The notes under the pieces: generated by a model | Databases searched by the model: none | Told to the model about the DNA's origin: nothing | Seen by the model: the letters and a program-made list of their open reading frames with translations, nothing else | In this document: piece after piece, positions 1-50,933 of the stretch | Layout: each line of letters begins with the position of its first letter | Numbering within the stretch: the first letter of the stretch is position 1 | DNA from: a virus | Strand: one strand, 5' to 3' | Virus record (IMG/VR): IMGVR_UViG_3300048573_000087 | Span: 1 to 50,933 of that record | Length of the DNA: 50,933 bases | Program-made: the position numbers and the translations under genes

Positions 1-26
1 TGATAGTACACCACAAGGATATAGCT

Positions 27-302
27 ATGCTATTTACCAGAGATGAAATTGCAAACTTCATTAAAGCGCACCCCATTAATACCGGAGGCGCCATAGCGCA
101 GCACATCATAACGCAAGAGGAAATAGACGATGGTGATTTATACATTCGGGTTATTGTTCCTTATTGGTCGCAAAATTCATTGGTTTCTTACAACGTACTC
201 CACTTCGTAATGGATGCTGTAAGTCAGGGAGCAATCGTATTTATACACGATACGTTGAGTTTTGCGGTGGACTTTTATATTAGCGTGTGTGACCCGGATT
301 GA
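27..302 (+). CDS. hypothetical early protein, 91 aa
   Basis: I do not recognise a family. The start follows an AAGGAT ribosome-binding site at about 15-20, which lies inside a leader element (TGATAGT...CCACAAGGAT) that recurs in three fuller copies at 301, 975 and 2034. The protein is acidic, has no clear membrane segment, and has a hydrophobic C-terminal half (VLHFVMDAV, AVDFYISV) that suggests a small folded domain. It is the first of a run of short plus-strand genes of early type. The sigma-70 promoter at 362 lies downstream of it, so it must be read from upstream of the window. Confidence 0.6.
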   Translation: MLFTRDEIANFIKAHPINTGGAIAQHIITQEEIDDGDLYIRVIVPYWSQNSLVSYNVLHFVMDAVSQGAIVFIHDTLSFAVDFYISVCDPD

Positions 303-335
303 TGATAGTTCCCGGCCACAAGGATGTCGCTACGG
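301..335 (+). repeat. leader element copy B
   Basis: GATGATAGTT, 11 nt, then GGATGTCGCTACGG. It starts two bases before the end of the preceding gene. It matches the copy at 2034 at every base of GATGATAGTT-N5-CCACAAGGATGTCG. GGCC (314-317) can pair with GGCC (334-337). No start codon follows at a useful distance, so this copy is an orphan leader placed just before the sigma-70 promoter. Confidence 0.6.
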
Positions 336-361
336 CCCCTGTAATAAGTAGTTGATTTGAT

Positions 362-390
362 TTGACATTACATTAGACTTGTGGTATAAT
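362..390 (+). promoter_or_regulatory. consensus sigma-70 promoter
   Basis: TTGACA (362-367), a 17-nt spacer and TATAAT (385-390) match both boxes of the bacterial sigma-70 consensus exactly. Transcription would start near 397 and read the small genes from 503 on. An exact match is typical of strong phage early promoters used by unmodified host RNA polymerase. Confidence 0.9.
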
Positions 391-408
391 GTCGTTAACA
401 AATGGAGC

Positions 409-433
409 TACGCGCGCATATACGTGTGCGCGC
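409..433 (+). other. alternating purine-pyrimidine hairpin in the promoter leader
   Basis: A 25-nt strictly alternating pyrimidine-purine tract just after the expected transcription start. GCGCGCA (412-418) can pair with TGTGCGC (one G-T pair) to form a hairpin, followed by a T-rich stretch. It could be a 5' stabilising hairpin, a weak attenuator or a Z-DNA-prone tract; the sequence alone does not decide. Confidence 0.45.
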
Positions 434-466
434 CTATTCCTTTTATATACACACGCGGCGGTACCC

Positions 467-482
467 GTAGTCTACAGACTAC
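467..482. repeat. 16-bp palindrome copy 1 (centre AC)
   Basis: Perfect GTAGTCT-AC-AGACTAC between the promoter leader and the ribosome-binding site (CAGGAG) of the gene at 503. First of 14 copies. Confidence 0.95.
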
Positions 483-502
483 ACTTAACAGGAGAAACAA
501 CG

Positions 503-691
503 ATGGACGCTAGACGCTTAGGGCATGTATGGGACGACGACGCCTGCTGCATATATTGCGGCTTCGATGCCGCCGAAGAATATCACTTACGCATCACTTG
601 TGTAGAACCGGGCGAACGCCAACCACAACCAGATTGGGCTACATACTGCAAGAAACGTGGTGCCATACAGGAGAATTGCAATGAGCCATAA
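503..691 (+). CDS. small Cys-containing protein, 62 aa
   Basis: The start is set by AGGAG at 490-494, nine bases before ATG; longer readings from 389 would begin inside the promoter -10 box and cross the palindrome. CCIYCG (residues 14-19) followed by single Cys residues near 31 and 48 resembles a small zinc-binding knuckle, though spacing is irregular. The 3' end overlaps the next gene by 11 nt, so the two are translationally coupled. Function unknown. Confidence 0.7.
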   Translation: MDARRLGHVWDDDACCIYCGFDAAEEYHLRITCVEPGERQPQPDWATYCKKRGAIQENCNEP

Positions 692-944
692 CCTTACTGT
701 TCGCGTATTTCGCCGTAACGTAGGCCATCTGCAATCTGATCTAAGCAAGGATTTTGAAATTGATACGGTCAAGGGACTTATGCCCGACGCCATGAACACG
801 GCCACAGCGCAAGCCAAACAACAAAGCCGCAAGGATACGAGTTCCTATTATGGAACCGAAGTGTGGCACACAACGCTCGAAACATGGGTGCATCGTACCT
901 TGTACTATAAGGGATATGAAATCTCAGCGCGGGGTAGTCTGTAG
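681..944 (+). CDS. hypothetical protein, 87 aa
   Basis: Starts at 681 with GGAG at 670-673 in front. It is a basic protein with no recognised domain. Its last codons (Gly-Ser-Leu-stop) are read from the palindrome at 934-949, and the TAG is the one in the right half of the repeat. The coding frame therefore ends inside a repeated DNA element. Confidence 0.65.
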   Translation: MSHNLTVRVFRRNVGHLQSDLSKDFEIDTVKGLMPDAMNTATAQAKQQSRKDTSSYYGTEVWHTTLETWVHRTLYYKGYEISARGSL

Positions 945-949
945 ACTAC
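934..949. repeat. 16-bp palindrome copy 2 (centre GT)
   Basis: GTAGTCT-GT-AGACTAC; supplies the TAG stop (942-944) of the preceding gene. Confidence 0.95.
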
Positions 950-974
950 GCCAATCAACGCCTCATCTCCCAAT

Positions 975-1012
975 GATGGTAGTTCCCCTCAACCCGGATG
1001 TAGCTACGGAGG
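975..1012 (+). repeat. leader element copy C, upstream of the gene at 1017
   Basis: GATGGTAGTT, exactly 11 nt, then GGATGTAGCTACGG, running into the GGAGG ribosome-binding site. CCTC (987-990) can pair with GAGG (1009-1012), which would hide that site. Same spacing as the copies at 301 and 2034. Confidence 0.55.
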
Positions 1013-1016
1013 TTGT

Positions 1017-1364
1017 ATGACACACCAAGCAAATACAGGCAACAATCACCAGATAACACTGGCAGACACCATATCACGCGAGGCCATTGAGGGTATTGCG
1101 GAAGCCCTACATACCGGCTTCACGTCATTGAATGAATGCGGCTTGCCCGTTGGTAAGGATTCGCTCGTCGATGATGTATATACAAAGGTGATCTTGGATA
1201 TAGCCAAGGTTATCTATACAGGAAATCCCGCGTTCGATAGCAAGCGGTTCCTTGTGCGTGTGTGGGAAAGCAAGCCAGCCAAGAAAACATCGGAGGATGT
1301 GGCAGAACCCGGAAATCAACTGGCGCCCAGCAACACCGACGTTCGCTACGGACTGGAAGATTAA
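1017..1364 (+). CDS. hypothetical protein, 115 aa
   Basis: The start is well supported by GGAGG five bases upstream. The N-terminal half (TISREAIEGIAEALHTGF) looks helical, and the last ~30 residues are polar, Pro/Ala-rich and probably disordered. No family recognised. The gene is followed one base after its stop by a palindrome copy and then by a tRNA gene and terminator, so it closes the first early transcription unit. Confidence 0.7.
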   Translation: MTHQANTGNNHQITLADTISREAIEGIAEALHTGFTSLNECGLPVGKDSLVDDVYTKVILDIAKVIYTGNPAFDSKRFLVRVWESKPAKKTSEDVAEPGNQLAPSNTDVRYGLED

Positions 1365-1365
1365 C

Positions 1366-1381
1366 GTAGTCTACAGACTAC
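1366..1381. repeat. 16-bp palindrome copy 3 (centre AC)
   Basis: GTAGTCT-AC-AGACTAC, one base after a TAA stop and four bases before the tRNA gene. Confidence 0.95.
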
Positions 1382-1385
1382 ACAT

Positions 1386-1461
1386 GACCGCTCATGTTCC
1401 AAGGCTGGCGAGCGAGACTCCAAATCTTGCTGGGGCGGTTCGATTCCGTCAGTGGTCGCCA
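1386..1461 (+). tRNA. tRNA-Trp (anticodon CCA)
   Basis: A 76-nt cloverleaf. The acceptor stem GACCGCT (1386-1392) pairs with AGTGGTC (1451-1457, one G-T pair), then a discriminator G and an encoded CCA. The T arm is GGCGG-TTCGATT-CCGTC. The anticodon loop CTCCAAA puts CCA at 1420-1422, the tryptophan anticodon, with the loop sequence typical of tRNA-Trp. The D arm GTTC/GAGC and the anticodon stem share C1413, so position 26 is missing or one stem is a pair short. Nothing else fits this stretch. Expression would come from the 362 promoter and end at the terminator just behind. Confidence 0.85.
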
Positions 1462-1468
1462 ATTAAGT

Positions 1469-1492
1469 GAGGGGCGTATGCCCCTCTTTTTT
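1469..1492 (+). terminator. rho-independent terminator
   Basis: GAGGGGC (1469-1475), loop GTAT, GCCCCTC (1480-1486) and six T. A textbook intrinsic terminator closing the tRNA transcript. Confidence 0.92.
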
Positions 1493-1517
1493 AATGCCTA
1501 AAATCAATGGAGGTTAA

Positions 1518-1742
1518 ATGACCGATCAATGGTTTTATTCACAGGCACCCCATCCCATAATAGGTGGGCACACTCTTGCTGAGGATGATACCTACATTTT
1601 AATGGAACAGCGGGGGCAATGGTATTTAGTGAGTCGCGCCACCGGGAATGGGCATAAGTTACCCGTGCCATTGCCTGATTTGGATAAGGATGATTTACTC
1701 GCTTGGGCCAAGGGTAGAACACTTAAAGCCATACTCAACTAA
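1518..1742 (+). CDS. hypothetical protein, 74 aa
   Basis: Starts behind GGAGG (1510-1514). The sequence alternates short beta-like stretches (TYILMEQRGQWYLVSRATG) with a C-terminal helix (DDLLAWAKGRTLKAIL), resembling a small beta-sheet plus helix fold. No family recognised. It is the first gene after the tRNA terminator, so it needs its own promoter or readthrough; I see no clear promoter in 1493-1517. Confidence 0.65.
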   Translation: MTDQWFYSQAPHPIIGGHTLAEDDTYILMEQRGQWYLVSRATGNGHKLPVPLPDLDKDDLLAWAKGRTLKAILN

Positions 1743-1758
1743 CTATGGAGGATATAGC

Positions 1759-1998
1759 ATGTCAAGTCTTGCGTTAGCATTGCACGCTGTACAAAGTACC
1801 GCACCACACGCAAAAGCGGAGAAGTGGGCCTTCACTGTTACATACACGGATGGTCACGGCTTTACTCATTGGTCCGTAACCAGCCCCCCAAGGTACACAT
1901 CTAAGGGAGAGGCGTTGTATTGGGCCTATGCTGAGTGCCAGAAACATGGGTATACTCCTGCGGCTCGTGGTATTTCAATAAGTACCCGTAAACAGTAA
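1759..1998 (+). CDS. hypothetical protein, 79 aa
   Basis: The start at 1759 is chosen because GGAGG sits eight bases upstream; a longer reading from 1648 would run through the preceding gene. The core (WAFTVTYTDGHGFTHWSVTS) looks like a beta hairpin, followed by a helix (KGEALYWAYAECQKHG). Small early-type phage protein of unknown function. Confidence 0.65.
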   Translation: MSSLALALHAVQSTAPHAKAEKWAFTVTYTDGHGFTHWSVTSPPRYTSKGEALYWAYAECQKHGYTPAARGISISTRKQ

Positions 1999-2033
1999 CG
2001 ATTCACTAATACACAACGGACTCCTTTTCCGGT

Positions 2034-2067
2034 GATGATAGTTCATCGCCACAAGGATGTCGTTGTG
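2034..2067 (+). repeat. leader element copy D
   Basis: GATGATAGTT-N5-CCACAAGGATGTCG, identical to the copy at 301 at all 24 fixed positions. CACAA (2050-2054) pairs with TTGTG (2063-2067) around the conserved loop. No gene starts directly after it. Confidence 0.6.
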
Positions 2068-2076
2068 CCACAAAAG

Positions 2077-2113
2077 GCGGTACGCCGCTGAGGTACGCAA
2101 TCCTGCGTACCGC
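2077..2113 (+). promoter_or_regulatory. competing hairpins ahead of the gene at 2142
   Basis: GCGTACCGC (2105-2113) can pair either with GCGGTACGC (2077-2085) over nine bases, or, as TGCGTACC (2104-2111), with the nearer GGTACGCA (2092-2099) closed by loop ATCC. The two pairings exclude each other, as in attenuators and riboswitches. No T tract follows, so any effect would be on translation or RNA stability. A role is inferred only from pairing. Confidence 0.4.
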
Positions 2114-2141
2114 AAACCAAGTAAACTACGGAGATTAAAAG

Positions 2142-2441
2142 ATGGATATGACCAATGGAGTTGACGGCTGCTGCTCGACTAACCTACTGCATCATCTGGA
2201 CAACATCACCAATGCGGATGTACTGGAATATCTCGGTTCTAGCTATCAGGACGGCACCAAGATGATTATCGCTATTACCGCTGACTACCAAAAGAAAGCT
2301 GTAGGTGTTCTGAAATCATGCGGCTTCAAGAACTCGCGCCGTATGGTGAACAAAGAGCATACCGACAATATATATGGAATTACCCTGTGGTATCGTTCGA
2401 CACGCCCAGCAGCCAAGAAGAAGGCCAAGCGTCGTAAGTAG
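2142..2441 (+). CDS. hypothetical protein, 99 aa, basic C-terminus
   Basis: Starts behind GGAG in 2121-2140. A mixed alpha/beta core (DVLEYLGSSYQDGTKMIIAITADYQKKAVGVLKSCGF) ends in a highly basic tail (PAAKKKAKRRK), which suggests nucleic-acid contact. The LKSCGF segment recalls the end of GNAT folds but no acetyl-CoA motif is present. The TAG stop is part of the palindrome at 2438. Confidence 0.6.
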   Translation: MDMTNGVDGCCSTNLLHHLDNITNADVLEYLGSSYQDGTKMIIAITADYQKKAVGVLKSCGFKNSRRMVNKEHTDNIYGITLWYRSTRPAAKKKAKRRK

Positions 2442-2453
2442 TCTGTAGACTAC
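2438..2453. repeat. 16-bp palindrome copy 4 (centre GT)
   Basis: GTAGTCT-GT-AGACTAC; supplies the TAG stop (2439-2441) of the preceding gene. Confidence 0.95.
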
Positions 2454-2463
2454 GGTAAGTAAT

Positions 2464-2489
2464 GGCCCCTGCAATGGTGCGGGGCCTTT
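2464..2489 (+). terminator. possible weak terminator before the amidoligase cluster
   Basis: GGCCCC (2464-2469) pairs with GGGGCC (2481-2486), with an inner GCA/TGC pairing, followed by only three T. Likely partial termination or an RNA-stabilising hairpin. Confidence 0.4.
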
Positions 2490-2521
2490 GGGCCTAGTAA
2501 TCACAATGGAGAAAAGCAAAC

Positions 2522-3466
2522 ATGGCAGCAATACCAAAGCGGGCTTCATACACAAACGTGCATCAGAGGCCGAGGGCCGAACCGAAACTGGAATCATCGG
2601 CCCAACGGTCCCTGACTGTGGGAGCCGACCCGGAAATGTTCGCAACGGACGATGTGGGAAAGATTCGCAGCGTAATCGGCCTTATTGGCGGGAGCAAGTT
2701 AAGGCCGCTGCAAGTAGGCGAAGGCTTCTTCGTGCAGGAGGACAACGTAGCACTGGAGTTCAACATTCCGCCAGCGACGAGGAAATCTGAGTTCATCAAG
2801 TATATTCAAGCCGGTGTGGGGCATTGCCGCGCGGCGCTCACTAAGGTTAATCTGCACATGCACATTGCGGGCAGCGTGGATATGCCGGATAGCGAGTTGC
2901 AATCTCCGTCTGCGTTCGAGTTCGGGTGCAACCCGTTTCATAACGCATGGTCATTTGAAAAACCAAAGGCGCTGTCAATGGATATGCTGGATAACCCCGC
3001 CACTCGGTTTGCGGCGGGCCATGTTCACATTGGTATTCCCGGCATTACCTCGGACCCGTTGTTACGTGCCTATTGGGCTCGCGCTCTGGATGTATGTTTA
3101 GCGGCACCGGCTTTGTGGTGGATGACTGAGGTTGAACTGGCGCAAGAGCGTGTGCGACGTACCATGTACGGAAAGGCCGGGTCATTCAGGCCCAAGCCCT
3201 ACGGCTTGGAGTATATCTCACTGAGCAACTTCTGGATAAAAGACAGTGCCAGAATTGGTGCCGTATGGGACGCCATATACTACGTGCATACCATATACGG
3301 ACCCGCCAAGCACGGCCCCCGGCTTGGAAACCAAGATTATCAGACGGCGGCTGCATTGTGCGATGCGATCAACGCCTGTGACAAAGAGGGAGCCAAACTT
3401 GGTATACAACTATTAGTTGGGGTTGCTGCGGCTAAGCAGTTGATGGAACTGCCGCGTAATCAGTGA
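2522..3466 (+). CDS. phiEco32-like COOH-NH2 ligase (amidoligase, type 2)
   Basis: ATP-dependent ligase of the glutamine-synthetase-like fold, expected to join a carboxylate to an amine. Signature motifs in order: GADPEMF (34-40), ALEFN (77-81), AAGHVHIG (164-171) and YGKAGSFRPKPYG...EYISLSNFW (216-238), the conserved core of the phiEco32-type amidoligase family. At 314 aa the domain is complete. The start is set by TGGAG at 2507. It opens the cluster holding a second amidoligase, two glutaminase-type enzymes and an ATP-grasp ligase. The true substrate is unknown; family context (known) points to peptide or gamma-glutamyl chemistry (inference). Confidence 0.9.
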   Translation: MAAIPKRASYTNVHQRPRAEPKLESSAQRSLTVGADPEMFATDDVGKIRSVIGLIGGSKLRPLQVGEGFFVQEDNVALEFNIPPATRKSEFIKYIQAGVGHCRAALTKVNLHMHIAGSVDMPDSELQSPSAFEFGCNPFHNAWSFEKPKALSMDMLDNPATRFAAGHVHIGIPGITSDPLLRAYWARALDVCLAAPALWWMTEVELAQERVRRTMYGKAGSFRPKPYGLEYISLSNFWIKDSARIGAVWDAIYYVHTIYGPAKHGPRLGNQDYQTAAALCDAINACDKEGAKLGIQLLVGVAAAKQLMELPRNQ

Positions 3467-3474
3467 GCCATATC

Positions 3475-3490
3475 GTAGTCTACAGACTAC
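3475..3490. repeat. 16-bp palindrome copy 5 (centre AC)
   Basis: GTAGTCT-AC-AGACTAC, eight bases after a TGA stop and ahead of TTGGAG for the gene at 3512. Confidence 0.95.
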
Positions 3491-3511
3491 GCAACCTGTT
3501 GGAGACTACTT

Positions 3512-4348
3512 ATGTTTGTGGAGACTTCTGATGAGTTAAATCATCGCTACGCACAGACTTTTATTGGTGCGCGTGAGGATGGTGTGGTTGTGCCAGTATA
3601 CGTTGGGCGGTTCTCTAAGGTTAACCCTAAACATTCTACCTTAGAGGGCGCCAAGTACATAGCAAGAGGCGACTCTGTTGTTCAGGAATTGTTTTCTCGG
3701 ATAGTTAATTATGAGGACATTGTATGGGCAGCGCCTTTGCTTGGGTATGTTAATTGCCGGGACAAGATAGTTAAGTGGGTGTCGCGTGCTCCCGAGGCTC
3801 AACCGGCCCGAACGCGGGGACTCTTACCTTCCTTAACAATGTATTCCTATTGGAACCCTGATGCCTCGGGGTTTGTGCGTCTAACTATGCGGCGTCTCTT
3901 TGAGAACCCAGCCGAATCATGGGATATTCCGTCAGTGTATAACCCTGTGTATATGGCGGCTGATGAAGCATGGGGGCGCATTAGGAGCAACGAGTACGTT
4001 GGCGCGGCGATTAGCCGTAACATTGCTATGATAAAAACGCGACTATCGCGCAAGCCTGTTGTGTTTTACAAAGACTTGGTGGCGGGGCTATACGATAAAA
4101 GTGGCACTATATTCCTTCTACCGCACGCACACCTATTGTACGAGGAAATGTCGTTGTATGCTCCGTGTGAGAAGGTAGAAGCAAAAGAAGTAGCGCGTGC
4201 GCCTTTTGCATCTGTGGGCACAGCCGCTCAGCCGCTACAATACATTTGGGCGGCAGACAGGGAGGCCCCCCGGTTTAATATAAATCCGGGTATGTTTAAT
4301 GTTGCAATTCACAACGGAGATGAGGACAATGAAGAACCAAATTGGTAA
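3512..4348 (+). CDS. unknown protein of the amidoligase cluster, 278 aa
   Basis: Starts behind TTGGAGA (3498-3504). No catalytic motif recognised. The middle (YWNPDASGFVRLTMRRLFENPAE) and later VVFYKDLVAGLYDKSG suggest a soluble mixed alpha/beta protein, and the last ~60 residues are less ordered. It sits between the two amidoligases and overlaps the second by 20 nt, so it is made together with them and may be a partner, scaffold or substrate carrier. That role is inferred from position only. Confidence 0.7.
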   Translation: MFVETSDELNHRYAQTFIGAREDGVVVPVYVGRFSKVNPKHSTLEGAKYIARGDSVVQELFSRIVNYEDIVWAAPLLGYVNCRDKIVKWVSRAPEAQPARTRGLLPSLTMYSYWNPDASGFVRLTMRRLFENPAESWDIPSVYNPVYMAADEAWGRIRSNEYVGAAISRNIAMIKTRLSRKPVVFYKDLVAGLYDKSGTIFLLPHAHLLYEEMSLYAPCEKVEAKEVARAPFASVGTAAQPLQYIWAADREAPRFNINPGMFNVAIHNGDEDNEEPNW

Positions 4349-5267
4349 GATGTTTGGGCACCCATCTGACCCGCGCACATTCGCGGTGGACGACAGGTGG
4401 CCGTTACCTGATTGCTGCATAGGGCTGGAATTGGAGTTTGAGAACGCCGCGCAGCAGGAAGATGTGTATCGTATAATAATGCCAAAGTTCGTTGCGTTTG
4501 GGCATGACCCCTCGCTACGTGGTGACGGCATTGAGTTGCGTTTCACACATCCGCTGTCCGGGGTTGATCTTACAGCAGCTATTACCGAACTTATGATGAT
4601 AGTTGCTGAGTTCGCACGGAAGAACGAATCCCCTCTGGCGCTGAACTTACGGACTAGCCTCCATGTGCATCTGGATGTGCGTAACCTTACGCCGGAGCAG
4701 TTCCGTCGGCTAAAGATGGTATCTATTATGTTCGAGAAGGTACTGTTTCATTATTGTAGCCCAACGCGGGAATACAATAATTTTTGCTTACCCACCTATC
4801 GGGCAGAGGAACTACGTCAACAGTACGCAAACATTCTTGATGCAAATAGAGGCGACGAAGTATTGCCGGTATTCATACAAGGGGCCAGCAAGTACATGGC
4901 AATAAATTTCCTGACACTCAAGGAATTCGGTAGCGTGGAGTTCAGGATGCATCAAGGAACCTTGGATATGGACGAGGTTATCGAGTGGGTGTCCATAATT
5001 CAATGCCTTAAGAAGGCGGCGCTGGACATGCAGTTTGATGGTCCGACAGAGCTAGTTATTCAGGTATCTAAGCTAGGGGCAAGGCCGTTAGGAATGCAGA
5101 TATTCGGACCATTGTGGCACGAGTTGGATTATCCTGATGCAGAAGTAGACATAATGCACGGGGCTCGTTTTGTTCAAGACTTGCTTCTGCTTCCTAAGTT
5201 GCAGTACGATACTTTTAGTAAGGCGGATTTGGCTGTTGTGGAAGAAGCAATGCGGAAACACACGTAG
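4329..5267 (+). CDS. second amidoligase (Amidoligase_2 type)
   Basis: A second glutamine-synthetase-fold COOH-NH2 ligase, clearly different from the one at 2522. Motifs: IGLELEFE (31-38), DPSLRGDGIELRF (60-72), RTSLHVHLDV (108-117), YMAINFL (189-195) and GSVEFRMHQGTLD (201-213), the pattern of the Amidoligase_2 family. The start at 4329 is chosen because GGAG (4316-4319) is nine bases upstream; an in-frame ATG at 4299 has no such site. The first 20 nt overlap the previous gene. The TAG stop comes from the palindrome at 5264. Confidence 0.88.
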   Translation: MKNQIGKMFGHPSDPRTFAVDDRWPLPDCCIGLELEFENAAQQEDVYRIIMPKFVAFGHDPSLRGDGIELRFTHPLSGVDLTAAITELMMIVAEFARKNESPLALNLRTSLHVHLDVRNLTPEQFRRLKMVSIMFEKVLFHYCSPTREYNNFCLPTYRAEELRQQYANILDANRGDEVLPVFIQGASKYMAINFLTLKEFGSVEFRMHQGTLDMDEVIEWVSIIQCLKKAALDMQFDGPTELVIQVSKLGARPLGMQIFGPLWHELDYPDAEVDIMHGARFVQDLLLLPKLQYDTFSKADLAVVEEAMRKHT

Positions 5268-5279
5268 TCTACAGACTAC
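5264..5279. repeat. 16-bp palindrome copy 6 (centre AC)
   Basis: GTAGTCT-AC-AGACTAC; supplies the TAG stop (5265-5267) of the second amidoligase. Confidence 0.95.
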
Positions 5280-5305
5280 ACCACTTAACACTAGGAGATT
5301 ATGAT

Positions 5306-6829
5306 ATGTGCGGTATTCATGGGTATATAGGTAGTGTTCCGTTTGCAGCAGACAAACCAAGCGGAGCACATGTTCGGGACGTTGTGCGTGACGGGTTCAT
5401 AACTGGCATGGTACGAGGCGTACACTCAGCGGGATTATTTGCTGTTCCCAAAAATCAAGAGAAGGAAATTCCGTTTCTCAAGAGAGCGTACAATGGGCTA
5501 GATTTCGTTAATGCAGCGCCAGTTAAGGACCTTCTTAGCGATTTTGCCCTGATGAACGGCTACGTTGGCCACGTTAGGTGGGCCACTAAGGGGGACGTGC
5601 ATAGGGACAACGCGCACCCGTTCCAGCACGGACCTATTACGATGGTCCACAATGGAACCATACTAAATGAGCGATCACTGGGCGATTGGGGCTATGGTAC
5701 GGACAGTGAATACATTTGTCGCAGCTTAGCCGAACGCCCGGACCCGAGGGATACAATCAAACTTCTAAATGGTCCATTTGTTTTGGTGTGGCATGACCGC
5801 CGGACCAATAAGATGTATATGACACGAAACAAGGAACGGGAATTGGCATATTCGTATGTCAAGGACCGCAACTTGCTGCTCTTTGCCAGCGAGTGGCCGA
5901 TGCTACAATGGTTGGCTTGGCGGAACTACATTGAGTTGGAGGATATCGAATCGGTAACTCCGTATGATATTCTGGAGTTCCCTGTGGATGAGCCAAGAGG
6001 CCGTGTGATTATCAAGGCCGAGGAATATAAGCCACCAGCGCCGCTTTACCCGCAACACCACCACTCGGGGGGTGCCACTGGAAACGGAAATTTTATCCGA
6101 AAGGCCCTTTCAATAGTGCAGACGAGCACGAGTGGTGGGAATGGGTCTGATGTTCCGGCCAATGTGAAAGAGGGGCGAATAATCGAATTTGCGGTGACTG
6201 ATGTTTACCTTAACAAGAACGTCAGCCGCACTGGTGTTATCGAGGGAGTAATGGTCGATGCGCCGGGTTGGCGTGTTGTGTGCCGTGCGGTGGATATGCG
6301 TAAGTTCTCCGGCGGAAAACTCCTGCTAGGCAAGGTTGCTAGTTACGTGTGTCTCGGCTCAAGCTGGCCTACAGTCTATGTGGCCTTTGTCAATGAGTCC
6401 CAAAACCCCGACGTGCTCAAGGATGGCACGCCCGGAACATACAAGAAGCATTATAAGAAGTACAAAGAAGTGGAGCAGAATCCCATACTGCAACCGGACT
6501 ACGCCGTAAAAAAACCGAAGCCAATAATACTGGATTCAGAGATGGACCCGGACGACGTTTGGGTTGAGGTTCAGAATGAGTCCTTAAAGTGCCTAAATGA
6601 CGAGGAATATCCGGGATGGCACCGTATGGTTACACTTGATGGGCGGCTGTACTCCGTAGCAGCGGCATCAGCCATACTTGAGAAGGATAAGTGCGCGTGG
6701 TGCGGGGACCCATTCCAAAACCTCAAGGACATTAAGCATGTAGACATGGACCATGTGTGCGGGCATAATTGTGCAGATGCTATTCCATTCTTGAAAATGG
6801 GCTCTGTAGATACAGCTAAAACCCACTAA
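5306..6829 (+). CDS. class II glutamine amidotransferase (Ntn hydrolase) with C-terminal extension
   Basis: Begins MCGI, so Cys2 becomes the N-terminal nucleophile after Met removal. Motifs GHVRWATKG (88-96), AHPF (103-106), HNGTI (115-119) and DSE (133-135) define a GlmS/PurF-type glutaminase domain of about 240 residues, which would release ammonia from glutamine for an amidoligase. There is no GlmS isomerase or asparagine synthetase domain. Instead ~260 further residues follow, with a Cys/His cluster near the end (CAWC at 463-466, CGHNC at 485-489) that may bind zinc. The start is fixed by TAGGAG in 5292-5297 and by the need for Cys2. Confidence 0.88.
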   Translation: MCGIHGYIGSVPFAADKPSGAHVRDVVRDGFITGMVRGVHSAGLFAVPKNQEKEIPFLKRAYNGLDFVNAAPVKDLLSDFALMNGYVGHVRWATKGDVHRDNAHPFQHGPITMVHNGTILNERSLGDWGYGTDSEYICRSLAERPDPRDTIKLLNGPFVLVWHDRRTNKMYMTRNKERELAYSYVKDRNLLLFASEWPMLQWLAWRNYIELEDIESVTPYDILEFPVDEPRGRVIIKAEEYKPPAPLYPQHHHSGGATGNGNFIRKALSIVQTSTSGGNGSDVPANVKEGRIIEFAVTDVYLNKNVSRTGVIEGVMVDAPGWRVVCRAVDMRKFSGGKLLLGKVASYVCLGSSWPTVYVAFVNESQNPDVLKDGTPGTYKKHYKKYKEVEQNPILQPDYAVKKPKPIILDSEMDPDDVWVEVQNESLKCLNDEEYPGWHRMVTLDGRLYSVAAASAILEKDKCAWCGDPFQNLKDIKHVDMDHVCGHNCADAIPFLKMGSVDTAKTH

Positions 6830-6843
6830 CTAGGAGATAGCCA

Positions 6844-7629
6844 ATGGTTGCGTTTAACCTACTGTACGTTGAGAAAACTACTCTGAAGCGGATACAGCTT
6901 ACAAACGAGGCATGTTTTGCTCGACTGCAAGCAGCCGGGGGGCACATACACTGGTATGAGGATGGAAAAGACCATAGCATAGACCGAGACAAGGGCGATA
7001 AACTGACTAGTATACGGTATTTTCCGGCCTTGTCTAAATTAATAGACAAGGCCAGTGTAGACCGCTTTTTCGCGGAGTTACGGGAAGCAATGCCGGAGTT
7101 ACCGTGGGGGGTGTACGACTTCGCGCACTGGCGTCGGTATGGTATTTCGGTTAATATGACCAAATACTCAGGGCCCGCTGTTATTGGACTATTCTCAGCA
7201 ATCCGCTACCCGGATGAATACCCAAGCGCCATAACACGGTATTTTCTTCTGCGGGATGTTGTTGGGTTGGATGTGTTGCCTGCTTTCTTTATGATGCATA
7301 ACTTTTCTGAGTTGGATAGCAACGGAAAAAATTGGGAGTATATATCAAGCTGCGGTGGGGGGCACGCAATGTTATCGGGTAAAACCATGTATGAGGTATG
7401 TTATAAGCATTTTGTTCACAAGAAGTGGGTGCCTGTTATGACCGATATGAAGCCTTTTTCGGAGAGTTGGAACTACCTTGGTATTCAGGATTTATTCTGT
7501 CTAGCATCAGATACCTATAAGACTGGGTTCTCCACTAAGCATAAACCACCGCCGGGTCTTATTTACGGGAGTACCCTTGACAACACTGAGTTGTTAGTAA
7601 CCATAGCAAATAACTGGAGCACACCATGA
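6844..7629 (+). CDS. unknown protein of the amidoligase cluster, 261 aa
   Basis: Starts behind TAGGAG (6831-6836). No family recognised. Aromatic-rich, with segments such as GGHIHWYEDGKDH and PWGVYDFAHWRRYG and several His residues, but no assignable active site. It overlaps the next gene by four bases (ATGA), so its synthesis is coupled to the class I amidotransferase. With the gene at 3512 it is one of two cluster members without a predicted role. Confidence 0.7.
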   Translation: MVAFNLLYVEKTTLKRIQLTNEACFARLQAAGGHIHWYEDGKDHSIDRDKGDKLTSIRYFPALSKLIDKASVDRFFAELREAMPELPWGVYDFAHWRRYGISVNMTKYSGPAVIGLFSAIRYPDEYPSAITRYFLLRDVVGLDVLPAFFMMHNFSELDSNGKNWEYISSCGGGHAMLSGKTMYEVCYKHFVHKKWVPVMTDMKPFSESWNYLGIQDLFCLASDTYKTGFSTKHKPPPGLIYGSTLDNTELLVTIANNWSTP

Positions 7630-8285
7630 AAGCAAAACCAGTAATTCTTGTATTGGGCGATCAACTTGACGCTCGCCCGTTCGTACCACACGGGAACATA
7701 CGGTTCAGTTACCGCGATCAGTACGCTATAACGGCGGCGGCAGACGCGGATGTTATTATGTTCGCCGGGGGAAATGATGTTGACCCCAATCTATACGGGG
7801 AGCAATCCGGCTCTTACACAGCACTCCCGGATTATCACCGGGACAGCATAGAGCAGGAGGTATTTGCCGTTGCCCTAAAGAGGAAAATACCAATGGTCGG
7901 TATCTGCCGTGGCGCTCAATTCGGCTGTGTGATGTCCGGCGGTAAGCTGTTCCAGCATGTTACAGGCCACGGACTACGTGGTGGGCATCCTGCCTCAACC
8001 AGTGACGGGGAGGAAATCTATGTTACAAGCACTCATCACCAGATGCTTAATGTCCGGGGGACTAACCACCAACTCTTGGCTTGGGCGTCTCCTAACCGCT
8101 CGAAGGAATACCTTGGGGAGAGTGATAATCCTCAAGTTCCTCCAGAGCAAGAGCCCGAGGTAGTGTGGTTTCCCAATACTCGGTTTTTGGCGGCACAGTA
8201 TCACCCGGAGTATATGGATGAGGCCACTACCGGGTGGAAGTATTACCAGAAGTTACTCACAAAGTATATCTTCAACCAAGCGTAG
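7626..8285 (+). CDS. class I glutamine amidotransferase / peptidase C26
   Basis: Gamma-glutamyl-hydrolase/PuuD-like family. FAGGNDVDPNLYGE (46-59) is the family signature. The nucleophile elbow is GICRGAQ (92-98, Cys94) and the His-Glu of the triad lie in QYHPEYM (191-197). It should cleave a gamma-glutamyl amide bond or supply ammonia. At 219 aa it is a stand-alone catalytic domain with no signal peptide, so it acts in the cytoplasm. ATGA overlap with the gene before; stop codon supplied by the palindrome at 8282. Its presence beside two ligases suggests trimming or recycling of the product. Confidence 0.9.
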   Translation: MKAKPVILVLGDQLDARPFVPHGNIRFSYRDQYAITAAADADVIMFAGGNDVDPNLYGEQSGSYTALPDYHRDSIEQEVFAVALKRKIPMVGICRGAQFGCVMSGGKLFQHVTGHGLRGGHPASTSDGEEIYVTSTHHQMLNVRGTNHQLLAWASPNRSKEYLGESDNPQVPPEQEPEVVWFPNTRFLAAQYHPEYMDEATTGWKYYQKLLTKYIFNQA

Positions 8286-8297
8286 TCTATAGACTAC
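8282..8297. repeat. 16-bp palindrome copy 7 (centre AT)
   Basis: GTAGTCT-AT-AGACTAC; supplies the TAG stop (8283-8285) of the preceding gene and precedes TAGGAG of the ATP-grasp gene. Confidence 0.95.
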
Positions 8298-8316
8298 ACA
8301 AACATAGGAGAACATC

Positions 8317-9180
8317 ATGTTTGACGTAGGAATTTATCGTGCGCGTAAGGGAACCCCCGGAGTGGGTCGTAAACTAGCTGAGGCCCTTGGGGCCTATGAA
8401 GTAACTTCGGTTCGTCCAGCAGAACGTCCCGCTAACGGTGCTATAGTAATTAACTATGGCAGATCGGAAAAACCCGATTGGTATGATGAGTTTATTCACA
8501 ATGGGGGACGTATAGTAAACAAAGGTAACGCGGTTGCCAAGTGTGTAGACAAGCGGGTAACTTTGGCACTTCTAACAGATGCTGGTATTCCTTGCTTGGA
8601 GTGGACTTCTAACCAAGGCCGCGCCCAATCTTGGGCTGATGATGGGGACCGTGTATTCGTTCGTGCTACAACCAAAGGAAAAAAGGGAAATGGAATATCC
8701 ATTATTGGTCCCGGGAGCGATGTGCCAATTGCTCCGTTGTACACCAAGGATTACCCAAAAACACACGAGTTTCGTGTGCATGTGGCCTTTGGAAAGGTGA
8801 TTGACTTTGTGCAAAAGAAGCGCATGGGGGCCGAGAAACTCAAAGCTAACGGAATTGATGCAGTAAACGATGATGTTCGCAACCATCATCGCGGATGGGT
8901 GTTTGCACACAAAGATTTGGCTATCCACGTGGATGAGCGGGAAGTTATCTACGGCATCGCCCTTGCTGCGTCTGCGGCGCTCGGTATGGACTACTGCGGA
9001 ATTGATATGCTTGCAGTTGTGCGGGGAGGTAAACTACACCACGCTGTTATCTGCGAGGTAAACTCCGCTCCCGGAATGTCAAGTAAGCAGACGTTCGACG
9101 CTTATGTCGGCGCGTTTAACGAATATATCAACAACCATCGGCAAGTGTTTGCCGTTGCTGGTTATGATGGAGTAGCGTAA
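8317..9180 (+). CDS. ATP-grasp ligase
   Basis: ATP-grasp fold enzyme forming an amide bond through an acyl-phosphate. The N-terminal pre-ATP-grasp part includes INYGRSEKPDWYDEF (45-59). The ATP-binding core contains VFVRATTKGKKGNGISII (113-130) and EFRVHVAFGKVIDFVQKKR (151-169). The metal-binding motif is CEVNSAPGM (246-254), with GIDML at 228-232. This matches the ATP-grasp proteins of phiEco32-like phages. It is the last gene of the cluster and is followed by a hairpin-rich gap. It is the third independent ligase in 7 kb, which suggests a multi-step assembly. Confidence 0.9.
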   Translation: MFDVGIYRARKGTPGVGRKLAEALGAYEVTSVRPAERPANGAIVINYGRSEKPDWYDEFIHNGGRIVNKGNAVAKCVDKRVTLALLTDAGIPCLEWTSNQGRAQSWADDGDRVFVRATTKGKKGNGISIIGPGSDVPIAPLYTKDYPKTHEFRVHVAFGKVIDFVQKKRMGAEKLKANGIDAVNDDVRNHHRGWVFAHKDLAIHVDEREVIYGIALAASAALGMDYCGIDMLAVVRGGKLHHAVICEVNSAPGMSSKQTFDAYVGAFNEYINNHRQVFAVAGYDGVA

Positions 9181-9235
9181 CGTAGGGAACTTTTCCCAAG
9201 TTTACCTGTCTAATACATTCTTATGTATATATAAT

Positions 9236-9280
9236 AGAGATTCTATAGAATCTCTTTATATTTACTCCCCCGGAGGGGGA
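9236..9280 (+). terminator. two hairpins in the 9181-9370 gap, probable terminator region
   Basis: AGAGATTC-TATA-GAATCTCT (9236-9255) is a perfect 8-bp hairpin followed by TTATATTTA. Next comes TCCCCC-GGA-GGGGGA (9266-9280). Placed after the ATP-grasp gene they probably end or attenuate the cluster transcript. GGGAA/TTCCC near 9185 forms a third small hairpin. A TATAAT at 9230 has no acceptable -35 box. Confidence 0.55.
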
Positions 9281-9291
9281 ATGTATTTAAC

Positions 9292-9307
9292 GTAGTCTAT
9301 AGACTAC
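9292..9307. repeat. 16-bp palindrome copy 8 (centre AT)
   Basis: GTAGTCT-AT-AGACTAC, in the gap between the hairpins and the MazG-like gene. It is one of the few copies more than 50 nt from any gene end. Confidence 0.95.
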
Positions 9308-9370
9308 GGTATACATATAGTAAATATATTTAGACAGCAACTTTACCAATAAGTTCAACAAGGAGGAACA

Positions 9371-9709
9371 ATGGCTATGTTTTTTCAACACTTTCAGGAA
9401 CACACGAAAAAGACAGCGATATACCCGGATGCCTGTAAGGGCACTGTACCGGCAATCTCGTACTGTGCCTTGGGCCTAGCGGGCGAGGCAGGGGAGATTG
9501 CTAATAAGGTAAAGAAACTTATCCGTGATGGAGACACGGCAGAATTACGGGATAAGATCAGGGCTGAAGTCGGCGATGCCTTGTGGTATTTAGCCCGCCT
9601 TGCCGATGAACTAGGTGTACAGCTTGGTGACTTAGCGTACCAGAACGTAATCAAGTTACAGGACCGCAAAGAACGCGGGGTACTCAACGGAAGTGGCGAT
9701 AATCGGTAA
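9371..9709 (+). CDS. MazG-like nucleotide pyrophosphohydrolase
   Basis: All-alpha NTP pyrophosphohydrolase. The metal-binding pairs are ExxE at EAGE (39-42) and ExxxD in EVGDALWYLARL (66-77), and the GLAGEAGEIANKVKK and LQDRKERG segments are typical of phage MazG-type proteins. At 112 aa it is a single domain. It would hydrolyse (d)NTPs to monophosphates, shaping the nucleotide pool or lowering ppGpp-type alarmones. Start set by AAGGAGG (9360-9366). Confidence 0.85.
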   Translation: MAMFFQHFQEHTKKTAIYPDACKGTVPAISYCALGLAGEAGEIANKVKKLIRDGDTAELRDKIRAEVGDALWYLARLADELGVQLGDLAYQNVIKLQDRKERGVLNGSGDNR

Positions 9710-9722
9710 TAGGGAAACTAAA

Positions 9723-10001
9723 ATGACTGATTTCTGTCTAAGTTGTAGTGATGCTGTACTTGTGTCGGAAGAAGAAATTGATTCTGGCACCTGCAATTCC
9801 TGCCGTAAGATTGAGCGTAACAATGAAGGGGAAGTACGGTCCCTGAACTTCGATAGACCTCGCCGGGAGAGATTCGTGGATGGCATGGACGAGTTTATCG
9901 CTGAGCAGGCGCTCATAGCACCTGAACCCGAGGACGTTGGGTTGGACGAAGAATCAGAAGAACTTAGTGAGGACGAGTCGGCAGGTGTATTTGGACGATA
10001 A
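9723..10001 (+). CDS. zinc-ribbon protein with acidic tail, 92 aa
   Basis: Two Cys pairs, CLSC (5-8) and CNSC (24-27), form a probable small zinc ribbon. The last ~35 residues are strongly acidic (GLDEESEELSEDES). Such combinations occur in phage proteins that bind host transcription or replication proteins; no specific match. The start at 9723 is preferred over one at 9693, which lies inside the previous gene. Confidence 0.65.
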   Translation: MTDFCLSCSDAVLVSEEEIDSGTCNSCRKIERNNEGEVRSLNFDRPRRERFVDGMDEFIAEQALIAPEPEDVGLDEESEELSEDESAGVFGR

Positions 10002-10027
10002 CCGCACATACCCGAGGACGGATGCTA

Positions 10028-10741
10028 ATGAAATCACAACAGCGACGAGATAGGTATTGGTGGGTACGAGCAGTAATAGCAGGTGTTATTCTGCTAACAG
10101 CGGGCATGTTTGCCACATCCCACGCCGATGATAGTTTCACAGGCCACACGGATTACGTGCCGTATACTAGACAAATTGAGCAGCGGTACAAGATTAAGCC
10201 AAATCTGTTAGTGGCGATATGTAGCAAAGAGAGTAATTGGCGGAACGTCAGGGGCAAACACGGGGAGATAGGGGTTTGTCAGGTTAAGCCTGAATCAGCC
10301 GCCCTAGCTTTGGGGAGTACCACAAAGCGCCCTGTGCTTGCGTATGGTTCTCGCGGAGATTACGTGCGGTTTGCTCAGGCGCTATTGAAGATAAAGCCTG
10401 ACGGGGCCTATGGGAGAGCCACAGAGTTACAGGTAAAGATGTTCCAGTATCACAATGGACTACGTGTGGATGGGGTAATAAGTAAACAAACGTGGTATTT
10501 TCTGGCAGGGCCGGAGTCCTACACACAAATGTTATGGAACCCTCGCCAGAACATTGAACTAGCCGCTAGGTATTTGGTGTGGTTGCGTGACCTGTTAAGC
10601 ACGGATGATGCTGTAATACTAATGGCTGCGTATAACGGAGGTCCGGGAAACCCCGTTGTGAAATACATGGTCGCTGTGGAGCGATATCGACAATCACTAA
10701 ACCCCATGTATGAGGCGTATCTTATGGAGGACTTACGATGA
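10028..10741 (+). CDS. membrane-anchored lytic transglycosylase with an inserted peptidoglycan-binding domain
   Basis: An N-terminal hydrophobic segment (WVRAVIAGVILLTAGMFAT, 12-30) is a signal peptide or anchor. The SLT fold is split. Its first part has catalytic Glu68 (CSKESNW) and GEIGVCQVKP (79-88). Then comes a PG_binding_1-like module at about 107-160 (PDGAYGRATELQVKMFQ). The SLT fold resumes with NIELAARYL (175-183) and ILMAAYNGGPG (197-207). It should cut glycan strands in the periplasm. It sits among early/replication genes, not with the virion lysozyme, so a role in wall entry, superinfection control or lysis is open. Start at 10028 because GAGGA is nine bases upstream; ATG 10022 is too close. 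Confidence 0.85.
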   Translation: MKSQQRRDRYWWVRAVIAGVILLTAGMFATSHADDSFTGHTDYVPYTRQIEQRYKIKPNLLVAICSKESNWRNVRGKHGEIGVCQVKPESAALALGSTTKRPVLAYGSRGDYVRFAQALLKIKPDGAYGRATELQVKMFQYHNGLRVDGVISKQTWYFLAGPESYTQMLWNPRQNIELAARYLVWLRDLLSTDDAVILMAAYNGGPGNPVVKYMVAVERYRQSLNPMYEAYLMEDLR

Positions 10742-11373
10742 GTGTTCTGGAGTTTCAGGGATTCCCTAGCATTAAGCGGCTATCTCGTGATATAATAATC
10801 ACTGAGAAGCTGGATGGAACTAACGCGCAAATTTATATTGAGCTGCGCGACAATGTTCCGCAAGACGAGTTGGACTCTGGAGTAGCCCCGTTCATGTCAG
10901 TGCAGCGGGATGGGATTGATTATGTCATGCTGGCGGGTTCGCGGACCCGGTGGTTAGGAAAGGGCAAGTACGATAACTTTGGGTTCGGGGAGTGGGTTGG
11001 AAAACACTCAGACGAGTTGCTAAAACTAGGCCCGGGAAGGCATTTTGGGGAGTGGTACGGAAAGGGAATTCAACGCGGATATGGGCTGACAAATAAGCGG
11101 TTTTCTTTGTTCAACGTATCCCGATGGAAAACCTGTTGTTCGGATGCGGAAGAATACGAGGTTCTTCCCGGATGTTGCGGGGTTGTTCCAATCTTGTATA
11201 AGGGCCCGTTTACCGAAGAAGCAATATACTTAGCCCTAGATGCTTTAGCTACAGGAGGCAGCGTGGCCGCTCCTGGATTTATGGACCCGGAGGGGATTGT
11301 TGTGTTTCATACGGCGTCTAACACGCTTTTCAAGAAAACATTTAAAGGGGATGAAAAAGGAAAGGGCGTATGA
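10738..11373 (+). CDS. RNA ligase, Rnl2-like
   Basis: Nucleotidyltransferase that seals RNA ends through an enzyme-AMP intermediate. Motif I is EKLDGTNA (23-30, Lys24 nucleophile) and an SRTRW segment (68-72) is motif Ia-like. Motif III is FGEWYGKG (103-110), motif IV DPEGIVVF (183-190) and motif V LFKKTFK (197-203). At 211 aa it is essentially the catalytic core without a C-terminal helper domain. ATGA overlaps link it to the genes on both sides. With the tRNA at 1386 it may form part of RNA repair; no polynucleotide kinase is visible here. Confidence 0.88.
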   Translation: MSVLEFQGFPSIKRLSRDIIITEKLDGTNAQIYIELRDNVPQDELDSGVAPFMSVQRDGIDYVMLAGSRTRWLGKGKYDNFGFGEWVGKHSDELLKLGPGRHFGEWYGKGIQRGYGLTNKRFSLFNVSRWKTCCSDAEEYEVLPGCCGVVPILYKGPFTEEAIYLALDALATGGSVAAPGFMDPEGIVVFHTASNTLFKKTFKGDEKGKGV

Positions 11374-12221
11374 GTGCGTCAAGAAAGGACAGCAGGTACG
11401 ATTATACTATAGCCCTAGATTCAGCCGATCTAGAAATTGGTGGGTCTACAAAAGAGTTCCTATGCCCTAGGTGCGGAGGCGGAGATACCAAGGAAAAAGC
11501 ATTTAATTTAACTCGGGTGGCTACGGGGATATTGTACAAGTGTCATCGGGGTAAGTGTGGTTTTGCTGGTTTTGTACCAACAATGTTGAGTAGTCTACAG
11601 ACTACGCCAACTCGTAGGAAAATAAGGCCCTACACCGGGGAGACAGTTTTATTGTGGGCCAAATATCGTGCAATGTTTTGGGAGAAGTACGGATTGACTC
11701 GTCCAGAGATAGCGGCGTTCCGCATGGATTTGGATTCGGGGAGGATTGTACAGCCGTGGCACGCTGCTAACGGTTATGTTGCTGGACATATACTGCGAGC
11801 CTATGACGGGCAGAAACCAAAATCCCTAACCTTTTGGGATAACGACGGTGTTCCAATACTTGATTATTATGGCGTTGACAGGAGGCATCTTACCCAACCG
11901 GAGATATGGTTAGTCGAAGATCAGCTTAGCGCCATTAAACTATCGCGCTACGTTCCATCGGCGGCGTTAATTGGTTGTCATATTAGCGAAGCGCAGGCAG
12001 CGGATATCCGAAAGAATTTCCGGTATGTATTCTTGGCCTTGGATAACGACGCAACTGTAAAGGCAATTAACTTATCAATGAAATACAAGCTGTACTTCCG
12101 GAACTTTTGGGTAGTTCCTCTGTCTAAGGATGTCAAGGATATGCCCGACGAACAAATAAAAGAACTACTTGGAGGGTATTTTGGAAGCGAAAATCTTAGG
12201 GGCGTTGCTGCACGAACGTAA
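11370..12221 (+). CDS. DNA primase (zinc finger plus Toprim)
   Basis: T7 gp4 N-terminal type, separate from the helicase. The zinc site is Cys32, Cys35, Cys58 and Cys63 (CPRC...CHRGKC). The Toprim acidic residues are in LVEDQLSA (181-188) and LALDNDAT (222-229). A palindrome copy lies within the frame at 11590-11605 and encodes SSLQTT in the linker between zinc and catalytic domains. The gene overlaps the helicase by 41 nt, so primase and helicase are coupled in translation instead of being fused. Confidence 0.88.
   Translation: MSASRKDSRYDYTIALDSADLEIGGSTKEFLCPRCGGGDTKEKAFNLTRVATGILYKCHRGKCGFAGFVPTMLSSLQTTPTRRKIRPYTGETVLLWAKYRAMFWEKYGLTRPEIAAFRMDLDSGRIVQPWHAANGYVAGHILRAYDGQKPKSLTFWDNDGVPILDYYGVDRRHLTQPEIWLVEDQLSAIKLSRYVPSAALIGCHISEAQAADIRKNFRYVFLALDNDATVKAINLSMKYKLYFRNFWVVPLSKDVKDMPDEQIKELLGGYFGSENLRGVAART
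11590..11605. repeat. 16-bp palindrome copy 9 (centre AC), inside the primase gene
   Basis: Perfect GTAGTCT-AC-AGACTAC within coding sequence; the only copy lying wholly inside a gene. Confidence 0.95.
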
Positions 12222-13389
12222 GGCATTTGAAGAACTCACCAATCTCAAAGAGGACGGGGCAGGTTTTACAGACGCAGGCAAGATCATTTTCTCCGCGATT
12301 GCGGCTTATTATAGGCGTGACCCGGCTGCTGGTCATGTTGACAAGGGCATCCTTTTGGCGGCGCTGGAACAAAGGTTAAACAATGAAAAGCAATTCAATC
12401 GTATTTCAGAAATTGTCAAGGGTTTGGCGGGGGTTAGTGTTCTCAATCTTGTTGACGTATATCGCGCACAAAAGAAATATATTATTGCTAATGAGCTTGC
12501 TGCGGCGCTCTTAAAGCAGGACGATGCAAAGGTACGGGACCTATCTCAATCGTGGGCCGCGTGGGATGTAGGCGTTGAAAACAAAACGGAGGAATCTGCT
12601 GATGTTTATGAAGATATTGCTATCGAGTCTGTATTGGCGCCTCTCAAAAGGGAAAATCTTTTGCCCCTTTTCCCATCCTCTCTTAATGAACTTACTGACG
12701 GGGGTGCGACCAAAGGAGATCATATTCTTATCGCTGGGAGAGTTGAGAATGGCAAATCTCTGTTTGCAATCAACCTTGCGGCTGGTCTTTGTTACTCGGG
12801 CAAACGTGTACTATATATTGGAAACGAGGATGCACCAGCGCGCATGTTACCGCGTTTCGTTTCCAGATTAACGGGGCTTACTAAGCAGCAAATAATGCAG
12901 GATTACAAGGGTACGCAGGAAAAGGCTAATAAGCGGGGGCTAAATAACCTGATTTTCATCAATGCGCGTGAGTGCTCATTGAACCATATTGATAATTGGC
13001 TGTCTAAGTACAAACCAGATACGGTAGTAGTTGACCAAATACGCAACATTAATGCGGGTAATGTGGAAAAGACAGAGCAGTTGGAGAAGGTGGCTACGGG
13101 CGTTCGCCGCCTAATCAAGAAGCATAATGTTCTTGGGATTAGTGTTTCCCAATCCATGAATGATTCGGAGCACATCAATAAGTTGATAGGAGACATGGCC
13201 GATGTGGCGAACAGTAAAGTCGATTTGCCGGGACAAGCTGACTTGCTTATCCTTCTCGGAACGAATGATGATTATCGTAATAGGAATATGGTTATGCTTT
13301 CTATACCAAAGAACAAGCTAAGTGGGTGGCACGGCAGTTATCCGGTACGGATAAATCCGTTACTTTCAATGGTAGAGGATGTTGCGTAG
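12181..13389 (+). CDS. DnaB-like replicative helicase
   Basis: RecA-fold hexameric helicase of the DnaB/gp4 C-terminal type. An N-terminal helical region (~130 aa) precedes Walker A GRVENGKSL (186-194) and Walker B TVVVDQI. SQSMNDSEHIN and LILLGTNDDYRNRN match later helicase motifs. ~402 aa. The start is taken as TTG 12181, placed behind GGAGG (12171-12175); TTG 12169 is in the same frame but upstream of that site. The TAG stop comes from the palindrome at 13386. Confidence 0.85.
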   Translation: MEAKILGALLHERKAFEELTNLKEDGAGFTDAGKIIFSAIAAYYRRDPAAGHVDKGILLAALEQRLNNEKQFNRISEIVKGLAGVSVLNLVDVYRAQKKYIIANELAAALLKQDDAKVRDLSQSWAAWDVGVENKTEESADVYEDIAIESVLAPLKRENLLPLFPSSLNELTDGGATKGDHILIAGRVENGKSLFAINLAAGLCYSGKRVLYIGNEDAPARMLPRFVSRLTGLTKQQIMQDYKGTQEKANKRGLNNLIFINARECSLNHIDNWLSKYKPDTVVVDQIRNINAGNVEKTEQLEKVATGVRRLIKKHNVLGISVSQSMNDSEHINKLIGDMADVANSKVDLPGQADLLILLGTNDDYRNRNMVMLSIPKNKLSGWHGSYPVRINPLLSMVEDVA

Positions 13390-13401
13390 TCTATAGACTA
13401 C
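13386..13401. repeat. 16-bp palindrome copy 10 (centre AT)
   Basis: GTAGTCT-AT-AGACTAC; supplies the TAG stop (13387-13389) of the helicase. Confidence 0.95.
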
Positions 13402-13418
13402 AAATGGAGGCAGGTTAT

Positions 13419-13724
13419 ATGAGAGGTACTCAAGTAAAGTTAGCGAAGCAGTTAGCAGCAGCGGCTTTGATTCGGGAAGGAATAAACCCGGAGAAGATAC
13501 CTTATCGTAAGTACGATACCAAGACTACCCGTAAGGTAGTTACCGTGCTTAACTCTAAGGGAGAAGAAATACAAGTTCCTGTGGATAAAATAACAAAGGT
13601 GCTGAACACAGCATGTCTAAGAAAGCAGCAGAAGATCGCCAAAGGGAGGCTACAGAAATTGCTTCGTACCGGCTTCCGGGACACCCGCTTAATCAGGGAA
13701 CACCTAGCCTCCCAAAGCATATAA
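13419..13724 (+). CDS. basic hypothetical protein, 101 aa
   Basis: Starts behind GGAGG (13406-13410). Lys/Arg-rich along its length (e.g. RKYDTKTTRKVVTVLNSKG, LRKQQKIAKGRLQKLLRTG), so nucleic-acid binding is plausible. No family recognised. The last 112 nt overlap the DNA polymerase gene in another frame, which is long for a phage overlap. Confidence 0.6.
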   Translation: MRGTQVKLAKQLAAAALIREGINPEKIPYRKYDTKTTRKVVTVLNSKGEEIQVPVDKITKVLNTACLRKQQKIAKGRLQKLLRTGFRDTRLIREHLASQSI

Positions 13725-15538
13725 GCGAGCCCAATCCGCAGATTTATCTTAATGGAAAATACCTTATCGTTGATGTTGAAACTACTAATCTCGATTATGG
13801 GGACCCGCGTAATACAAATAACCGCCTCCTACTGGCCGTGGCAAAACGGTGGGATGGAAAAAGGTTGGTTGCGTGGGGCTCCGAGTTTGAGCAGCAAGAA
13901 CTAAAAAAATGGGTGGATGAGGCTGATTTCATTGTAGCCCAAAATACCAAGTTTGAACTTGGTTGGTTCTATCGAATGGGGTGGGACCTTACCAAGATTC
14001 TTCCCTACTGCACAGTAATAGGAAAATATGTCTACGACGGGAATCGTCATTCTAAGCGCGATCTTAATTCTCTTGCTGAGTTTTATGGTGTGGCTGGTAA
14101 GGAAGGATACGTTGGGGCTCTTATTGCTCTTGGTGTTAATCCTTCTGATATTCCGCCTAGTTGGCTAAAGGAGTATTGCATACAGGACGTGGAAGCTGAG
14201 GAACAGATATTCCTAAAGCAGCGTAAGCAGTTGAATGGGATGGGGTTGTTACCTTGTGCCTATACCCGGAACATATTTACTCCGGTGCTGGTAGAACTAG
14301 AGTCTCGCGGGATGCAGTTGGACCCGGAACGAGTCCGAATCATCTACAATAACTACAACAAAAAGTACCTCAGACTCCAAAAGGAACTAGATGAATACAC
14401 AGCGGGAATTAATCAAAATAGTCCAAAACAAGTGGCCGAATTCCTTTACGACCGATTGGGTTTTAGTGAACCTGCGGACTTCCGAGGTAATCCCATTAGA
14501 ACAGACTCCGGTGGACGCACCACGGATAAGGACGATCTTAAACTCCTTAAGCCGCGTACTAAGCGCCAACGAGAGTTTCTTGACCTCTATCTTAGGTACG
14601 GCGAAGTCAAAGCCAAAGTAACCAAGTACCTCCAGAAGTTTGTGGATTGCTGCGACCAAGACGGTGGGTGGCTGCAAGCAAACTTTAATCAGTGTGTTAC
14701 CGTTACGCACCGGCTAAGCAGTAGCGGCACCAAACATAAAATTCAGTTTCAGAATATGGATAGGCAGTTGAAGCCCATATTCACAACAAGAAATAAGGGG
14801 TGGAGTTTTGGTGAGGCTGACGAAGCGCAACTAGAATTTAGAGTGGCTGTATTTTTGGGTAATGATCGACAGGGAAGGAAAGACGTTGAGGCAAAAGCGG
14901 ATGTTCACCGCTTCACGGCGTCGGTGCTGCATGATGTACCAGAGGCGGATGTTACGGGCGATTGGCGACAGGATGCTAAACCAGACACTTTCAAGCCTCT
15001 CTACGGAGGAACTAGCGGTACTCCGCAGCAACAGAAGTATTACAAAGCGTTTAAGGAGAAGTACAGCGACATAGCTAAGGTACAGGAGGGCTGGACCCAC
15101 GAGGTTCTAAAGAATAAGAAACTAACATTAGAGACAGGGTTTACCTTCTATTGGCCGTGGTGCAAAATGACCAAGACCGGGTATATAACCGAAACGGGTA
15201 AGATATACAATGGTCCAGTTCAGTATTTAGCCACAGCAGAGATTGTTCCGGTAGGAGTTACCTATTTGTGGCACAGGATGAAAGCGCAAAAGATGGAGAG
15301 TTTCTTGGTAAATACTGTCCACGACAGTGCCAATGGAGAAATAAAGCCGGGAGAGGAACAACAATTTACGGAACTTTCTCAGCAGGCAATGTCTAATGAT
15401 GTTGTGTGGTACTTGAAGAAAGTGTACAACATAGATTTTGATGTACGGTTGGATGCCGAGGTAACACTAGGCACTCATTGGAATGAGAAGAAAGGTTGGA
15501 AGGAAAAATGGTTAATAACAAACGAGGAGAGGAAATGA
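13613..15538 (+). CDS. polA: DNA polymerase I (family A) with 3'-5' exonuclease
   Basis: Replicative polymerase, 641 aa. The N-terminal DEDDy exonuclease has DVETT (54-58), AQNTKFELGWF (109-119) and YCIQD (188-192). Polymerase motif A is DEAQLEFR (403-410), motif B RQDAKPDTFKPLYGG (452-466, with the Arg, Lys, Phe and Tyr positions of the O helix) and motif C VHDS (569-572). No 5' nuclease domain; that activity is the separate gene at 16591. In motif A the usual Tyr after the Asp is Glu. The first 112 nt overlap the preceding gene; start as ATG 13613, with AAGGTG in front. Confidence 0.93.
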   Translation: MSKKAAEDRQREATEIASYRLPGHPLNQGTPSLPKHISEPNPQIYLNGKYLIVDVETTNLDYGDPRNTNNRLLLAVAKRWDGKRLVAWGSEFEQQELKKWVDEADFIVAQNTKFELGWFYRMGWDLTKILPYCTVIGKYVYDGNRHSKRDLNSLAEFYGVAGKEGYVGALIALGVNPSDIPPSWLKEYCIQDVEAEEQIFLKQRKQLNGMGLLPCAYTRNIFTPVLVELESRGMQLDPERVRIIYNNYNKKYLRLQKELDEYTAGINQNSPKQVAEFLYDRLGFSEPADFRGNPIRTDSGGRTTDKDDLKLLKPRTKRQREFLDLYLRYGEVKAKVTKYLQKFVDCCDQDGGWLQANFNQCVTVTHRLSSSGTKHKIQFQNMDRQLKPIFTTRNKGWSFGEADEAQLEFRVAVFLGNDRQGRKDVEAKADVHRFTASVLHDVPEADVTGDWRQDAKPDTFKPLYGGTSGTPQQQKYYKAFKEKYSDIAKVQEGWTHEVLKNKKLTLETGFTFYWPWCKMTKTGYITETGKIYNGPVQYLATAEIVPVGVTYLWHRMKAQKMESFLVNTVHDSANGEIKPGEEQQFTELSQQAMSNDVVWYLKKVYNIDFDVRLDAEVTLGTHWNEKKGWKEKWLITNEERK

Positions 15539-16164
15539 GCACAAGCGTGATTGAAGGACAGGTAAAGTTCGTCAAGCAGAATAACGGCGGTTATTATGCC
15601 GTATTGATGAGCGACGAACAGTGGTACGGATACACGAAAGAGAAGCCGCCGTTCGACAAGGGCGATAATATCCGCTTTGAGGTTGTAACCAATGGTAGAT
15701 TCCTGAACGTGGCACCAGATACAGTAGAGATTATTGCCGGTGGCCCTGCGCCAGCACGTAGTGCCCCGCCTGCCCGTAGGGCCGGTGGAGCACAAAAGTT
15801 CTCGACTGCTGGTAAGGATGAGTATTGGAAGGCCAAGGAGGCCCGCGATATAGTACATTACGCGAAACGGGATGCTCGTGATATTATGGTGCAAAATGAA
15901 ATTCGCCTACAGGCGTCACGTAACGCAGCCATCGAATTGATGGGTATTGCGTTGGCCAATAAGATAGTCGAGTTTGGCGAGCCTAAGAAGAAGGGCGCTA
16001 ATCTGGAAGTTCTGGCTACCTATGTGGACAAACTGACGCAGAAGTATTACGACGCAACCAAGGCCATCAATCCTGTTGTTGTAGAGGCTCCGGCTGTTGC
16101 GGAAGTTGATGAGGTTGAGGAAGTTACTGCTGGTGGTGATTTCCCCGACGCCCTAAACTTCTAA
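15535..16164 (+). CDS. single-stranded DNA-binding protein-like
   Basis: N-terminal ~65 residues (EGQVKFVKQNNGGYYAVLMS...) fit a small OB fold. A Pro/Ala/Arg linker, a helical segment and an acidic tail ending GGDFPDALNF follow, comparable to the acidic hydrophobic-ended tails by which SSBs bind partners. It overlaps the polymerase stop (ATGA) and starts behind GAGGAGAGG, so it is probably made in large amounts with the polymerase. Assigned from architecture and position, not from a diagnostic motif. Confidence 0.7.
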   Translation: MSTSVIEGQVKFVKQNNGGYYAVLMSDEQWYGYTKEKPPFDKGDNIRFEVVTNGRFLNVAPDTVEIIAGGPAPARSAPPARRAGGAQKFSTAGKDEYWKAKEARDIVHYAKRDARDIMVQNEIRLQASRNAAIELMGIALANKIVEFGEPKKKGANLEVLATYVDKLTQKYYDATKAINPVVVEAPAVAEVDEVEEVTAGGDFPDALNF

Positions 16165-16166
16165 AC

Positions 16167-16223
16167 GTGTTTGTAATTCTGTTGATTATTTGGTTTCTGT
16201 GGTACACGTTGTTCCGAGAATAA
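16167..16223 (+). CDS. possible membrane microprotein, 18 aa
   Basis: GTG-started frame almost wholly hydrophobic (VILLIIWFLWYTLF), filling the gap between two genes. No ribosome-binding site of its own, so it would depend on coupling to the SSB-like gene that stops two bases before. Could be chance. Confidence 0.3.
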   Translation: MFVILLIIWFLWYTLFRE

Positions 16224-16245
16224 TAAAAAAAAAAGGAAAATAATA

Positions 16246-16572
16246 ATGGCTGATAAGACCGAAGTTCTGTACGCCAACGAGAACTACTTTGTCCGAGTTG
16301 GTGAGTCCCCTGTTACTGCTGACTCCCCTGAACCACAGATAATGTATGCTGTGGTAAACAAAGTATCCCAAGTTGAGGAATACTTTACCAATCAGTTGTA
16401 TGAAGCCAAGCAGAATGCGTATTGGCTTAACTTCATGCTGCACAATAAGAACTGGGAGAAGGTTATGATAGAGAAAGCCGGGGGGTTTGATGTTCACTTT
16501 GCTACTGCCCCTGCTGCCGCCGCTGTTACGGCTCGCCAGCTTACCAGTGCTGGTCCTTTAGACCTAAACTAA
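16246..16572 (+). CDS. hypothetical protein, 108 aa
   Basis: Starts behind a poly-A run with AAGGAAAA. The core (ENYFVRVGESPVTADSPEPQ, then IMYAVVNKVSQVEEYFTNQLYEAKQ) looks like a beta sheet plus helix. The C-terminus is Ala-rich and low-complexity. It lies between SSB and the 5' exonuclease in the replication block. Its frame is the same as that of the exonuclease, separated only by a TAA and six codons made of the palindrome. Confidence 0.65.
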   Translation: MADKTEVLYANENYFVRVGESPVTADSPEPQIMYAVVNKVSQVEEYFTNQLYEAKQNAYWLNFMLHNKNWEKVMIEKAGGFDVHFATAPAAAAVTARQLTSAGPLDLN

Positions 16573-16573
16573 C

Positions 16574-16589
16574 GTAGTCTACAGACTAC
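16574..16589. repeat. 16-bp palindrome copy 11 (centre AC)
   Basis: GTAGTCT-AC-AGACTAC, one base after a TAA and one base before the ATG of the exonuclease gene. It fills the whole intergenic space. Confidence 0.95.
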
Positions 16590-16590
16590 A

Positions 16591-17454
16591 ATGGTTTGGG
16601 CGCCAAAACTTGCGATCATTGACTTCGATGTGATGTTGTATATGTGCGGCTACGCCGCTCAGCATACGCATCATAGAGTGTACGAAAAGGGGGCCGTGGA
16701 TTTCACGGCTTCCTTCAAGTACAAGCGAGAAGCCGTTGCCTATGTTAAGGGCATGGAGGATGAGTATGAGATAAAGGCTGAGACGGAAGTAGCACCATTC
16801 AGTCACGCTGCACAAAATGTCAAGCAGTTGATGTTGAAGATACGAGGGAGTATTGGAGCCGCTGCGTACAAAGGGTATCTCACTGGCAAAGGAAACTTCC
16901 GGGAGGTGTTGGCTACTATTCAGGGATACAAGGCTAACCGCGATCCTACGATGAAGCCGTACCACTACGGAGCCCTTAAGCGATATATTATCGACGAGCT
17001 TGGTGCTATGATAGTTGATGGATACGAAGCAGACGATGCACTTGGTATGGAGCAGATGAAATACTACCAGCCGGACCAAGAATTTGAGGTCTGCCGAAGT
17101 GTCATTGCTACCATTGACAAGGACCTCAATATGATACCGGGCTGGCATTATAACTTCCTACAGGGGAAATGCTTTCATGTCACGGAGTACGAGGGTATGG
17201 TTAGCTTCTATAGCCAGCTACTTACTGGAGACACCACTGATAATATAAGCGGCATTCACAAAGTCGGACCTGTTACGGCTGCAAAACTGCTACAAGGGAA
17301 ACTCACTGAACTCGATATGTTCCGCGTGGTTGAGAATGAGTATGCCCGAGCATTTCCCGGCGAAGATGTGCAAAAGAGGATAAAAGAAAATGGGCAGTTG
17401 CTGTGGATATGGCGAAAAGAAGGAGATTTATGGATACCACCGAACGAGAGATAA
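16591..17454 (+). CDS. 5'-3' exonuclease (T7 gp6 / FEN type)
   Basis: Metal-dependent 5' nuclease for primer removal and nucleotide recycling. Motifs: IIDFD (9-13), GYKANRD (112-118), GYEADDALG (144-152), IDKDL (175-179) and TGDTTDNISGIHKVGPVTA (212-230), the last including the helix-hairpin-helix DNA grip. The start at 16591 keeps IIDFD, which is essential. No ribosome-binding site lies between it and the palindrome, so translation probably re-initiates after the preceding in-frame gene. Confidence 0.9.
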   Translation: MVWAPKLAIIDFDVMLYMCGYAAQHTHHRVYEKGAVDFTASFKYKREAVAYVKGMEDEYEIKAETEVAPFSHAAQNVKQLMLKIRGSIGAAAYKGYLTGKGNFREVLATIQGYKANRDPTMKPYHYGALKRYIIDELGAMIVDGYEADDALGMEQMKYYQPDQEFEVCRSVIATIDKDLNMIPGWHYNFLQGKCFHVTEYEGMVSFYSQLLTGDTTDNISGIHKVGPVTAAKLLQGKLTELDMFRVVENEYARAFPGEDVQKRIKENGQLLWIWRKEGDLWIPPNER

Positions 17455-17624
17455 TCTGTACTATTAATTTTGGTATTAAGACACTCGACCCTTTTAAACT
17501 TCCGCCATTGCTGCGTATTACGGGCGGCTATGAGGGACTACAGGATACAATGTCGTACGCTACAACTATAAAGGAGAGACGATGGTGGGCTGCATGTTTC
17601 ATCCTAGGGCAACCGTTCGCATGA
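17430..17624 (+). CDS. hypothetical protein, 64 aa
   Basis: Starts behind AAGGAG (17420-17425) and overlaps the exonuclease 3' end by 25 nt. Begins MDTTEREIICTINFGIKT; contains RRWWAACFILGQ near the end. No family recognised. Confidence 0.6.
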   Translation: MDTTEREIICTINFGIKTLDPFKLPPLLRITGGYEGLQDTMSYATTIKERRWWAACFILGQPFA

Positions 17625-17824
17625 ACGATAAACTGTGGTACGTACAAGATCAACTAACACTGATTCGTCGGGCTCTGGAGCGCGGGCAGTATCGGGCTAA
17701 ACAGGGATGTGTCGCTAGCGAATTACTTGAGGTTTTTACTTACACTCTAGCTGAGTTGGATAGGGCGCATCTTGCCTTACTTGAAGAAATAAAGGGGAAT
17801 TATATAGATGACTCCCTTGCGTAA
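17582..17824 (+). CDS. hypothetical helical protein, 80 aa
   Basis: Starts behind AAAGGAGAG and overlaps both neighbours. The bulk (QDQLTLIRRALERGQYRAK, LLEVFTYTLAELDRAHLALLEEIKG) is amphipathic helix, suggesting a small helical bundle. Function unknown. Confidence 0.6.
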   Translation: MVGCMFHPRATVRMNDKLWYVQDQLTLIRRALERGQYRAKQGCVASELLEVFTYTLAELDRAHLALLEEIKGNYIDDSLA

Positions 17825-18509
17825 AGAAATTATTGGCAACGCCACCCTCTATCTCGGCGATTGTCTTGAGATACTGCCTACCTTGGGAAAGGTGGATGCG
17901 GTGATTACTGATCCGCCGTATCTAATAAGTTTTTCCACTGGTGGTAAATCAGATACAGAGCAAGGGAAAAAATGGAGCGGAATTTTGAAGCCATGTGATG
18001 TGTCTGTAGGAATACATCAAACGGATATTTCCAAATGGTTGTCTATCATCTCCTACGACGTGGAGCTATACATTTTCTGCAACGACAAAAATGTTTTTAA
18101 AGTCCTACAAGAAGCCGATAAATGTGGGCTGAGAACGCACAATATTCTTGTATGGAAAAAGCAAAACGCCACCCCAAACCGCTGGTACATGAAAAATTGT
18201 GAGTTTGTAGCTTACTTTTGGAGAGGTAGGGCCAAAGCTATAAAGAACATGGGGTCTAAACAGTGCATCGAAGTTCAAGGCGTCGAAAATAGGCAGCATC
18301 CCACGGAAAAACCAATAGAGCTTATGGAGCATTTTGTTAAAAATGCTGGGGAGGAAATACTCGACCCCTTCATGGGTTCTGGCACCACCGGAGTCGCTTG
18401 TATGAATCTAGGCCGTAAGTTCATCGGCATCGAGATCGAGCCTAAGTATTTCGAGATAGCTTGCGAGCGCATTGATAACGCCCAGAAGCAGGGGAGGTTG
18501 TTCGTATGA
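17808..18509 (+). CDS. DNA methyltransferase (N4/N6, DPPY type)
   Basis: S-adenosylmethionine-dependent amino-methyltransferase of beta order: catalytic DPPY (35-38) comes before the SAM-binding DPFMGSGTTG (186-195), with HPTEKP (164-169) in front of the latter. No restriction gene is adjacent, so this is a solitary phage enzyme, likely protecting phage DNA from host restriction. Target sequence cannot be read from the protein. The start overlaps the preceding gene by 17 nt. Confidence 0.9.
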   Translation: MTPLRKEIIGNATLYLGDCLEILPTLGKVDAVITDPPYLISFSTGGKSDTEQGKKWSGILKPCDVSVGIHQTDISKWLSIISYDVELYIFCNDKNVFKVLQEADKCGLRTHNILVWKKQNATPNRWYMKNCEFVAYFWRGRAKAIKNMGSKQCIEVQGVENRQHPTEKPIELMEHFVKNAGEEILDPFMGSGTTGVACMNLGRKFIGIEIEPKYFEIACERIDNAQKQGRLFV

Positions 18510-18544
18510 GTGCCAAGGAAGTTAAGGATATAAATCCCAAATAA
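18506..18544 (+). CDS. possible 12-aa leader or micropeptide
   Basis: ATG overlaps the methyltransferase stop (ATGA) and stands eight bases behind a strong GGGGAGG; peptide MSAKEVKDINPK. May be a real micropeptide or a coupling device for the membrane gene at 18558. Confidence 0.25.
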   Translation: MSAKEVKDINPK

Positions 18545-18557
18545 AGCACGAGCTAAG

Positions 18558-18827
18558 ATGAACGGCGATCTAATCAACGGATTATTTGAGTTGTTTGGTG
18601 GAGTGCTGCTGTGGAAGAATGTTCGGCAGCTTCATAAAGACAAAGAGATTAAGGGAGTACATTGGGCTCCCGTTATGTTCTTCGCGGCGTGGGGGTATTG
18701 GAATCTGTATTACTACCCCTCGCTTAATCAATGGTTCAGCTTTATGGCTGGTATCAATATAGTAACAGCCAATACGGTTTGGGTAATTCAAATGATGTAT
18801 TACTTGAGGAAAAATAAAAATGAGTAG
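18558..18827 (+). CDS. small membrane protein, 89 aa
   Basis: Three hydrophobic segments are visible: INGLFELFGGVLLW (6-19), APVMFFAAWGYWNLYYY (37-53) and FSFMAGINIVTANTVWVIQMMYYL (61-84). The pattern KNVRQLHKDKEIKGVHW between the first two resembles that of small phage membrane proteins and loosely the half-SWEET/PQ-loop fold. Inner-membrane location likely; it could influence lysis or superinfection. No firm family. Confidence 0.7.
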   Translation: MNGDLINGLFELFGGVLLWKNVRQLHKDKEIKGVHWAPVMFFAAWGYWNLYYYPSLNQWFSFMAGINIVTANTVWVIQMMYYLRKNKNE

Positions 18828-18857
18828 TTTAATTGGCGAAACATCGGGGTACTCACA

Positions 18858-19565
18858 TTGAATAATGACGCCGGACGTATGCTAGTTGATAAACTAGCGA
18901 AAAACGTTAATAGCGAAAATTCTGTATTCGACGGGGACAAAACACGCAGTTGTTTCAAGGACCATACGGAGGCATATATTGAGACTGCTACGGGCGGTAA
19001 ATTTCACTTCATGGCACCGACTGAGGATGAAGTCAGTATTCTTGATATCGCTCATGCCCTTAGTAATCAGTGTCGGTACACTGGCCATTGTGCTCGGTTT
19101 TATAGTGTTGCTGAACATTCTGTACTGGTGGCGAGTTTGGTTCCTCCCGAGTGGCGTATAGCGGCCTTGCTGCACGATGCCAGCGAAGCCTATCTTACGG
19201 ACGTAGCGGCACCTGTTAAGCCGTTCCTAAGCAGCTACAAAGACATTGAGCTAGGTATTATGAAGGTCATTGCCAAGAAGTTTAAGTTCCTGTGGCCTCC
19301 GGTAAAGGAAATTAAACACGCCGATCTAGTGGCGTTACTGGTTGAGGCACGGCAGCTTATGCCGTCTGGTGGAGAGCATTGGCGGGAGAACTCTATGATT
19401 GAGCGGGATGCTTTGCCGAAGATTCAGATTGCCTGTATGCCTCCTACCGCAGCTAGACTAGTATTCCTTAGGGTGTTTGAGGAACTTACAGGAGAACAGG
19501 TGCTGCCGCGTGTGGCTACTCCTACTAAACAGGAATCTAAGATCATTATGAGTGCAACCAAATGA
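18858..19565 (+). CDS. HD-domain nucleotide phosphohydrolase
   Basis: 235 aa. HD superfamily metal site: YTGHCARFYSVAEHSVLVA (74-92, His87), LLHDASEAYLTD (104-115, His106-Asp107) and KHAD (153-156). This is the phage/bacterial family that includes YfbR-like 5'-nucleotidases and the DatZ dATP triphosphohydrolases of diaminopurine phages. Start uncertain: TTG 18858 gives the full frame, with no strong ribosome-binding site; ATG 18879 is an alternative. The first ~45 residues are unlike the family and may be an extension. Confidence 0.82.
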   Translation: MNNDAGRMLVDKLAKNVNSENSVFDGDKTRSCFKDHTEAYIETATGGKFHFMAPTEDEVSILDIAHALSNQCRYTGHCARFYSVAEHSVLVASLVPPEWRIAALLHDASEAYLTDVAAPVKPFLSSYKDIELGIMKVIAKKFKFLWPPVKEIKHADLVALLVEARQLMPSGGEHWRENSMIERDALPKIQIACMPPTAARLVFLRVFEELTGEQVLPRVATPTKQESKIIMSATK

Positions 19566-19639
19566 CACCCTATATTCTCTATATCATTGGTAGTGCTTGC
19601 TTTTTAGTTGGAAGTATAATTGCTCTGTGGAGTCTATAA
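19562..19639 (+). CDS. transmembrane microprotein, 25 aa
   Basis: Its ATG overlaps the HD gene stop (ATGA) and its TAA overlaps the next start (TAATG), so it fits exactly between two real genes with no spare base. The peptide is a single hydrophobic span (YILYIIGSACFLVGSIIALW). Perfect coupling on both sides makes chance unlikely. Function unknown. Confidence 0.6.
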   Translation: MTPYILYIIGSACFLVGSIIALWSL

Positions 19640-20097
19640 TGACAGAACCTACCGGAAGAAAGAATGATACTGGAAAGGCCCGTATTGGGTTGATCTCTGA
19701 TTTCGCCTTATGGCAAGAGGCGCGTGTAATGACTTTTGGAGCACAAAAATATGCTGCACATAATTGGCGCGGAGGTATTAGTTGGAGTAGGCTTATTGAC
19801 GCTTGCCTACGTCACATCCATGCTTTTAATTCCGGGGAGGACATGGACCCGGAAACAGGATTATCCCATCTTGCTCATGCACGCTGCTGCTTGGGATTCC
19901 TGCTTGAATACACTCAGACACACAAGGAACTCGATGACCGATTCAACCTTATCGAAGCCGTCAATGACCAAAGACTTAGGGAAACCATTGCTGATTCGGA
20001 AGAAAAACCCAAAGAAACGATTACTACTCAAGAGCCACTTCGAGAAGATGACGCTGGAGGACCTACGACGGAAGGGAGTAAAGAACCCTCGGTATGA
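19639..20097 (+). CDS. DUF5664-type dATP/dGTP diphosphohydrolase
   Basis: The first ~95 residues carry the family pattern: RKNDTGKARIGLIS (7-20), FGAQKYAAHNWRGGISWSRL (33-52), then RHIHAFNSGEDMDPETGLSH (58-77) and LAHARCCLGFLLEY. These proteins hydrolyse dATP/dGTP and occur in phages with altered nucleotide pools. The last ~50 residues are charged and probably disordered. The 3' 164 nt overlap the endonuclease gene in another frame. Start by TAATG coupling to the microprotein. Confidence 0.8.
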   Translation: MTEPTGRKNDTGKARIGLISDFALWQEARVMTFGAQKYAAHNWRGGISWSRLIDACLRHIHAFNSGEDMDPETGLSHLAHARCCLGFLLEYTQTHKELDDRFNLIEAVNDQRLRETIADSEEKPKETITTQEPLREDDAGGPTTEGSKEPSV

Positions 20098-20515
20098 AGA
20101 ACTCGGTATACCGTACACAGTGGAAGCTGTCTATAATCCTGATTGGATTCTACCAAACGGAATCATTGTGGAAACCAAAGGGAACTTTGATGCTGACTCC
20201 CGGTCTAAACATCTACGAATACAAGCACAATGGCCGTGGCTGGATATTAGATTAGTATTCCAGCGAGACAATAGGCTCTATAAGAAATCAGAAACGTATT
20301 ACAGCGAATGGTGCAAAAAACATGGGCTCAAATATGCAGTTGGAAAGGTGCCAACATCATGGCTAAAGGAAAAGAAGAAGGAACCGGGATATATGGCTGC
20401 TATCGGTGCGGAGCCGTGGGTGGAGAAATCCGCGGAATTACCAATGATAATGGTCCCTTACGAGTCGGTTGTGGGGAGTGCGGAGAAGAAAACACCATCG
20501 TTACATTCCAAGTAG
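19934..20515 (+). CDS. endonuclease I (T7 gp3-like Holliday junction resolvase)
   Basis: Core motif PDWILPNGIIVETKG (69-83) gives the catalytic Asp70, Glu80 and Lys82 of the T7 endonuclease I family. FDADSRSKHLRIQAQWPWLD and TYYSEWCKKHG complete the fold. It resolves branched DNA and degrades host DNA. Start at 19934 has AAGGAA six bases upstream; in-frame alternatives are 19964 and 20048. Overlaps are 164 nt with the gene before and 157 nt with the gene after. The C-terminal ~45 residues, coded in the second overlap, lie outside the known fold. Confidence 0.87.
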   Translation: MTDSTLSKPSMTKDLGKPLLIRKKNPKKRLLLKSHFEKMTLEDLRRKGVKNPRYEELGIPYTVEAVYNPDWILPNGIIVETKGNFDADSRSKHLRIQAQWPWLDIRLVFQRDNRLYKKSETYYSEWCKKHGLKYAVGKVPTSWLKEKKKEPGYMAAIGAEPWVEKSAELPMIMVPYESVVGSAEKKTPSLHSK

Positions 20516-20631
20516 CATTGGATTTACTTAATGAAAATCATTTCCATGACCGACTTCGCGGCGGCCTGTGTTACGAAAAGTCCGTGGATGATCTTGACGA
20601 ATTCCTTGGAGAATTAAAAGATGGCGAATAA
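20359..20631 (+). CDS. zinc-ribbon protein, 90 aa
   Basis: Two knuckles, CYRCG (14-18) and CGECG (38-42), form a complete zinc ribbon. An acidic C-terminus (KSVDDLDEFLGELKDGE) follows. Starts inside the endonuclease gene behind AAAGGTG. Probably binds nucleic acid or a polymerase; no specific family. Confidence 0.65.
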   Translation: MAKGKEEGTGIYGCYRCGAVGGEIRGITNDNGPLRVGCGECGEENTIVTFQVALDLLNENHFHDRLRGGLCYEKSVDDLDEFLGELKDGE

Positions 20632-21361
20632 GCCACGTATCCTTATATGGGACATTGAGACATTTCCGAACCTAGTAATGTCGTGGGGGCTGTGGGTAAA
20701 TGGTGCCCTGAACCACGATAGCGTCGTGCAGGAGCGCAGTATCATTTGTGGTAGCTGGAAGTGGTTAGGTGAAAAGAAAGTACACTCCGTTGCTATTGAT
20801 GTTAAAAATCCAACTGATGACGCCGAGGTTGTTGGTGTTCTTCACGGTATAGTTTCTAGTGCGGATGCTGTAGTTCATCATCATGGGGACAGCTTCGATT
20901 TGCCGTGGTTAAAGGCAAGATCGGTATTCTACGATCTTCCTCCCATACCGCCATTGATTCAGATTGACACAAGGAAACTTGCCAAGAAAGCCTTTTACTT
21001 CAACTCGAACAAGTTGGACTACTTGGCTAAATTCCTTGGTTTCGGACGTAAGCTAAAGACAGACTTTGATCTGTGGAAGAAGTGCCTAGCGGGGGATCAA
21101 AGTGCGCTGGATAAGATGGTACGGTACAATAAGCGAGACGTGCTGCTTCTTGAGAAGATATATAAGCGGTTAGTACCGCACATTCCAGCACCGTTGAATC
21201 GTGTGTTGTTTGTAGACAGGGAGGTATGTCAGAACTGCGGTAGTAGCCATGTGCAGTACCGTGGGTTTTATTACACACCCACCAGTAAATTTCGTAGGTA
21301 TCAGTGCATGGCAAAGGGTTGTGGTACGTGGAGTCGGTCTACTAAGAAGGAGAAAAGATGA
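20621..21361 (+). CDS. DEDD 3'-5' exonuclease with C-terminal zinc ribbon
   Basis: RNase H-like fold: WDIETFP (10-16, Asp11 and Glu13), HHHGDSFDLPWL (86-97, Asp93) and YNKRDV (168-173, Tyr/Asp), the DEDDy layout. Residues 200-240 add a zinc ribbon (CQNC at 202-205, CMAKGC at 228-233). It resembles stand-alone exonucleases related to PolB proofreading domains. The polymerase at 13613 has its own proofreading domain, so this one probably serves recombination, repair or host DNA breakdown. GGAG precedes the start. Confidence 0.82.
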   Translation: MANKPRILIWDIETFPNLVMSWGLWVNGALNHDSVVQERSIICGSWKWLGEKKVHSVAIDVKNPTDDAEVVGVLHGIVSSADAVVHHHGDSFDLPWLKARSVFYDLPPIPPLIQIDTRKLAKKAFYFNSNKLDYLAKFLGFGRKLKTDFDLWKKCLAGDQSALDKMVRYNKRDVLLLEKIYKRLVPHIPAPLNRVLFVDREVCQNCGSSHVQYRGFYYTPTSKFRRYQCMAKGCGTWSRSTKKEKR

Positions 21362-21579
21362 GCGCAAAAATCATCTCATTAGAGGAACGTAAATTTGTCC
21401 GTAGATTCGTGGACATATATACCAAAGAAGGGGAGACAGCAGCAGGTAAATACGCGCACGATCAGGGTCTAGGGGATAATGACAAGGATATGGTGCGGTA
21501 TCGCGCTGAGATAAAGAAAGAGTTTCTTAGGCGCGGATATACATTTCCAAAACCACAACATCAACCGGAGGTAGGATAA
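21358..21579 (+). CDS. hypothetical protein, 73 aa
   Basis: ATGA overlap with the exonuclease. Mostly helical and charged (LEERKFVRRFVDIYTKEGETAA, MVRYRAEIKKEFLRRG); a small DNA-binding role is possible but no helix-turn-helix can be claimed. Confidence 0.6.
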   Translation: MSAKIISLEERKFVRRFVDIYTKEGETAAGKYAHDQGLGDNDKDMVRYRAEIKKEFLRRGYTFPKPQHQPEVG

Positions 21580-21580
21580 A

Positions 21581-21967
21581 ATGAAGTTGGCTATTGTTGG
21601 TAGTCGTAGTATTACGGACAAGAATGTTGTGCTTGAACAGGTAAACTTGGCTATGGAGAAGTACGGTGGGGTAGATGATGCTATTGTAATACTTAGCGGC
21701 GGTGCTAAGGGCGTGGATACTGTGGCCCGCGAAGTAGCATATGATATGGGTTGTGATTTCGTTCTGTTCAAACCGTACCACATGCTTGATTCAACTGTAG
21801 AATACACCCCCAAGTATTTCTTCACTCGTAACAAGCAGATTGCAGACAATGCCGATGTTGTAGTGATTGTGTGGGATGGTAAGTCCAACGGCACTCGCCA
21901 CATGGTGGATTATTGCAAGAAACACAAAAAACCCTTTATTTTATACGATGGCTCGGCTACGGAGTAG
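21581..21967 (+). CDS. SLOG-fold (YspA/cpYpsA-related) nucleotide-binding protein
   Basis: Rossmann-like SLOG domain: IVGSRS (5-10), SGGAKGVD (39-46), RNKQIADNADVVV (83-95) and WDGKSNGT (98-105). At 128 aa it is a single domain close to the DUF2493/YspA family. SLOG proteins bind nucleotides or nucleotide-derived ligands and often act in phage-host conflict; the ligand here is unknown. The start follows CCGGAGGTAGG. Confidence 0.85.
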   Translation: MKLAIVGSRSITDKNVVLEQVNLAMEKYGGVDDAIVILSGGAKGVDTVAREVAYDMGCDFVLFKPYHMLDSTVEYTPKYFFTRNKQIADNADVVVIVWDGKSNGTRHMVDYCKKHKKPFILYDGSATE

Positions 21968-22397
21968 AATACGGGCTTACTCTATAGCCTCAGTGAGCCC
22001 TAGCTTGCTGACGGCTGTAGAGAAGCTGCACACCGAGTGCTTCGGCCAAGCCGACTATTACGCCACGATAGGTAAGATTAAGCATGAGTTATCTTTGAGC
22101 CTATTGTGCCGACTGTTTGTGGCCACGTACAACGGGGATATAGTTGGGTATTTGCTTGTGGGTGTGCTGCCACAATTTAACCAACTTAGAGGGGAGCGAT
22201 TGGGTGTGTCGCGGAAGTGGCGTCGGCGCGGTCTTGGCCGTACCCTATTAATGCGGGCGCTTGAGTATACTCATGCGGAGGACATGCAATACAGCACGTA
22301 TATCTCTGTAGAGAATACCGCCAGTATCAGACTTCATTTGAATTGCGGTTTGCAGATAACAAAAAGTGATAAGGCGTTTCTATACTTACGAGATTAA
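21948..22397 (+). CDS. GNAT N-acetyltransferase
   Basis: Acetyl-CoA-binding motif A is present as LGVSRKWRRRGLGRTLLMRAL (85-105), followed by VENTASIRLHLNCGL, the usual fold end. ~149 aa, complete. The target (protein, peptide or small molecule) is unknown. The start is uncertain: ATG 21948 overlaps the SLOG gene by 20 nt and has no good ribosome-binding site. Confidence 0.83.
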   Translation: MARLRSRIRAYSIASVSPSLLTAVEKLHTECFGQADYYATIGKIKHELSLSLLCRLFVATYNGDIVGYLLVGVLPQFNQLRGERLGVSRKWRRRGLGRTLLMRALEYTHAEDMQYSTYISVENTASIRLHLNCGLQITKSDKAFLYLRD

Positions 22398-22403
22398 TCT
22401 AAC

Positions 22404-22419
22404 GTAGTCTACAGACTAC
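22404..22419. repeat. 16-bp palindrome copy 12 (centre AC)
   Basis: GTAGTCT-AC-AGACTAC, six bases after the GNAT stop and before TAGGAG of the last plus-strand gene; last copy before the 27-kb late block. Confidence 0.95.
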
Positions 22420-22432
22420 ACCTAGGAGACTT

Positions 22433-22636
22433 ATGACAATAGCAGTAACAGTGAATGTTCCGGGCGGGGTTGAGTGTGTTGTTACCGAGGTATGGCCAGA
22501 TGATATTGAAGTTGGTCGTTGTACAGAGCACACAGTAGGTGGTGGATGTCAGCAGACATTTCACGCTTGGGGAGATAAGCAACTATTAATACGTGAGATT
22601 CTTACCCCTGTTCCCAAGATGCAAGAAGCCGCGTAG
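22433..22636 (+). CDS. hypothetical protein, 67 aa
   Basis: Starts behind CTAGGAGA. A short beta-rich sequence (TIAVTVNVPGGVECVVTEVW) with three Cys. Its last 35 nt overlap the convergent lysozyme gene on the other strand. No family recognised. Confidence 0.6.
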   Translation: MTIAVTVNVPGGVECVVTEVWPDDIEVGRCTEHTVGGGCQQTFHAWGDKQLLIREILTPVPKMQEAA

Positions 22637-23054
22637 CACGTTTCCCAACCTGTTTAGCCCACAGGGAGGCTGTAAGTCCTGAAAGGACATCCTCAGTACG
22701 GCCAGCCTTCATTGCGGCGAGGGTGTTTTTGAATGTAAGCAGCTTTCCTGTTGGGTCCTCTGTTGACGGGCCTACACCCAAATTGTAGGCCATATTAGCC
22801 AGAACCTCTTGCCTGCCATCGCTCAGGGACCGCCACCACGGCAGGTACTTGTCGAGTAACATAGTGGTCCTATCAATATCATTCTCCAGCATCAAATCCA
22901 TTTCCCCCTCGCTTAAATCCCTGTCCGACATATTCCTTCCATAACCCACAGTTATCTTTCCTTTGGGCGTAATAGGTACACCTGTATCATCATAGATACG
23001 TGGCCTACGACCCTCATCAACCTTTAGTTGTGCCTTGAGTCGTTGCTTATTCAT
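22602..23054 (-). CDS. endolysin, GH24 lysozyme (T4/P22 type)
   Basis: Muramidase cutting peptidoglycan. The catalytic triad aligns as Glu14 (VDEG), Asp23 (IYDDTG) and Thr35 (ITVGYGRN). ANMAYNLG and the C-terminal FKNTLAAMKAG region are typical. 150 aa, no signal peptide or membrane segment, so it needs a holin; the holin candidate is 23 kb away at 45810. It is the last gene of the late block, overlapping the ejection-protein gene by four bases. It could also be carried in the virion with those proteins. Confidence 0.92.
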   Translation of the reverse strand: MNKQRLKAQLKVDEGRRPRIYDDTGVPITPKGKITVGYGRNMSDRDLSEGEMDLMLENDIDRTTMLLDKYLPWWRSLSDGRQEVLANMAYNLGVGPSTEDPTGKLLTFKNTLAAMKAGRTEDVLSGLTASLWAKQVGKRATRLLASWEQG

Positions 23055-25066
23055 TTACGTGGACCAACTCCTGATATATCTTCCTCTGTAGCACCTGCAC
23101 TTCTAGCTACTGCCTCCAATTCCTTCTGCCTCTTTTGTAGTGCGGCAATCTGCACGTTTATGTCAGCGTTCTCTCCTTCGGACAGAATCTCTGTTGCTGG
23201 TTGCGGCATCACGGATTCCTTAGGGGTAGCGCCTCTCCACGAATCAATCCTGCCGGATTCGACTTGCTTGTTCCTACTTTTACCAGCCTTAGTCTGCTCA
23301 ACAGTGATCGCATGTAGATCGCTAAGTAGCCCTTTCAAATACTCATCAGGTGTCTTTCCGCCAAGGGCTCTCTCGAACTCAGGAGAAGTCTCATAGGTAC
23401 GAAGTACCTTAGCAACAGCATTCAGTGTCTTTATCGAATTGAGAATCTCTGGAGACGTAATCATAGCGGCCTGCTTTATATCAGTCGGGCCACTAAGAAG
23501 GTCGTTATACGAGCCAGTTGTAACTAACGGATTAAAGATGAACTCACCCGCTTTGTAGGTAAGGATATCCTGTAGCGGAAGTTCTCCAGCGAAGGACAGA
23601 TTCTTTGCCTCGGACATAATAGCCGGTAATGACATCTTCACCTTAGCCACTTCATTAGCTAAGCCAAACACAAGCTGCTTGCGTTGCTCTGGTGTGGTGT
23701 TAATAGCCACACGCGGGTCGCCCATTACATAGATAGACTGCCTGTCGCCCGAGGCGACGCTCTTGTTCAGAATATCAATGCCCTTTTGCTTACTCTCCGG
23801 GGTAGTGTCGGGATTGCTGTCTAGAGCAGCCGAGGCTGCTCCAAGTACCGTGCTGTTATAGGCACCGGGAGAAACCTTACGATCAGGAAGAATACCATTG
23901 GTAACATTACGTAGACCCTCAATTAAACTAGGCAACTGCTGCTGGAAGTCGCCAACCAGTGCAGCACCCGGGTCATTCTTATACCAGTTCTTGAGTTGCT
24001 CGGGATTCATGTTTTGCATACGTTGCATCGTATCTACCACAAACTTAGCACCAGTGCCGGGGGCTGCGCGTTCAGCTAACGCCAGCATTGGGAATGCTTT
24101 GGCGCCAGCAACATCGAGATAGGCCATCATACCATCACGATTGGTTTTCATAATAGTCGAGAAGGATTGGGATGTTACCATTGTCTCGATGTTCTTGAAA
24201 TACTCATTGATGTTATTGGTAGTAGTGCTGATAACACTCGGGTCTACCATTTTATCCTGTAGGCGAGATTGCGCCGCAGATAGGGCGCGTTGTTTTGCCA
24301 ACCCGATCTCATTCATAAGTTCTTCTGGTTTCATAATAGACCCATCATTGGTGATACGGGCTTGCATCTTTCCTAAGATACCAAGAGTTTCATTGTGTGC
24401 AATACCAGAGGCATAGTTGTATGTTTGAGCAGCGGCTACGCGGCCTTGTGCAAATCCATTCTCTATGCGCTTGTTCTCTAACTCAATTTGAGATGTTTGA
24501 TTAAGTCGATTTAGCACAATGTTGCGGTGCTCATCTGTAACTACCGGCCCGCTAGGAGTTACATTTGCTAAGCCATTGTTAATGGCCAAATTATCCAAGT
24601 GGCTTTGCAGCGCCGCCTGTTGTTTCTCTCCCGCAGTTTTATCAAGCAAACCAGTACCCGGACCAAAATCACCAAAGAACGCAGCGGCTTGGCTACGGAA
24701 CTCTGATGCCTTACCGGGCAGACGAGCAGACGCAGACTGAACCGCCTTGGCGGCAAGTATCTTTGCTCCACTGTCCGTGAGTAATCCCTGTTGCCGCATC
24801 TTGGCTATCTTGCTTAGGCTAAGTTCCTTATCAACGTCTGGAGAAACACCCGCCATACCCGATTTGAGCGTTGGGTCATTTGCTGGTCCCGGCTCGGTAG
24901 TCCCGCCCTCCAAATCAGATGCCACCTTGGCTGTATAGCCCTCCAGCGCCAAGTTAGCTGCGGTCTTAACCAAGTCGGTCGGGTCCGTGGCTATAGGACG
25001 GCTAAAGTTCCGATCAGGGAATTGAACAGTACCTACATCTTTAGTAAACGTCTTGTCGCCAGCCAT
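23051..25066 (-). CDS. internal virion (ejection) protein, 671 aa
   Basis: Long, helical, Ala/Lys/Gln-rich protein without enzymatic motif, placed between the giant ejection protein and the lysozyme, the position of T7 gp15. Such proteins leave the capsid with the DNA and line a channel through the envelope. Assigned by size, composition and gene order. The start is coupled to the preceding stop. Confidence 0.7.
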   Translation of the reverse strand: MAGDKTFTKDVGTVQFPDRNFSRPIATDPTDLVKTAANLALEGYTAKVASDLEGGTTEPGPANDPTLKSGMAGVSPDVDKELSLSKIAKMRQQGLLTDSGAKILAAKAVQSASARLPGKASEFRSQAAAFFGDFGPGTGLLDKTAGEKQQAALQSHLDNLAINNGLANVTPSGPVVTDEHRNIVLNRLNQTSQIELENKRIENGFAQGRVAAAQTYNYASGIAHNETLGILGKMQARITNDGSIMKPEELMNEIGLAKQRALSAAQSRLQDKMVDPSVISTTTNNINEYFKNIETMVTSQSFSTIMKTNRDGMMAYLDVAGAKAFPMLALAERAAPGTGAKFVVDTMQRMQNMNPEQLKNWYKNDPGAALVGDFQQQLPSLIEGLRNVTNGILPDRKVSPGAYNSTVLGAASAALDSNPDTTPESKQKGIDILNKSVASGDRQSIYVMGDPRVAINTTPEQRKQLVFGLANEVAKVKMSLPAIMSEAKNLSFAGELPLQDILTYKAGEFIFNPLVTTGSYNDLLSGPTDIKQAAMITSPEILNSIKTLNAVAKVLRTYETSPEFERALGGKTPDEYLKGLLSDLHAITVEQTKAGKSRNKQVESGRIDSWRGATPKESVMPQPATEILSEGENADINVQIAALQKRQKELEAVARSAGATEEDISGVGPRK

Positions 25067-28000
25067 TACTTAGGTTCCTCTTTTAGTTGTCCACTTAACA
25101 GAAGGTTTGTATGCGGGCCATTGTACTTGAGCCAGTCCGGCATTGATTTGTCCACTAATTGATTCGAGTAGTTTTTATACCACTGTAGAATCTGCTTTGT
25201 CTTTTCATCTGACCCGCTGAATATCTGCTGATGCACAGATTCCATGATGTCTTTCCATGAGGATTCGTCAACCTGTGCGCGGTAGTAATCCATCATCACT
25301 TGCACATTCTCCGAAGTCTTGGGGTTATTAATTGCCCCACTCAGCCCTCCGAGGTAGTTGTAGTGAAGATCAACAATAGCCTTCACGTAGTCTTTCTTGA
25401 CCGCCTCAATGGCCTTGTTCGCCATGCGAAGATCGCCGACAAACTTAGCCTCTGACGGGCGGAAACCCAAAGCCTGCCCTATGATAGTTCCAGCACTAAA
25501 CCCGGATGTACCCGTGTCTACAACAACTCGGCCTTGATTATCAATTATCATATGAGTAGTAGACATCGTATGTGCTTTAGTAAGGTTGTTCCACGTAGAG
25601 GCTGTCTTGGCTAGCTCACTGGCCACATAAGCAAACTCTTTATCGGTCCACTGTACCTTCTCTGCATTGGCCACAAGTGGCTTAAGTTTAGCAATTCCTT
25701 GAAACAGATGGGAGCTAACCTGACCAAAGGCGCCGAACATATTTCCTAGAGACTTACCTTCCGTCACAACGCTAACCATATTCTCAACCAAGCCATCTGT
25801 AATGGAGCCGCGACCACCCAACTCTATGTTGGCTCCTAGTCCCATATAGGCAGTAAGGTCCCATACGCCTCCGTTAACGTACTTAATAGTCTCCGGGCTC
25901 AACTGCTCAGGTGTTACTCCTGCCTGCTGTGCCGCATAGTTCATAGCATATTTTCCAAGAGGAACACCGGCTGCGCCATATAACGCAAACTGCATCATCA
26001 TAAACTTCCGGCGTTGCGCGGCTGAGAACTTATGGTTTCCGCCGAACATCGTCGGCAGCATAGATTCTACCCACTTAGCCTGAATCTGCATGAACTGTGT
26101 TGGCAGGGAGAACATACCCTTCTGCCAAGCAGCACGATTGGCTCGTGTCATATTCATGGATATGTGCATGGTATAGTCAAGGATATCCTTGAGTTCCTTA
26201 TCACCAATATCCATTACTGTTTTTCCAGCATTCTCTCCTAACCATTTTTCTGTAGCTGCTGAGAACGAATAGGCACGGTTGAACAGTTCCCCGCGACGAT
26301 AGAACAGCAACCCCCTATCCGCAGCATCCTTAATGGCCTTTAGGCCGATGCCATAGGACTGTGCCGCTGCTGAGTGGTCCGCCGTGGCCCGGATAGAATC
26401 CCGTAATCCTGCCTTAAGAAACAACTCGTGCATCTTAGCGAATTCCTCCCCCTTGAGGCCCATAGCCTTGCCTACAGAACGAATGTAGGTAGGGTTATCC
26501 GAGTACATCACGGCAGTCATTCCGAGTCCCTTCCGAAGGTCACGGGCGGCTGTAGCTGGATGTAGAGAGAAGGCCAGAGAGGCGCCCTGCGCTTGGACGA
26601 ACAACTGTGCTGGATTAAACCAGCCCAACAGGGCATGGAACGCCGCAGCACGTCCCGCAGCAAAGGGGTCCTTCTGCGCGATATTCATAACAAAGTTACG
26701 GGCAAACTTAGGGGTCTTAGCGGAAGCTATTTCCTCCCCGAATACCGTAATAGGCTTCTCGGCCCACTCTGCGAGGGAGCGCATGTGCTGTGACAACCAC
26801 ACTTCCTCATTGGTGGGAATGCGGGCTTGGTCCTTAATCCAGTTGGCGTATGCTTCCAAGGACGCACGTTCGGGCGAACCAGAGCGTAGCGTAACTGACT
26901 CGGTAGCCTCACGGAAACTGACGATATCGGGGCGAATCGCGTTCATCTTACGCGCTGTATTCATCCACCGCTGCTGCTCAGCCATGCGCCACTCATTGCG
27001 TGGGTAGTAGTTTGATACATGCTGGATGTATCGCTGAATAGACTCAAAGGCGCTAAACTGCTTTGGCACTTCGCCGCTTATCCCAAATAGAATGTCGTGC
27101 GTAGCACGCGGGCTGGTGAATAACCCACCATGCATTCCATAGGATTCCCGGGATAATTGATCAGCGGACATCTCACGATCACTTAACACATGCAGGCTAT
27201 TAGGGTCCGTGGCGAGGTTACCCCGCAGACTCTCCTCCAGCATAGTACGAATTTCGTCCTCACTGTGACCAAGACTCTCCAACTCAAGACGCCACTTGGC
27301 TACCTCGAAGTCATCATTGGAGTTCAGGATGCGGCTAATAAGAGTTCGTATAGTTTTTTGCTTAGCCAAGAATTGATCGGCTTCTTTCTTGCTGTCAAAC
27401 ATACGCAATGTCTTTTGACCAAATATCTTATCCGGTGACCCATTAAGAGTGCCCCGCATATCTTCTTTTACAAAGTAAAAAGCATTCTTATACATCTTGG
27501 GGACATAGCCAACCTTGTAATTCAAAACCCTGTTAGGTAGTTCACTAATACGATTGGCTGCTATAAAGGCATAGTCATAGTGCTCCCCATTGAGAGACAT
27601 AGGCTTCTCAAGTTTAACCAGCTTGTAGCCCTGATCGTACAGGTTCTCAAAGTTAATCGCTGCACGATCTTCCGCGCCACCTAAACCATTATGTCCCACG
27701 GGATTGTACAGCTTCTCCACACCCTTTCCTTGCAGGTGAGTGCGAGCGCCAGCAGCCGTATCAATGGGCTTACCAATAGAATCTAGTCCTTCAACATCAA
27801 CCCGTTTAAGACCACGGAATGCCAGAGTTTTTCTTACTTGATCGTTCTTAATCATGTAGAGATAATCCAGCACCCGACGGACACCGTAGTATGCGGAAAT
27901 CTCGTTGTCCTCTAACTTCATCAGCCGCAGTTCGTCTATGGTATAGACCTTGCCACGAATGACCTCATTCGCTACATTTAGTTCAGTATGACCGTCCCCT

Positions 28001-29757
28001 TGAAGTAGAACCCGATCTACCTTCTTTAAACTAGCGCGAGCCTTTGGTGTAAGAAAGGATTTGCCAATAGGCTTTAGTGCATCAAAGATAGAACCAACGA
28101 GAGTGGTGCTGAGTTGCGCTCCTCCGAGTTCAGCCCGAGTTGCAGCATTGACGGCCTCGCTGGTTACTTCGCGACCCTCAAGTTTAGCCATCCACAAAGA
28201 TGGTGTGGCAACATGCGCCTGTACAGGCCCCACGGAGGGCTTACCCCCCATCGTACCTACATCATCGGTGGTGAATGTGTACTTGTCATTACTCTTAATT
28301 AAAAAACGGCCCGGGGTAGTCTCAACGATCTCACCCTTCTGGATAACACCGTTCTCGGTTAAGTCCCTCAACACCGCCTCAGCCGCAGTGCGAGTACGCA
28401 ATGGATTACCAGTTTTCTTGGCTCCGAAGGTAATCTCCGCCTCCATGTTTAATTCATTTACTCCCTTGAGTGTTAGCCCGTTAAAGCCTGAGCCCGGCTC
28501 ATCTGCAAAGGTACGCCACTTACCTAGGTACTTTTCTTTAGCCGCTTCTATCTCAGCCGCTCGCAGAGGGTCAGCCAGCAATGGATTACTACTACGCATG
28601 AAGTCAGCAAGGTCTTGCTCCCGCTTGCGTAGGTCCTGCATAGTTTCACCAGCAATCCCATCTGTGTAGGTAGCCGGGTCAAGTCCCGCAGCCTTAAAGG
28701 GCATGGCGTTAGTAGCAGCAACATCGCGAGGAACCCCAGTGATCTTAGCAGCAGAACCATTCACATCTTGTAGAACTGTGGAGTTCAACTTAGCCGCTTC
28801 CGTCACCTTTTTGGCATCGGCCATGTAGGTTATCGGATTTGTTGCCCGTTTGACGGCGCGAACCATACCAGCAATCATCTTAGGTGTGGCTATACCTGCT
28901 GCAACAAGGCCGGACTCAAACGCCGTACTCTTAACAACCAACTGATCGCTATAGGGCTGAGTAAACTTATCAAGCAACACAGCGGCTGCAACCGGATTGC
29001 CGCTGGAGGCATCCATCGCACGTTGCTTCAATTCTGGTAACAGCCGCTCTTTTTCACCGGCGGGTAGGGCGCTCCATGCCTCGAACCACTTACGAGACAG
29101 ATCAGCACGCACCATGCTATGCCCTGTAAGGTTAGATACATCATTGGCTTCGGTGGGCCACACAAGGCTCTGTAGAAGGATACCTCCGTAGTTCTTAACC
29201 TTACTCCACAAATCGGGCTGGCTCTGCAATAGGTCATGCGCCATCTCACCGATCTTCTGTTGCACAACCATGTTATTGTGTGTTTCCTCATCCAAATTGG
29301 GTGCAACGCTATCAATGACGGCCTCGTGATAGCCGCCGATATCGGCGCGAGCATCTTGAATCTCGCGTAGTATACCCCCCATCCCAACAATCATTTCTTT
29401 GGCTTTATCTGGCGCGAGATTATTGATGTAGCCGGCCATGAGGGATTTCATTCCCTCTGTATCATCATTAGCCCTAGCATCAAGCACCATTTTTTTAAGA
29501 CCAATATACCCGGTGTCCGTCTCGGCCATACCACGATACCGAGTAAATTTGTCCGCGATCTCTGGCACCGAGAAATCGCCTGCGCTTTGCTTAGACATAA
29601 CTAAAGCCGCCTGTAGTGTGCGGAAATTAGTCATGTGTTCGTCATTGGCTGGTGCTGAGTTAAGCGGAGTCGTGACTATATCTAGGAAATCGGGGGACTC
29701 CTGCTCTCCTTCACTATTTCCGATCAGTACATCAGGTAACGACTGGTCTTGTTCCAT
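25066..29757 (-). CDS. giant internal virion (ejection) protein, 1563 aa
   Basis: The largest gene in the window. Gene order (after a gp14-like, before a gp15-like protein) matches T7 gp16-type ejection proteins. Unlike T7 gp16, no transglycosylase motif is visible at the N-terminus. The C-terminal third has long amphipathic and membrane-prone stretches (NPAQLFVQAQGASLAFSL; FMMMQFALYGAAGVPLG), consistent with membrane insertion. Similar large proteins in other podoviruses are virion-borne. Lytic activity, if any, may come from the lysozyme at 22602 or the transglycosylase at 10028. Confidence 0.75.
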   Translation of the reverse strand: MEQDQSLPDVLIGNSEGEQESPDFLDIVTTPLNSAPANDEHMTNFRTLQAALVMSKQSAGDFSVPEIADKFTRYRGMAETDTGYIGLKKMVLDARANDDTEGMKSLMAGYINNLAPDKAKEMIVGMGGILREIQDARADIGGYHEAVIDSVAPNLDEETHNNMVVQQKIGEMAHDLLQSQPDLWSKVKNYGGILLQSLVWPTEANDVSNLTGHSMVRADLSRKWFEAWSALPAGEKERLLPELKQRAMDASSGNPVAAAVLLDKFTQPYSDQLVVKSTAFESGLVAAGIATPKMIAGMVRAVKRATNPITYMADAKKVTEAAKLNSTVLQDVNGSAAKITGVPRDVAATNAMPFKAAGLDPATYTDGIAGETMQDLRKREQDLADFMRSSNPLLADPLRAAEIEAAKEKYLGKWRTFADEPGSGFNGLTLKGVNELNMEAEITFGAKKTGNPLRTRTAAEAVLRDLTENGVIQKGEIVETTPGRFLIKSNDKYTFTTDDVGTMGGKPSVGPVQAHVATPSLWMAKLEGREVTSEAVNAATRAELGGAQLSTTLVGSIFDALKPIGKSFLTPKARASLKKVDRVLLQGDGHTELNVANEVIRGKVYTIDELRLMKLEDNEISAYYGVRRVLDYLYMIKNDQVRKTLAFRGLKRVDVEGLDSIGKPIDTAAGARTHLQGKGVEKLYNPVGHNGLGGAEDRAAINFENLYDQGYKLVKLEKPMSLNGEHYDYAFIAANRISELPNRVLNYKVGYVPKMYKNAFYFVKEDMRGTLNGSPDKIFGQKTLRMFDSKKEADQFLAKQKTIRTLISRILNSNDDFEVAKWRLELESLGHSEDEIRTMLEESLRGNLATDPNSLHVLSDREMSADQLSRESYGMHGGLFTSPRATHDILFGISGEVPKQFSAFESIQRYIQHVSNYYPRNEWRMAEQQRWMNTARKMNAIRPDIVSFREATESVTLRSGSPERASLEAYANWIKDQARIPTNEEVWLSQHMRSLAEWAEKPITVFGEEIASAKTPKFARNFVMNIAQKDPFAAGRAAAFHALLGWFNPAQLFVQAQGASLAFSLHPATAARDLRKGLGMTAVMYSDNPTYIRSVGKAMGLKGEEFAKMHELFLKAGLRDSIRATADHSAAAQSYGIGLKAIKDAADRGLLFYRRGELFNRAYSFSAATEKWLGENAGKTVMDIGDKELKDILDYTMHISMNMTRANRAAWQKGMFSLPTQFMQIQAKWVESMLPTMFGGNHKFSAAQRRKFMMMQFALYGAAGVPLGKYAMNYAAQQAGVTPEQLSPETIKYVNGGVWDLTAYMGLGANIELGGRGSITDGLVENMVSVVTEGKSLGNMFGAFGQVSSHLFQGIAKLKPLVANAEKVQWTDKEFAYVASELAKTASTWNNLTKAHTMSTTHMIIDNQGRVVVDTGTSGFSAGTIIGQALGFRPSEAKFVGDLRMANKAIEAVKKDYVKAIVDLHYNYLGGLSGAINNPKTSENVQVMMDYYRAQVDESSWKDIMESVHQQIFSGSDEKTKQILQWYKNYSNQLVDKSMPDWLKYNGPHTNLLLSGQLKEEPK

Positions 29758-30188
29758 TAACCCCTCTTAGGAGTTGCTGCTGCGAAGATTGTGGACGAAA
29801 GAGCACCAATGGCCTGCCACTTATTGCCCTCTTGCTGGTAACCAACTACCTCAGACTGTTTATCGAGTACATAGCCCTGCCACGCGCCCATGCCTTGTAA
29901 GAAGTTATCATTACGGGCTTCCGAGGATTTTACCGAACTAACAGAACCAGCCACCGCCGACGAACTAGGAGCAACGCCAGCCGCCTCACCAGAGGTAAGC
30001 ACAGCGGCGCGTGCTGCTCTAGCCTGTCTGCGGGCATCTAGCCGCGCCTTACGAAGCTCAAGGTCCTGCATGGCCTTCTGGCCCTCGATTCCCTCCTTTT
30101 GCGCCTGCGCCCCTTTCTTTTGGGTGCCGTATACTTTATAGGAGGAATAGAGCGTTGTTGCTCCGGCTAACCCTGAGGTTATGGCCAT
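29757..30188 (-). CDS. internal virion protein, gp14-like, 143 aa
   Basis: Small Ala/Gln/Lys-rich helical protein (KEGIEGQKAMQDLELRKARL) with a Gly-rich N-terminus (ITSGLAGATTLYSSYKVYG), in the position of T7 gp14 just ahead of the large ejection protein. Stop and next start overlap. Function inferred from order and composition. Confidence 0.65.
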   Translation of the reverse strand: MAITSGLAGATTLYSSYKVYGTQKKGAQAQKEGIEGQKAMQDLELRKARLDARRQARAARAAVLTSGEAAGVAPSSSAVAGSVSSVKSSEARNDNFLQGMGAWQGYVLDKQSEVVGYQQEGNKWQAIGALSSTIFAAATPKRG

Positions 30189-30189
30189 G

Positions 30190-30645
30190 TTAGTCTACCA
30201 CCTTTGAATAAATGTGTTCGTGAAGGTCATATCCTCTGGAAATAAGCATCCGGGAGAAATCGTGTTCGGGCTTCATGTGCATGAAGAACCAGTTTACTCC
30301 TCGTAGTTCTTTTAACCGATCTTCCGAAAATTTCAATAACCTCATTCCAGCCAGCTTTCCACGGTACTCTGGCGATATGTAGAAGATGTCGTTAAGGGCG
30401 CACAGCATTCCACTATAATGTGGGTGTGGATTAATAAAGTAACAATTATACCCAACAAGAGTGCCGTCGTCTGCTCTGGCCGTAAAGATGTACAGCATTT
30501 CCGCCTGCTCAGCTTTATAGTAGAAATCCCAGTTAGGGTCGTATTTTACTTTGTCCTGATGCTTGGCAAGTTCTTTATAGTGCTTCTCAAATAACGGCAT
30601 GGCCTCAATAATAACAGTTGCTATTGTTTCTTGTTGATATCTCAT
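30190..30645 (-). CDS. GNAT-like acetyltransferase in the virion block
   Basis: YISPEYRGKLAGMRLLKFSEDRLKE is a relaxed form of GNAT motif A. TARADDGTLVGYNCYFINPHPHYSG precedes it and FSRMLISRGYDLHEHIYSK ends the fold. 151 aa. Phage late blocks often hold such a protein beside ejection genes, probably modifying a virion or host protein. The start at 30645 overlaps the preceding stop by four bases; a longer reading from 30678 lies inside that gene. Confidence 0.7.
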   Translation of the reverse strand: MRYQQETIATVIIEAMPLFEKHYKELAKHQDKVKYDPNWDFYYKAEQAEMLYIFTARADDGTLVGYNCYFINPHPHYSGMLCALNDIFYISPEYRGKLAGMRLLKFSEDRLKELRGVNWFFMHMKPEHDFSRMLISRGYDLHEHIYSKVVD

Positions 30646-30983
30646 ACTTCGGTTCCTCCCTCTATTGGGAAGGACCACCCATACATATGTAAATCTTTTC
30701 CCGGCTCACTTCTAAAACGGAACTGTACGGCCTTACCAGAACCTCGCACCTTGTTCTTAGTTACAACTATATCATATCCCGGATCAAACGTCTCTGGAAG
30801 CACATCCGGGGCCACCATTATCCGAAAGTGTCTATACGCCTGAAACTCAGGTGTGTACTTCCCTCCGGAGGCGGAATTGGCGAAATCCCACCTAGCTTGC
30901 ACCATGCACGAACTTGCTGGAGCAAGTATTGCTGACACGCACTCGGCGGCAGGGGCAAGAAGTGTTGTTACACTAAAAGACAT
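30642..30983 (-). CDS. hypothetical structural protein, 113 aa
   Basis: A beta-rich protein (YDIVVTKNKVRGSGKAVQFRFRSEPG) following the PKD-domain gene directly. No family recognised; probably a tail or spike accessory. Confidence 0.6.
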   Translation of the reverse strand: MSFSVTTLLAPAAECVSAILAPASSCMVQARWDFANSASGGKYTPEFQAYRHFRIMVAPDVLPETFDPGYDIVVTKNKVRGSGKAVQFRFRSEPGKDLHMYGWSFPIEGGTEV

Positions 30984-32426
30984 TTAGCCAACCTCCGTGC
31001 CGTTAACATAGACTGACGCAGTTATTGTTGTGTTATACTGCGTCGATGATGTAACTTTAACTACAATAGTATCGCCATCTACACAGGTTCCGGGATCACT
31101 GGTATACGCCCCGCCGTTTTTTGAATACTCGCCGCCGGTAATAGTTAGTGTGGCGGGAACTGTTCCTATACCACTTATCGTAATTAAATTTGATGTAACT
31201 ACAATGTTTAGTGCTACATTCGCTACATCGGAGAATGGAACCGATGCCACAGGCAGTATTGGTAGCGCGGTTATCGTCACTGTATCGGCTGAACTTAGTA
31301 GTACCCCATCGAACACAGTTAATGAAAACACTAGAACTGTGGGCACAGATACCGTCGGAGTTATAAATGTTGGCTGCTGCACTGTTGCGCTTGAGAGAGA
31401 AACCACTGGTCCCTGCGTTTGAGTCCACTGATAGGTTAGTGGTTGACTCTCCGGGTCCGAACTTCCGGCGCCCGTTAATTGCGTAGTTTCTCCAGAATAT
31501 CTAGTCTGATCCGCGCCTGCATTAGCTATCGGGGGAAGATTGCTCGGAACATCTAAGACTGTTATATAAACTGTATCCGCGTGGGTTGCCGCATTATTGT
31601 CGGTAACTGTTAAACGAAATTGAAGGGAAGAAGGAAAAGCAACTGCCGGGGCGGTAAAGGTTGGCTGTGAGGCCGTAGTACTAGACAGTGTTACAGAAAT
31701 TCCGGCGATTTGTTCCCATAAATATGCACTTATAGTTCCATCAGGATCGGTACTACCTGTACCATCCAATGTAACTACATCTCCTTCATCTACATTTTGA
31801 TCGGGGCCAGCATCAGCGATTGGCGGTACGTTAGTGGCAGGAACACCAATAACCAGAGTTAATGTTGGCGGCGAGGATTCTGTGTAAGCATCAATTTGCG
31901 ACCAAGTAGTAGGCCCAGTCTCGGTATCCATCTTGATAGCGAGAGCGAATAGTTTTGTTCCGGTATTTATACAGGCATTGATGTCGGTTAAAACACCACC
32001 GGCTGTCAGGGCAATAGACTTTACGCCGGTAGTTCTGAAATCCGTTAAAGCGGCTTTATATACATTTCCCGTTGCGGCTCTGGATAACAGATTTGCCGCC
32101 GTATCAGATCGAGGGTCGAACTCATCTCCTGTAGTCCCATAGCCTAAAATAGACCATGCCGAGGAACCAGCCCCGGACGTGGAACTGATATTACAACCGA
32201 AAGTCGCTGTCAAAACTTCTTCACTGGCACCGAAGACAATGCTATTCAAATCGAATAAAGCCACTACTCGGTAAACCACGGAAGACTGAGGTCCGGCAGA
32301 ATGTCCGGGCCAAGTACCTATGGTTGTTCCATCTGTATCCGCCGACCAACTAGCATTAGGTAGGGGCGATCCCTGAGGATTCGGTGCTCCTAAGTCTCCA
32401 ACTAATGCACCGGGCATAAGCGCCAT
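30984..32426 (-). CDS. tail protein with two PKD-like domains
   Basis: 480 aa. The N-terminal ~195 residues form a beta-rich module of unknown type. Two PKD/Ig-like domains follow at about 199-290 and 295-385, each opening with PPIADAGPDQ or PPIANAGADQ and containing GSTDPDG or GSSDPES. A third Ig-like domain ends the protein. Such repeats hold carbohydrate- or protein-binding surfaces on virions. TAATG coupling to the beta-helix spike gene suggests joint assembly at the tail tip. Confidence 0.8.
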   Translation of the reverse strand: MALMPGALVGDLGAPNPQGSPLPNASWSADTDGTTIGTWPGHSAGPQSSVVYRVVALFDLNSIVFGASEEVLTATFGCNISSTSGAGSSAWSILGYGTTGDEFDPRSDTAANLLSRAATGNVYKAALTDFRTTGVKSIALTAGGVLTDINACINTGTKLFALAIKMDTETGPTTWSQIDAYTESSPPTLTLVIGVPATNVPPIADAGPDQNVDEGDVVTLDGTGSTDPDGTISAYLWEQIAGISVTLSSTTASQPTFTAPAVAFPSSLQFRLTVTDNNAATHADTVYITVLDVPSNLPPIANAGADQTRYSGETTQLTGAGSSDPESQPLTYQWTQTQGPVVSLSSATVQQPTFITPTVSVPTVLVFSLTVFDGVLLSSADTVTITALPILPVASVPFSDVANVALNIVVTSNLITISGIGTVPATLTITGGEYSKNGGAYTSDPGTCVDGDTIVVKVTSSTQYNTTITASVYVNGTEVG

Positions 32427-34123
32427 TAGCGGGATACTCCTGAAAGATCGACATCGAACGGAGCCACCGGGGGCTTGGTGTCGTCTATACCAATAGACGT
32501 TCTACTACCTATGGCATTACTTTCTGCGCCTGAAGGACAATAATTATATTCAGGTAAGGGACTGGCATTATATGGTTTTGCGTAGGGAATATATGTAAGT
32601 TCACCGCCTGATACAGTTCTTAATTTCTTACGGAAAGAATAAGGGCCGCGAATGGCTTTTAATACACAAGACCCATCGGTAACGTCATCCCCTAGTATTA
32701 CCGGATAAGTCGGCAGAGAACCAGCAGTAGTTCCCTGAGTCGTGACTATATATAGAAAGTCTCCTGCGGTTCCGTCAGCAGGAGGTGTTGCGATAGTTCT
32801 TATAATTGTTCCTACAGCGTAAAGAGTCGAGTTAGCTCTGGTAGTAATTGTTTTATCTATTTTATTCGTTTCACCACCGTTAGTGGAGTTGTAATAGACG
32901 TTATAATCAATCTGTGTTGCAGTTCCTGAGCCCCAAGCCTCTATCGTACCTGAGTCGATAGCGACATTTCCACGTATATCTTCTGTCTGGTTTTTACCAT
33001 AAGACAACCAACCAGCCGAATTACCGTTTGTTGTTTGTATCGCGGTATTTAAATACACATCCACGTTGGTTGAACTTTCCAGTGATATTGCTCTGGTCGT
33101 CCCTGTTGGGACACCTTGCATCTTATAAATAAGATTACCAAAAATAGACCAATGATCGGGGGAATAATTAGGAACTGAAATGGCAATCGACCCGTCAAAC
33201 AATATATTATCTTTTACAATGCCGTAATGATTGGACCCGCCTGAACTGGTATGGAAAATAATACATTCTCCATAAGAGCCCAAACCCCCAGAACTAGAAC
33301 TGGTAAATCTCCATCCCCAACAACGGTTGTGTATAACCCGTAAAGGACTAGCCGCCGACCCACCGCCTTTAATGTCTACCGCGTTTTCAGCCAAAGCCGT
33401 TGTCCCGCCGCCTGTCTGATAAGCGGAGGTTATATACATATCGTTATTTTCCACAACCCCGCCAGCGAAAGGATTATCTCCTGTGGTCTGGAAAATTACC
33501 GCGTCCCCTTGTACGTCATAAATCTCGTTATTGACGACATGGAAATTAACCGCACTACCAGTCCCGACTCCGGGTCTGTCGGCTAACCCATCCAGAGTTG
33601 TATGTCTCACTACGGAGTTTTGAAGCGTTACATCTGACCCACCGTGGTTATCCAAGAGAAACCCCGGCCCGTCCTCTAACAGACATCTGTTCAAAATATG
33701 GAAATTACCCGTTCCGTTATCCGCTCCGTAACCTAAACTGCCTCCAACAAGTCTTATCCTGTGAACGATCCAGTAATTTCCGGTAATCAGGATGTCCTCA
33801 AAAGACGCCTGATTAGCTCCAGACTGATTCCAAGGCTCGTCATTAATATCAGCGGCGTCATAATATCTGAGAACTTTTCTAGTCCCGGAAGAACCAGAGG
33901 CGGTTACATTTATAAGCCCTTTCCCGGTGTAATCGCCTTTAGCTACACAAAAGACAGTCCCCGCCCCGTTGAGCTTTGATTCAATTTGGGCCTCAGTATC
34001 AGACGTTGTGATATTTACATCACAGGCCGCTGTAGTCATGGTTGCTACGTCTATGTTGCAGCCGGGCGTTGTATTCCCTGCCCGCTTTTCGTATAAAGCC
34101 GTATAACCGTTTGCATCAGCCAT
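32426..34123 (-). CDS. tail spike with right-handed beta-helix, 565 aa
   Basis: From about residue 90, short repeating beta strands with Asn and Gly turns (NYWIVHRIRLVGGSLGYG; DVTLQNSVVRHTTLDG; NVDVYLNTAIQTTNGNS) are typical of pectate-lyase-like parallel beta-helix spikes that bind or cleave surface polysaccharide. Starts behind GGAG. It follows the tail tubular genes, consistent with attachment at the tail tip. Confidence 0.78.
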   Translation of the reverse strand: MADANGYTALYEKRAGNTTPGCNIDVATMTTAACDVNITTSDTEAQIESKLNGAGTVFCVAKGDYTGKGLINVTASGSSGTRKVLRYYDAADINDEPWNQSGANQASFEDILITGNYWIVHRIRLVGGSLGYGADNGTGNFHILNRCLLEDGPGFLLDNHGGSDVTLQNSVVRHTTLDGLADRPGVGTGSAVNFHVVNNEIYDVQGDAVIFQTTGDNPFAGGVVENNDMYITSAYQTGGGTTALAENAVDIKGGGSAASPLRVIHNRCWGWRFTSSSSGGLGSYGECIIFHTSSGGSNHYGIVKDNILFDGSIAISVPNYSPDHWSIFGNLIYKMQGVPTGTTRAISLESSTNVDVYLNTAIQTTNGNSAGWLSYGKNQTEDIRGNVAIDSGTIEAWGSGTATQIDYNVYYNSTNGGETNKIDKTITTRANSTLYAVGTIIRTIATPPADGTAGDFLYIVTTQGTTAGSLPTYPVILGDDVTDGSCVLKAIRGPYSFRKKLRTVSGGELTYIPYAKPYNASPLPEYNYCPSGAESNAIGSRTSIGIDDTKPPVAPFDVDLSGVSR

Positions 34124-34126
34124 TTA

Positions 34127-36193
34127 TTAATCTCCACATATCCATTGAGTTTCCGTTCGTCTTAAATAAACGAAAAGGTAAGGAACTTGTTTTCTTCGCA
34201 TTACATCCCCGCCTGTCTTAAGTCCTGTAATAACATAAGCAGCAGCATCTATGCCGATTGTGTCGTAGGTATACCAGTCAAGCCACGAAGTATTCCTAAG
34301 TGTAGAGAAGGTTACATTGTTGGTGGAAACGTATGTTAAGAATCGGATTTTATTTATTGAATCCGCGTATCCTTTGCTTGCAACTACCCCCATTACATAG
34401 GCCGGAGTTACAGGAATAGTGTGCGGTGCGAAGGCCCCTAAACGCAGGTCCACAACAAGCAACTTGTTATACTTGTAAGTATAAGATGCATCTGTTGCGT
34501 ACATAAAGTAAATGCGCTTTAATATATCATCGTAGGCCGCTGCTATGTAGGCTTTGTTGGCGTCTGGAATAGCCGTAAAGGCCGTCTTAACGGTAGCATC
34601 CGTTATTGATTGCGATGTTAAGAACCCGCTTATCTTGTCTTGGGCGAGGGTATAGAGTCCCTGATACGCAGCCAAGTATGGAACATTCTCAACTATAACC
34701 ACGCTAGCTGGAGACGAACACCCAATCGTTGTTACCTGCCGGGTAGAATACGATGTGGCCTTAAAATGCTCAGAGTCGCCCCCGCCAATCTCCCACAAAC
34801 CATTGTCTGCCGCTACTACCAACTTTGTTCCCACCACTACCATTCGCATAGTGGAACCAAGCGCAGGAATAGATATAGAACCACCATCAGATTCTACCAA
34901 TTCATTTATCTCTTGCGCTGTTGGGTCTGCCTCTTGATAGCATAACCCGAAGTCTTTTGTACTTTCTATAATCTTTGAAAAATGCAGTTTTCCAAGAAGG
35001 CGGGAACTAGGTGTACCAGCGTACCATACACGTCCTGCGAAAAACGCAACAGCCCGTGGGCGCACTGTCTCTACAATAGGTGTTGGGTTGGTAACGGTTC
35101 CAACCGTAGAATATCCTGCTGTAGTATAAGAGCAGATGGTAATAGCTGGTACGGGTACTGTAAATGTATCAGAATCAATTACGGTGCAAGTGTACGCTGC
35201 GTCCCATGTATCTGATGTTCCCGGGGCGCAACCAGCGCCGGTATCTTTTTTAAACGCCGTACCAACTAAGGTTACGCTGTTGCCTGTTGTGAGGCCATGA
35301 TTGGCAGCCGTATTTACTGTTAGTACGGCTGCGGCATAACTCAGACTGGAGTTTGCGATGTTATTTGATAAGGAGAACGATTGCGTTGTGTCAAATACAT
35401 TATGCAGGAAGTGCCCGCGAGAAGCAGGTGTATTCCCTGTTACCATGTTAACAATGTCGTCAGAGTGCCATGTCTGTTTTCCGGTGCCGGGATCGGTATA
35501 ATATCCATCGTGCATCACATCCGAGTTAGATGGATAGACGTTACTACGTTGCGCCCAATATAAATTAATCCTTGTAGAGTCCCATCCTTGGTTAAGCAAA
35601 TTATAGCTGTGTGTGTCGCTGAGCGATGAGGGGTGGGTTCCCACATCCAACGTATCCTCTACACCAGCAAAGTCTCTCTCATAAATAACATACCCAGTCT
35701 CCGAGATTGAATCTGCTACGGAGTTGTAGGTTATATAGAAGGGCTCAAGATACTTCCCAACAACAAATAAGACGCCCCGGCCATAGGCGGTATCCACGCG
35801 ATCTGCTACTACAAGAGCATCACTTATGCCAGATACTTTATGCGTTGTAAGGTCTACGGAAAAGGATTTTTTACCGCTGGAGAGTGGGACCCCGTGGGTA
35901 TAGAAATATAGAGTAGCGCCGAGTTGTACTATTTGGAATTTGAGGGATGAATCACCATTAATATCGAACCAATCATGGACACCAACCGCATCAGTTGTTG
36001 CAACTGTTTTACTGAACAGGGCGTATCCTGTTTCGTAGTCAATTCCTAACCGACGCTGAAACGAGCCATCAGGATTGAACACCACGTTATCACAGTCGGT
36101 ACAAGCGTCCGGGGGAAATACAAACGGACCCGCCTCAGTAATGAGGCCCTTGACAAACGTGAAGTCAGCTTGTTCTACGCGGTTTTTAGCCAT
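34127..36193 (-). CDS. tail tubular protein B (T7 gp12-like nozzle)
   Basis: 688 aa. The N-terminus FTFVKGLITEAGPFVFPPDA...CDNVVFNPDGSFQRRLGIDYE matches the start of gp12-family nozzle proteins, and a beta-propeller-like body with repeated TVID and VVVDLR strands follows. Together with the gp11-like adaptor it forms the short tail tube. Neighbour order agrees. Confidence 0.82.
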   Translation of the reverse strand: MAKNRVEQADFTFVKGLITEAGPFVFPPDACTDCDNVVFNPDGSFQRRLGIDYETGYALFSKTVATTDAVGVHDWFDINGDSSLKFQIVQLGATLYFYTHGVPLSSGKKSFSVDLTTHKVSGISDALVVADRVDTAYGRGVLFVVGKYLEPFYITYNSVADSISETGYVIYERDFAGVEDTLDVGTHPSSLSDTHSYNLLNQGWDSTRINLYWAQRSNVYPSNSDVMHDGYYTDPGTGKQTWHSDDIVNMVTGNTPASRGHFLHNVFDTTQSFSLSNNIANSSLSYAAAVLTVNTAANHGLTTGNSVTLVGTAFKKDTGAGCAPGTSDTWDAAYTCTVIDSDTFTVPVPAITICSYTTAGYSTVGTVTNPTPIVETVRPRAVAFFAGRVWYAGTPSSRLLGKLHFSKIIESTKDFGLCYQEADPTAQEINELVESDGGSISIPALGSTMRMVVVGTKLVVAADNGLWEIGGGDSEHFKATSYSTRQVTTIGCSSPASVVIVENVPYLAAYQGLYTLAQDKISGFLTSQSITDATVKTAFTAIPDANKAYIAAAYDDILKRIYFMYATDASYTYKYNKLLVVDLRLGAFAPHTIPVTPAYVMGVVASKGYADSINKIRFLTYVSTNNVTFSTLRNTSWLDWYTYDTIGIDAAAYVITGLKTGGDVMRRKQVPYLFVYLRRTETQWICGD

Positions 36194-36453
36194 GCATTAA
36201 TTATCAGTTGCGCTAATACGCGAGAAGTATAGCTTCCCTGTAAATTCTTAGGCACCTCTCCTCCACCCTCATATTTAATACAATACATACTTGACCTTGG
36301 GTTTACCTTAGCCACTACTAGGTTCCGCGATGTGGTAGGTTTACTTTCTACCAAAGTTGGGCTCATCGCTTGCCGTGTGGCGGCTCTGTCGCCATTGAGA
36401 GTATTGAGAACGTGTCTTACCGTCTCTGGCTTGCTTTGCTGCTGTTGGGTCAT
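36175..36453 (-). CDS. small protein between the tail tubular genes, 92 aa
   Basis: Overlaps the adaptor gene by 113 nt and the nozzle gene by 19 nt, filling the gap between them. Gln/Ser/Thr-rich N-terminus, then SSMYCIKYEGGGEVPKNLQG. The ribosome-binding site is weak (AAGGTT). Possibly a tail assembly accessory; the long overlap leaves doubt about the start. Confidence 0.5.
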   Translation of the reverse strand: MTQQQQSKPETVRHVLNTLNGDRAATRQAMSPTLVESKPTTSRNLVVAKVNPRSSMYCIKYEGGGEVPKNLQGSYTSRVLAQLIINAWLKTA

Positions 36454-37093
36454 TGGTTTGTTTTAACCTTGTCATACATATTGACTTTGCTTCGGCCAGA
36501 AGAAAGGGAAACATTGCCGAAGGCATGTCTGGTGTAAATGTATCCGTCATGGACCATGTGGGTTCCTTGAATCCATAGCAAGATGTTTTACTGGACTGTA
36601 GATTAGACTCAACTGAGTTGTCATACGAATCCATAATAATGTATTTGTCATCGAATGATGTCCAGAACGAGGGTTCAACATCATTACGAATAAGCAGTAC
36701 AACCCCATTCTCGGAAATAACCTGTACCGTAGAATCTGACGAGTTACGCAGATACGTGAGGGCAGTAAACTCCTCCGGGGTCTTGTTCACAATCGTCTTG
36801 TACTCTTTGTTCGTATCCCCAGTATCAATAGCATCGTATTTTACCCATCGCACTTCTTGGATATTATCGGGAATTAACATCTTAGTGGGAGAAGCCAATA
36901 CTGCGGAGTCTAGAGTAAACAAAGAACCAAGCCACGGGCGGTCCCTCTGACTTAGCATAAAGGCATACGTAGATTTTACAATCTGAGCTACTTGCAGCGC
37001 CTCTACAGTATCCGAAATACTGTTCACCGAATCCGAGGTCATATCCGATAATATATCCTGCACGATATCTAGCAGGGTCATCTTTAGACTCAT
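36341..37093 (-). CDS. tail tubular protein A (T7 gp11-like adaptor)
   Basis: 250 aa. The helical N-terminus (TLLDIVQDILSDMTSDSVNSI), RDRPWLGSLFTLDS, and the pattern YIIMDSYDNSVESNLQSSKT in the middle are typical of gp11-type gatekeeper/adaptor proteins that ring the portal and join it to the nozzle. Position between capsid and nozzle genes agrees. Confidence 0.83.
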   Translation of the reverse strand: MSLKMTLLDIVQDILSDMTSDSVNSISDTVEALQVAQIVKSTYAFMLSQRDRPWLGSLFTLDSAVLASPTKMLIPDNIQEVRWVKYDAIDTGDTNKEYKTIVNKTPEEFTALTYLRNSSDSTVQVISENGVVLLIRNDVEPSFWTSFDDKYIIMDSYDNSVESNLQSSKTSCYGFKEPTWSMTDTFTPDMPSAMFPFLLAEAKSICMTRLKQTNDPTAAKQARDGKTRSQYSQWRQSRHTASDEPNFGRK

Positions 37094-37120
37094 AAGTTAG
37101 GTCCTCGGTCAGTTTACTAC

Positions 37121-37366
37121 TTAGTCAGCGATCAAACCATGAGCTCGAAGTGCCGCTAAAATCTCATTTACCTTTCCGCCAAGAACACCGACGGCGGTTT
37201 CAAGTTCATCGACGGTGGGAGTGGCGCTGGTTGTCAACGCAGTCCCTGTTAGTGTTGCTCCGTCAAGCGCATCCGTAACGCTAGCGATGGCCGCCTGACG
37301 ATCAGCTATCTGACCATTTTGATTACCATCAGCTAACTTTGATTTACTCTTTACTGGCTGTGTCAT
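37121..37366 (-). CDS. hypothetical small virion protein, 81 aa
   Basis: Polar N-terminus, then a Thr/Ala-rich stretch and a C-terminal helix (VDELETAVGVLGGKVNEILAALRAHGLI) that could form a coiled coil. Phage structural blocks often have such a short protein after the capsid genes. GGAG ten bases before the start. Confidence 0.6.
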   Translation of the reverse strand: MTQPVKSKSKLADGNQNGQIADRQAAIASVTDALDGATLTGTALTTSATPTVDELETAVGVLGGKVNEILAALRAHGLIAD

Positions 37367-37393
37367 TTGTTCATTTCTCCAAAATATGGTTCA

Positions 37394-37409
37394 GGGGGCC
37401 GAAGCCCCC
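37394..37409 (-). terminator. UUCG-loop hairpin after the capsid genes
   Basis: On the minus strand GGGGGC-TTCG-GCCCCC, a very stable tetraloop hairpin, just behind the decoration gene. A T-rich stretch begins only after seven bases, so it may attenuate, or protect the 3' end of the capsid message, like the terminator after the T7 capsid gene. Confidence 0.6.
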
Positions 37410-37422
37410 ATCCCCATTGTTG

Positions 37423-37959
37423 TTACGCCGCTACTGAACTGTCGAACTGGGGCTCAATGTACCGAACCGTCAGTGTCGCTTTACCAGCAGTAAAGGCCGC
37501 TGTTTCATACGATGCGGTAATGACCACATCGCTATCCGAGGTACGCCCAACCGGGACAAGAGCCGCTACAAGCGCACCGTCACAGTTGATGACATCGCCA
37601 AGACCATCAATCGCGGTAATGGCGATATCAACATCAATACCATCAGCGTCATCCACTACTTCCGTAGCAAGACCTACGCCCCAAGTACCGATGTCAAGCG
37701 TCGCAGCGCCGCCCGAAGTGAACACTTCCTCGACGAGGAGAGTGGCCGAAAGAATGGCACTCCCGCGACGAATCCGTGAAGCCTGCGGAGCAATGTTGGT
37801 TGCAGCGATGGTATCAACCAAGTCGATACCAACGATCTGCATCACCATTGTCTTAACAGGGCTGTTATCCGTAGATGCCGGAACCCCGTTATCGGCTGTG
37901 TGGGTTCCAAAACCCACAGTAAGACCATCCGAATTTACCCATGTTGAATTACGAGCCAT
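37423..37959 (-). CDS. putative head decoration protein, 178 aa
   Basis: Directly downstream of the capsid gene, with a strong AGGAGG. Beta-rich, Val/Ala/Asp-rich sequence (ILSATLLVEEVFTSGGAATLDIGTW, DVDIAITAIDGLGDV) without Cys-rich or catalytic motifs. Position and composition fit a capsid-stabilising protein; no family recognised. Confidence 0.6.
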   Translation of the reverse strand: MARNSTWVNSDGLTVGFGTHTADNGVPASTDNSPVKTMVMQIVGIDLVDTIAATNIAPQASRIRRGSAILSATLLVEEVFTSGGAATLDIGTWGVGLATEVVDDADGIDVDIAITAIDGLGDVINCDGALVAALVPVGRTSDSDVVITASYETAAFTAGKATLTVRYIEPQFDSSVAA

Positions 37960-37974
37960 TAGTCATTCCTCCTA

Positions 37975-38919
37975 TTAAACGACGTTCGTGCTGGAGAGAA
38001 CAACCACAAAGTTTTCCGGGCGATACAGCTTGACGCCGTAACGCGCAGTCGTGACATACTCCTCACGCTGGAAATCTTTGTTGTACTCGCCATCCACCTG
38101 CGGTTCCTGCCGCCACGCGCCGACAAACGGAAGTACATCCGCAGCCGCCGAGAAGAACAGGTTGGCAACACCGTAAGTCGTGACGGTGACGCTATTCACG
38201 GTTTCAGTGATACCACTCTTTAGGTAGTTGGACGTGTACACGTCAAACCCGTATACGTTCTTAACGAAACGCATACCTGTGGCCATACCAGATGTGATGA
38301 TACCTTCCCACATCGGGTTGTTGCTCACGTTCACCAAATTGGTGAGGGTGTTGAGGGTATACTCCACCGAAGGGTCAACAATGGCAATCAGATTTGTCTG
38401 AGGGACATTGGCCTTCTTAAGTGAATACAACGCCGTGGCAAAATCAGCAAGTGCCATGACCTGAGATGTTCCCGACGCCACCATGCGGTGAGGTGCGGTA
38501 TTAATCAGGTTACGGTCGCTGGCTGTCTGTCCACTCTGTAGAGCAAAGATGTCAGTTTCGACACGCTCCATAAGAGCCCGACGCTGCTTGGGCACGAATG
38601 AGGCTTCGAGCATGGCCGCATAAAATGCGTCCTGACGAGCCTTCTTCGTGATGTAGTTACCGGACTGGACGTACTCAGTGATACTGAACTGAAATTCGCC
38701 CGTATCCATCGCATCGTAAGTAACCGGCGTGTTTTCTACATAGTCACGCGTGGTTGCCTCACCGATTGACGGAATCGTAAAGGTTGTCCCATCGGGGAAC
38801 TCATTGAGCCAATGAACGTATTTAGTGCCCTGCAAATCATCTAGCAAGACATCCTTTAGTTCCCGACTCCACAGTTCCGAGCGAATGAGGACATCCATAT
38901 TTGCCGTTGTCATAGACAT
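37975..38919 (-). CDS. major capsid protein (HK97 fold)
   Basis: 314 aa. ELKDVLLDDLQGTKYVHWLNEFPDG, TFTIPSIGEATTRDYVENTPVTY and the later EYVTTARYGVKLYRPENFVVVLSS follow the spine-helix/beta pattern of podoviral HK97-type capsid proteins. The position after the scaffold and before decoration and tail genes is classic. GGAG 11 bases upstream of the start; MTTANMD two codons in is an alternative. Confidence 0.85.
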   Translation of the reverse strand: MSMTTANMDVLIRSELWSRELKDVLLDDLQGTKYVHWLNEFPDGTTFTIPSIGEATTRDYVENTPVTYDAMDTGEFQFSITEYVQSGNYITKKARQDAFYAAMLEASFVPKQRRALMERVETDIFALQSGQTASDRNLINTAPHRMVASGTSQVMALADFATALYSLKKANVPQTNLIAIVDPSVEYTLNTLTNLVNVSNNPMWEGIITSGMATGMRFVKNVYGFDVYTSNYLKSGITETVNSVTVTTYGVANLFFSAAADVLPFVGAWRQEPQVDGEYNKDFQREEYVTTARYGVKLYRPENFVVVLSSTNVV

Positions 38920-38948
38920 AAGCTATGGTTCTCCATTTCTCTATTGTG

Positions 38949-39707
38949 TTATTTACGTCCGAAGAACTTATCCACACCCAACTTAGTTGCGGAATCCGTG
39001 CGCTGTTTTGCAATGGGCGGGGAGAAATACCAGTTATCGCCTTTGACTTTACGCAAGGCTTGAAACCATGCGTATGTGCCTTCGGCTGGCTGGTTACCCC
39101 TACCATGTACATTCAGAGCGTCGGTGTTAACGCTACCAGTAGGATTAGGAACCCTCGGTTCTAGTTTTGTATCAAAGTAAACCAGAAAAGCTGCTGGAGA
39201 CTTTGCTGCTGTATGCATCAAGTCCGGCACAGTTAATCCAAGCGATTCGGCTTTGTCAGTCAATGCTTTCTGTGCAGCCTCTTTGCTTCCGAACTTGGCT
39301 ATTAGCGCATCGGATGATGCCTGCAAGTTCAGAGTAGCGGCGGTTGCCTCTTTACGCTTATCTAGTGTATCCAAAACACGCTCGGCGATAGAGTCAGGAT
39401 TAGATTCGGTTGTCACCGTCTTTTCTTGACCTCCCTTGATCTCAGCAAGAACATCATCCACGTTTTTACGTTCAGCCTCTAATGCTTCCAACTTCTTACG
39501 AAGGTCGGCATTATCTTGTTCAATCGTCCCAATATGCACTTGGGCCGGAAGAATAGATTTTAGGGCTGCTTCAATAGTGGCATACTTCTTGCCCGGTCCT
39601 ACTAGGTTCGCCACTTCTGGCGGAACGGCAGTCCCGGAATCTTTTACTACAGGTTCCACAACCGTTGTCTCGGGTGCGGGTGCTTCAAAAATACCGTTGT
39701 CCGGCAT
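38949..39707 (-). CDS. capsid assembly scaffolding protein
   Basis: 252 aa. Acidic Pro/Glu-rich N-terminus, a long charged coiled coil in the middle (IEQDNADLRKKLEALEAERKN) and a basic C-terminus, the composition of podoviral scaffolds, placed between portal and capsid genes. The start at 39707 (MPDNG) is preferred: GGAG lies six bases upstream, whereas ATG 39719 has none. Confidence 0.78.
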   Translation of the reverse strand: MPDNGIFEAPAPETTVVEPVVKDSGTAVPPEVANLVGPGKKYATIEAALKSILPAQVHIGTIEQDNADLRKKLEALEAERKNVDDVLAEIKGGQEKTVTTESNPDSIAERVLDTLDKRKEATAATLNLQASSDALIAKFGSKEAAQKALTDKAESLGLTVPDLMHTAAKSPAAFLVYFDTKLEPRVPNPTGSVNTDALNVHGRGNQPAEGTYAWFQALRKVKGDNWYFSPPIAKQRTDSATKLGVDKFFGRK

Positions 39708-39724
39708 TGTATTCTCCATTGGTT

Positions 39725-40021
39725 TTAGGGAAGTAAACTGAGCACTTTATCCAGTGCTCGGCGATAACCTGCTTGGTCGGCAAGTACCGCAATCATATTA
39801 GGTGATTCATAAATAGATTCGCTGTCTGTCTTGGCGCGACTTTCTACCATAAGACGATGTATCTCTTTGCGTAGCGACTCATCCATAAGACGCGTTAAGC
39901 CGCTATATGCTGCAATCAAGGAAGCCCGTTGTTCCGGCTCCTTAATGTGGGCGAATAGCCTACCTAGCGGCTGGTGTTCCCGGGGCTTGACCTCCGGGGA
40001 TTTGTCCTTGAACGGGTCCAT
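39725..40021 (-). CDS. small protein between portal and scaffold, 98 aa
   Basis: Helical and charged (PEQRASLIAAYSGLTRLMDESLRKEIHRLMVE). Starts behind AGGAG within the last 62 nt of the portal gene. Probably a virion assembly factor; family unknown. Confidence 0.6.
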   Translation of the reverse strand: MDPFKDKSPEVKPREHQPLGRLFAHIKEPEQRASLIAAYSGLTRLMDESLRKEIHRLMVESRAKTDSESIYESPNMIAVLADQAGYRRALDKVLSLLP

Positions 40022-41807
40022 TCTCGACTCCTAAATCTGCGGGGGTTTCCTCAACAGGCATTGCGCCTTCGGTTGCAAGTTGCTCTTGTGCGGCATTCAT
40101 TGTCTGCTGAGTCTCAAACTGCTCCATAACACGTATGTTCTTTTGTACCAACTTGAAGCGTTCAATATCCAGAAGTTCCTCGAACAACTGCGCCAACTTG
40201 TATCCAGATATATGTACGTTTACAGCCGCGTCTTGGCCTATTGGCGAGTTGGCAAATGCCGTGAGTTGCTGTACTATACGGGCTTGGGCTGCAAAATGAC
40301 GAGCTCCTACTGGCTGCAATCTACCTTTAGCAGTAAGGTCCTCCCTTGTGATCTGCATAAACTCAATAACACCAGCATCGTCATCTACGATCTTGGCAAC
40401 ATCCGGCATATCCAAATTACGGCGGGATGCCTCCAACATATCATTGATGCACTTCTCCATAAACTCCTCGAACTCCGTAGTCTTTAACTGAAAGATACGA
40501 CCCGAGGCTGTCATTAACTGGTCTACTTCATATGCTGTCTTTTCTCCGGGAGTACGTATGCCCATTGACTCTTTCGGAGAACCCACAAATTCCTCCATCT
40601 GCTGGGACAACGTAGCAATCTGCATGTCCGCCTGTAATGCAGTAACATCAGGGTGCATGAATTCTACATCGCCCTCATCGTGAACATAGATGCGTTCGTT
40701 GGGACCGTAGGCAAAATCCTCGACATCGCCTTTAATCTTTAGTACAGGGTAGGCCACCATATCGAACACGTCGGCCTTTAGGTTCTCCAAGTGGTCTATG
40801 CGATATTGCATACCAACTAGGTTATCAAGCGGCCCCATGTGCCAGAGATTATCGCTGCGTGTCCGCCAACCAACGTGGTGTATTGGCGCTATTCCATTCC
40901 AGCTTGGATTCTCTCGGCGCATAAGAATATAACTGCGGTCAACTACCGTAACAATGGCGTCACGCCACAACTTGTTCTCGTGCAGATCGTATATGTCTCC
41001 CCACAGAGTTAAACACTCAACCATCCCCGAGGAGTAGTATTGCTCCAAGGAACCAAAACCATCGATACGCATACCCGCAGATTTGTTTCCATCCCCAGTT
41101 GCTGTGCTATCTGTAGTAGCGTAGGCGTTCCTATTATCTATGATATGTTGCAAGACTTCTTTATCGTATTGTAGGTCAGGTTGCTGTTCCACTTCTTTAA
41201 TTAGTTCAGCCACAGTCTTAATGCTGCGAATGATCTTAGGAGAGGACTCGAAATTAGCCGCCAAGGGATTGAACACTATATCCTGTGGACTTATGCGAAT
41301 TAGTCGTGGGCCAATATATCGCTCGACAATTTGCTCAACCGGCTCTGTTTTTTTAATTATGTTGCGCTCATAGATCGTCATCGCAAAAGCATTGCCGTCA
41401 TCTATGTAGTCGTAGAGCAGCCGATTTACTTGGGACTTAAAGTCGCTGTTACGGAGTTTTGTCCGCATGTAACCTTGAATCGCATCCTTCTTGGCTTTGA
41501 TTACCGAAGGCTCGTCTGACCCACTCCACACTAGCCAATCATCATTTGGAAACAAGGCCGATAGATAATTGGCATGAAGGTTATCTCTGATCTGAGTCAA
41601 CTTTGGTAGAGTTGTCTTATTCTTCCACGGAAGATTCGAGTTCGATGTCTGCGTAGTATCCGTAGCAAAGATATAGCCGCGCAACTCAGCCCTAGCTGAG
41701 AGCCACTGGGACCGAGCGCCATCCCACCTAATCCAATAATCGGTAATCTGAGCCGCTAACTGATTGGCGTCATCTAATGTATTCTGTACTTCTAATTCTT
41801 CGGCCAT
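39960..41807 (-). CDS. portal protein
   Basis: 615 aa. LPKLTQIRDNLHANYLSALFPNDDW, IYERNIIKKTEPVEQIVERYIGPRL, the helical stem and the Gln-rich end match podoviral head-tail connector proteins of the T7 gp8/phiEco32 kind. It sits directly after terminase, with TAATG coupling. It forms the dodecameric DNA gate. Confidence 0.82.
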   Translation of the reverse strand: MAEELEVQNTLDDANQLAAQITDYWIRWDGARSQWLSARAELRGYIFATDTTQTSNSNLPWKNKTTLPKLTQIRDNLHANYLSALFPNDDWLVWSGSDEPSVIKAKKDAIQGYMRTKLRNSDFKSQVNRLLYDYIDDGNAFAMTIYERNIIKKTEPVEQIVERYIGPRLIRISPQDIVFNPLAANFESSPKIIRSIKTVAELIKEVEQQPDLQYDKEVLQHIIDNRNAYATTDSTATGDGNKSAGMRIDGFGSLEQYYSSGMVECLTLWGDIYDLHENKLWRDAIVTVVDRSYILMRRENPSWNGIAPIHHVGWRTRSDNLWHMGPLDNLVGMQYRIDHLENLKADVFDMVAYPVLKIKGDVEDFAYGPNERIYVHDEGDVEFMHPDVTALQADMQIATLSQQMEEFVGSPKESMGIRTPGEKTAYEVDQLMTASGRIFQLKTTEFEEFMEKCINDMLEASRRNLDMPDVAKIVDDDAGVIEFMQITREDLTAKGRLQPVGARHFAAQARIVQQLTAFANSPIGQDAAVNVHISGYKLAQLFEELLDIERFKLVQKNIRVMEQFETQQTMNAAQEQLATEGAMPVEETPADLGVENGPVQGQIPGGQAPGTPAAR

Positions 41808-43357
41808 TAGTGGGCAACTCCTCCAAATCTTGGATTAAACGCAGGCAGATGAGTGTCTTTATGCTTGCGCGCATTGCGACTCGGTGCGCGAAGATTCTGC
41901 ACTACCGAGGTAAAGGCGTCCGCTATATCGTCGTGTTCCGGGTGCTCGGATACTAATTCATCCTCAAGCACTTGGCAGTTGCCTCCGCGAAAATGCCATA
42001 TTGACATAGACTCATATCGAGGAAGAAGCGTCATAGCGATTCGCTCTGCCTTACTACCCTCGTGCCGAGTTGGGGAGAACTCGTCAATAGAGAAGTACAC
42101 GCCGTACTCTTTCATGTAATTCTTGAGTTCGCCAACAATCATTTCCTGCCCGGATACTGTTTCTGCTCGTAGCCTGCGGAAGAACCACTTATTGTGGGCC
42201 TCCAATAGATGTTCAAATATAACCGATACTTTACTGGTCTTAAACCGATCTATGTACAACGCGTAGATGTTATTGTCCTCATCCATTCCGGCTACTACAA
42301 TAGCCGTGTAGTCTGCCCGTTTGGACTCACTAAAGGCCAAATCCAACGCAGAGAGGATATTAAGTCGGCGGTCCTTAAAGTACCAATCCCCATTGAATAT
42401 GCGAATGTGCGTCGGGTCGTAATACTGAAAGCGGTCCCGGGATAGGCGCAGGTTGGTCGGGTCCGTTGGGTCATTGTAGTATTGGGCATAAAACTGTCCC
42501 TTATCAATGTACTTGGCATATTTTTTGGACCGCTCTTTAATATCGAATCCGAAGTATCGACCATCATGTCTACGTTGCTTTGGCCACAGATATTGGCCTG
42601 TACCGTCCCTATCTGTGGAATCCTCAAGGACCTTTTCATAGACCTCGTACATGGACTCTGAGCCTATCTCGTGGCCGTGCTCGTCATGTATAGCGAACTC
42701 CATAGTGATGAGTTCGTTGTATAGATCGGCAGGATGATACCGCGTACCAACTACCCACTCCTCAGAATCGGTGCTTTCAATCGAGGCTAATAGCGAATAG
42801 GCGAAAGCTACTTTATTGCGCCCTTCTTCTGTGTATGCATTCTCCTTCACAACTACGTCGTCCAACACCGCATTCTTGAAGTGTAGGCCCGTTACGTTGG
42901 TATCCAAACCAGCGGCGTATACCGTAGGGTCACGAACGAACTCAAGTTTACGTTTCGGATGATCTACCGAGAACTCTCGCGCCGTCCACTTCTCTCGCTT
43001 TGCTTCCTGCTCGTATACCATTTCGGGCCAGTACCGGCGATAGATCGGGGATAACAAAATATCCTGAATGAACTTTACCTGCTTCTCCGCAAGTGTAGTA
43101 GTAGCCGAAATGTACAGGAAGGTAACATCCGGGGAGCGTGTAATTGTCCACGCGACCCGATACCCCATCATAGCACTCTTTTGATGATCTCGGGGCAACA
43201 GCACTAACTGATGCTGCCCATGATTTTCTCGGTTCCACCATTGAATCAGGTCCTCGTGACATTGCCCCAACACACGATGGGGGGCCACCAATCGAATGAA
43301 GGTCAGTAGGTCAGCTTCTGCTGCCTTTCGTATCTGGTCCTTCTTAATATCAGCCAT
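41807..43357 (-). CDS. terminase large subunit
   Basis: 516 aa packaging motor. Walker A-like LLPRDHQKSAMMGY (51-64), Walker B NAVLDDVVV, the coupling segment SEEWVVGTRYH, and a C-terminal RNase H-like nuclease beginning LSALDLAFSESKRADYTAIVV. Overlaps the small subunit by eight bases. Complete length for a podoviral TerL. Confidence 0.92.
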   Translation of the reverse strand: MADIKKDQIRKAAEADLLTFIRLVAPHRVLGQCHEDLIQWWNRENHGQHQLVLLPRDHQKSAMMGYRVAWTITRSPDVTFLYISATTTLAEKQVKFIQDILLSPIYRRYWPEMVYEQEAKREKWTAREFSVDHPKRKLEFVRDPTVYAAGLDTNVTGLHFKNAVLDDVVVKENAYTEEGRNKVAFAYSLLASIESTDSEEWVVGTRYHPADLYNELITMEFAIHDEHGHEIGSESMYEVYEKVLEDSTDRDGTGQYLWPKQRRHDGRYFGFDIKERSKKYAKYIDKGQFYAQYYNDPTDPTNLRLSRDRFQYYDPTHIRIFNGDWYFKDRRLNILSALDLAFSESKRADYTAIVVAGMDEDNNIYALYIDRFKTSKVSVIFEHLLEAHNKWFFRRLRAETVSGQEMIVGELKNYMKEYGVYFSIDEFSPTRHEGSKAERIAMTLLPRYESMSIWHFRGGNCQVLEDELVSEHPEHDDIADAFTSVVQNLRAPSRNARKHKDTHLPAFNPRFGGVAH

Positions 43358-43859
43358 TTGTAGCTAGATCAATCCTCTTAGCATCGTCATTGACTGTGCT
43401 GGTTAGAGCTTCCGCTGTGCGACGTTCTTTCTCTGCTGTGTCCTTATTCGGACGACCTGCGCGCTTCTTAGGCTCCCATCCGCGCTCTGCTACCCACTTA
43501 GCCGCCACGGCAGCGCCCTTGTCGCGGCTGCCAGCAATGCTAATCATCTGTGAGATAGCCCGGGAGCGAATCTGAATTTCTAACTCCTCGCGCCATTTCT
43601 CCAGATAGAACATAAAGTCAGGGGTATCCAGAAGCCGACGCCAATGGTCCCAAAAGTTCGTGTAGTCCGACTCAAGCAAGGCTTTGGCAAACTCATACTC
43701 CGTTGGGTCTGCTAGTTCCATATACAGATCATGCGCCTCTTTCAAGGTACAGCGGGGAGGATATTTTTCCTCCGTTTCTTTATCCGTAGTAAGTTCCACA
43801 AACAAAGCTCTAGTTAAATAGCGCCTTGTGGAATCCTTTAGTGGCGAATCTTTATTCAT
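43350..43859 (-). CDS. terminase small subunit
   Basis: 169 aa. Adjacent to and overlapping the large subunit. Helical (DPTEYEFAKALLESDYTNFWDHWRRLLD; EELEIQIRSRAISQMISIAG), with a basic end (WEPKKRAGRPNKDT). It should recognise the packaging site. Assigned from position and pattern. Confidence 0.78.
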   Translation of the reverse strand: MNKDSPLKDSTRRYLTRALFVELTTDKETEEKYPPRCTLKEAHDLYMELADPTEYEFAKALLESDYTNFWDHWRRLLDTPDFMFYLEKWREELEIQIRSRAISQMISIAGSRDKGAAVAAKWVAERGWEPKKRAGRPNKDTAEKERRTAEALTSTVNDDAKRIDLATNG

Positions 43860-44054
43860 TTAATTAACCTTAACGGAATTTAAACGGCGATCTACCAATG
43901 CGTGCAAATACTCCTCATCTTTAAGATGGAATTTCATTGATGTTTCAATGGCTACTAGGCGGCGGTCGAACTTCCACATGACGAAAAATAATCCAATCAT
44001 GGCCGCGTTGCCGCCTGCTTGAAGCATTTGGAGAAAACTTGCTAAATCAGGCAT
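43860..44054 (-). CDS. small membrane protein, 64 aa
   Basis: One hydrophobic span (NAAMIGLFFVMWKF, 16-29) followed by a charged helix. Its TAA abuts the terminase small-subunit ATG. Could be a spanin-like, holin-like or superinfection factor; no decisive motif. Confidence 0.6.
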   Translation of the reverse strand: MPDLASFLQMLQAGGNAAMIGLFFVMWKFDRRLVAIETSMKFHLKDEEYLHALVDRRLNSVKVN

Positions 44055-44085
44055 GGTTCCTAAGGTCCTTTAATTTCATTGGTTC

Positions 44086-45795
44086 TTATTTCTTGATAAC
44101 TTTGGCATATACAGTGCCAGCAGCTAAATTTATCGCGCTGCCTGTGTTGTTATATAACATAACAGACACAAGATTAGTACTATTTACATGAGCCGAAATA
44201 TCTAAACTAAGTAAATCGGATGAAAACGAACCTATAGCAAAATCACCCAGTGCCGCCCCTGTAACTGTGATGTCTTTTTGTTCCCGCGCACCAGCAGCAA
44301 TACTACCCGGATCCCATGAAACAGACCCCTGCAAATTAATGATTCCGAAGGGAACCCATGTTCCGGGAGAGCCTGCTACTGAGCAAAGCCAACCGCTATT
44401 TCCGCCAATGGTGGGCGCGTTATTTCTACAGATTGAGCCAACTTGCCAATAGGTATTTGATGCACTAGGTGCGGCAGCGCCCCAAATTTGCGAGCGGGAT
44501 TTAAATGCCGTATCTCCCGGATGATTGTGCTCCTCACTTCCGTCAAATATCTGCGCCGTAGAAGTGTTTATTTTAGTAAAGTCAAAATCGGAAAACCGGA
44601 AATAGTTGCAGCCAAGGCTTGCTGCCCCAGTGAGTACGGTAGCGGTAGCATTAGGCGAAATATTCTCCCTAACGATGAACGTATTAGCTAAAGTTTGCGC
44701 TGGTACGTCTCCTCCTAAATCAAACCCTACCCCGCCAGCTGTCGGAAACTCCATTACTAATATGTCAAAGTGATTGTTAGCACATAAGCTGGTGCCCGCG
44801 CTGCCATGATTCCGCATAAGAACATTTACCAAATTGTTATTAAAGTATGCTATCTCAAACCGGTTTGCTTCGCACTGTACATCTCCGGCGTTGAGATTAA
44901 CACCATAATTATTATGCAGCACGCTGCCTAATACAAATCGACACTCTCCGATATGATCTTCGTTTATATTGCCGTCTAAACTTAGGGCAGAAAATAAACC
45001 CTCTAGTTTCTGTATATAGAAACGGCTGTGCTCTGAGCGCAAGACAGATAAACCAATGCCGTGTTGATTTGTTGAAGTCTGCCATGTAGTCCCAAAGTTG
45101 GGCCCTACAATGGCGTATATATCAAATTTTCTACCATAGGCTAGATCATCAAATGTTATAATAGCGGTATCAGCACTGGAGGCTGATTTAATCATAGCCC
45201 CCGGACCAGCGACGTTACAATTAATAGTAGGCAAAGACGCTGGTGTAACAAGATACACACCATCTGGCAAAACTAATGTGGCGGCAGAGGTTCCTGTATC
45301 CGCCGTATTGGCGGCATTAATAGCGGCGATAAGCGCCGTTGTATCGTTCGCCACTCCATCACCAACTGCGCCGTAGGCGCTGTCTTTTACATTAATTATT
45401 TCCCCCGCCCCAAGTAAGCTGCGAGCCTCGGCGGCTGTTACTGCCGCTAGCACTGTGTCCATAAACGTAGTGGCCACATCGTTCCATGATGTAGTAGTTC
45501 CATCTGTTTTAAGATGCTTGCCAGCGTGCCCAGTCTGAGAGGGAATAGCCCCAGCAGGCGCTGCTACCTGCCCTTGAAGTTGCCTAAGATTAACTGCATC
45601 GGTGGATAGGGCTCCGTCAGCAAGATTATTTATCTGATGGCTGCTCATATCAATAACAGCATCCATAGCATTAGGCGCCGTACCATCACGACTTAAAGTA
45701 TTTTCAATCGCAACCTCAACAGCCGTGTTGTTGGTATTATATGTACTGACAACAGCATAGCCCGATACTATGTCGTTAAGTGTGAGTTTTGCCAA
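44086..45795 (-). CDS. tail spike/fibre with pectate-lyase-like beta-helix, 569 aa
   Basis: An N-terminal virion-binding part (MDMSSHQINNLADGALSTDAVNLRQL-type segment near 46-72) recalls podoviral fibre anchors. Then VKDSAYGAVGDGVANDTTALIAAI (135-160) is the opening signature of the pectate-lyase superfamily domain, followed by beta-helix repeats. Probably a depolymerase or polysaccharide-binding spike. A second spike is encoded at 32426. Confidence 0.82.
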   Translation of the reverse strand: MAKLTLNDIVSGYAVVSTYNTNNTAVEVAIENTLSRDGTAPNAMDAVIDMSSHQINNLADGALSTDAVNLRQLQGQVAAPAGAIPSQTGHAGKHLKTDGTTTSWNDVATTFMDTVLAAVTAAEARSLLGAGEIINVKDSAYGAVGDGVANDTTALIAAINAANTADTGTSAATLVLPDGVYLVTPASLPTINCNVAGPGAMIKSASSADTAIITFDDLAYGRKFDIYAIVGPNFGTTWQTSTNQHGIGLSVLRSEHSRFYIQKLEGLFSALSLDGNINEDHIGECRFVLGSVLHNNYGVNLNAGDVQCEANRFEIAYFNNNLVNVLMRNHGSAGTSLCANNHFDILVMEFPTAGGVGFDLGGDVPAQTLANTFIVRENISPNATATVLTGAASLGCNYFRFSDFDFTKINTSTAQIFDGSEEHNHPGDTAFKSRSQIWGAAAPSASNTYWQVGSICRNNAPTIGGNSGWLCSVAGSPGTWVPFGIINLQGSVSWDPGSIAAGAREQKDITVTGAALGDFAIGSFSSDLLSLDISAHVNSTNLVSVMLYNNTGSAINLAAGTVYAKVIKK

Positions 45796-45809
45796 TGTAT
45801 AATCTCCGG

Positions 45810-46319
45810 CTACTTATCGGCCAGTAAGTTGGTTTTTTGTGCCGAGCCTGCGCTCGATCCAAAGTAATAATTCATAATCGTTGCTTGGGCAGCAGTAAGC
45901 ACCCCTAACAGGGTCTGCAATAAATCCTTCGATTCGCTAGGTATGCCGAATTTCCACACCGCCCACAGACATCCGAAGTACGCCACTGTGTATGCTACTG
46001 CCAGTATCTTTGTTGTGTTGTCTTGGCTGGTAGTTTCCCTTATTCTGGCCGAAGCTCTGTCTGAGGCTGAGATTTCCTCTAACTTAACTCCGGCTGCGGC
46101 TAAATCTGATTGTAACTTTGCGTCGGCTTCTTTAATTCGTGCGAGAACATCTGACCCGCCAGAAAGAACGGCTTGCTCAACCTCAGCCTCCGTTCCATCG
46201 GCCTTTCCAAGAATAGCCGTAGATAGTGCTTTTACGGCTACCCCTGCAAGGGGTCCGCCAAGTATTCCCGCTAGGCCGGGTGCTACTGCTTGTATTACAT
46301 CACGCCAAGTTGAGTTCAT
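45810..46319 (-). CDS. holin (three-span type)
   Basis: 169 aa. Hydrophobic spans at about 9-37 (APGLAGILGGPLAGVAVKAL), 101-125 (ILAVAYTVAYFGCLWAVW) and 132-155. The ending TAAQATIMNYYFGSSAGSAQKT is the signature of the three-TM holin family (Phage_holin_3_3). It would open the inner membrane for the lysozyme encoded at 22602. A four-base overlap with the HNH gene precedes it. Confidence 0.82.
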   Translation of the reverse strand: MNSTWRDVIQAVAPGLAGILGGPLAGVAVKALSTAILGKADGTEAEVEQAVLSGGSDVLARIKEADAKLQSDLAAAGVKLEEISASDRASARIRETTSQDNTTKILAVAYTVAYFGCLWAVWKFGIPSESKDLLQTLLGVLTAAQATIMNYYFGSSAGSAQKTNLLADK

Positions 46320-46567
46320 GCCATCCTCGCGGAGCGAGTACGCTTAAAGCCGCGATTAGCGTGCCTCGACTGAACCCTAAGGTTACTACGCCCATTCCCG
46401 CCTCCCTTTACCATTGGCCGCTTGTGATCTACGTCCTTGCCATCCCCTTTACGCACACGGCCTTGTTTCATAAGAATACGCCGGGCAGCATTGCGCTTAG
46501 CCCTACGTTTCTTTTGAATAGGTTTTCCCTGATATCGTTCATATTCGCGAGCGTAATTACGTGCCAC
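46316..46567 (-). CDS. small HNH-type protein, 83 aa
   Basis: DVDHKRPMVKGGGNGRSNLRV (45-65) and ANRGF follow the DH...GG.N..SNL.....N pattern of minimal HNH nucleases. The N-terminal half is very basic. Starts at GTG behind AGAGG. It may nick DNA for packaging or be a structural DNA-binding protein. Confidence 0.7.
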   Translation of the reverse strand: MARNYAREYERYQGKPIQKKRRAKRNAARRILMKQGRVRKGDGKDVDHKRPMVKGGGNGRSNLRVQSRHANRGFKRTRSARMA

Positions 46568-46605
46568 TTATAGCCTCTGTGTGCATTGTGTGATCTCGAT
46601 GGTTT

Positions 46606-46671
46606 TCATTCAGCCCCTCCGGTCCGCCTGAAGCGGGAAGGGAAAAGCAGGAGAAGAAGCCAGCGTTTCAT
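46606..46671 (-). CDS. possible hydrophobic microprotein, 21 aa
   Basis: TAATG overlap with the adhesin gene stop; begins MKRWLLLLLFPSRF, a basic-hydrophobic start like a truncated signal peptide. It fills the gap before the HNH gene. May be chance. Confidence 0.3.
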   Translation of the reverse strand: MKRWLLLLLFPSRFRRTGGAE

Positions 46672-47708
46672 TAGAACCAGTTAATGATGATTATGCCGTT
46701 AGCCCCCATGCCACCATCGGAATTTTGGCCACCACCGCCGCCGCCACATCCGAAATAATACTTTCTGCCAGTAGTGTTTTGTCCCGGTCCTCCTACAACT
46801 CCACTCCCTCCCCCAGGTGAACCATAGCCGTACTCAGCCCCACCACCGCCACCGCCCGATGCAGGACCAACACCGGAAGCCGCCCCAGGGAAACCACAAT
46901 TACCGCCAAAGCCACCGGCAGCGGCTGTGGACCCACCGCCACCGCCACCGCCTCCACTCGACCAGCCTAAACTGGGGGTGTAACTGTGCCCACCGTTTCC
47001 ACCCACCGTTCCTCCTGTTCCGGCAATACCTCCAACGGCAAATGGCAATAACGGTGCGACGGGTCCAGACGTGCCTCCAGCACCGCCATCGGCGGCTCCA
47101 CCGCCATACCCGCCGCCGCCGCCTTTCTGATTAGGGAATTTCGTAATGACATGCGCTAAGCCAGAACCGGAAAAAGCCAGTGTGTTTTGCGCGCCAGATG
47201 AGCCGTTACCACTACTGACACCCACCACTCCCCCCGCTCCACCGGCTCCAATAGTTACTGTTAAAGTCTGTCCTATTGTGGCGACCATTGGATAAAATCG
47301 TGACCCTTCAGAACCACCCCCACCGCCACCTGCACCGCCCGTAGCATGTCCAGCCCCACCACCACCGCCACCGGCGACTCCACTGATATAAAGCAGTTCA
47401 GCAGGAACGGTCCAAACAATATTACCGGAGAAAGTCAAAGCGGTTCCCGTTGCGGTTCCCGTTACGTCTTTGTCAATCGTGACTTGCGTAGCGCTGTCAA
47501 TAGAGACAATAGCCGTGGTAGCGGGGATGTTAGTGCCTGCGACAATCTGCCCAACACTCAAACCTAATGTGTTAGTCATGCCTGTAATCAATCTGGGTGC
47601 AGAGGTATCGGTATTGCCCGTTATACTTCCGGCAAAAGGATGCACGAAGATTTTGGTCTTGAGACGACCGGGTTTCCCCATTGCAAAAAAAGCTTCTATT
47701 GCGTTCAT
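46671..47708 (-). CDS. glycine-rich receptor-binding adhesin
   Basis: 345 aa. From residue ~110, dense poly-Gly runs separated by variable loops (e.g. TVTIGAGGAGG, then VAPLLPFAVGGIAGTGG), ending in GANGIIIINWF. This is the glycine-rich (polyglycine helix) architecture of phage tip adhesins such as T4-like gp38, in which hypervariable loops bind the receptor. Starts behind GGAGG. The N-terminal ~100 residues include one Ig-like module. Confidence 0.82.
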   Translation of the reverse strand: MNAIEAFFAMGKPGRLKTKIFVHPFAGSITGNTDTSAPRLITGMTNTLGLSVGQIVAGTNIPATTAIVSIDSATQVTIDKDVTGTATGTALTFSGNIVWTVPAELLYISGVAGGGGGGAGHATGGAGGGGGGSEGSRFYPMVATIGQTLTVTIGAGGAGGVVGVSSGNGSSGAQNTLAFSGSGLAHVITKFPNQKGGGGGYGGGAADGGAGGTSGPVAPLLPFAVGGIAGTGGTVGGNGGHSYTPSLGWSSGGGGGGGGSTAAAGGFGGNCGFPGAASGVGPASGGGGGGAEYGYGSPGGGSGVVGGPGQNTTGRKYYFGCGGGGGGQNSDGGMGANGIIIINWF

Positions 47709-47709
47709 G

Positions 47710-47994
47710 TTATGCCTCCGTATAAGTTAGTGAGGTACGGTTATCCCAAATCTGGGTAGTTGTGCTCGCCCCCGGCCCGGTAGCGATATAGGCGGAACCT
47801 GTAGCACTTGTGATTCTGGTGACTTGCCATGCGGCTGTTGCTCCATCCGTGGCAGGAGGAGCTTTACCTAAATAGACATAAGTTCCGGTATCGTCTATAG
47901 GAGAACTGAACGCGCCATCAGTGACCAGCACCGCGCCGTTTACTAGGCCGGAGTACCAATCCATCATATAATCAGTTAATGCTTTTTGCGCCAT
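47710..47994 (-). CDS. hypothetical structural protein, 94 aa
   Basis: Beta-rich (TYVYLGKAPPATDGATAAWQVTRITS) with a helical N-terminus. Placed directly before the adhesin gene, it could be an adhesin partner or chaperone. GGGGAG ten bases before the start. No family recognised. Confidence 0.6.
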   Translation of the reverse strand: MAQKALTDYMMDWYSGLVNGAVLVTDGAFSSPIDDTGTYVYLGKAPPATDGATAAWQVTRITSATGSAYIATGPGASTTTQIWDNRTSLTYTEA

Positions 47995-47997
47995 TTA

Positions 47998-48225
47998 TTA
48001 TTTACTCCCCGTTAGTTTGCTTTGCCAACCACGTTGGTTTTTCATGCGTTCTTTATCGAAGTCCTCTTTGTCCGTTACTCGCTCACCCTCAGACTTTTGC
48101 GCTTGGTCGTAAGGTTGATTACGCTTACGCCATTCCTCTTTGGATAGGGCTTCCTCGCCGTTAGATTGTTTCTCTATGACGTAATCCTTATATGCTACGT
48201 CTTCAAGTTCCCCGGGATAGGCCAC
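47998..48225 (-). CDS. hypothetical charged protein, 75 aa
   Basis: Strongly charged and helical, probably disordered (YDQAQKSEGERVTDKEDFDK). GTG start one base after the stop of the gene at 48227, with GAGGAAG in front. Function unknown. Confidence 0.6.
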   Translation of the reverse strand: MAYPGELEDVAYKDYVIEKQSNGEEALSKEEWRKRNQPYDQAQKSEGERVTDKEDFDKERMKNQRGWQSKLTGSK

Positions 48226-48226
48226 G

Positions 48227-48382
48227 TTACATCTTCCTCATAGGTTTCTTCTTTTTCTTGTTCATCGAACGTCGCATGATTTCCTCATCCGTGCCCATAC
48301 GAGCCCTACAAACCGCATGGGCGTTTTTAACTTTTCCTTCCTTCATTACGGCTTTAACACATCGCTCTAAGGCTGCTGGCAT
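48227..48382 (-). CDS. small basic protein, 51 aa
   Basis: MPAALERCVKAVMKEGKVKN then a Lys-rich tail (NKKKKKPMRKM). This short form, with Cys and His residues in a helical head, is common in phage late regions, with unknown role. Coupled to the next gene by a one-base gap. Confidence 0.55.
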   Translation of the reverse strand: MPAALERCVKAVMKEGKVKNAHAVCRARMGTDEEIMRRSMNKKKKKPMRKM

Positions 48383-48449
48383 TGTTTATGTGTCCTTGTA
48401 GTATTCTAGGGAGTTTTGTTAAAGCAGGCTCCCGAACTGCGTAGCGCTT

Positions 48450-48581
48450 CTACCGCTTGAACTTCTCGATGACGTAGTGCGTCTTATCTGCAAGGGCACG
48501 CCACATCTTGGCAAACCTGCCCGTTATCGCCGAGCGGGCTCGGTAAATCCATGACTTCTTTTTCTTTTTAATTCGTTTCAT
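48450..48581 (-). CDS. small basic protein, 43 aa
   Basis: Begins MKRIKKKKKSWIYRARSAIT and ends YVIEKFKR. Its ATG overlaps the previous gene by 14 nt. Very basic; may bind DNA or membrane. Real status moderately supported by the overlap. Confidence 0.45.
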   Translation of the reverse strand: MKRIKKKKKSWIYRARSAITGRFAKMWRALADKTHYVIEKFKR

Positions 48582-48741
48582 TCTTTGTGTCCGGTATTGT
48601 AGTGGGACGCTTGATTGCGTCTCTCAGCGGCGTTCCTCCTATGGTTGTCTTATCCACATCTACTTTAGCATATCCATCGGGATAAGTGCCAATAGCCACC
48701 GATACAACTACGGTAAGCCAAATAATCAATATACCTAACAT
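48568..48741 (-). CDS. small secreted or membrane protein, 57 aa
   Basis: The N-terminal hydrophobic span MLGILIIWLTVVVSVAIGT looks like a signal peptide or anchor; a polar tail follows. It is the first gene after the internal terminator at 48757. The ribosome-binding site is weak. Confidence 0.5.
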   Translation of the reverse strand: MLGILIIWLTVVVSVAIGTYPDGYAKVDVDKTTIGGTPLRDAIKRPTTIPDTKNETN

Positions 48742-48756
48742 AGAGTAATTGACCCC

Positions 48757-48780
48757 AAAAAAGGGGGCGTTGCCGCCCCC
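48757..48780 (-). terminator. rho-independent terminator, minus strand
   Basis: Minus strand GGGGGCG-GCAA-CGCCCCC followed by six T. It ends the transcript of the two genes at 48792 and 49098, so the remaining late genes need readthrough, antitermination or a promoter between 48741 and 48757. Confidence 0.88.
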
Positions 48781-48791
48781 ATTAATTGCTA

Positions 48792-48977
48792 TTACGCGGG
48801 GTTAAAGATGTTCTGGATGGCTGTCATAACTTCGTCCAACTGCGCCTCAGTGATACTTCCACCATTAGCAATAATATCCTGAAGTTCCTTGACCTTAGCT
48901 TCGAGTGAATCCAACTTAGCCTTTACTTCCGCTGCTTCATTCGCTACTGCATCTTTCAAGTCCTGTACGCTTGCCAT
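48792..48977 (-). CDS. small coiled-coil protein, 61 aa (longer form from 49091)
   Basis: A start at 48977 has a strong AAAGGAG ahead and gives MASVQDLKDAVANEAAEVKA..., an uninterrupted heptad coiled coil (VKAKLDSLEAKVKELQDII). The same frame is open upstream to ATG 49091, which has GAGGT in front and would add 38 residues. Both products may be made. Trimerisation or fibre assembly is possible. Confidence 0.65.
   Translation of the reverse strand: MASVQDLKDAVANEAAEVKAKLDSLEAKVKELQDIIANGGSITEAQLDEVMTAIQNIFNPA

Positions 48978-50933: not shown

Follow-up and report, generated by a model that had tools for sequence, protein, structure and literature searches.

A gene cluster of amide ligases among early replication genes

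The window, i.e., the whole stretch of viral DNA analyzed here, spans 50,933 nucleotides (positions 1 to 50,933 of IMG/VR record IMGVR_UViG_3300048573_000087). At 2522-9180, in a region of early replication genes (MazG, helicase, polymerase), it carries seven adjacent ORFs on one strand, which an earlier note had read from the sequence as a single programme of ligases and glutaminases. All seven were found where the note had placed them, in the order LIG (phiEco32-type COOH-NH2 ligase), H2 (no recognised family), AML (Amidoligase_2), GAT2 (class II glutamine amidotransferase, GATase), CF (also g5, no recognised family), C26 (peptidase) and GRASP (RimK-like ATP-grasp) (Table 1). The family assignments likewise stood, with matches to PF14395, PF12224, GATase_6, Peptidase_C26 and RimK/phrog_2599, the two amidoligase families, the class II GATase and the ATP-grasp thus being clustered on a single strand. 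H2 overlaps AML from either of the latter's candidate starts (4299 or 4329), and CF overlaps C26 at 7626-7629. Downstream of the cluster, at 10022, lies a lytic transglycosylase gene. The palindrome GTAGTCNNNNGACTAC has 14 perfect sites in the window, against 0.09 expected.

Table 1. Genes and palindromes of the module and its borders, with the basis of each assignment (sister, IMGVR_UViG_3300048611_000030)
Feature	Position	Strand	Basis or remark
Small Cys protein, NCG/CCG family, GNAT-like C-terminal half (probable module gene)	2142-2441	+	position, motif, sister
Palindrome GTAGTCNNNNGACTAC	2438-2453	.	end of 2142-2441; sister copy at 51062, end of equivalent gene
LIG, COOH-NH2 ligase type 2 (GS/GCS-fold amide ligase)	2522-3466	+	PF14395 1e-7, phrog_3815 6e-58
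Palindrome	3475-3490	.	between LIG and H2; sister copy at 554
H2, conserved protein, predicted N-terminal SH3/Sm-like barrel	3512-4348	+	phrog_4877 2e-6
AML, Amidoligase_2 (GS/GCS fold)	4299-5267, start alternatively 4329	+	PF12224 2e-7, phrog_7469 4e-43
Palindrome	5264-5279	.	end of AML; sister copy at 2453
GAT2, N-terminal class II (Ntn) glutamine amidotransferase domain + C-terminal region	5306-6829	+	GATase_6 4e-14
CF (g5), fast-evolving, invariant Cys24-Phe25	6844-7629	+	hhalign to CF family, sister copy
C26, predicted PuuD-like gamma-glutamyl hydrolase	7626-8285	+	Peptidase_C26 7e-20
Palindrome	8282-8297	.	end of C26, ahead of GRASP; sister copy at 5437
GRASP, RimK-like ATP-grasp ligase	8317-9180	+	phrog_2599 4e-52
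Palindrome	9292-9307	.	past GRASP, ahead of MazG gene

The enzymes retain their catalytic residues, whose loss in homologues the earlier note had considered an argument against a pathway. LIG residues E38, E79, H167, H169, R223 and E230 are invariant among 81-82 relatives, and AML residues E35, E37, H113, H115, E205 and R207 (numbered from 4326) are kept in 79-80 of 80; neither profile matched a solved structure by sequence. GAT2, whose profile matches PurF and GlmS and whose C-terminal region bears a CxxC pair, keeps Cys2 in 77/78 relatives, as well as R91, N116, G117 and D133. In GRASP, K79, D230 and E247 are invariant and N249 is present in 73/74 relatives; its match to Pfam RimK (3e-4, 20.8 bits) falls slightly below the Pfam cut-off of 21 bits, and its profile matches RimK-type structures at 7e-10. 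The C26 triad, set in CRGxQ and QxHPE motifs, is complete (Cys94 56/56, His193 57/57, Glu195 57/57), and the nearest solved chains are Lin1909 and PuuD. Judged by sequence, C26 is closest to gamma-glutamyl hydrolases such as PuuD, not to ammonia-delivering class I GATases, and therefore the description of the cluster as a dual-glutaminase one was overstated. Alternatively, C26 could act as a class I glutaminase yielding ammonia.

The proteins without a recognised family

H2 is phrog_4877-like by E value (2e-6), position between LIG and AML, and alignment; it also matches phrog_11055, both matches being weak and both families without known function. For comparison, LUZ24 gp17 matches phrog_4877 at 1.5e-72. 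In BFVD the AF2 model of H2 (mean pLDDT 81) matched a protein of CW02 (E 2e-9); in the PDB it had no significant match. Its best VIA-align rows are Sm/KOW/Tudor-like barrels (Z ~5) that point to no function. H2 forms a family that is conserved, and its N-terminal part is predicted to be an SH3/Sm-like barrel.

CF matched no family, and close-relative searches with CF and H2 returned nothing. Its AF2 model is poor (pLDDT 56). In a single hhalign comparison CF matched a family of proteins that adjoin LIG in GGACT-type LUZ24/kuravirus relatives (E 3e-4, probability 39%; GGACT, gamma-glutamylamine cyclotransferase), and an HMM of this family built without g5 gave g5 0.18. The motif (an N-terminal hairpin, then an invariant Cys-Phe) and the place beside the module agree. 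The window protein probably belongs to this CF family as a distant member.

The block probably begins at 2142, upstream of LIG, with an eighth gene. The sister phage encodes an 'MPGNCG' protein at the equivalent place (L091:19028-19411), and position, motif and this sister copy are the basis for including the gene. An HMM of the NCG/CCG family was built from 17 members near modules, two of which match Acetyltransf_1 at ~1e-3; the window copy falls below its threshold (E 0.085).

The module is inherited as a block in phages

A full core of LIG, AML, GAT2 and GRASP was present at 46/50 LIG-anchored loci, at all 45 AML-anchored IMG/VR loci and at 37/48 GRASP-anchored ones. We therefore rejected independent occurrence of the four core genes, and this, together with the overlaps, agrees with the single programme proposed earlier. 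To say that all seven genes co-occur would go too far, since CF is not universal among modules and there is a three-gene form consisting of AML, GAT2 and GRASP.

No close DNA relatives were found among phages. The sister contig IMGVR_UViG_3300048611_000030 has all eight genes in the window's order and the same palindrome, but carries an extra GGACT (PF06094, 5e-25) between C26 and GRASP; H2 (42% identity) and CF (33%) are the least conserved genes between the two. Because gene order is kept in the sister and dN/dS is below 1 for module genes among close relatives, the module is not a chance assembly.

The cluster is a divergent member of an uncharacterised phage module known in LUZ24, phiEco32-like phages, PA11 and CW02, the phiEco32/LUZ24 type of which we take to be that of Iyer et al. 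2009. LUZ24 gp16-gp22, SU10 gp88-gp78 and BUCT695 share the window's order, LIG-H2-AML-GAT2-(small genes)-GRASP, and phiEco32/LUZ24-type modules have a similar AML overlap and likewise sit beside replication genes. They differ in having GGACT, which in LUZ24 is gp22, in place of C26, and CF upstream of LIG rather than between GAT2 and C26. Among Zobellviridae, PA11 and CW02 (by HMM) and GP100 (by its annotation) combine C26 with LIG, H2, AML, GAT2 and GRASP as the window does, although in PA11 and CW02 GAT2 lies upstream of LIG, and CW02 has both C26 and GGACT.

The module occurs in more than 300 phage records; no module gene is annotated within the first 50 kb of the CRISPRi-ART phage PTXU04, which was rejected as a provider of fitness data. 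A search for a bacterial counterpart operon yielded nine loci only; each lies on a metagenome-assembled contig and has further module genes next to LIG, and they are probably phage.

C26 and GGACT interchange and accompany LIG

No ORF in the window matched GGACT. Since many relatives with the four core genes also have C26 instead, this marks a subtype and not non-membership. The 46 full LIG-anchored modules comprised 29 with C26 only, 9 with GGACT only, 8 with both and none with neither, and on a tree of 82 modules this state, scored at any distance from the module, changed at least 12 times.

We then counted C26, GGACT or both as a cleaver, again at any distance from the module, in 165 records forming 135 clusters at 90% identity. 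A cleaver was present in 124/127 clusters with LIG and 0/8 without (Fisher 7e-11), a comparison in which shared descent is handled by clustering alone and which includes only a small number of LIG-less loci, some of them related to one another; at 45% identity the counts were 28/30 and 0/2 (p 0.012). LIG-less contigs, searched over their whole length, gave no match to LIG, PF06094 or PF07722 (controls for both Pfam searches worked). Three apparent exceptions to the link proved to have GGACT farther from the module; in L137, L156 and L275 LIG is present and no cleaver was found. L062 and L070, candidates for a LIG and C26 pair without the rest, were rejected as such, having an ATP-grasp gene ~12 kb and GGACT ~9 kb away; AML was not found in them.

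A proposed removable gamma-glutamyl cap and competing explanations

Our leading reading, to which we give a probability of roughly 0.4, is a cytosolic, ATP-driven amide-building route with gamma-glutamate as a removable cap. LIG would join the side-chain carboxyl of glutamate to a substrate amine, H2 probably serving as its binding or scaffold subunit. AML and the ATP-grasp enzyme would then form further amide bonds, and GAT2 may supply ammonia from glutamine or hydrolyze an amide. C26 would afterwards hydrolyze the cap, a step that in relatives GGACT may take over, releasing 5-oxoproline. As the LIG profile matches no solved structure, its gamma-glutamyl specificity is something we infer, as we do the roles of CF and the GNAT-like protein. 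The build-and-trim chemistry suggested earlier can be refined accordingly: because C26 interchanges with a gamma-glutamylamine cyclotransferase, the trim is best read as gamma-glutamyl removal. The two cleavers differ in their glutamate by-product and share the freed amine, which is thus the likely useful output. In PuuA/PuuD, BtrJ/BtrG and EgtA/EgtC, a gamma-glutamyl group is put on and then taken off. These pairs resemble the proposed route in joining a gamma-glutamyl-adding ligase to a remover, but their ligases belong to other families, making this a likeness of working and not of membership.

The near-obligate cleaver would also suit an eraser of protein or peptide tags. In that case GRASP and the two GS-fold ligases would add glutamate or another amino acid to some protein of the host or the phage, and the adaptor or target would be one of H2, CF and the small Cys protein. 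RimK-type alpha-L-glutamate ligases are the nearest solved relatives of GRASP, and RimK itself glutamylates ribosomal protein S6; the predicted barrel of H2 and the low conservation of H2 and CF also fit. However, the H2 alignment showed neither a conserved C-terminal tail nor an acceptor motif, and known C26 and GGACT enzymes act on small gamma-glutamyl compounds. We consider tagging unlikely.

Modification of the cell wall or surface against superinfection, raised in the earlier note, goes back to a suggestion that Iyer et al. 2009 made for phiEco32, cited in PMC10580990. The GRASP profile also matches D-Ala-D-Ala ligases (~1e-5 to 1e-4), and the downstream transglycosylase could be fitted to such a function. 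Yet simple hydropathy revealed no membrane segment or signal peptide in any module protein, all of which look cytosolic, the cluster lies with early replication genes, the transglycosylase lies outside the module in those annotated relatives that we examined, and no result ties the module to peptidoglycan. This explanation is distinctly improbable.

We give little credence to gamma-glutamylation as a means of neutralizing polyamines or other amines, whereby the phage would dampen a host response or adjust how its DNA is packaged, with C26 serving for recycling. PuuA/PuuD and GGACT both concern gamma-glutamylamines, and PuuD is nearest to C26; but LIG is not of the PuuA type, the task would not need as many as three ligases plus a GATase, and a search of a limited set of papers gave no phage study. 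Finally, an auxiliary role in nitrogen or glutathione metabolism, which has been proposed for phage ZRK32, is very improbable: the phage of PMC10945688, whose record contains LIG-H2-AML-GAT2-GRASP-GGACT, is reported there to promote growth with ammonium or nitrate, but the experiments in the part of that paper considered here concern the whole phage and not individual genes, the ATP-grasp enzyme is RimK-like by profile, and a GGACT swapped for C26 ill suits a glutathione cycle.

The kind of module was already known, and we found no established product for it; the proposed capping route makes its mechanism sharper. It is possible, though doubtful, that hundreds of phages carry a pathway making a new small amide-linked molecule, with gamma-glutamyl capping and uncapping during infection and the GNAT-like Cys and barrel proteins as unrecognised parts. 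That C26 and GGACT replace each other, and that both are missing where LIG is, points to one chemistry, in which LIG would make a gamma-glutamylamine and either cleaver would cut it, in a module that is widespread, in phages of E. coli and P. aeruginosa among others, and kept by selection.

Gene content and layout of the window

Profile scans of the 50,933-base IMG/VR virus record recovered seven adjacent plus-strand genes, as the earlier note had stated: a COOH-NH2 ligase (LIG, PF14395), an uncharacterised protein (H2), an Amidoligase_2 (AML, PF12224), a class II GATase (GAT2), a second uncharacterised protein (CF, g5), a Peptidase C26 (C26, a putative PuuD-like gamma-glutamyl hydrolase) and a RimK-like ATP-grasp (GRASP), in that order. 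Next, on the 3′ side, come genes for MazG, for a lytic transglycosylase that has a peptidoglycan-binding domain, and for an RNA ligase, a helicase, a DNA polymerase and exonucleases; beyond the replication genes lies a minus-strand late block of terminase, head and tail genes. The phage is tailed, with a rightward early arm and a leftward late arm.

A perfect palindrome, GTAGTCNNNNGACTAC, occurs at 14 sites (0.09 expected) with no single-mismatch copies, many of them at early-region gene ends and often directly 5′ of a ribosome-binding site. The nearest relative, contig IMGVR_UViG_3300048611_000030 (the sister), has 18 such sites with other 4-base centres, and several of them fall at positions corresponding to those in the window. 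Of the remaining loci checked, the motif was present, in single copy, only in those retrieved because of it. The palindrome resembles a strongly constrained operator or RNA hairpin.

Coordinates of features in the window and in two related loci
Feature	Coordinates	Remark
Module	2522-9180	plus strand
Candidate eighth gene	2142-2441	
Palindrome GTAGTCNNNNGACTAC	467, 934, 1366, 2438, 3475, 5264, 8282, 9292, 11590, 13386, 16574, 22404, 49977, 50194	
tRNA-Trp gene	1386-1461	
RNA ligase gene	10738-11373	
DNA methylase gene	17808-18509	
Large late proteins	23051-25066; 30984-34123	no PHROG match
Enlarged C26 lineage	L062:3705-5711; L070:8795-10801	one phage lineage

A divergent member of a known module

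No relatives of the window were found at the DNA level among 50,697 phage records. At the protein level, LIG, AML and GAT2 matched 313, 327 and 319 records, respectively, with nearly identical host tallies. LUZ24, SU10, BUCT695 and Rembedalsseter share the window's order (LIG, H2, AML, GAT2, then GRASP), usually with one or two small genes between GAT2 and GRASP, and carry a gamma-glutamylamine cyclotransferase (GGACT) after GRASP, with replication genes next; the Zobellviridae PA11, CW02 and GP100 have modules with C26, like the window. The sister holds the full gene set in the same order, at identities of 76% (GRASP), 68% (C26), 61-65% (LIG), 58% (AML), 57% (GAT2), 42% (H2) and 33% (CF), compared with 84% for the polymerase. 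The window module is a divergent member of an already known, uncharacterised phage module.

The earlier note had proposed a ligase/glutaminase pathway, against which independent occurrence of the genes or loss of catalytic residues would argue. AML, GAT2 and GRASP accompanied LIG in 46 of 50 LIG-anchored loci (IMG/VR loci with sufficient flank), and all four were present in 45/45 AML-anchored and 37/48 GRASP-anchored loci. Catalytic residues were near-invariant across 31-84 relatives, depending on the gene: C26 Cys94/His193/Glu195, GAT2 Cys2, GRASP Lys79/Asp230/Glu247, the Glu and His residues of LIG and AML, and GGACT Glu80. Among close relatives dN/dS was mostly 0.03-0.3, with a maximum of 0.73 for GRASP in a single, very similar pair that differed by few substitutions. 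In these respects the module behaves as one functional unit.

H2, CF and a candidate eighth gene

H2 groups with LUZ24 gp17 (phrog_4877) and, among module records, occurs only where LIG is present. Its predicted model (43 sequences, mean pLDDT 81) has a small N-terminal barrel, Sm/KOW/Tudor-like at low Z; it matched no solved structure significantly, and matches to viral proteins did reach significance, among them one to a CW02 protein whose position identifies it as H2. An invariant Cys-Phe, among other features, is common to CF and to proteins encoded directly upstream of LIG in GGACT-type modules, suggesting that they may be related (hhalign E 3e-4, probability 39%).

The gene just upstream of LIG is probably an eighth module gene, the counterpart of an NCG-motif protein in the sister; its product alone matches the NCG/CCG small-protein family below significance. 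In other modules, related small proteins are encoded either in the C26-LIG interval or in the interval from GRASP to GGACT, and two of them match GNAT weakly. This small Cys family, with a GNAT-like C-terminal half, adjoins LIG or its module in L025, L039, L012, L019, L086 and other loci, sometimes with two members per locus.

A cleaving enzyme accompanies LIG

All 46 full LIG-anchored modules carried C26 (29), GGACT (9) or both (8). In a tree based on the GRASP sequences of 82 modules (excluding two truncated ones that had neither enzyme), this state changed at least 12 times, and C26 and GGACT therefore replace each other repeatedly. The window has C26 only and the sister both (GGACT, PF06094, 5e-25), which is exactly where the two differ. 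Nine GRASP-anchored loci (L132, L153, L155, L157, L162, L172, L173, L176 and L183) hold a smaller AML-GAT2-GRASP set lacking LIG, H2, C26 and GGACT, in which AML is usually longer and GAT2 short. Whole-contig searches found no LIG, GGACT or C26 on LIG-less contigs, the LIG profile search having run without a positive control.

When 165 module records were reduced to 135 clusters, which removes shared descent only in part, C26 and/or GGACT was present in 124 of 127 clusters with LIG vs 0 of 8 without; clustering at 45% identity gave 28/30 vs 0/2. The remaining exceptions, with LIG and neither cleaving enzyme found, are L137, L156 and L275; three AML-anchored loci were rejected as exceptions because GGACT was found elsewhere on their genomes. 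In one phage lineage (L062, L070), an enlarged C26 (~390 aa) lies immediately 5′ of LIG, with an ATP-grasp ~12 kb and GGACT ~9 kb distant and no AML detected.

Proposed mechanism

Glutamate is the by-product of hydrolysis by C26, and 5-oxoproline is that of GGACT; since these differ, the feature common to both enzymes is the freed amine. Together with the tie between cleaving enzyme and LIG, this favors LIG as the enzyme that probably adds the gamma-glutamyl group. The main rival reading, in which the module tags proteins, strikes us as unlikely. We tentatively prefer, at a probability of about 0.42, a mechanism in which a gamma-glutamyl cap would be added, amides would be built, and the gamma-glutamyl group would then be removed.

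The module was reportedly described by Iyer et al. in 2009. PMC10580990 credits those authors with suggesting wall modification against superinfection for phiEco32. Genome papers (PMC3890496, PMC3517423, PMC7881722, PMC6209634) mention module genes with no tests on them. Gene-level experiments on the module were not found in the literature searched, a scope that excluded most subscription journals. PMC10945688 proposes a role in nitrogen metabolism, based on growth tests with whole phage. Phage ZRK32 (OP650935.1, an unverified partial record) has a LUZ24-type module, and its GRASP clusters with that of LUZ24 on the tree, an unexpected placement for a phage of a planctomycete; this grouping may bear on the nitrogen-metabolism claim.
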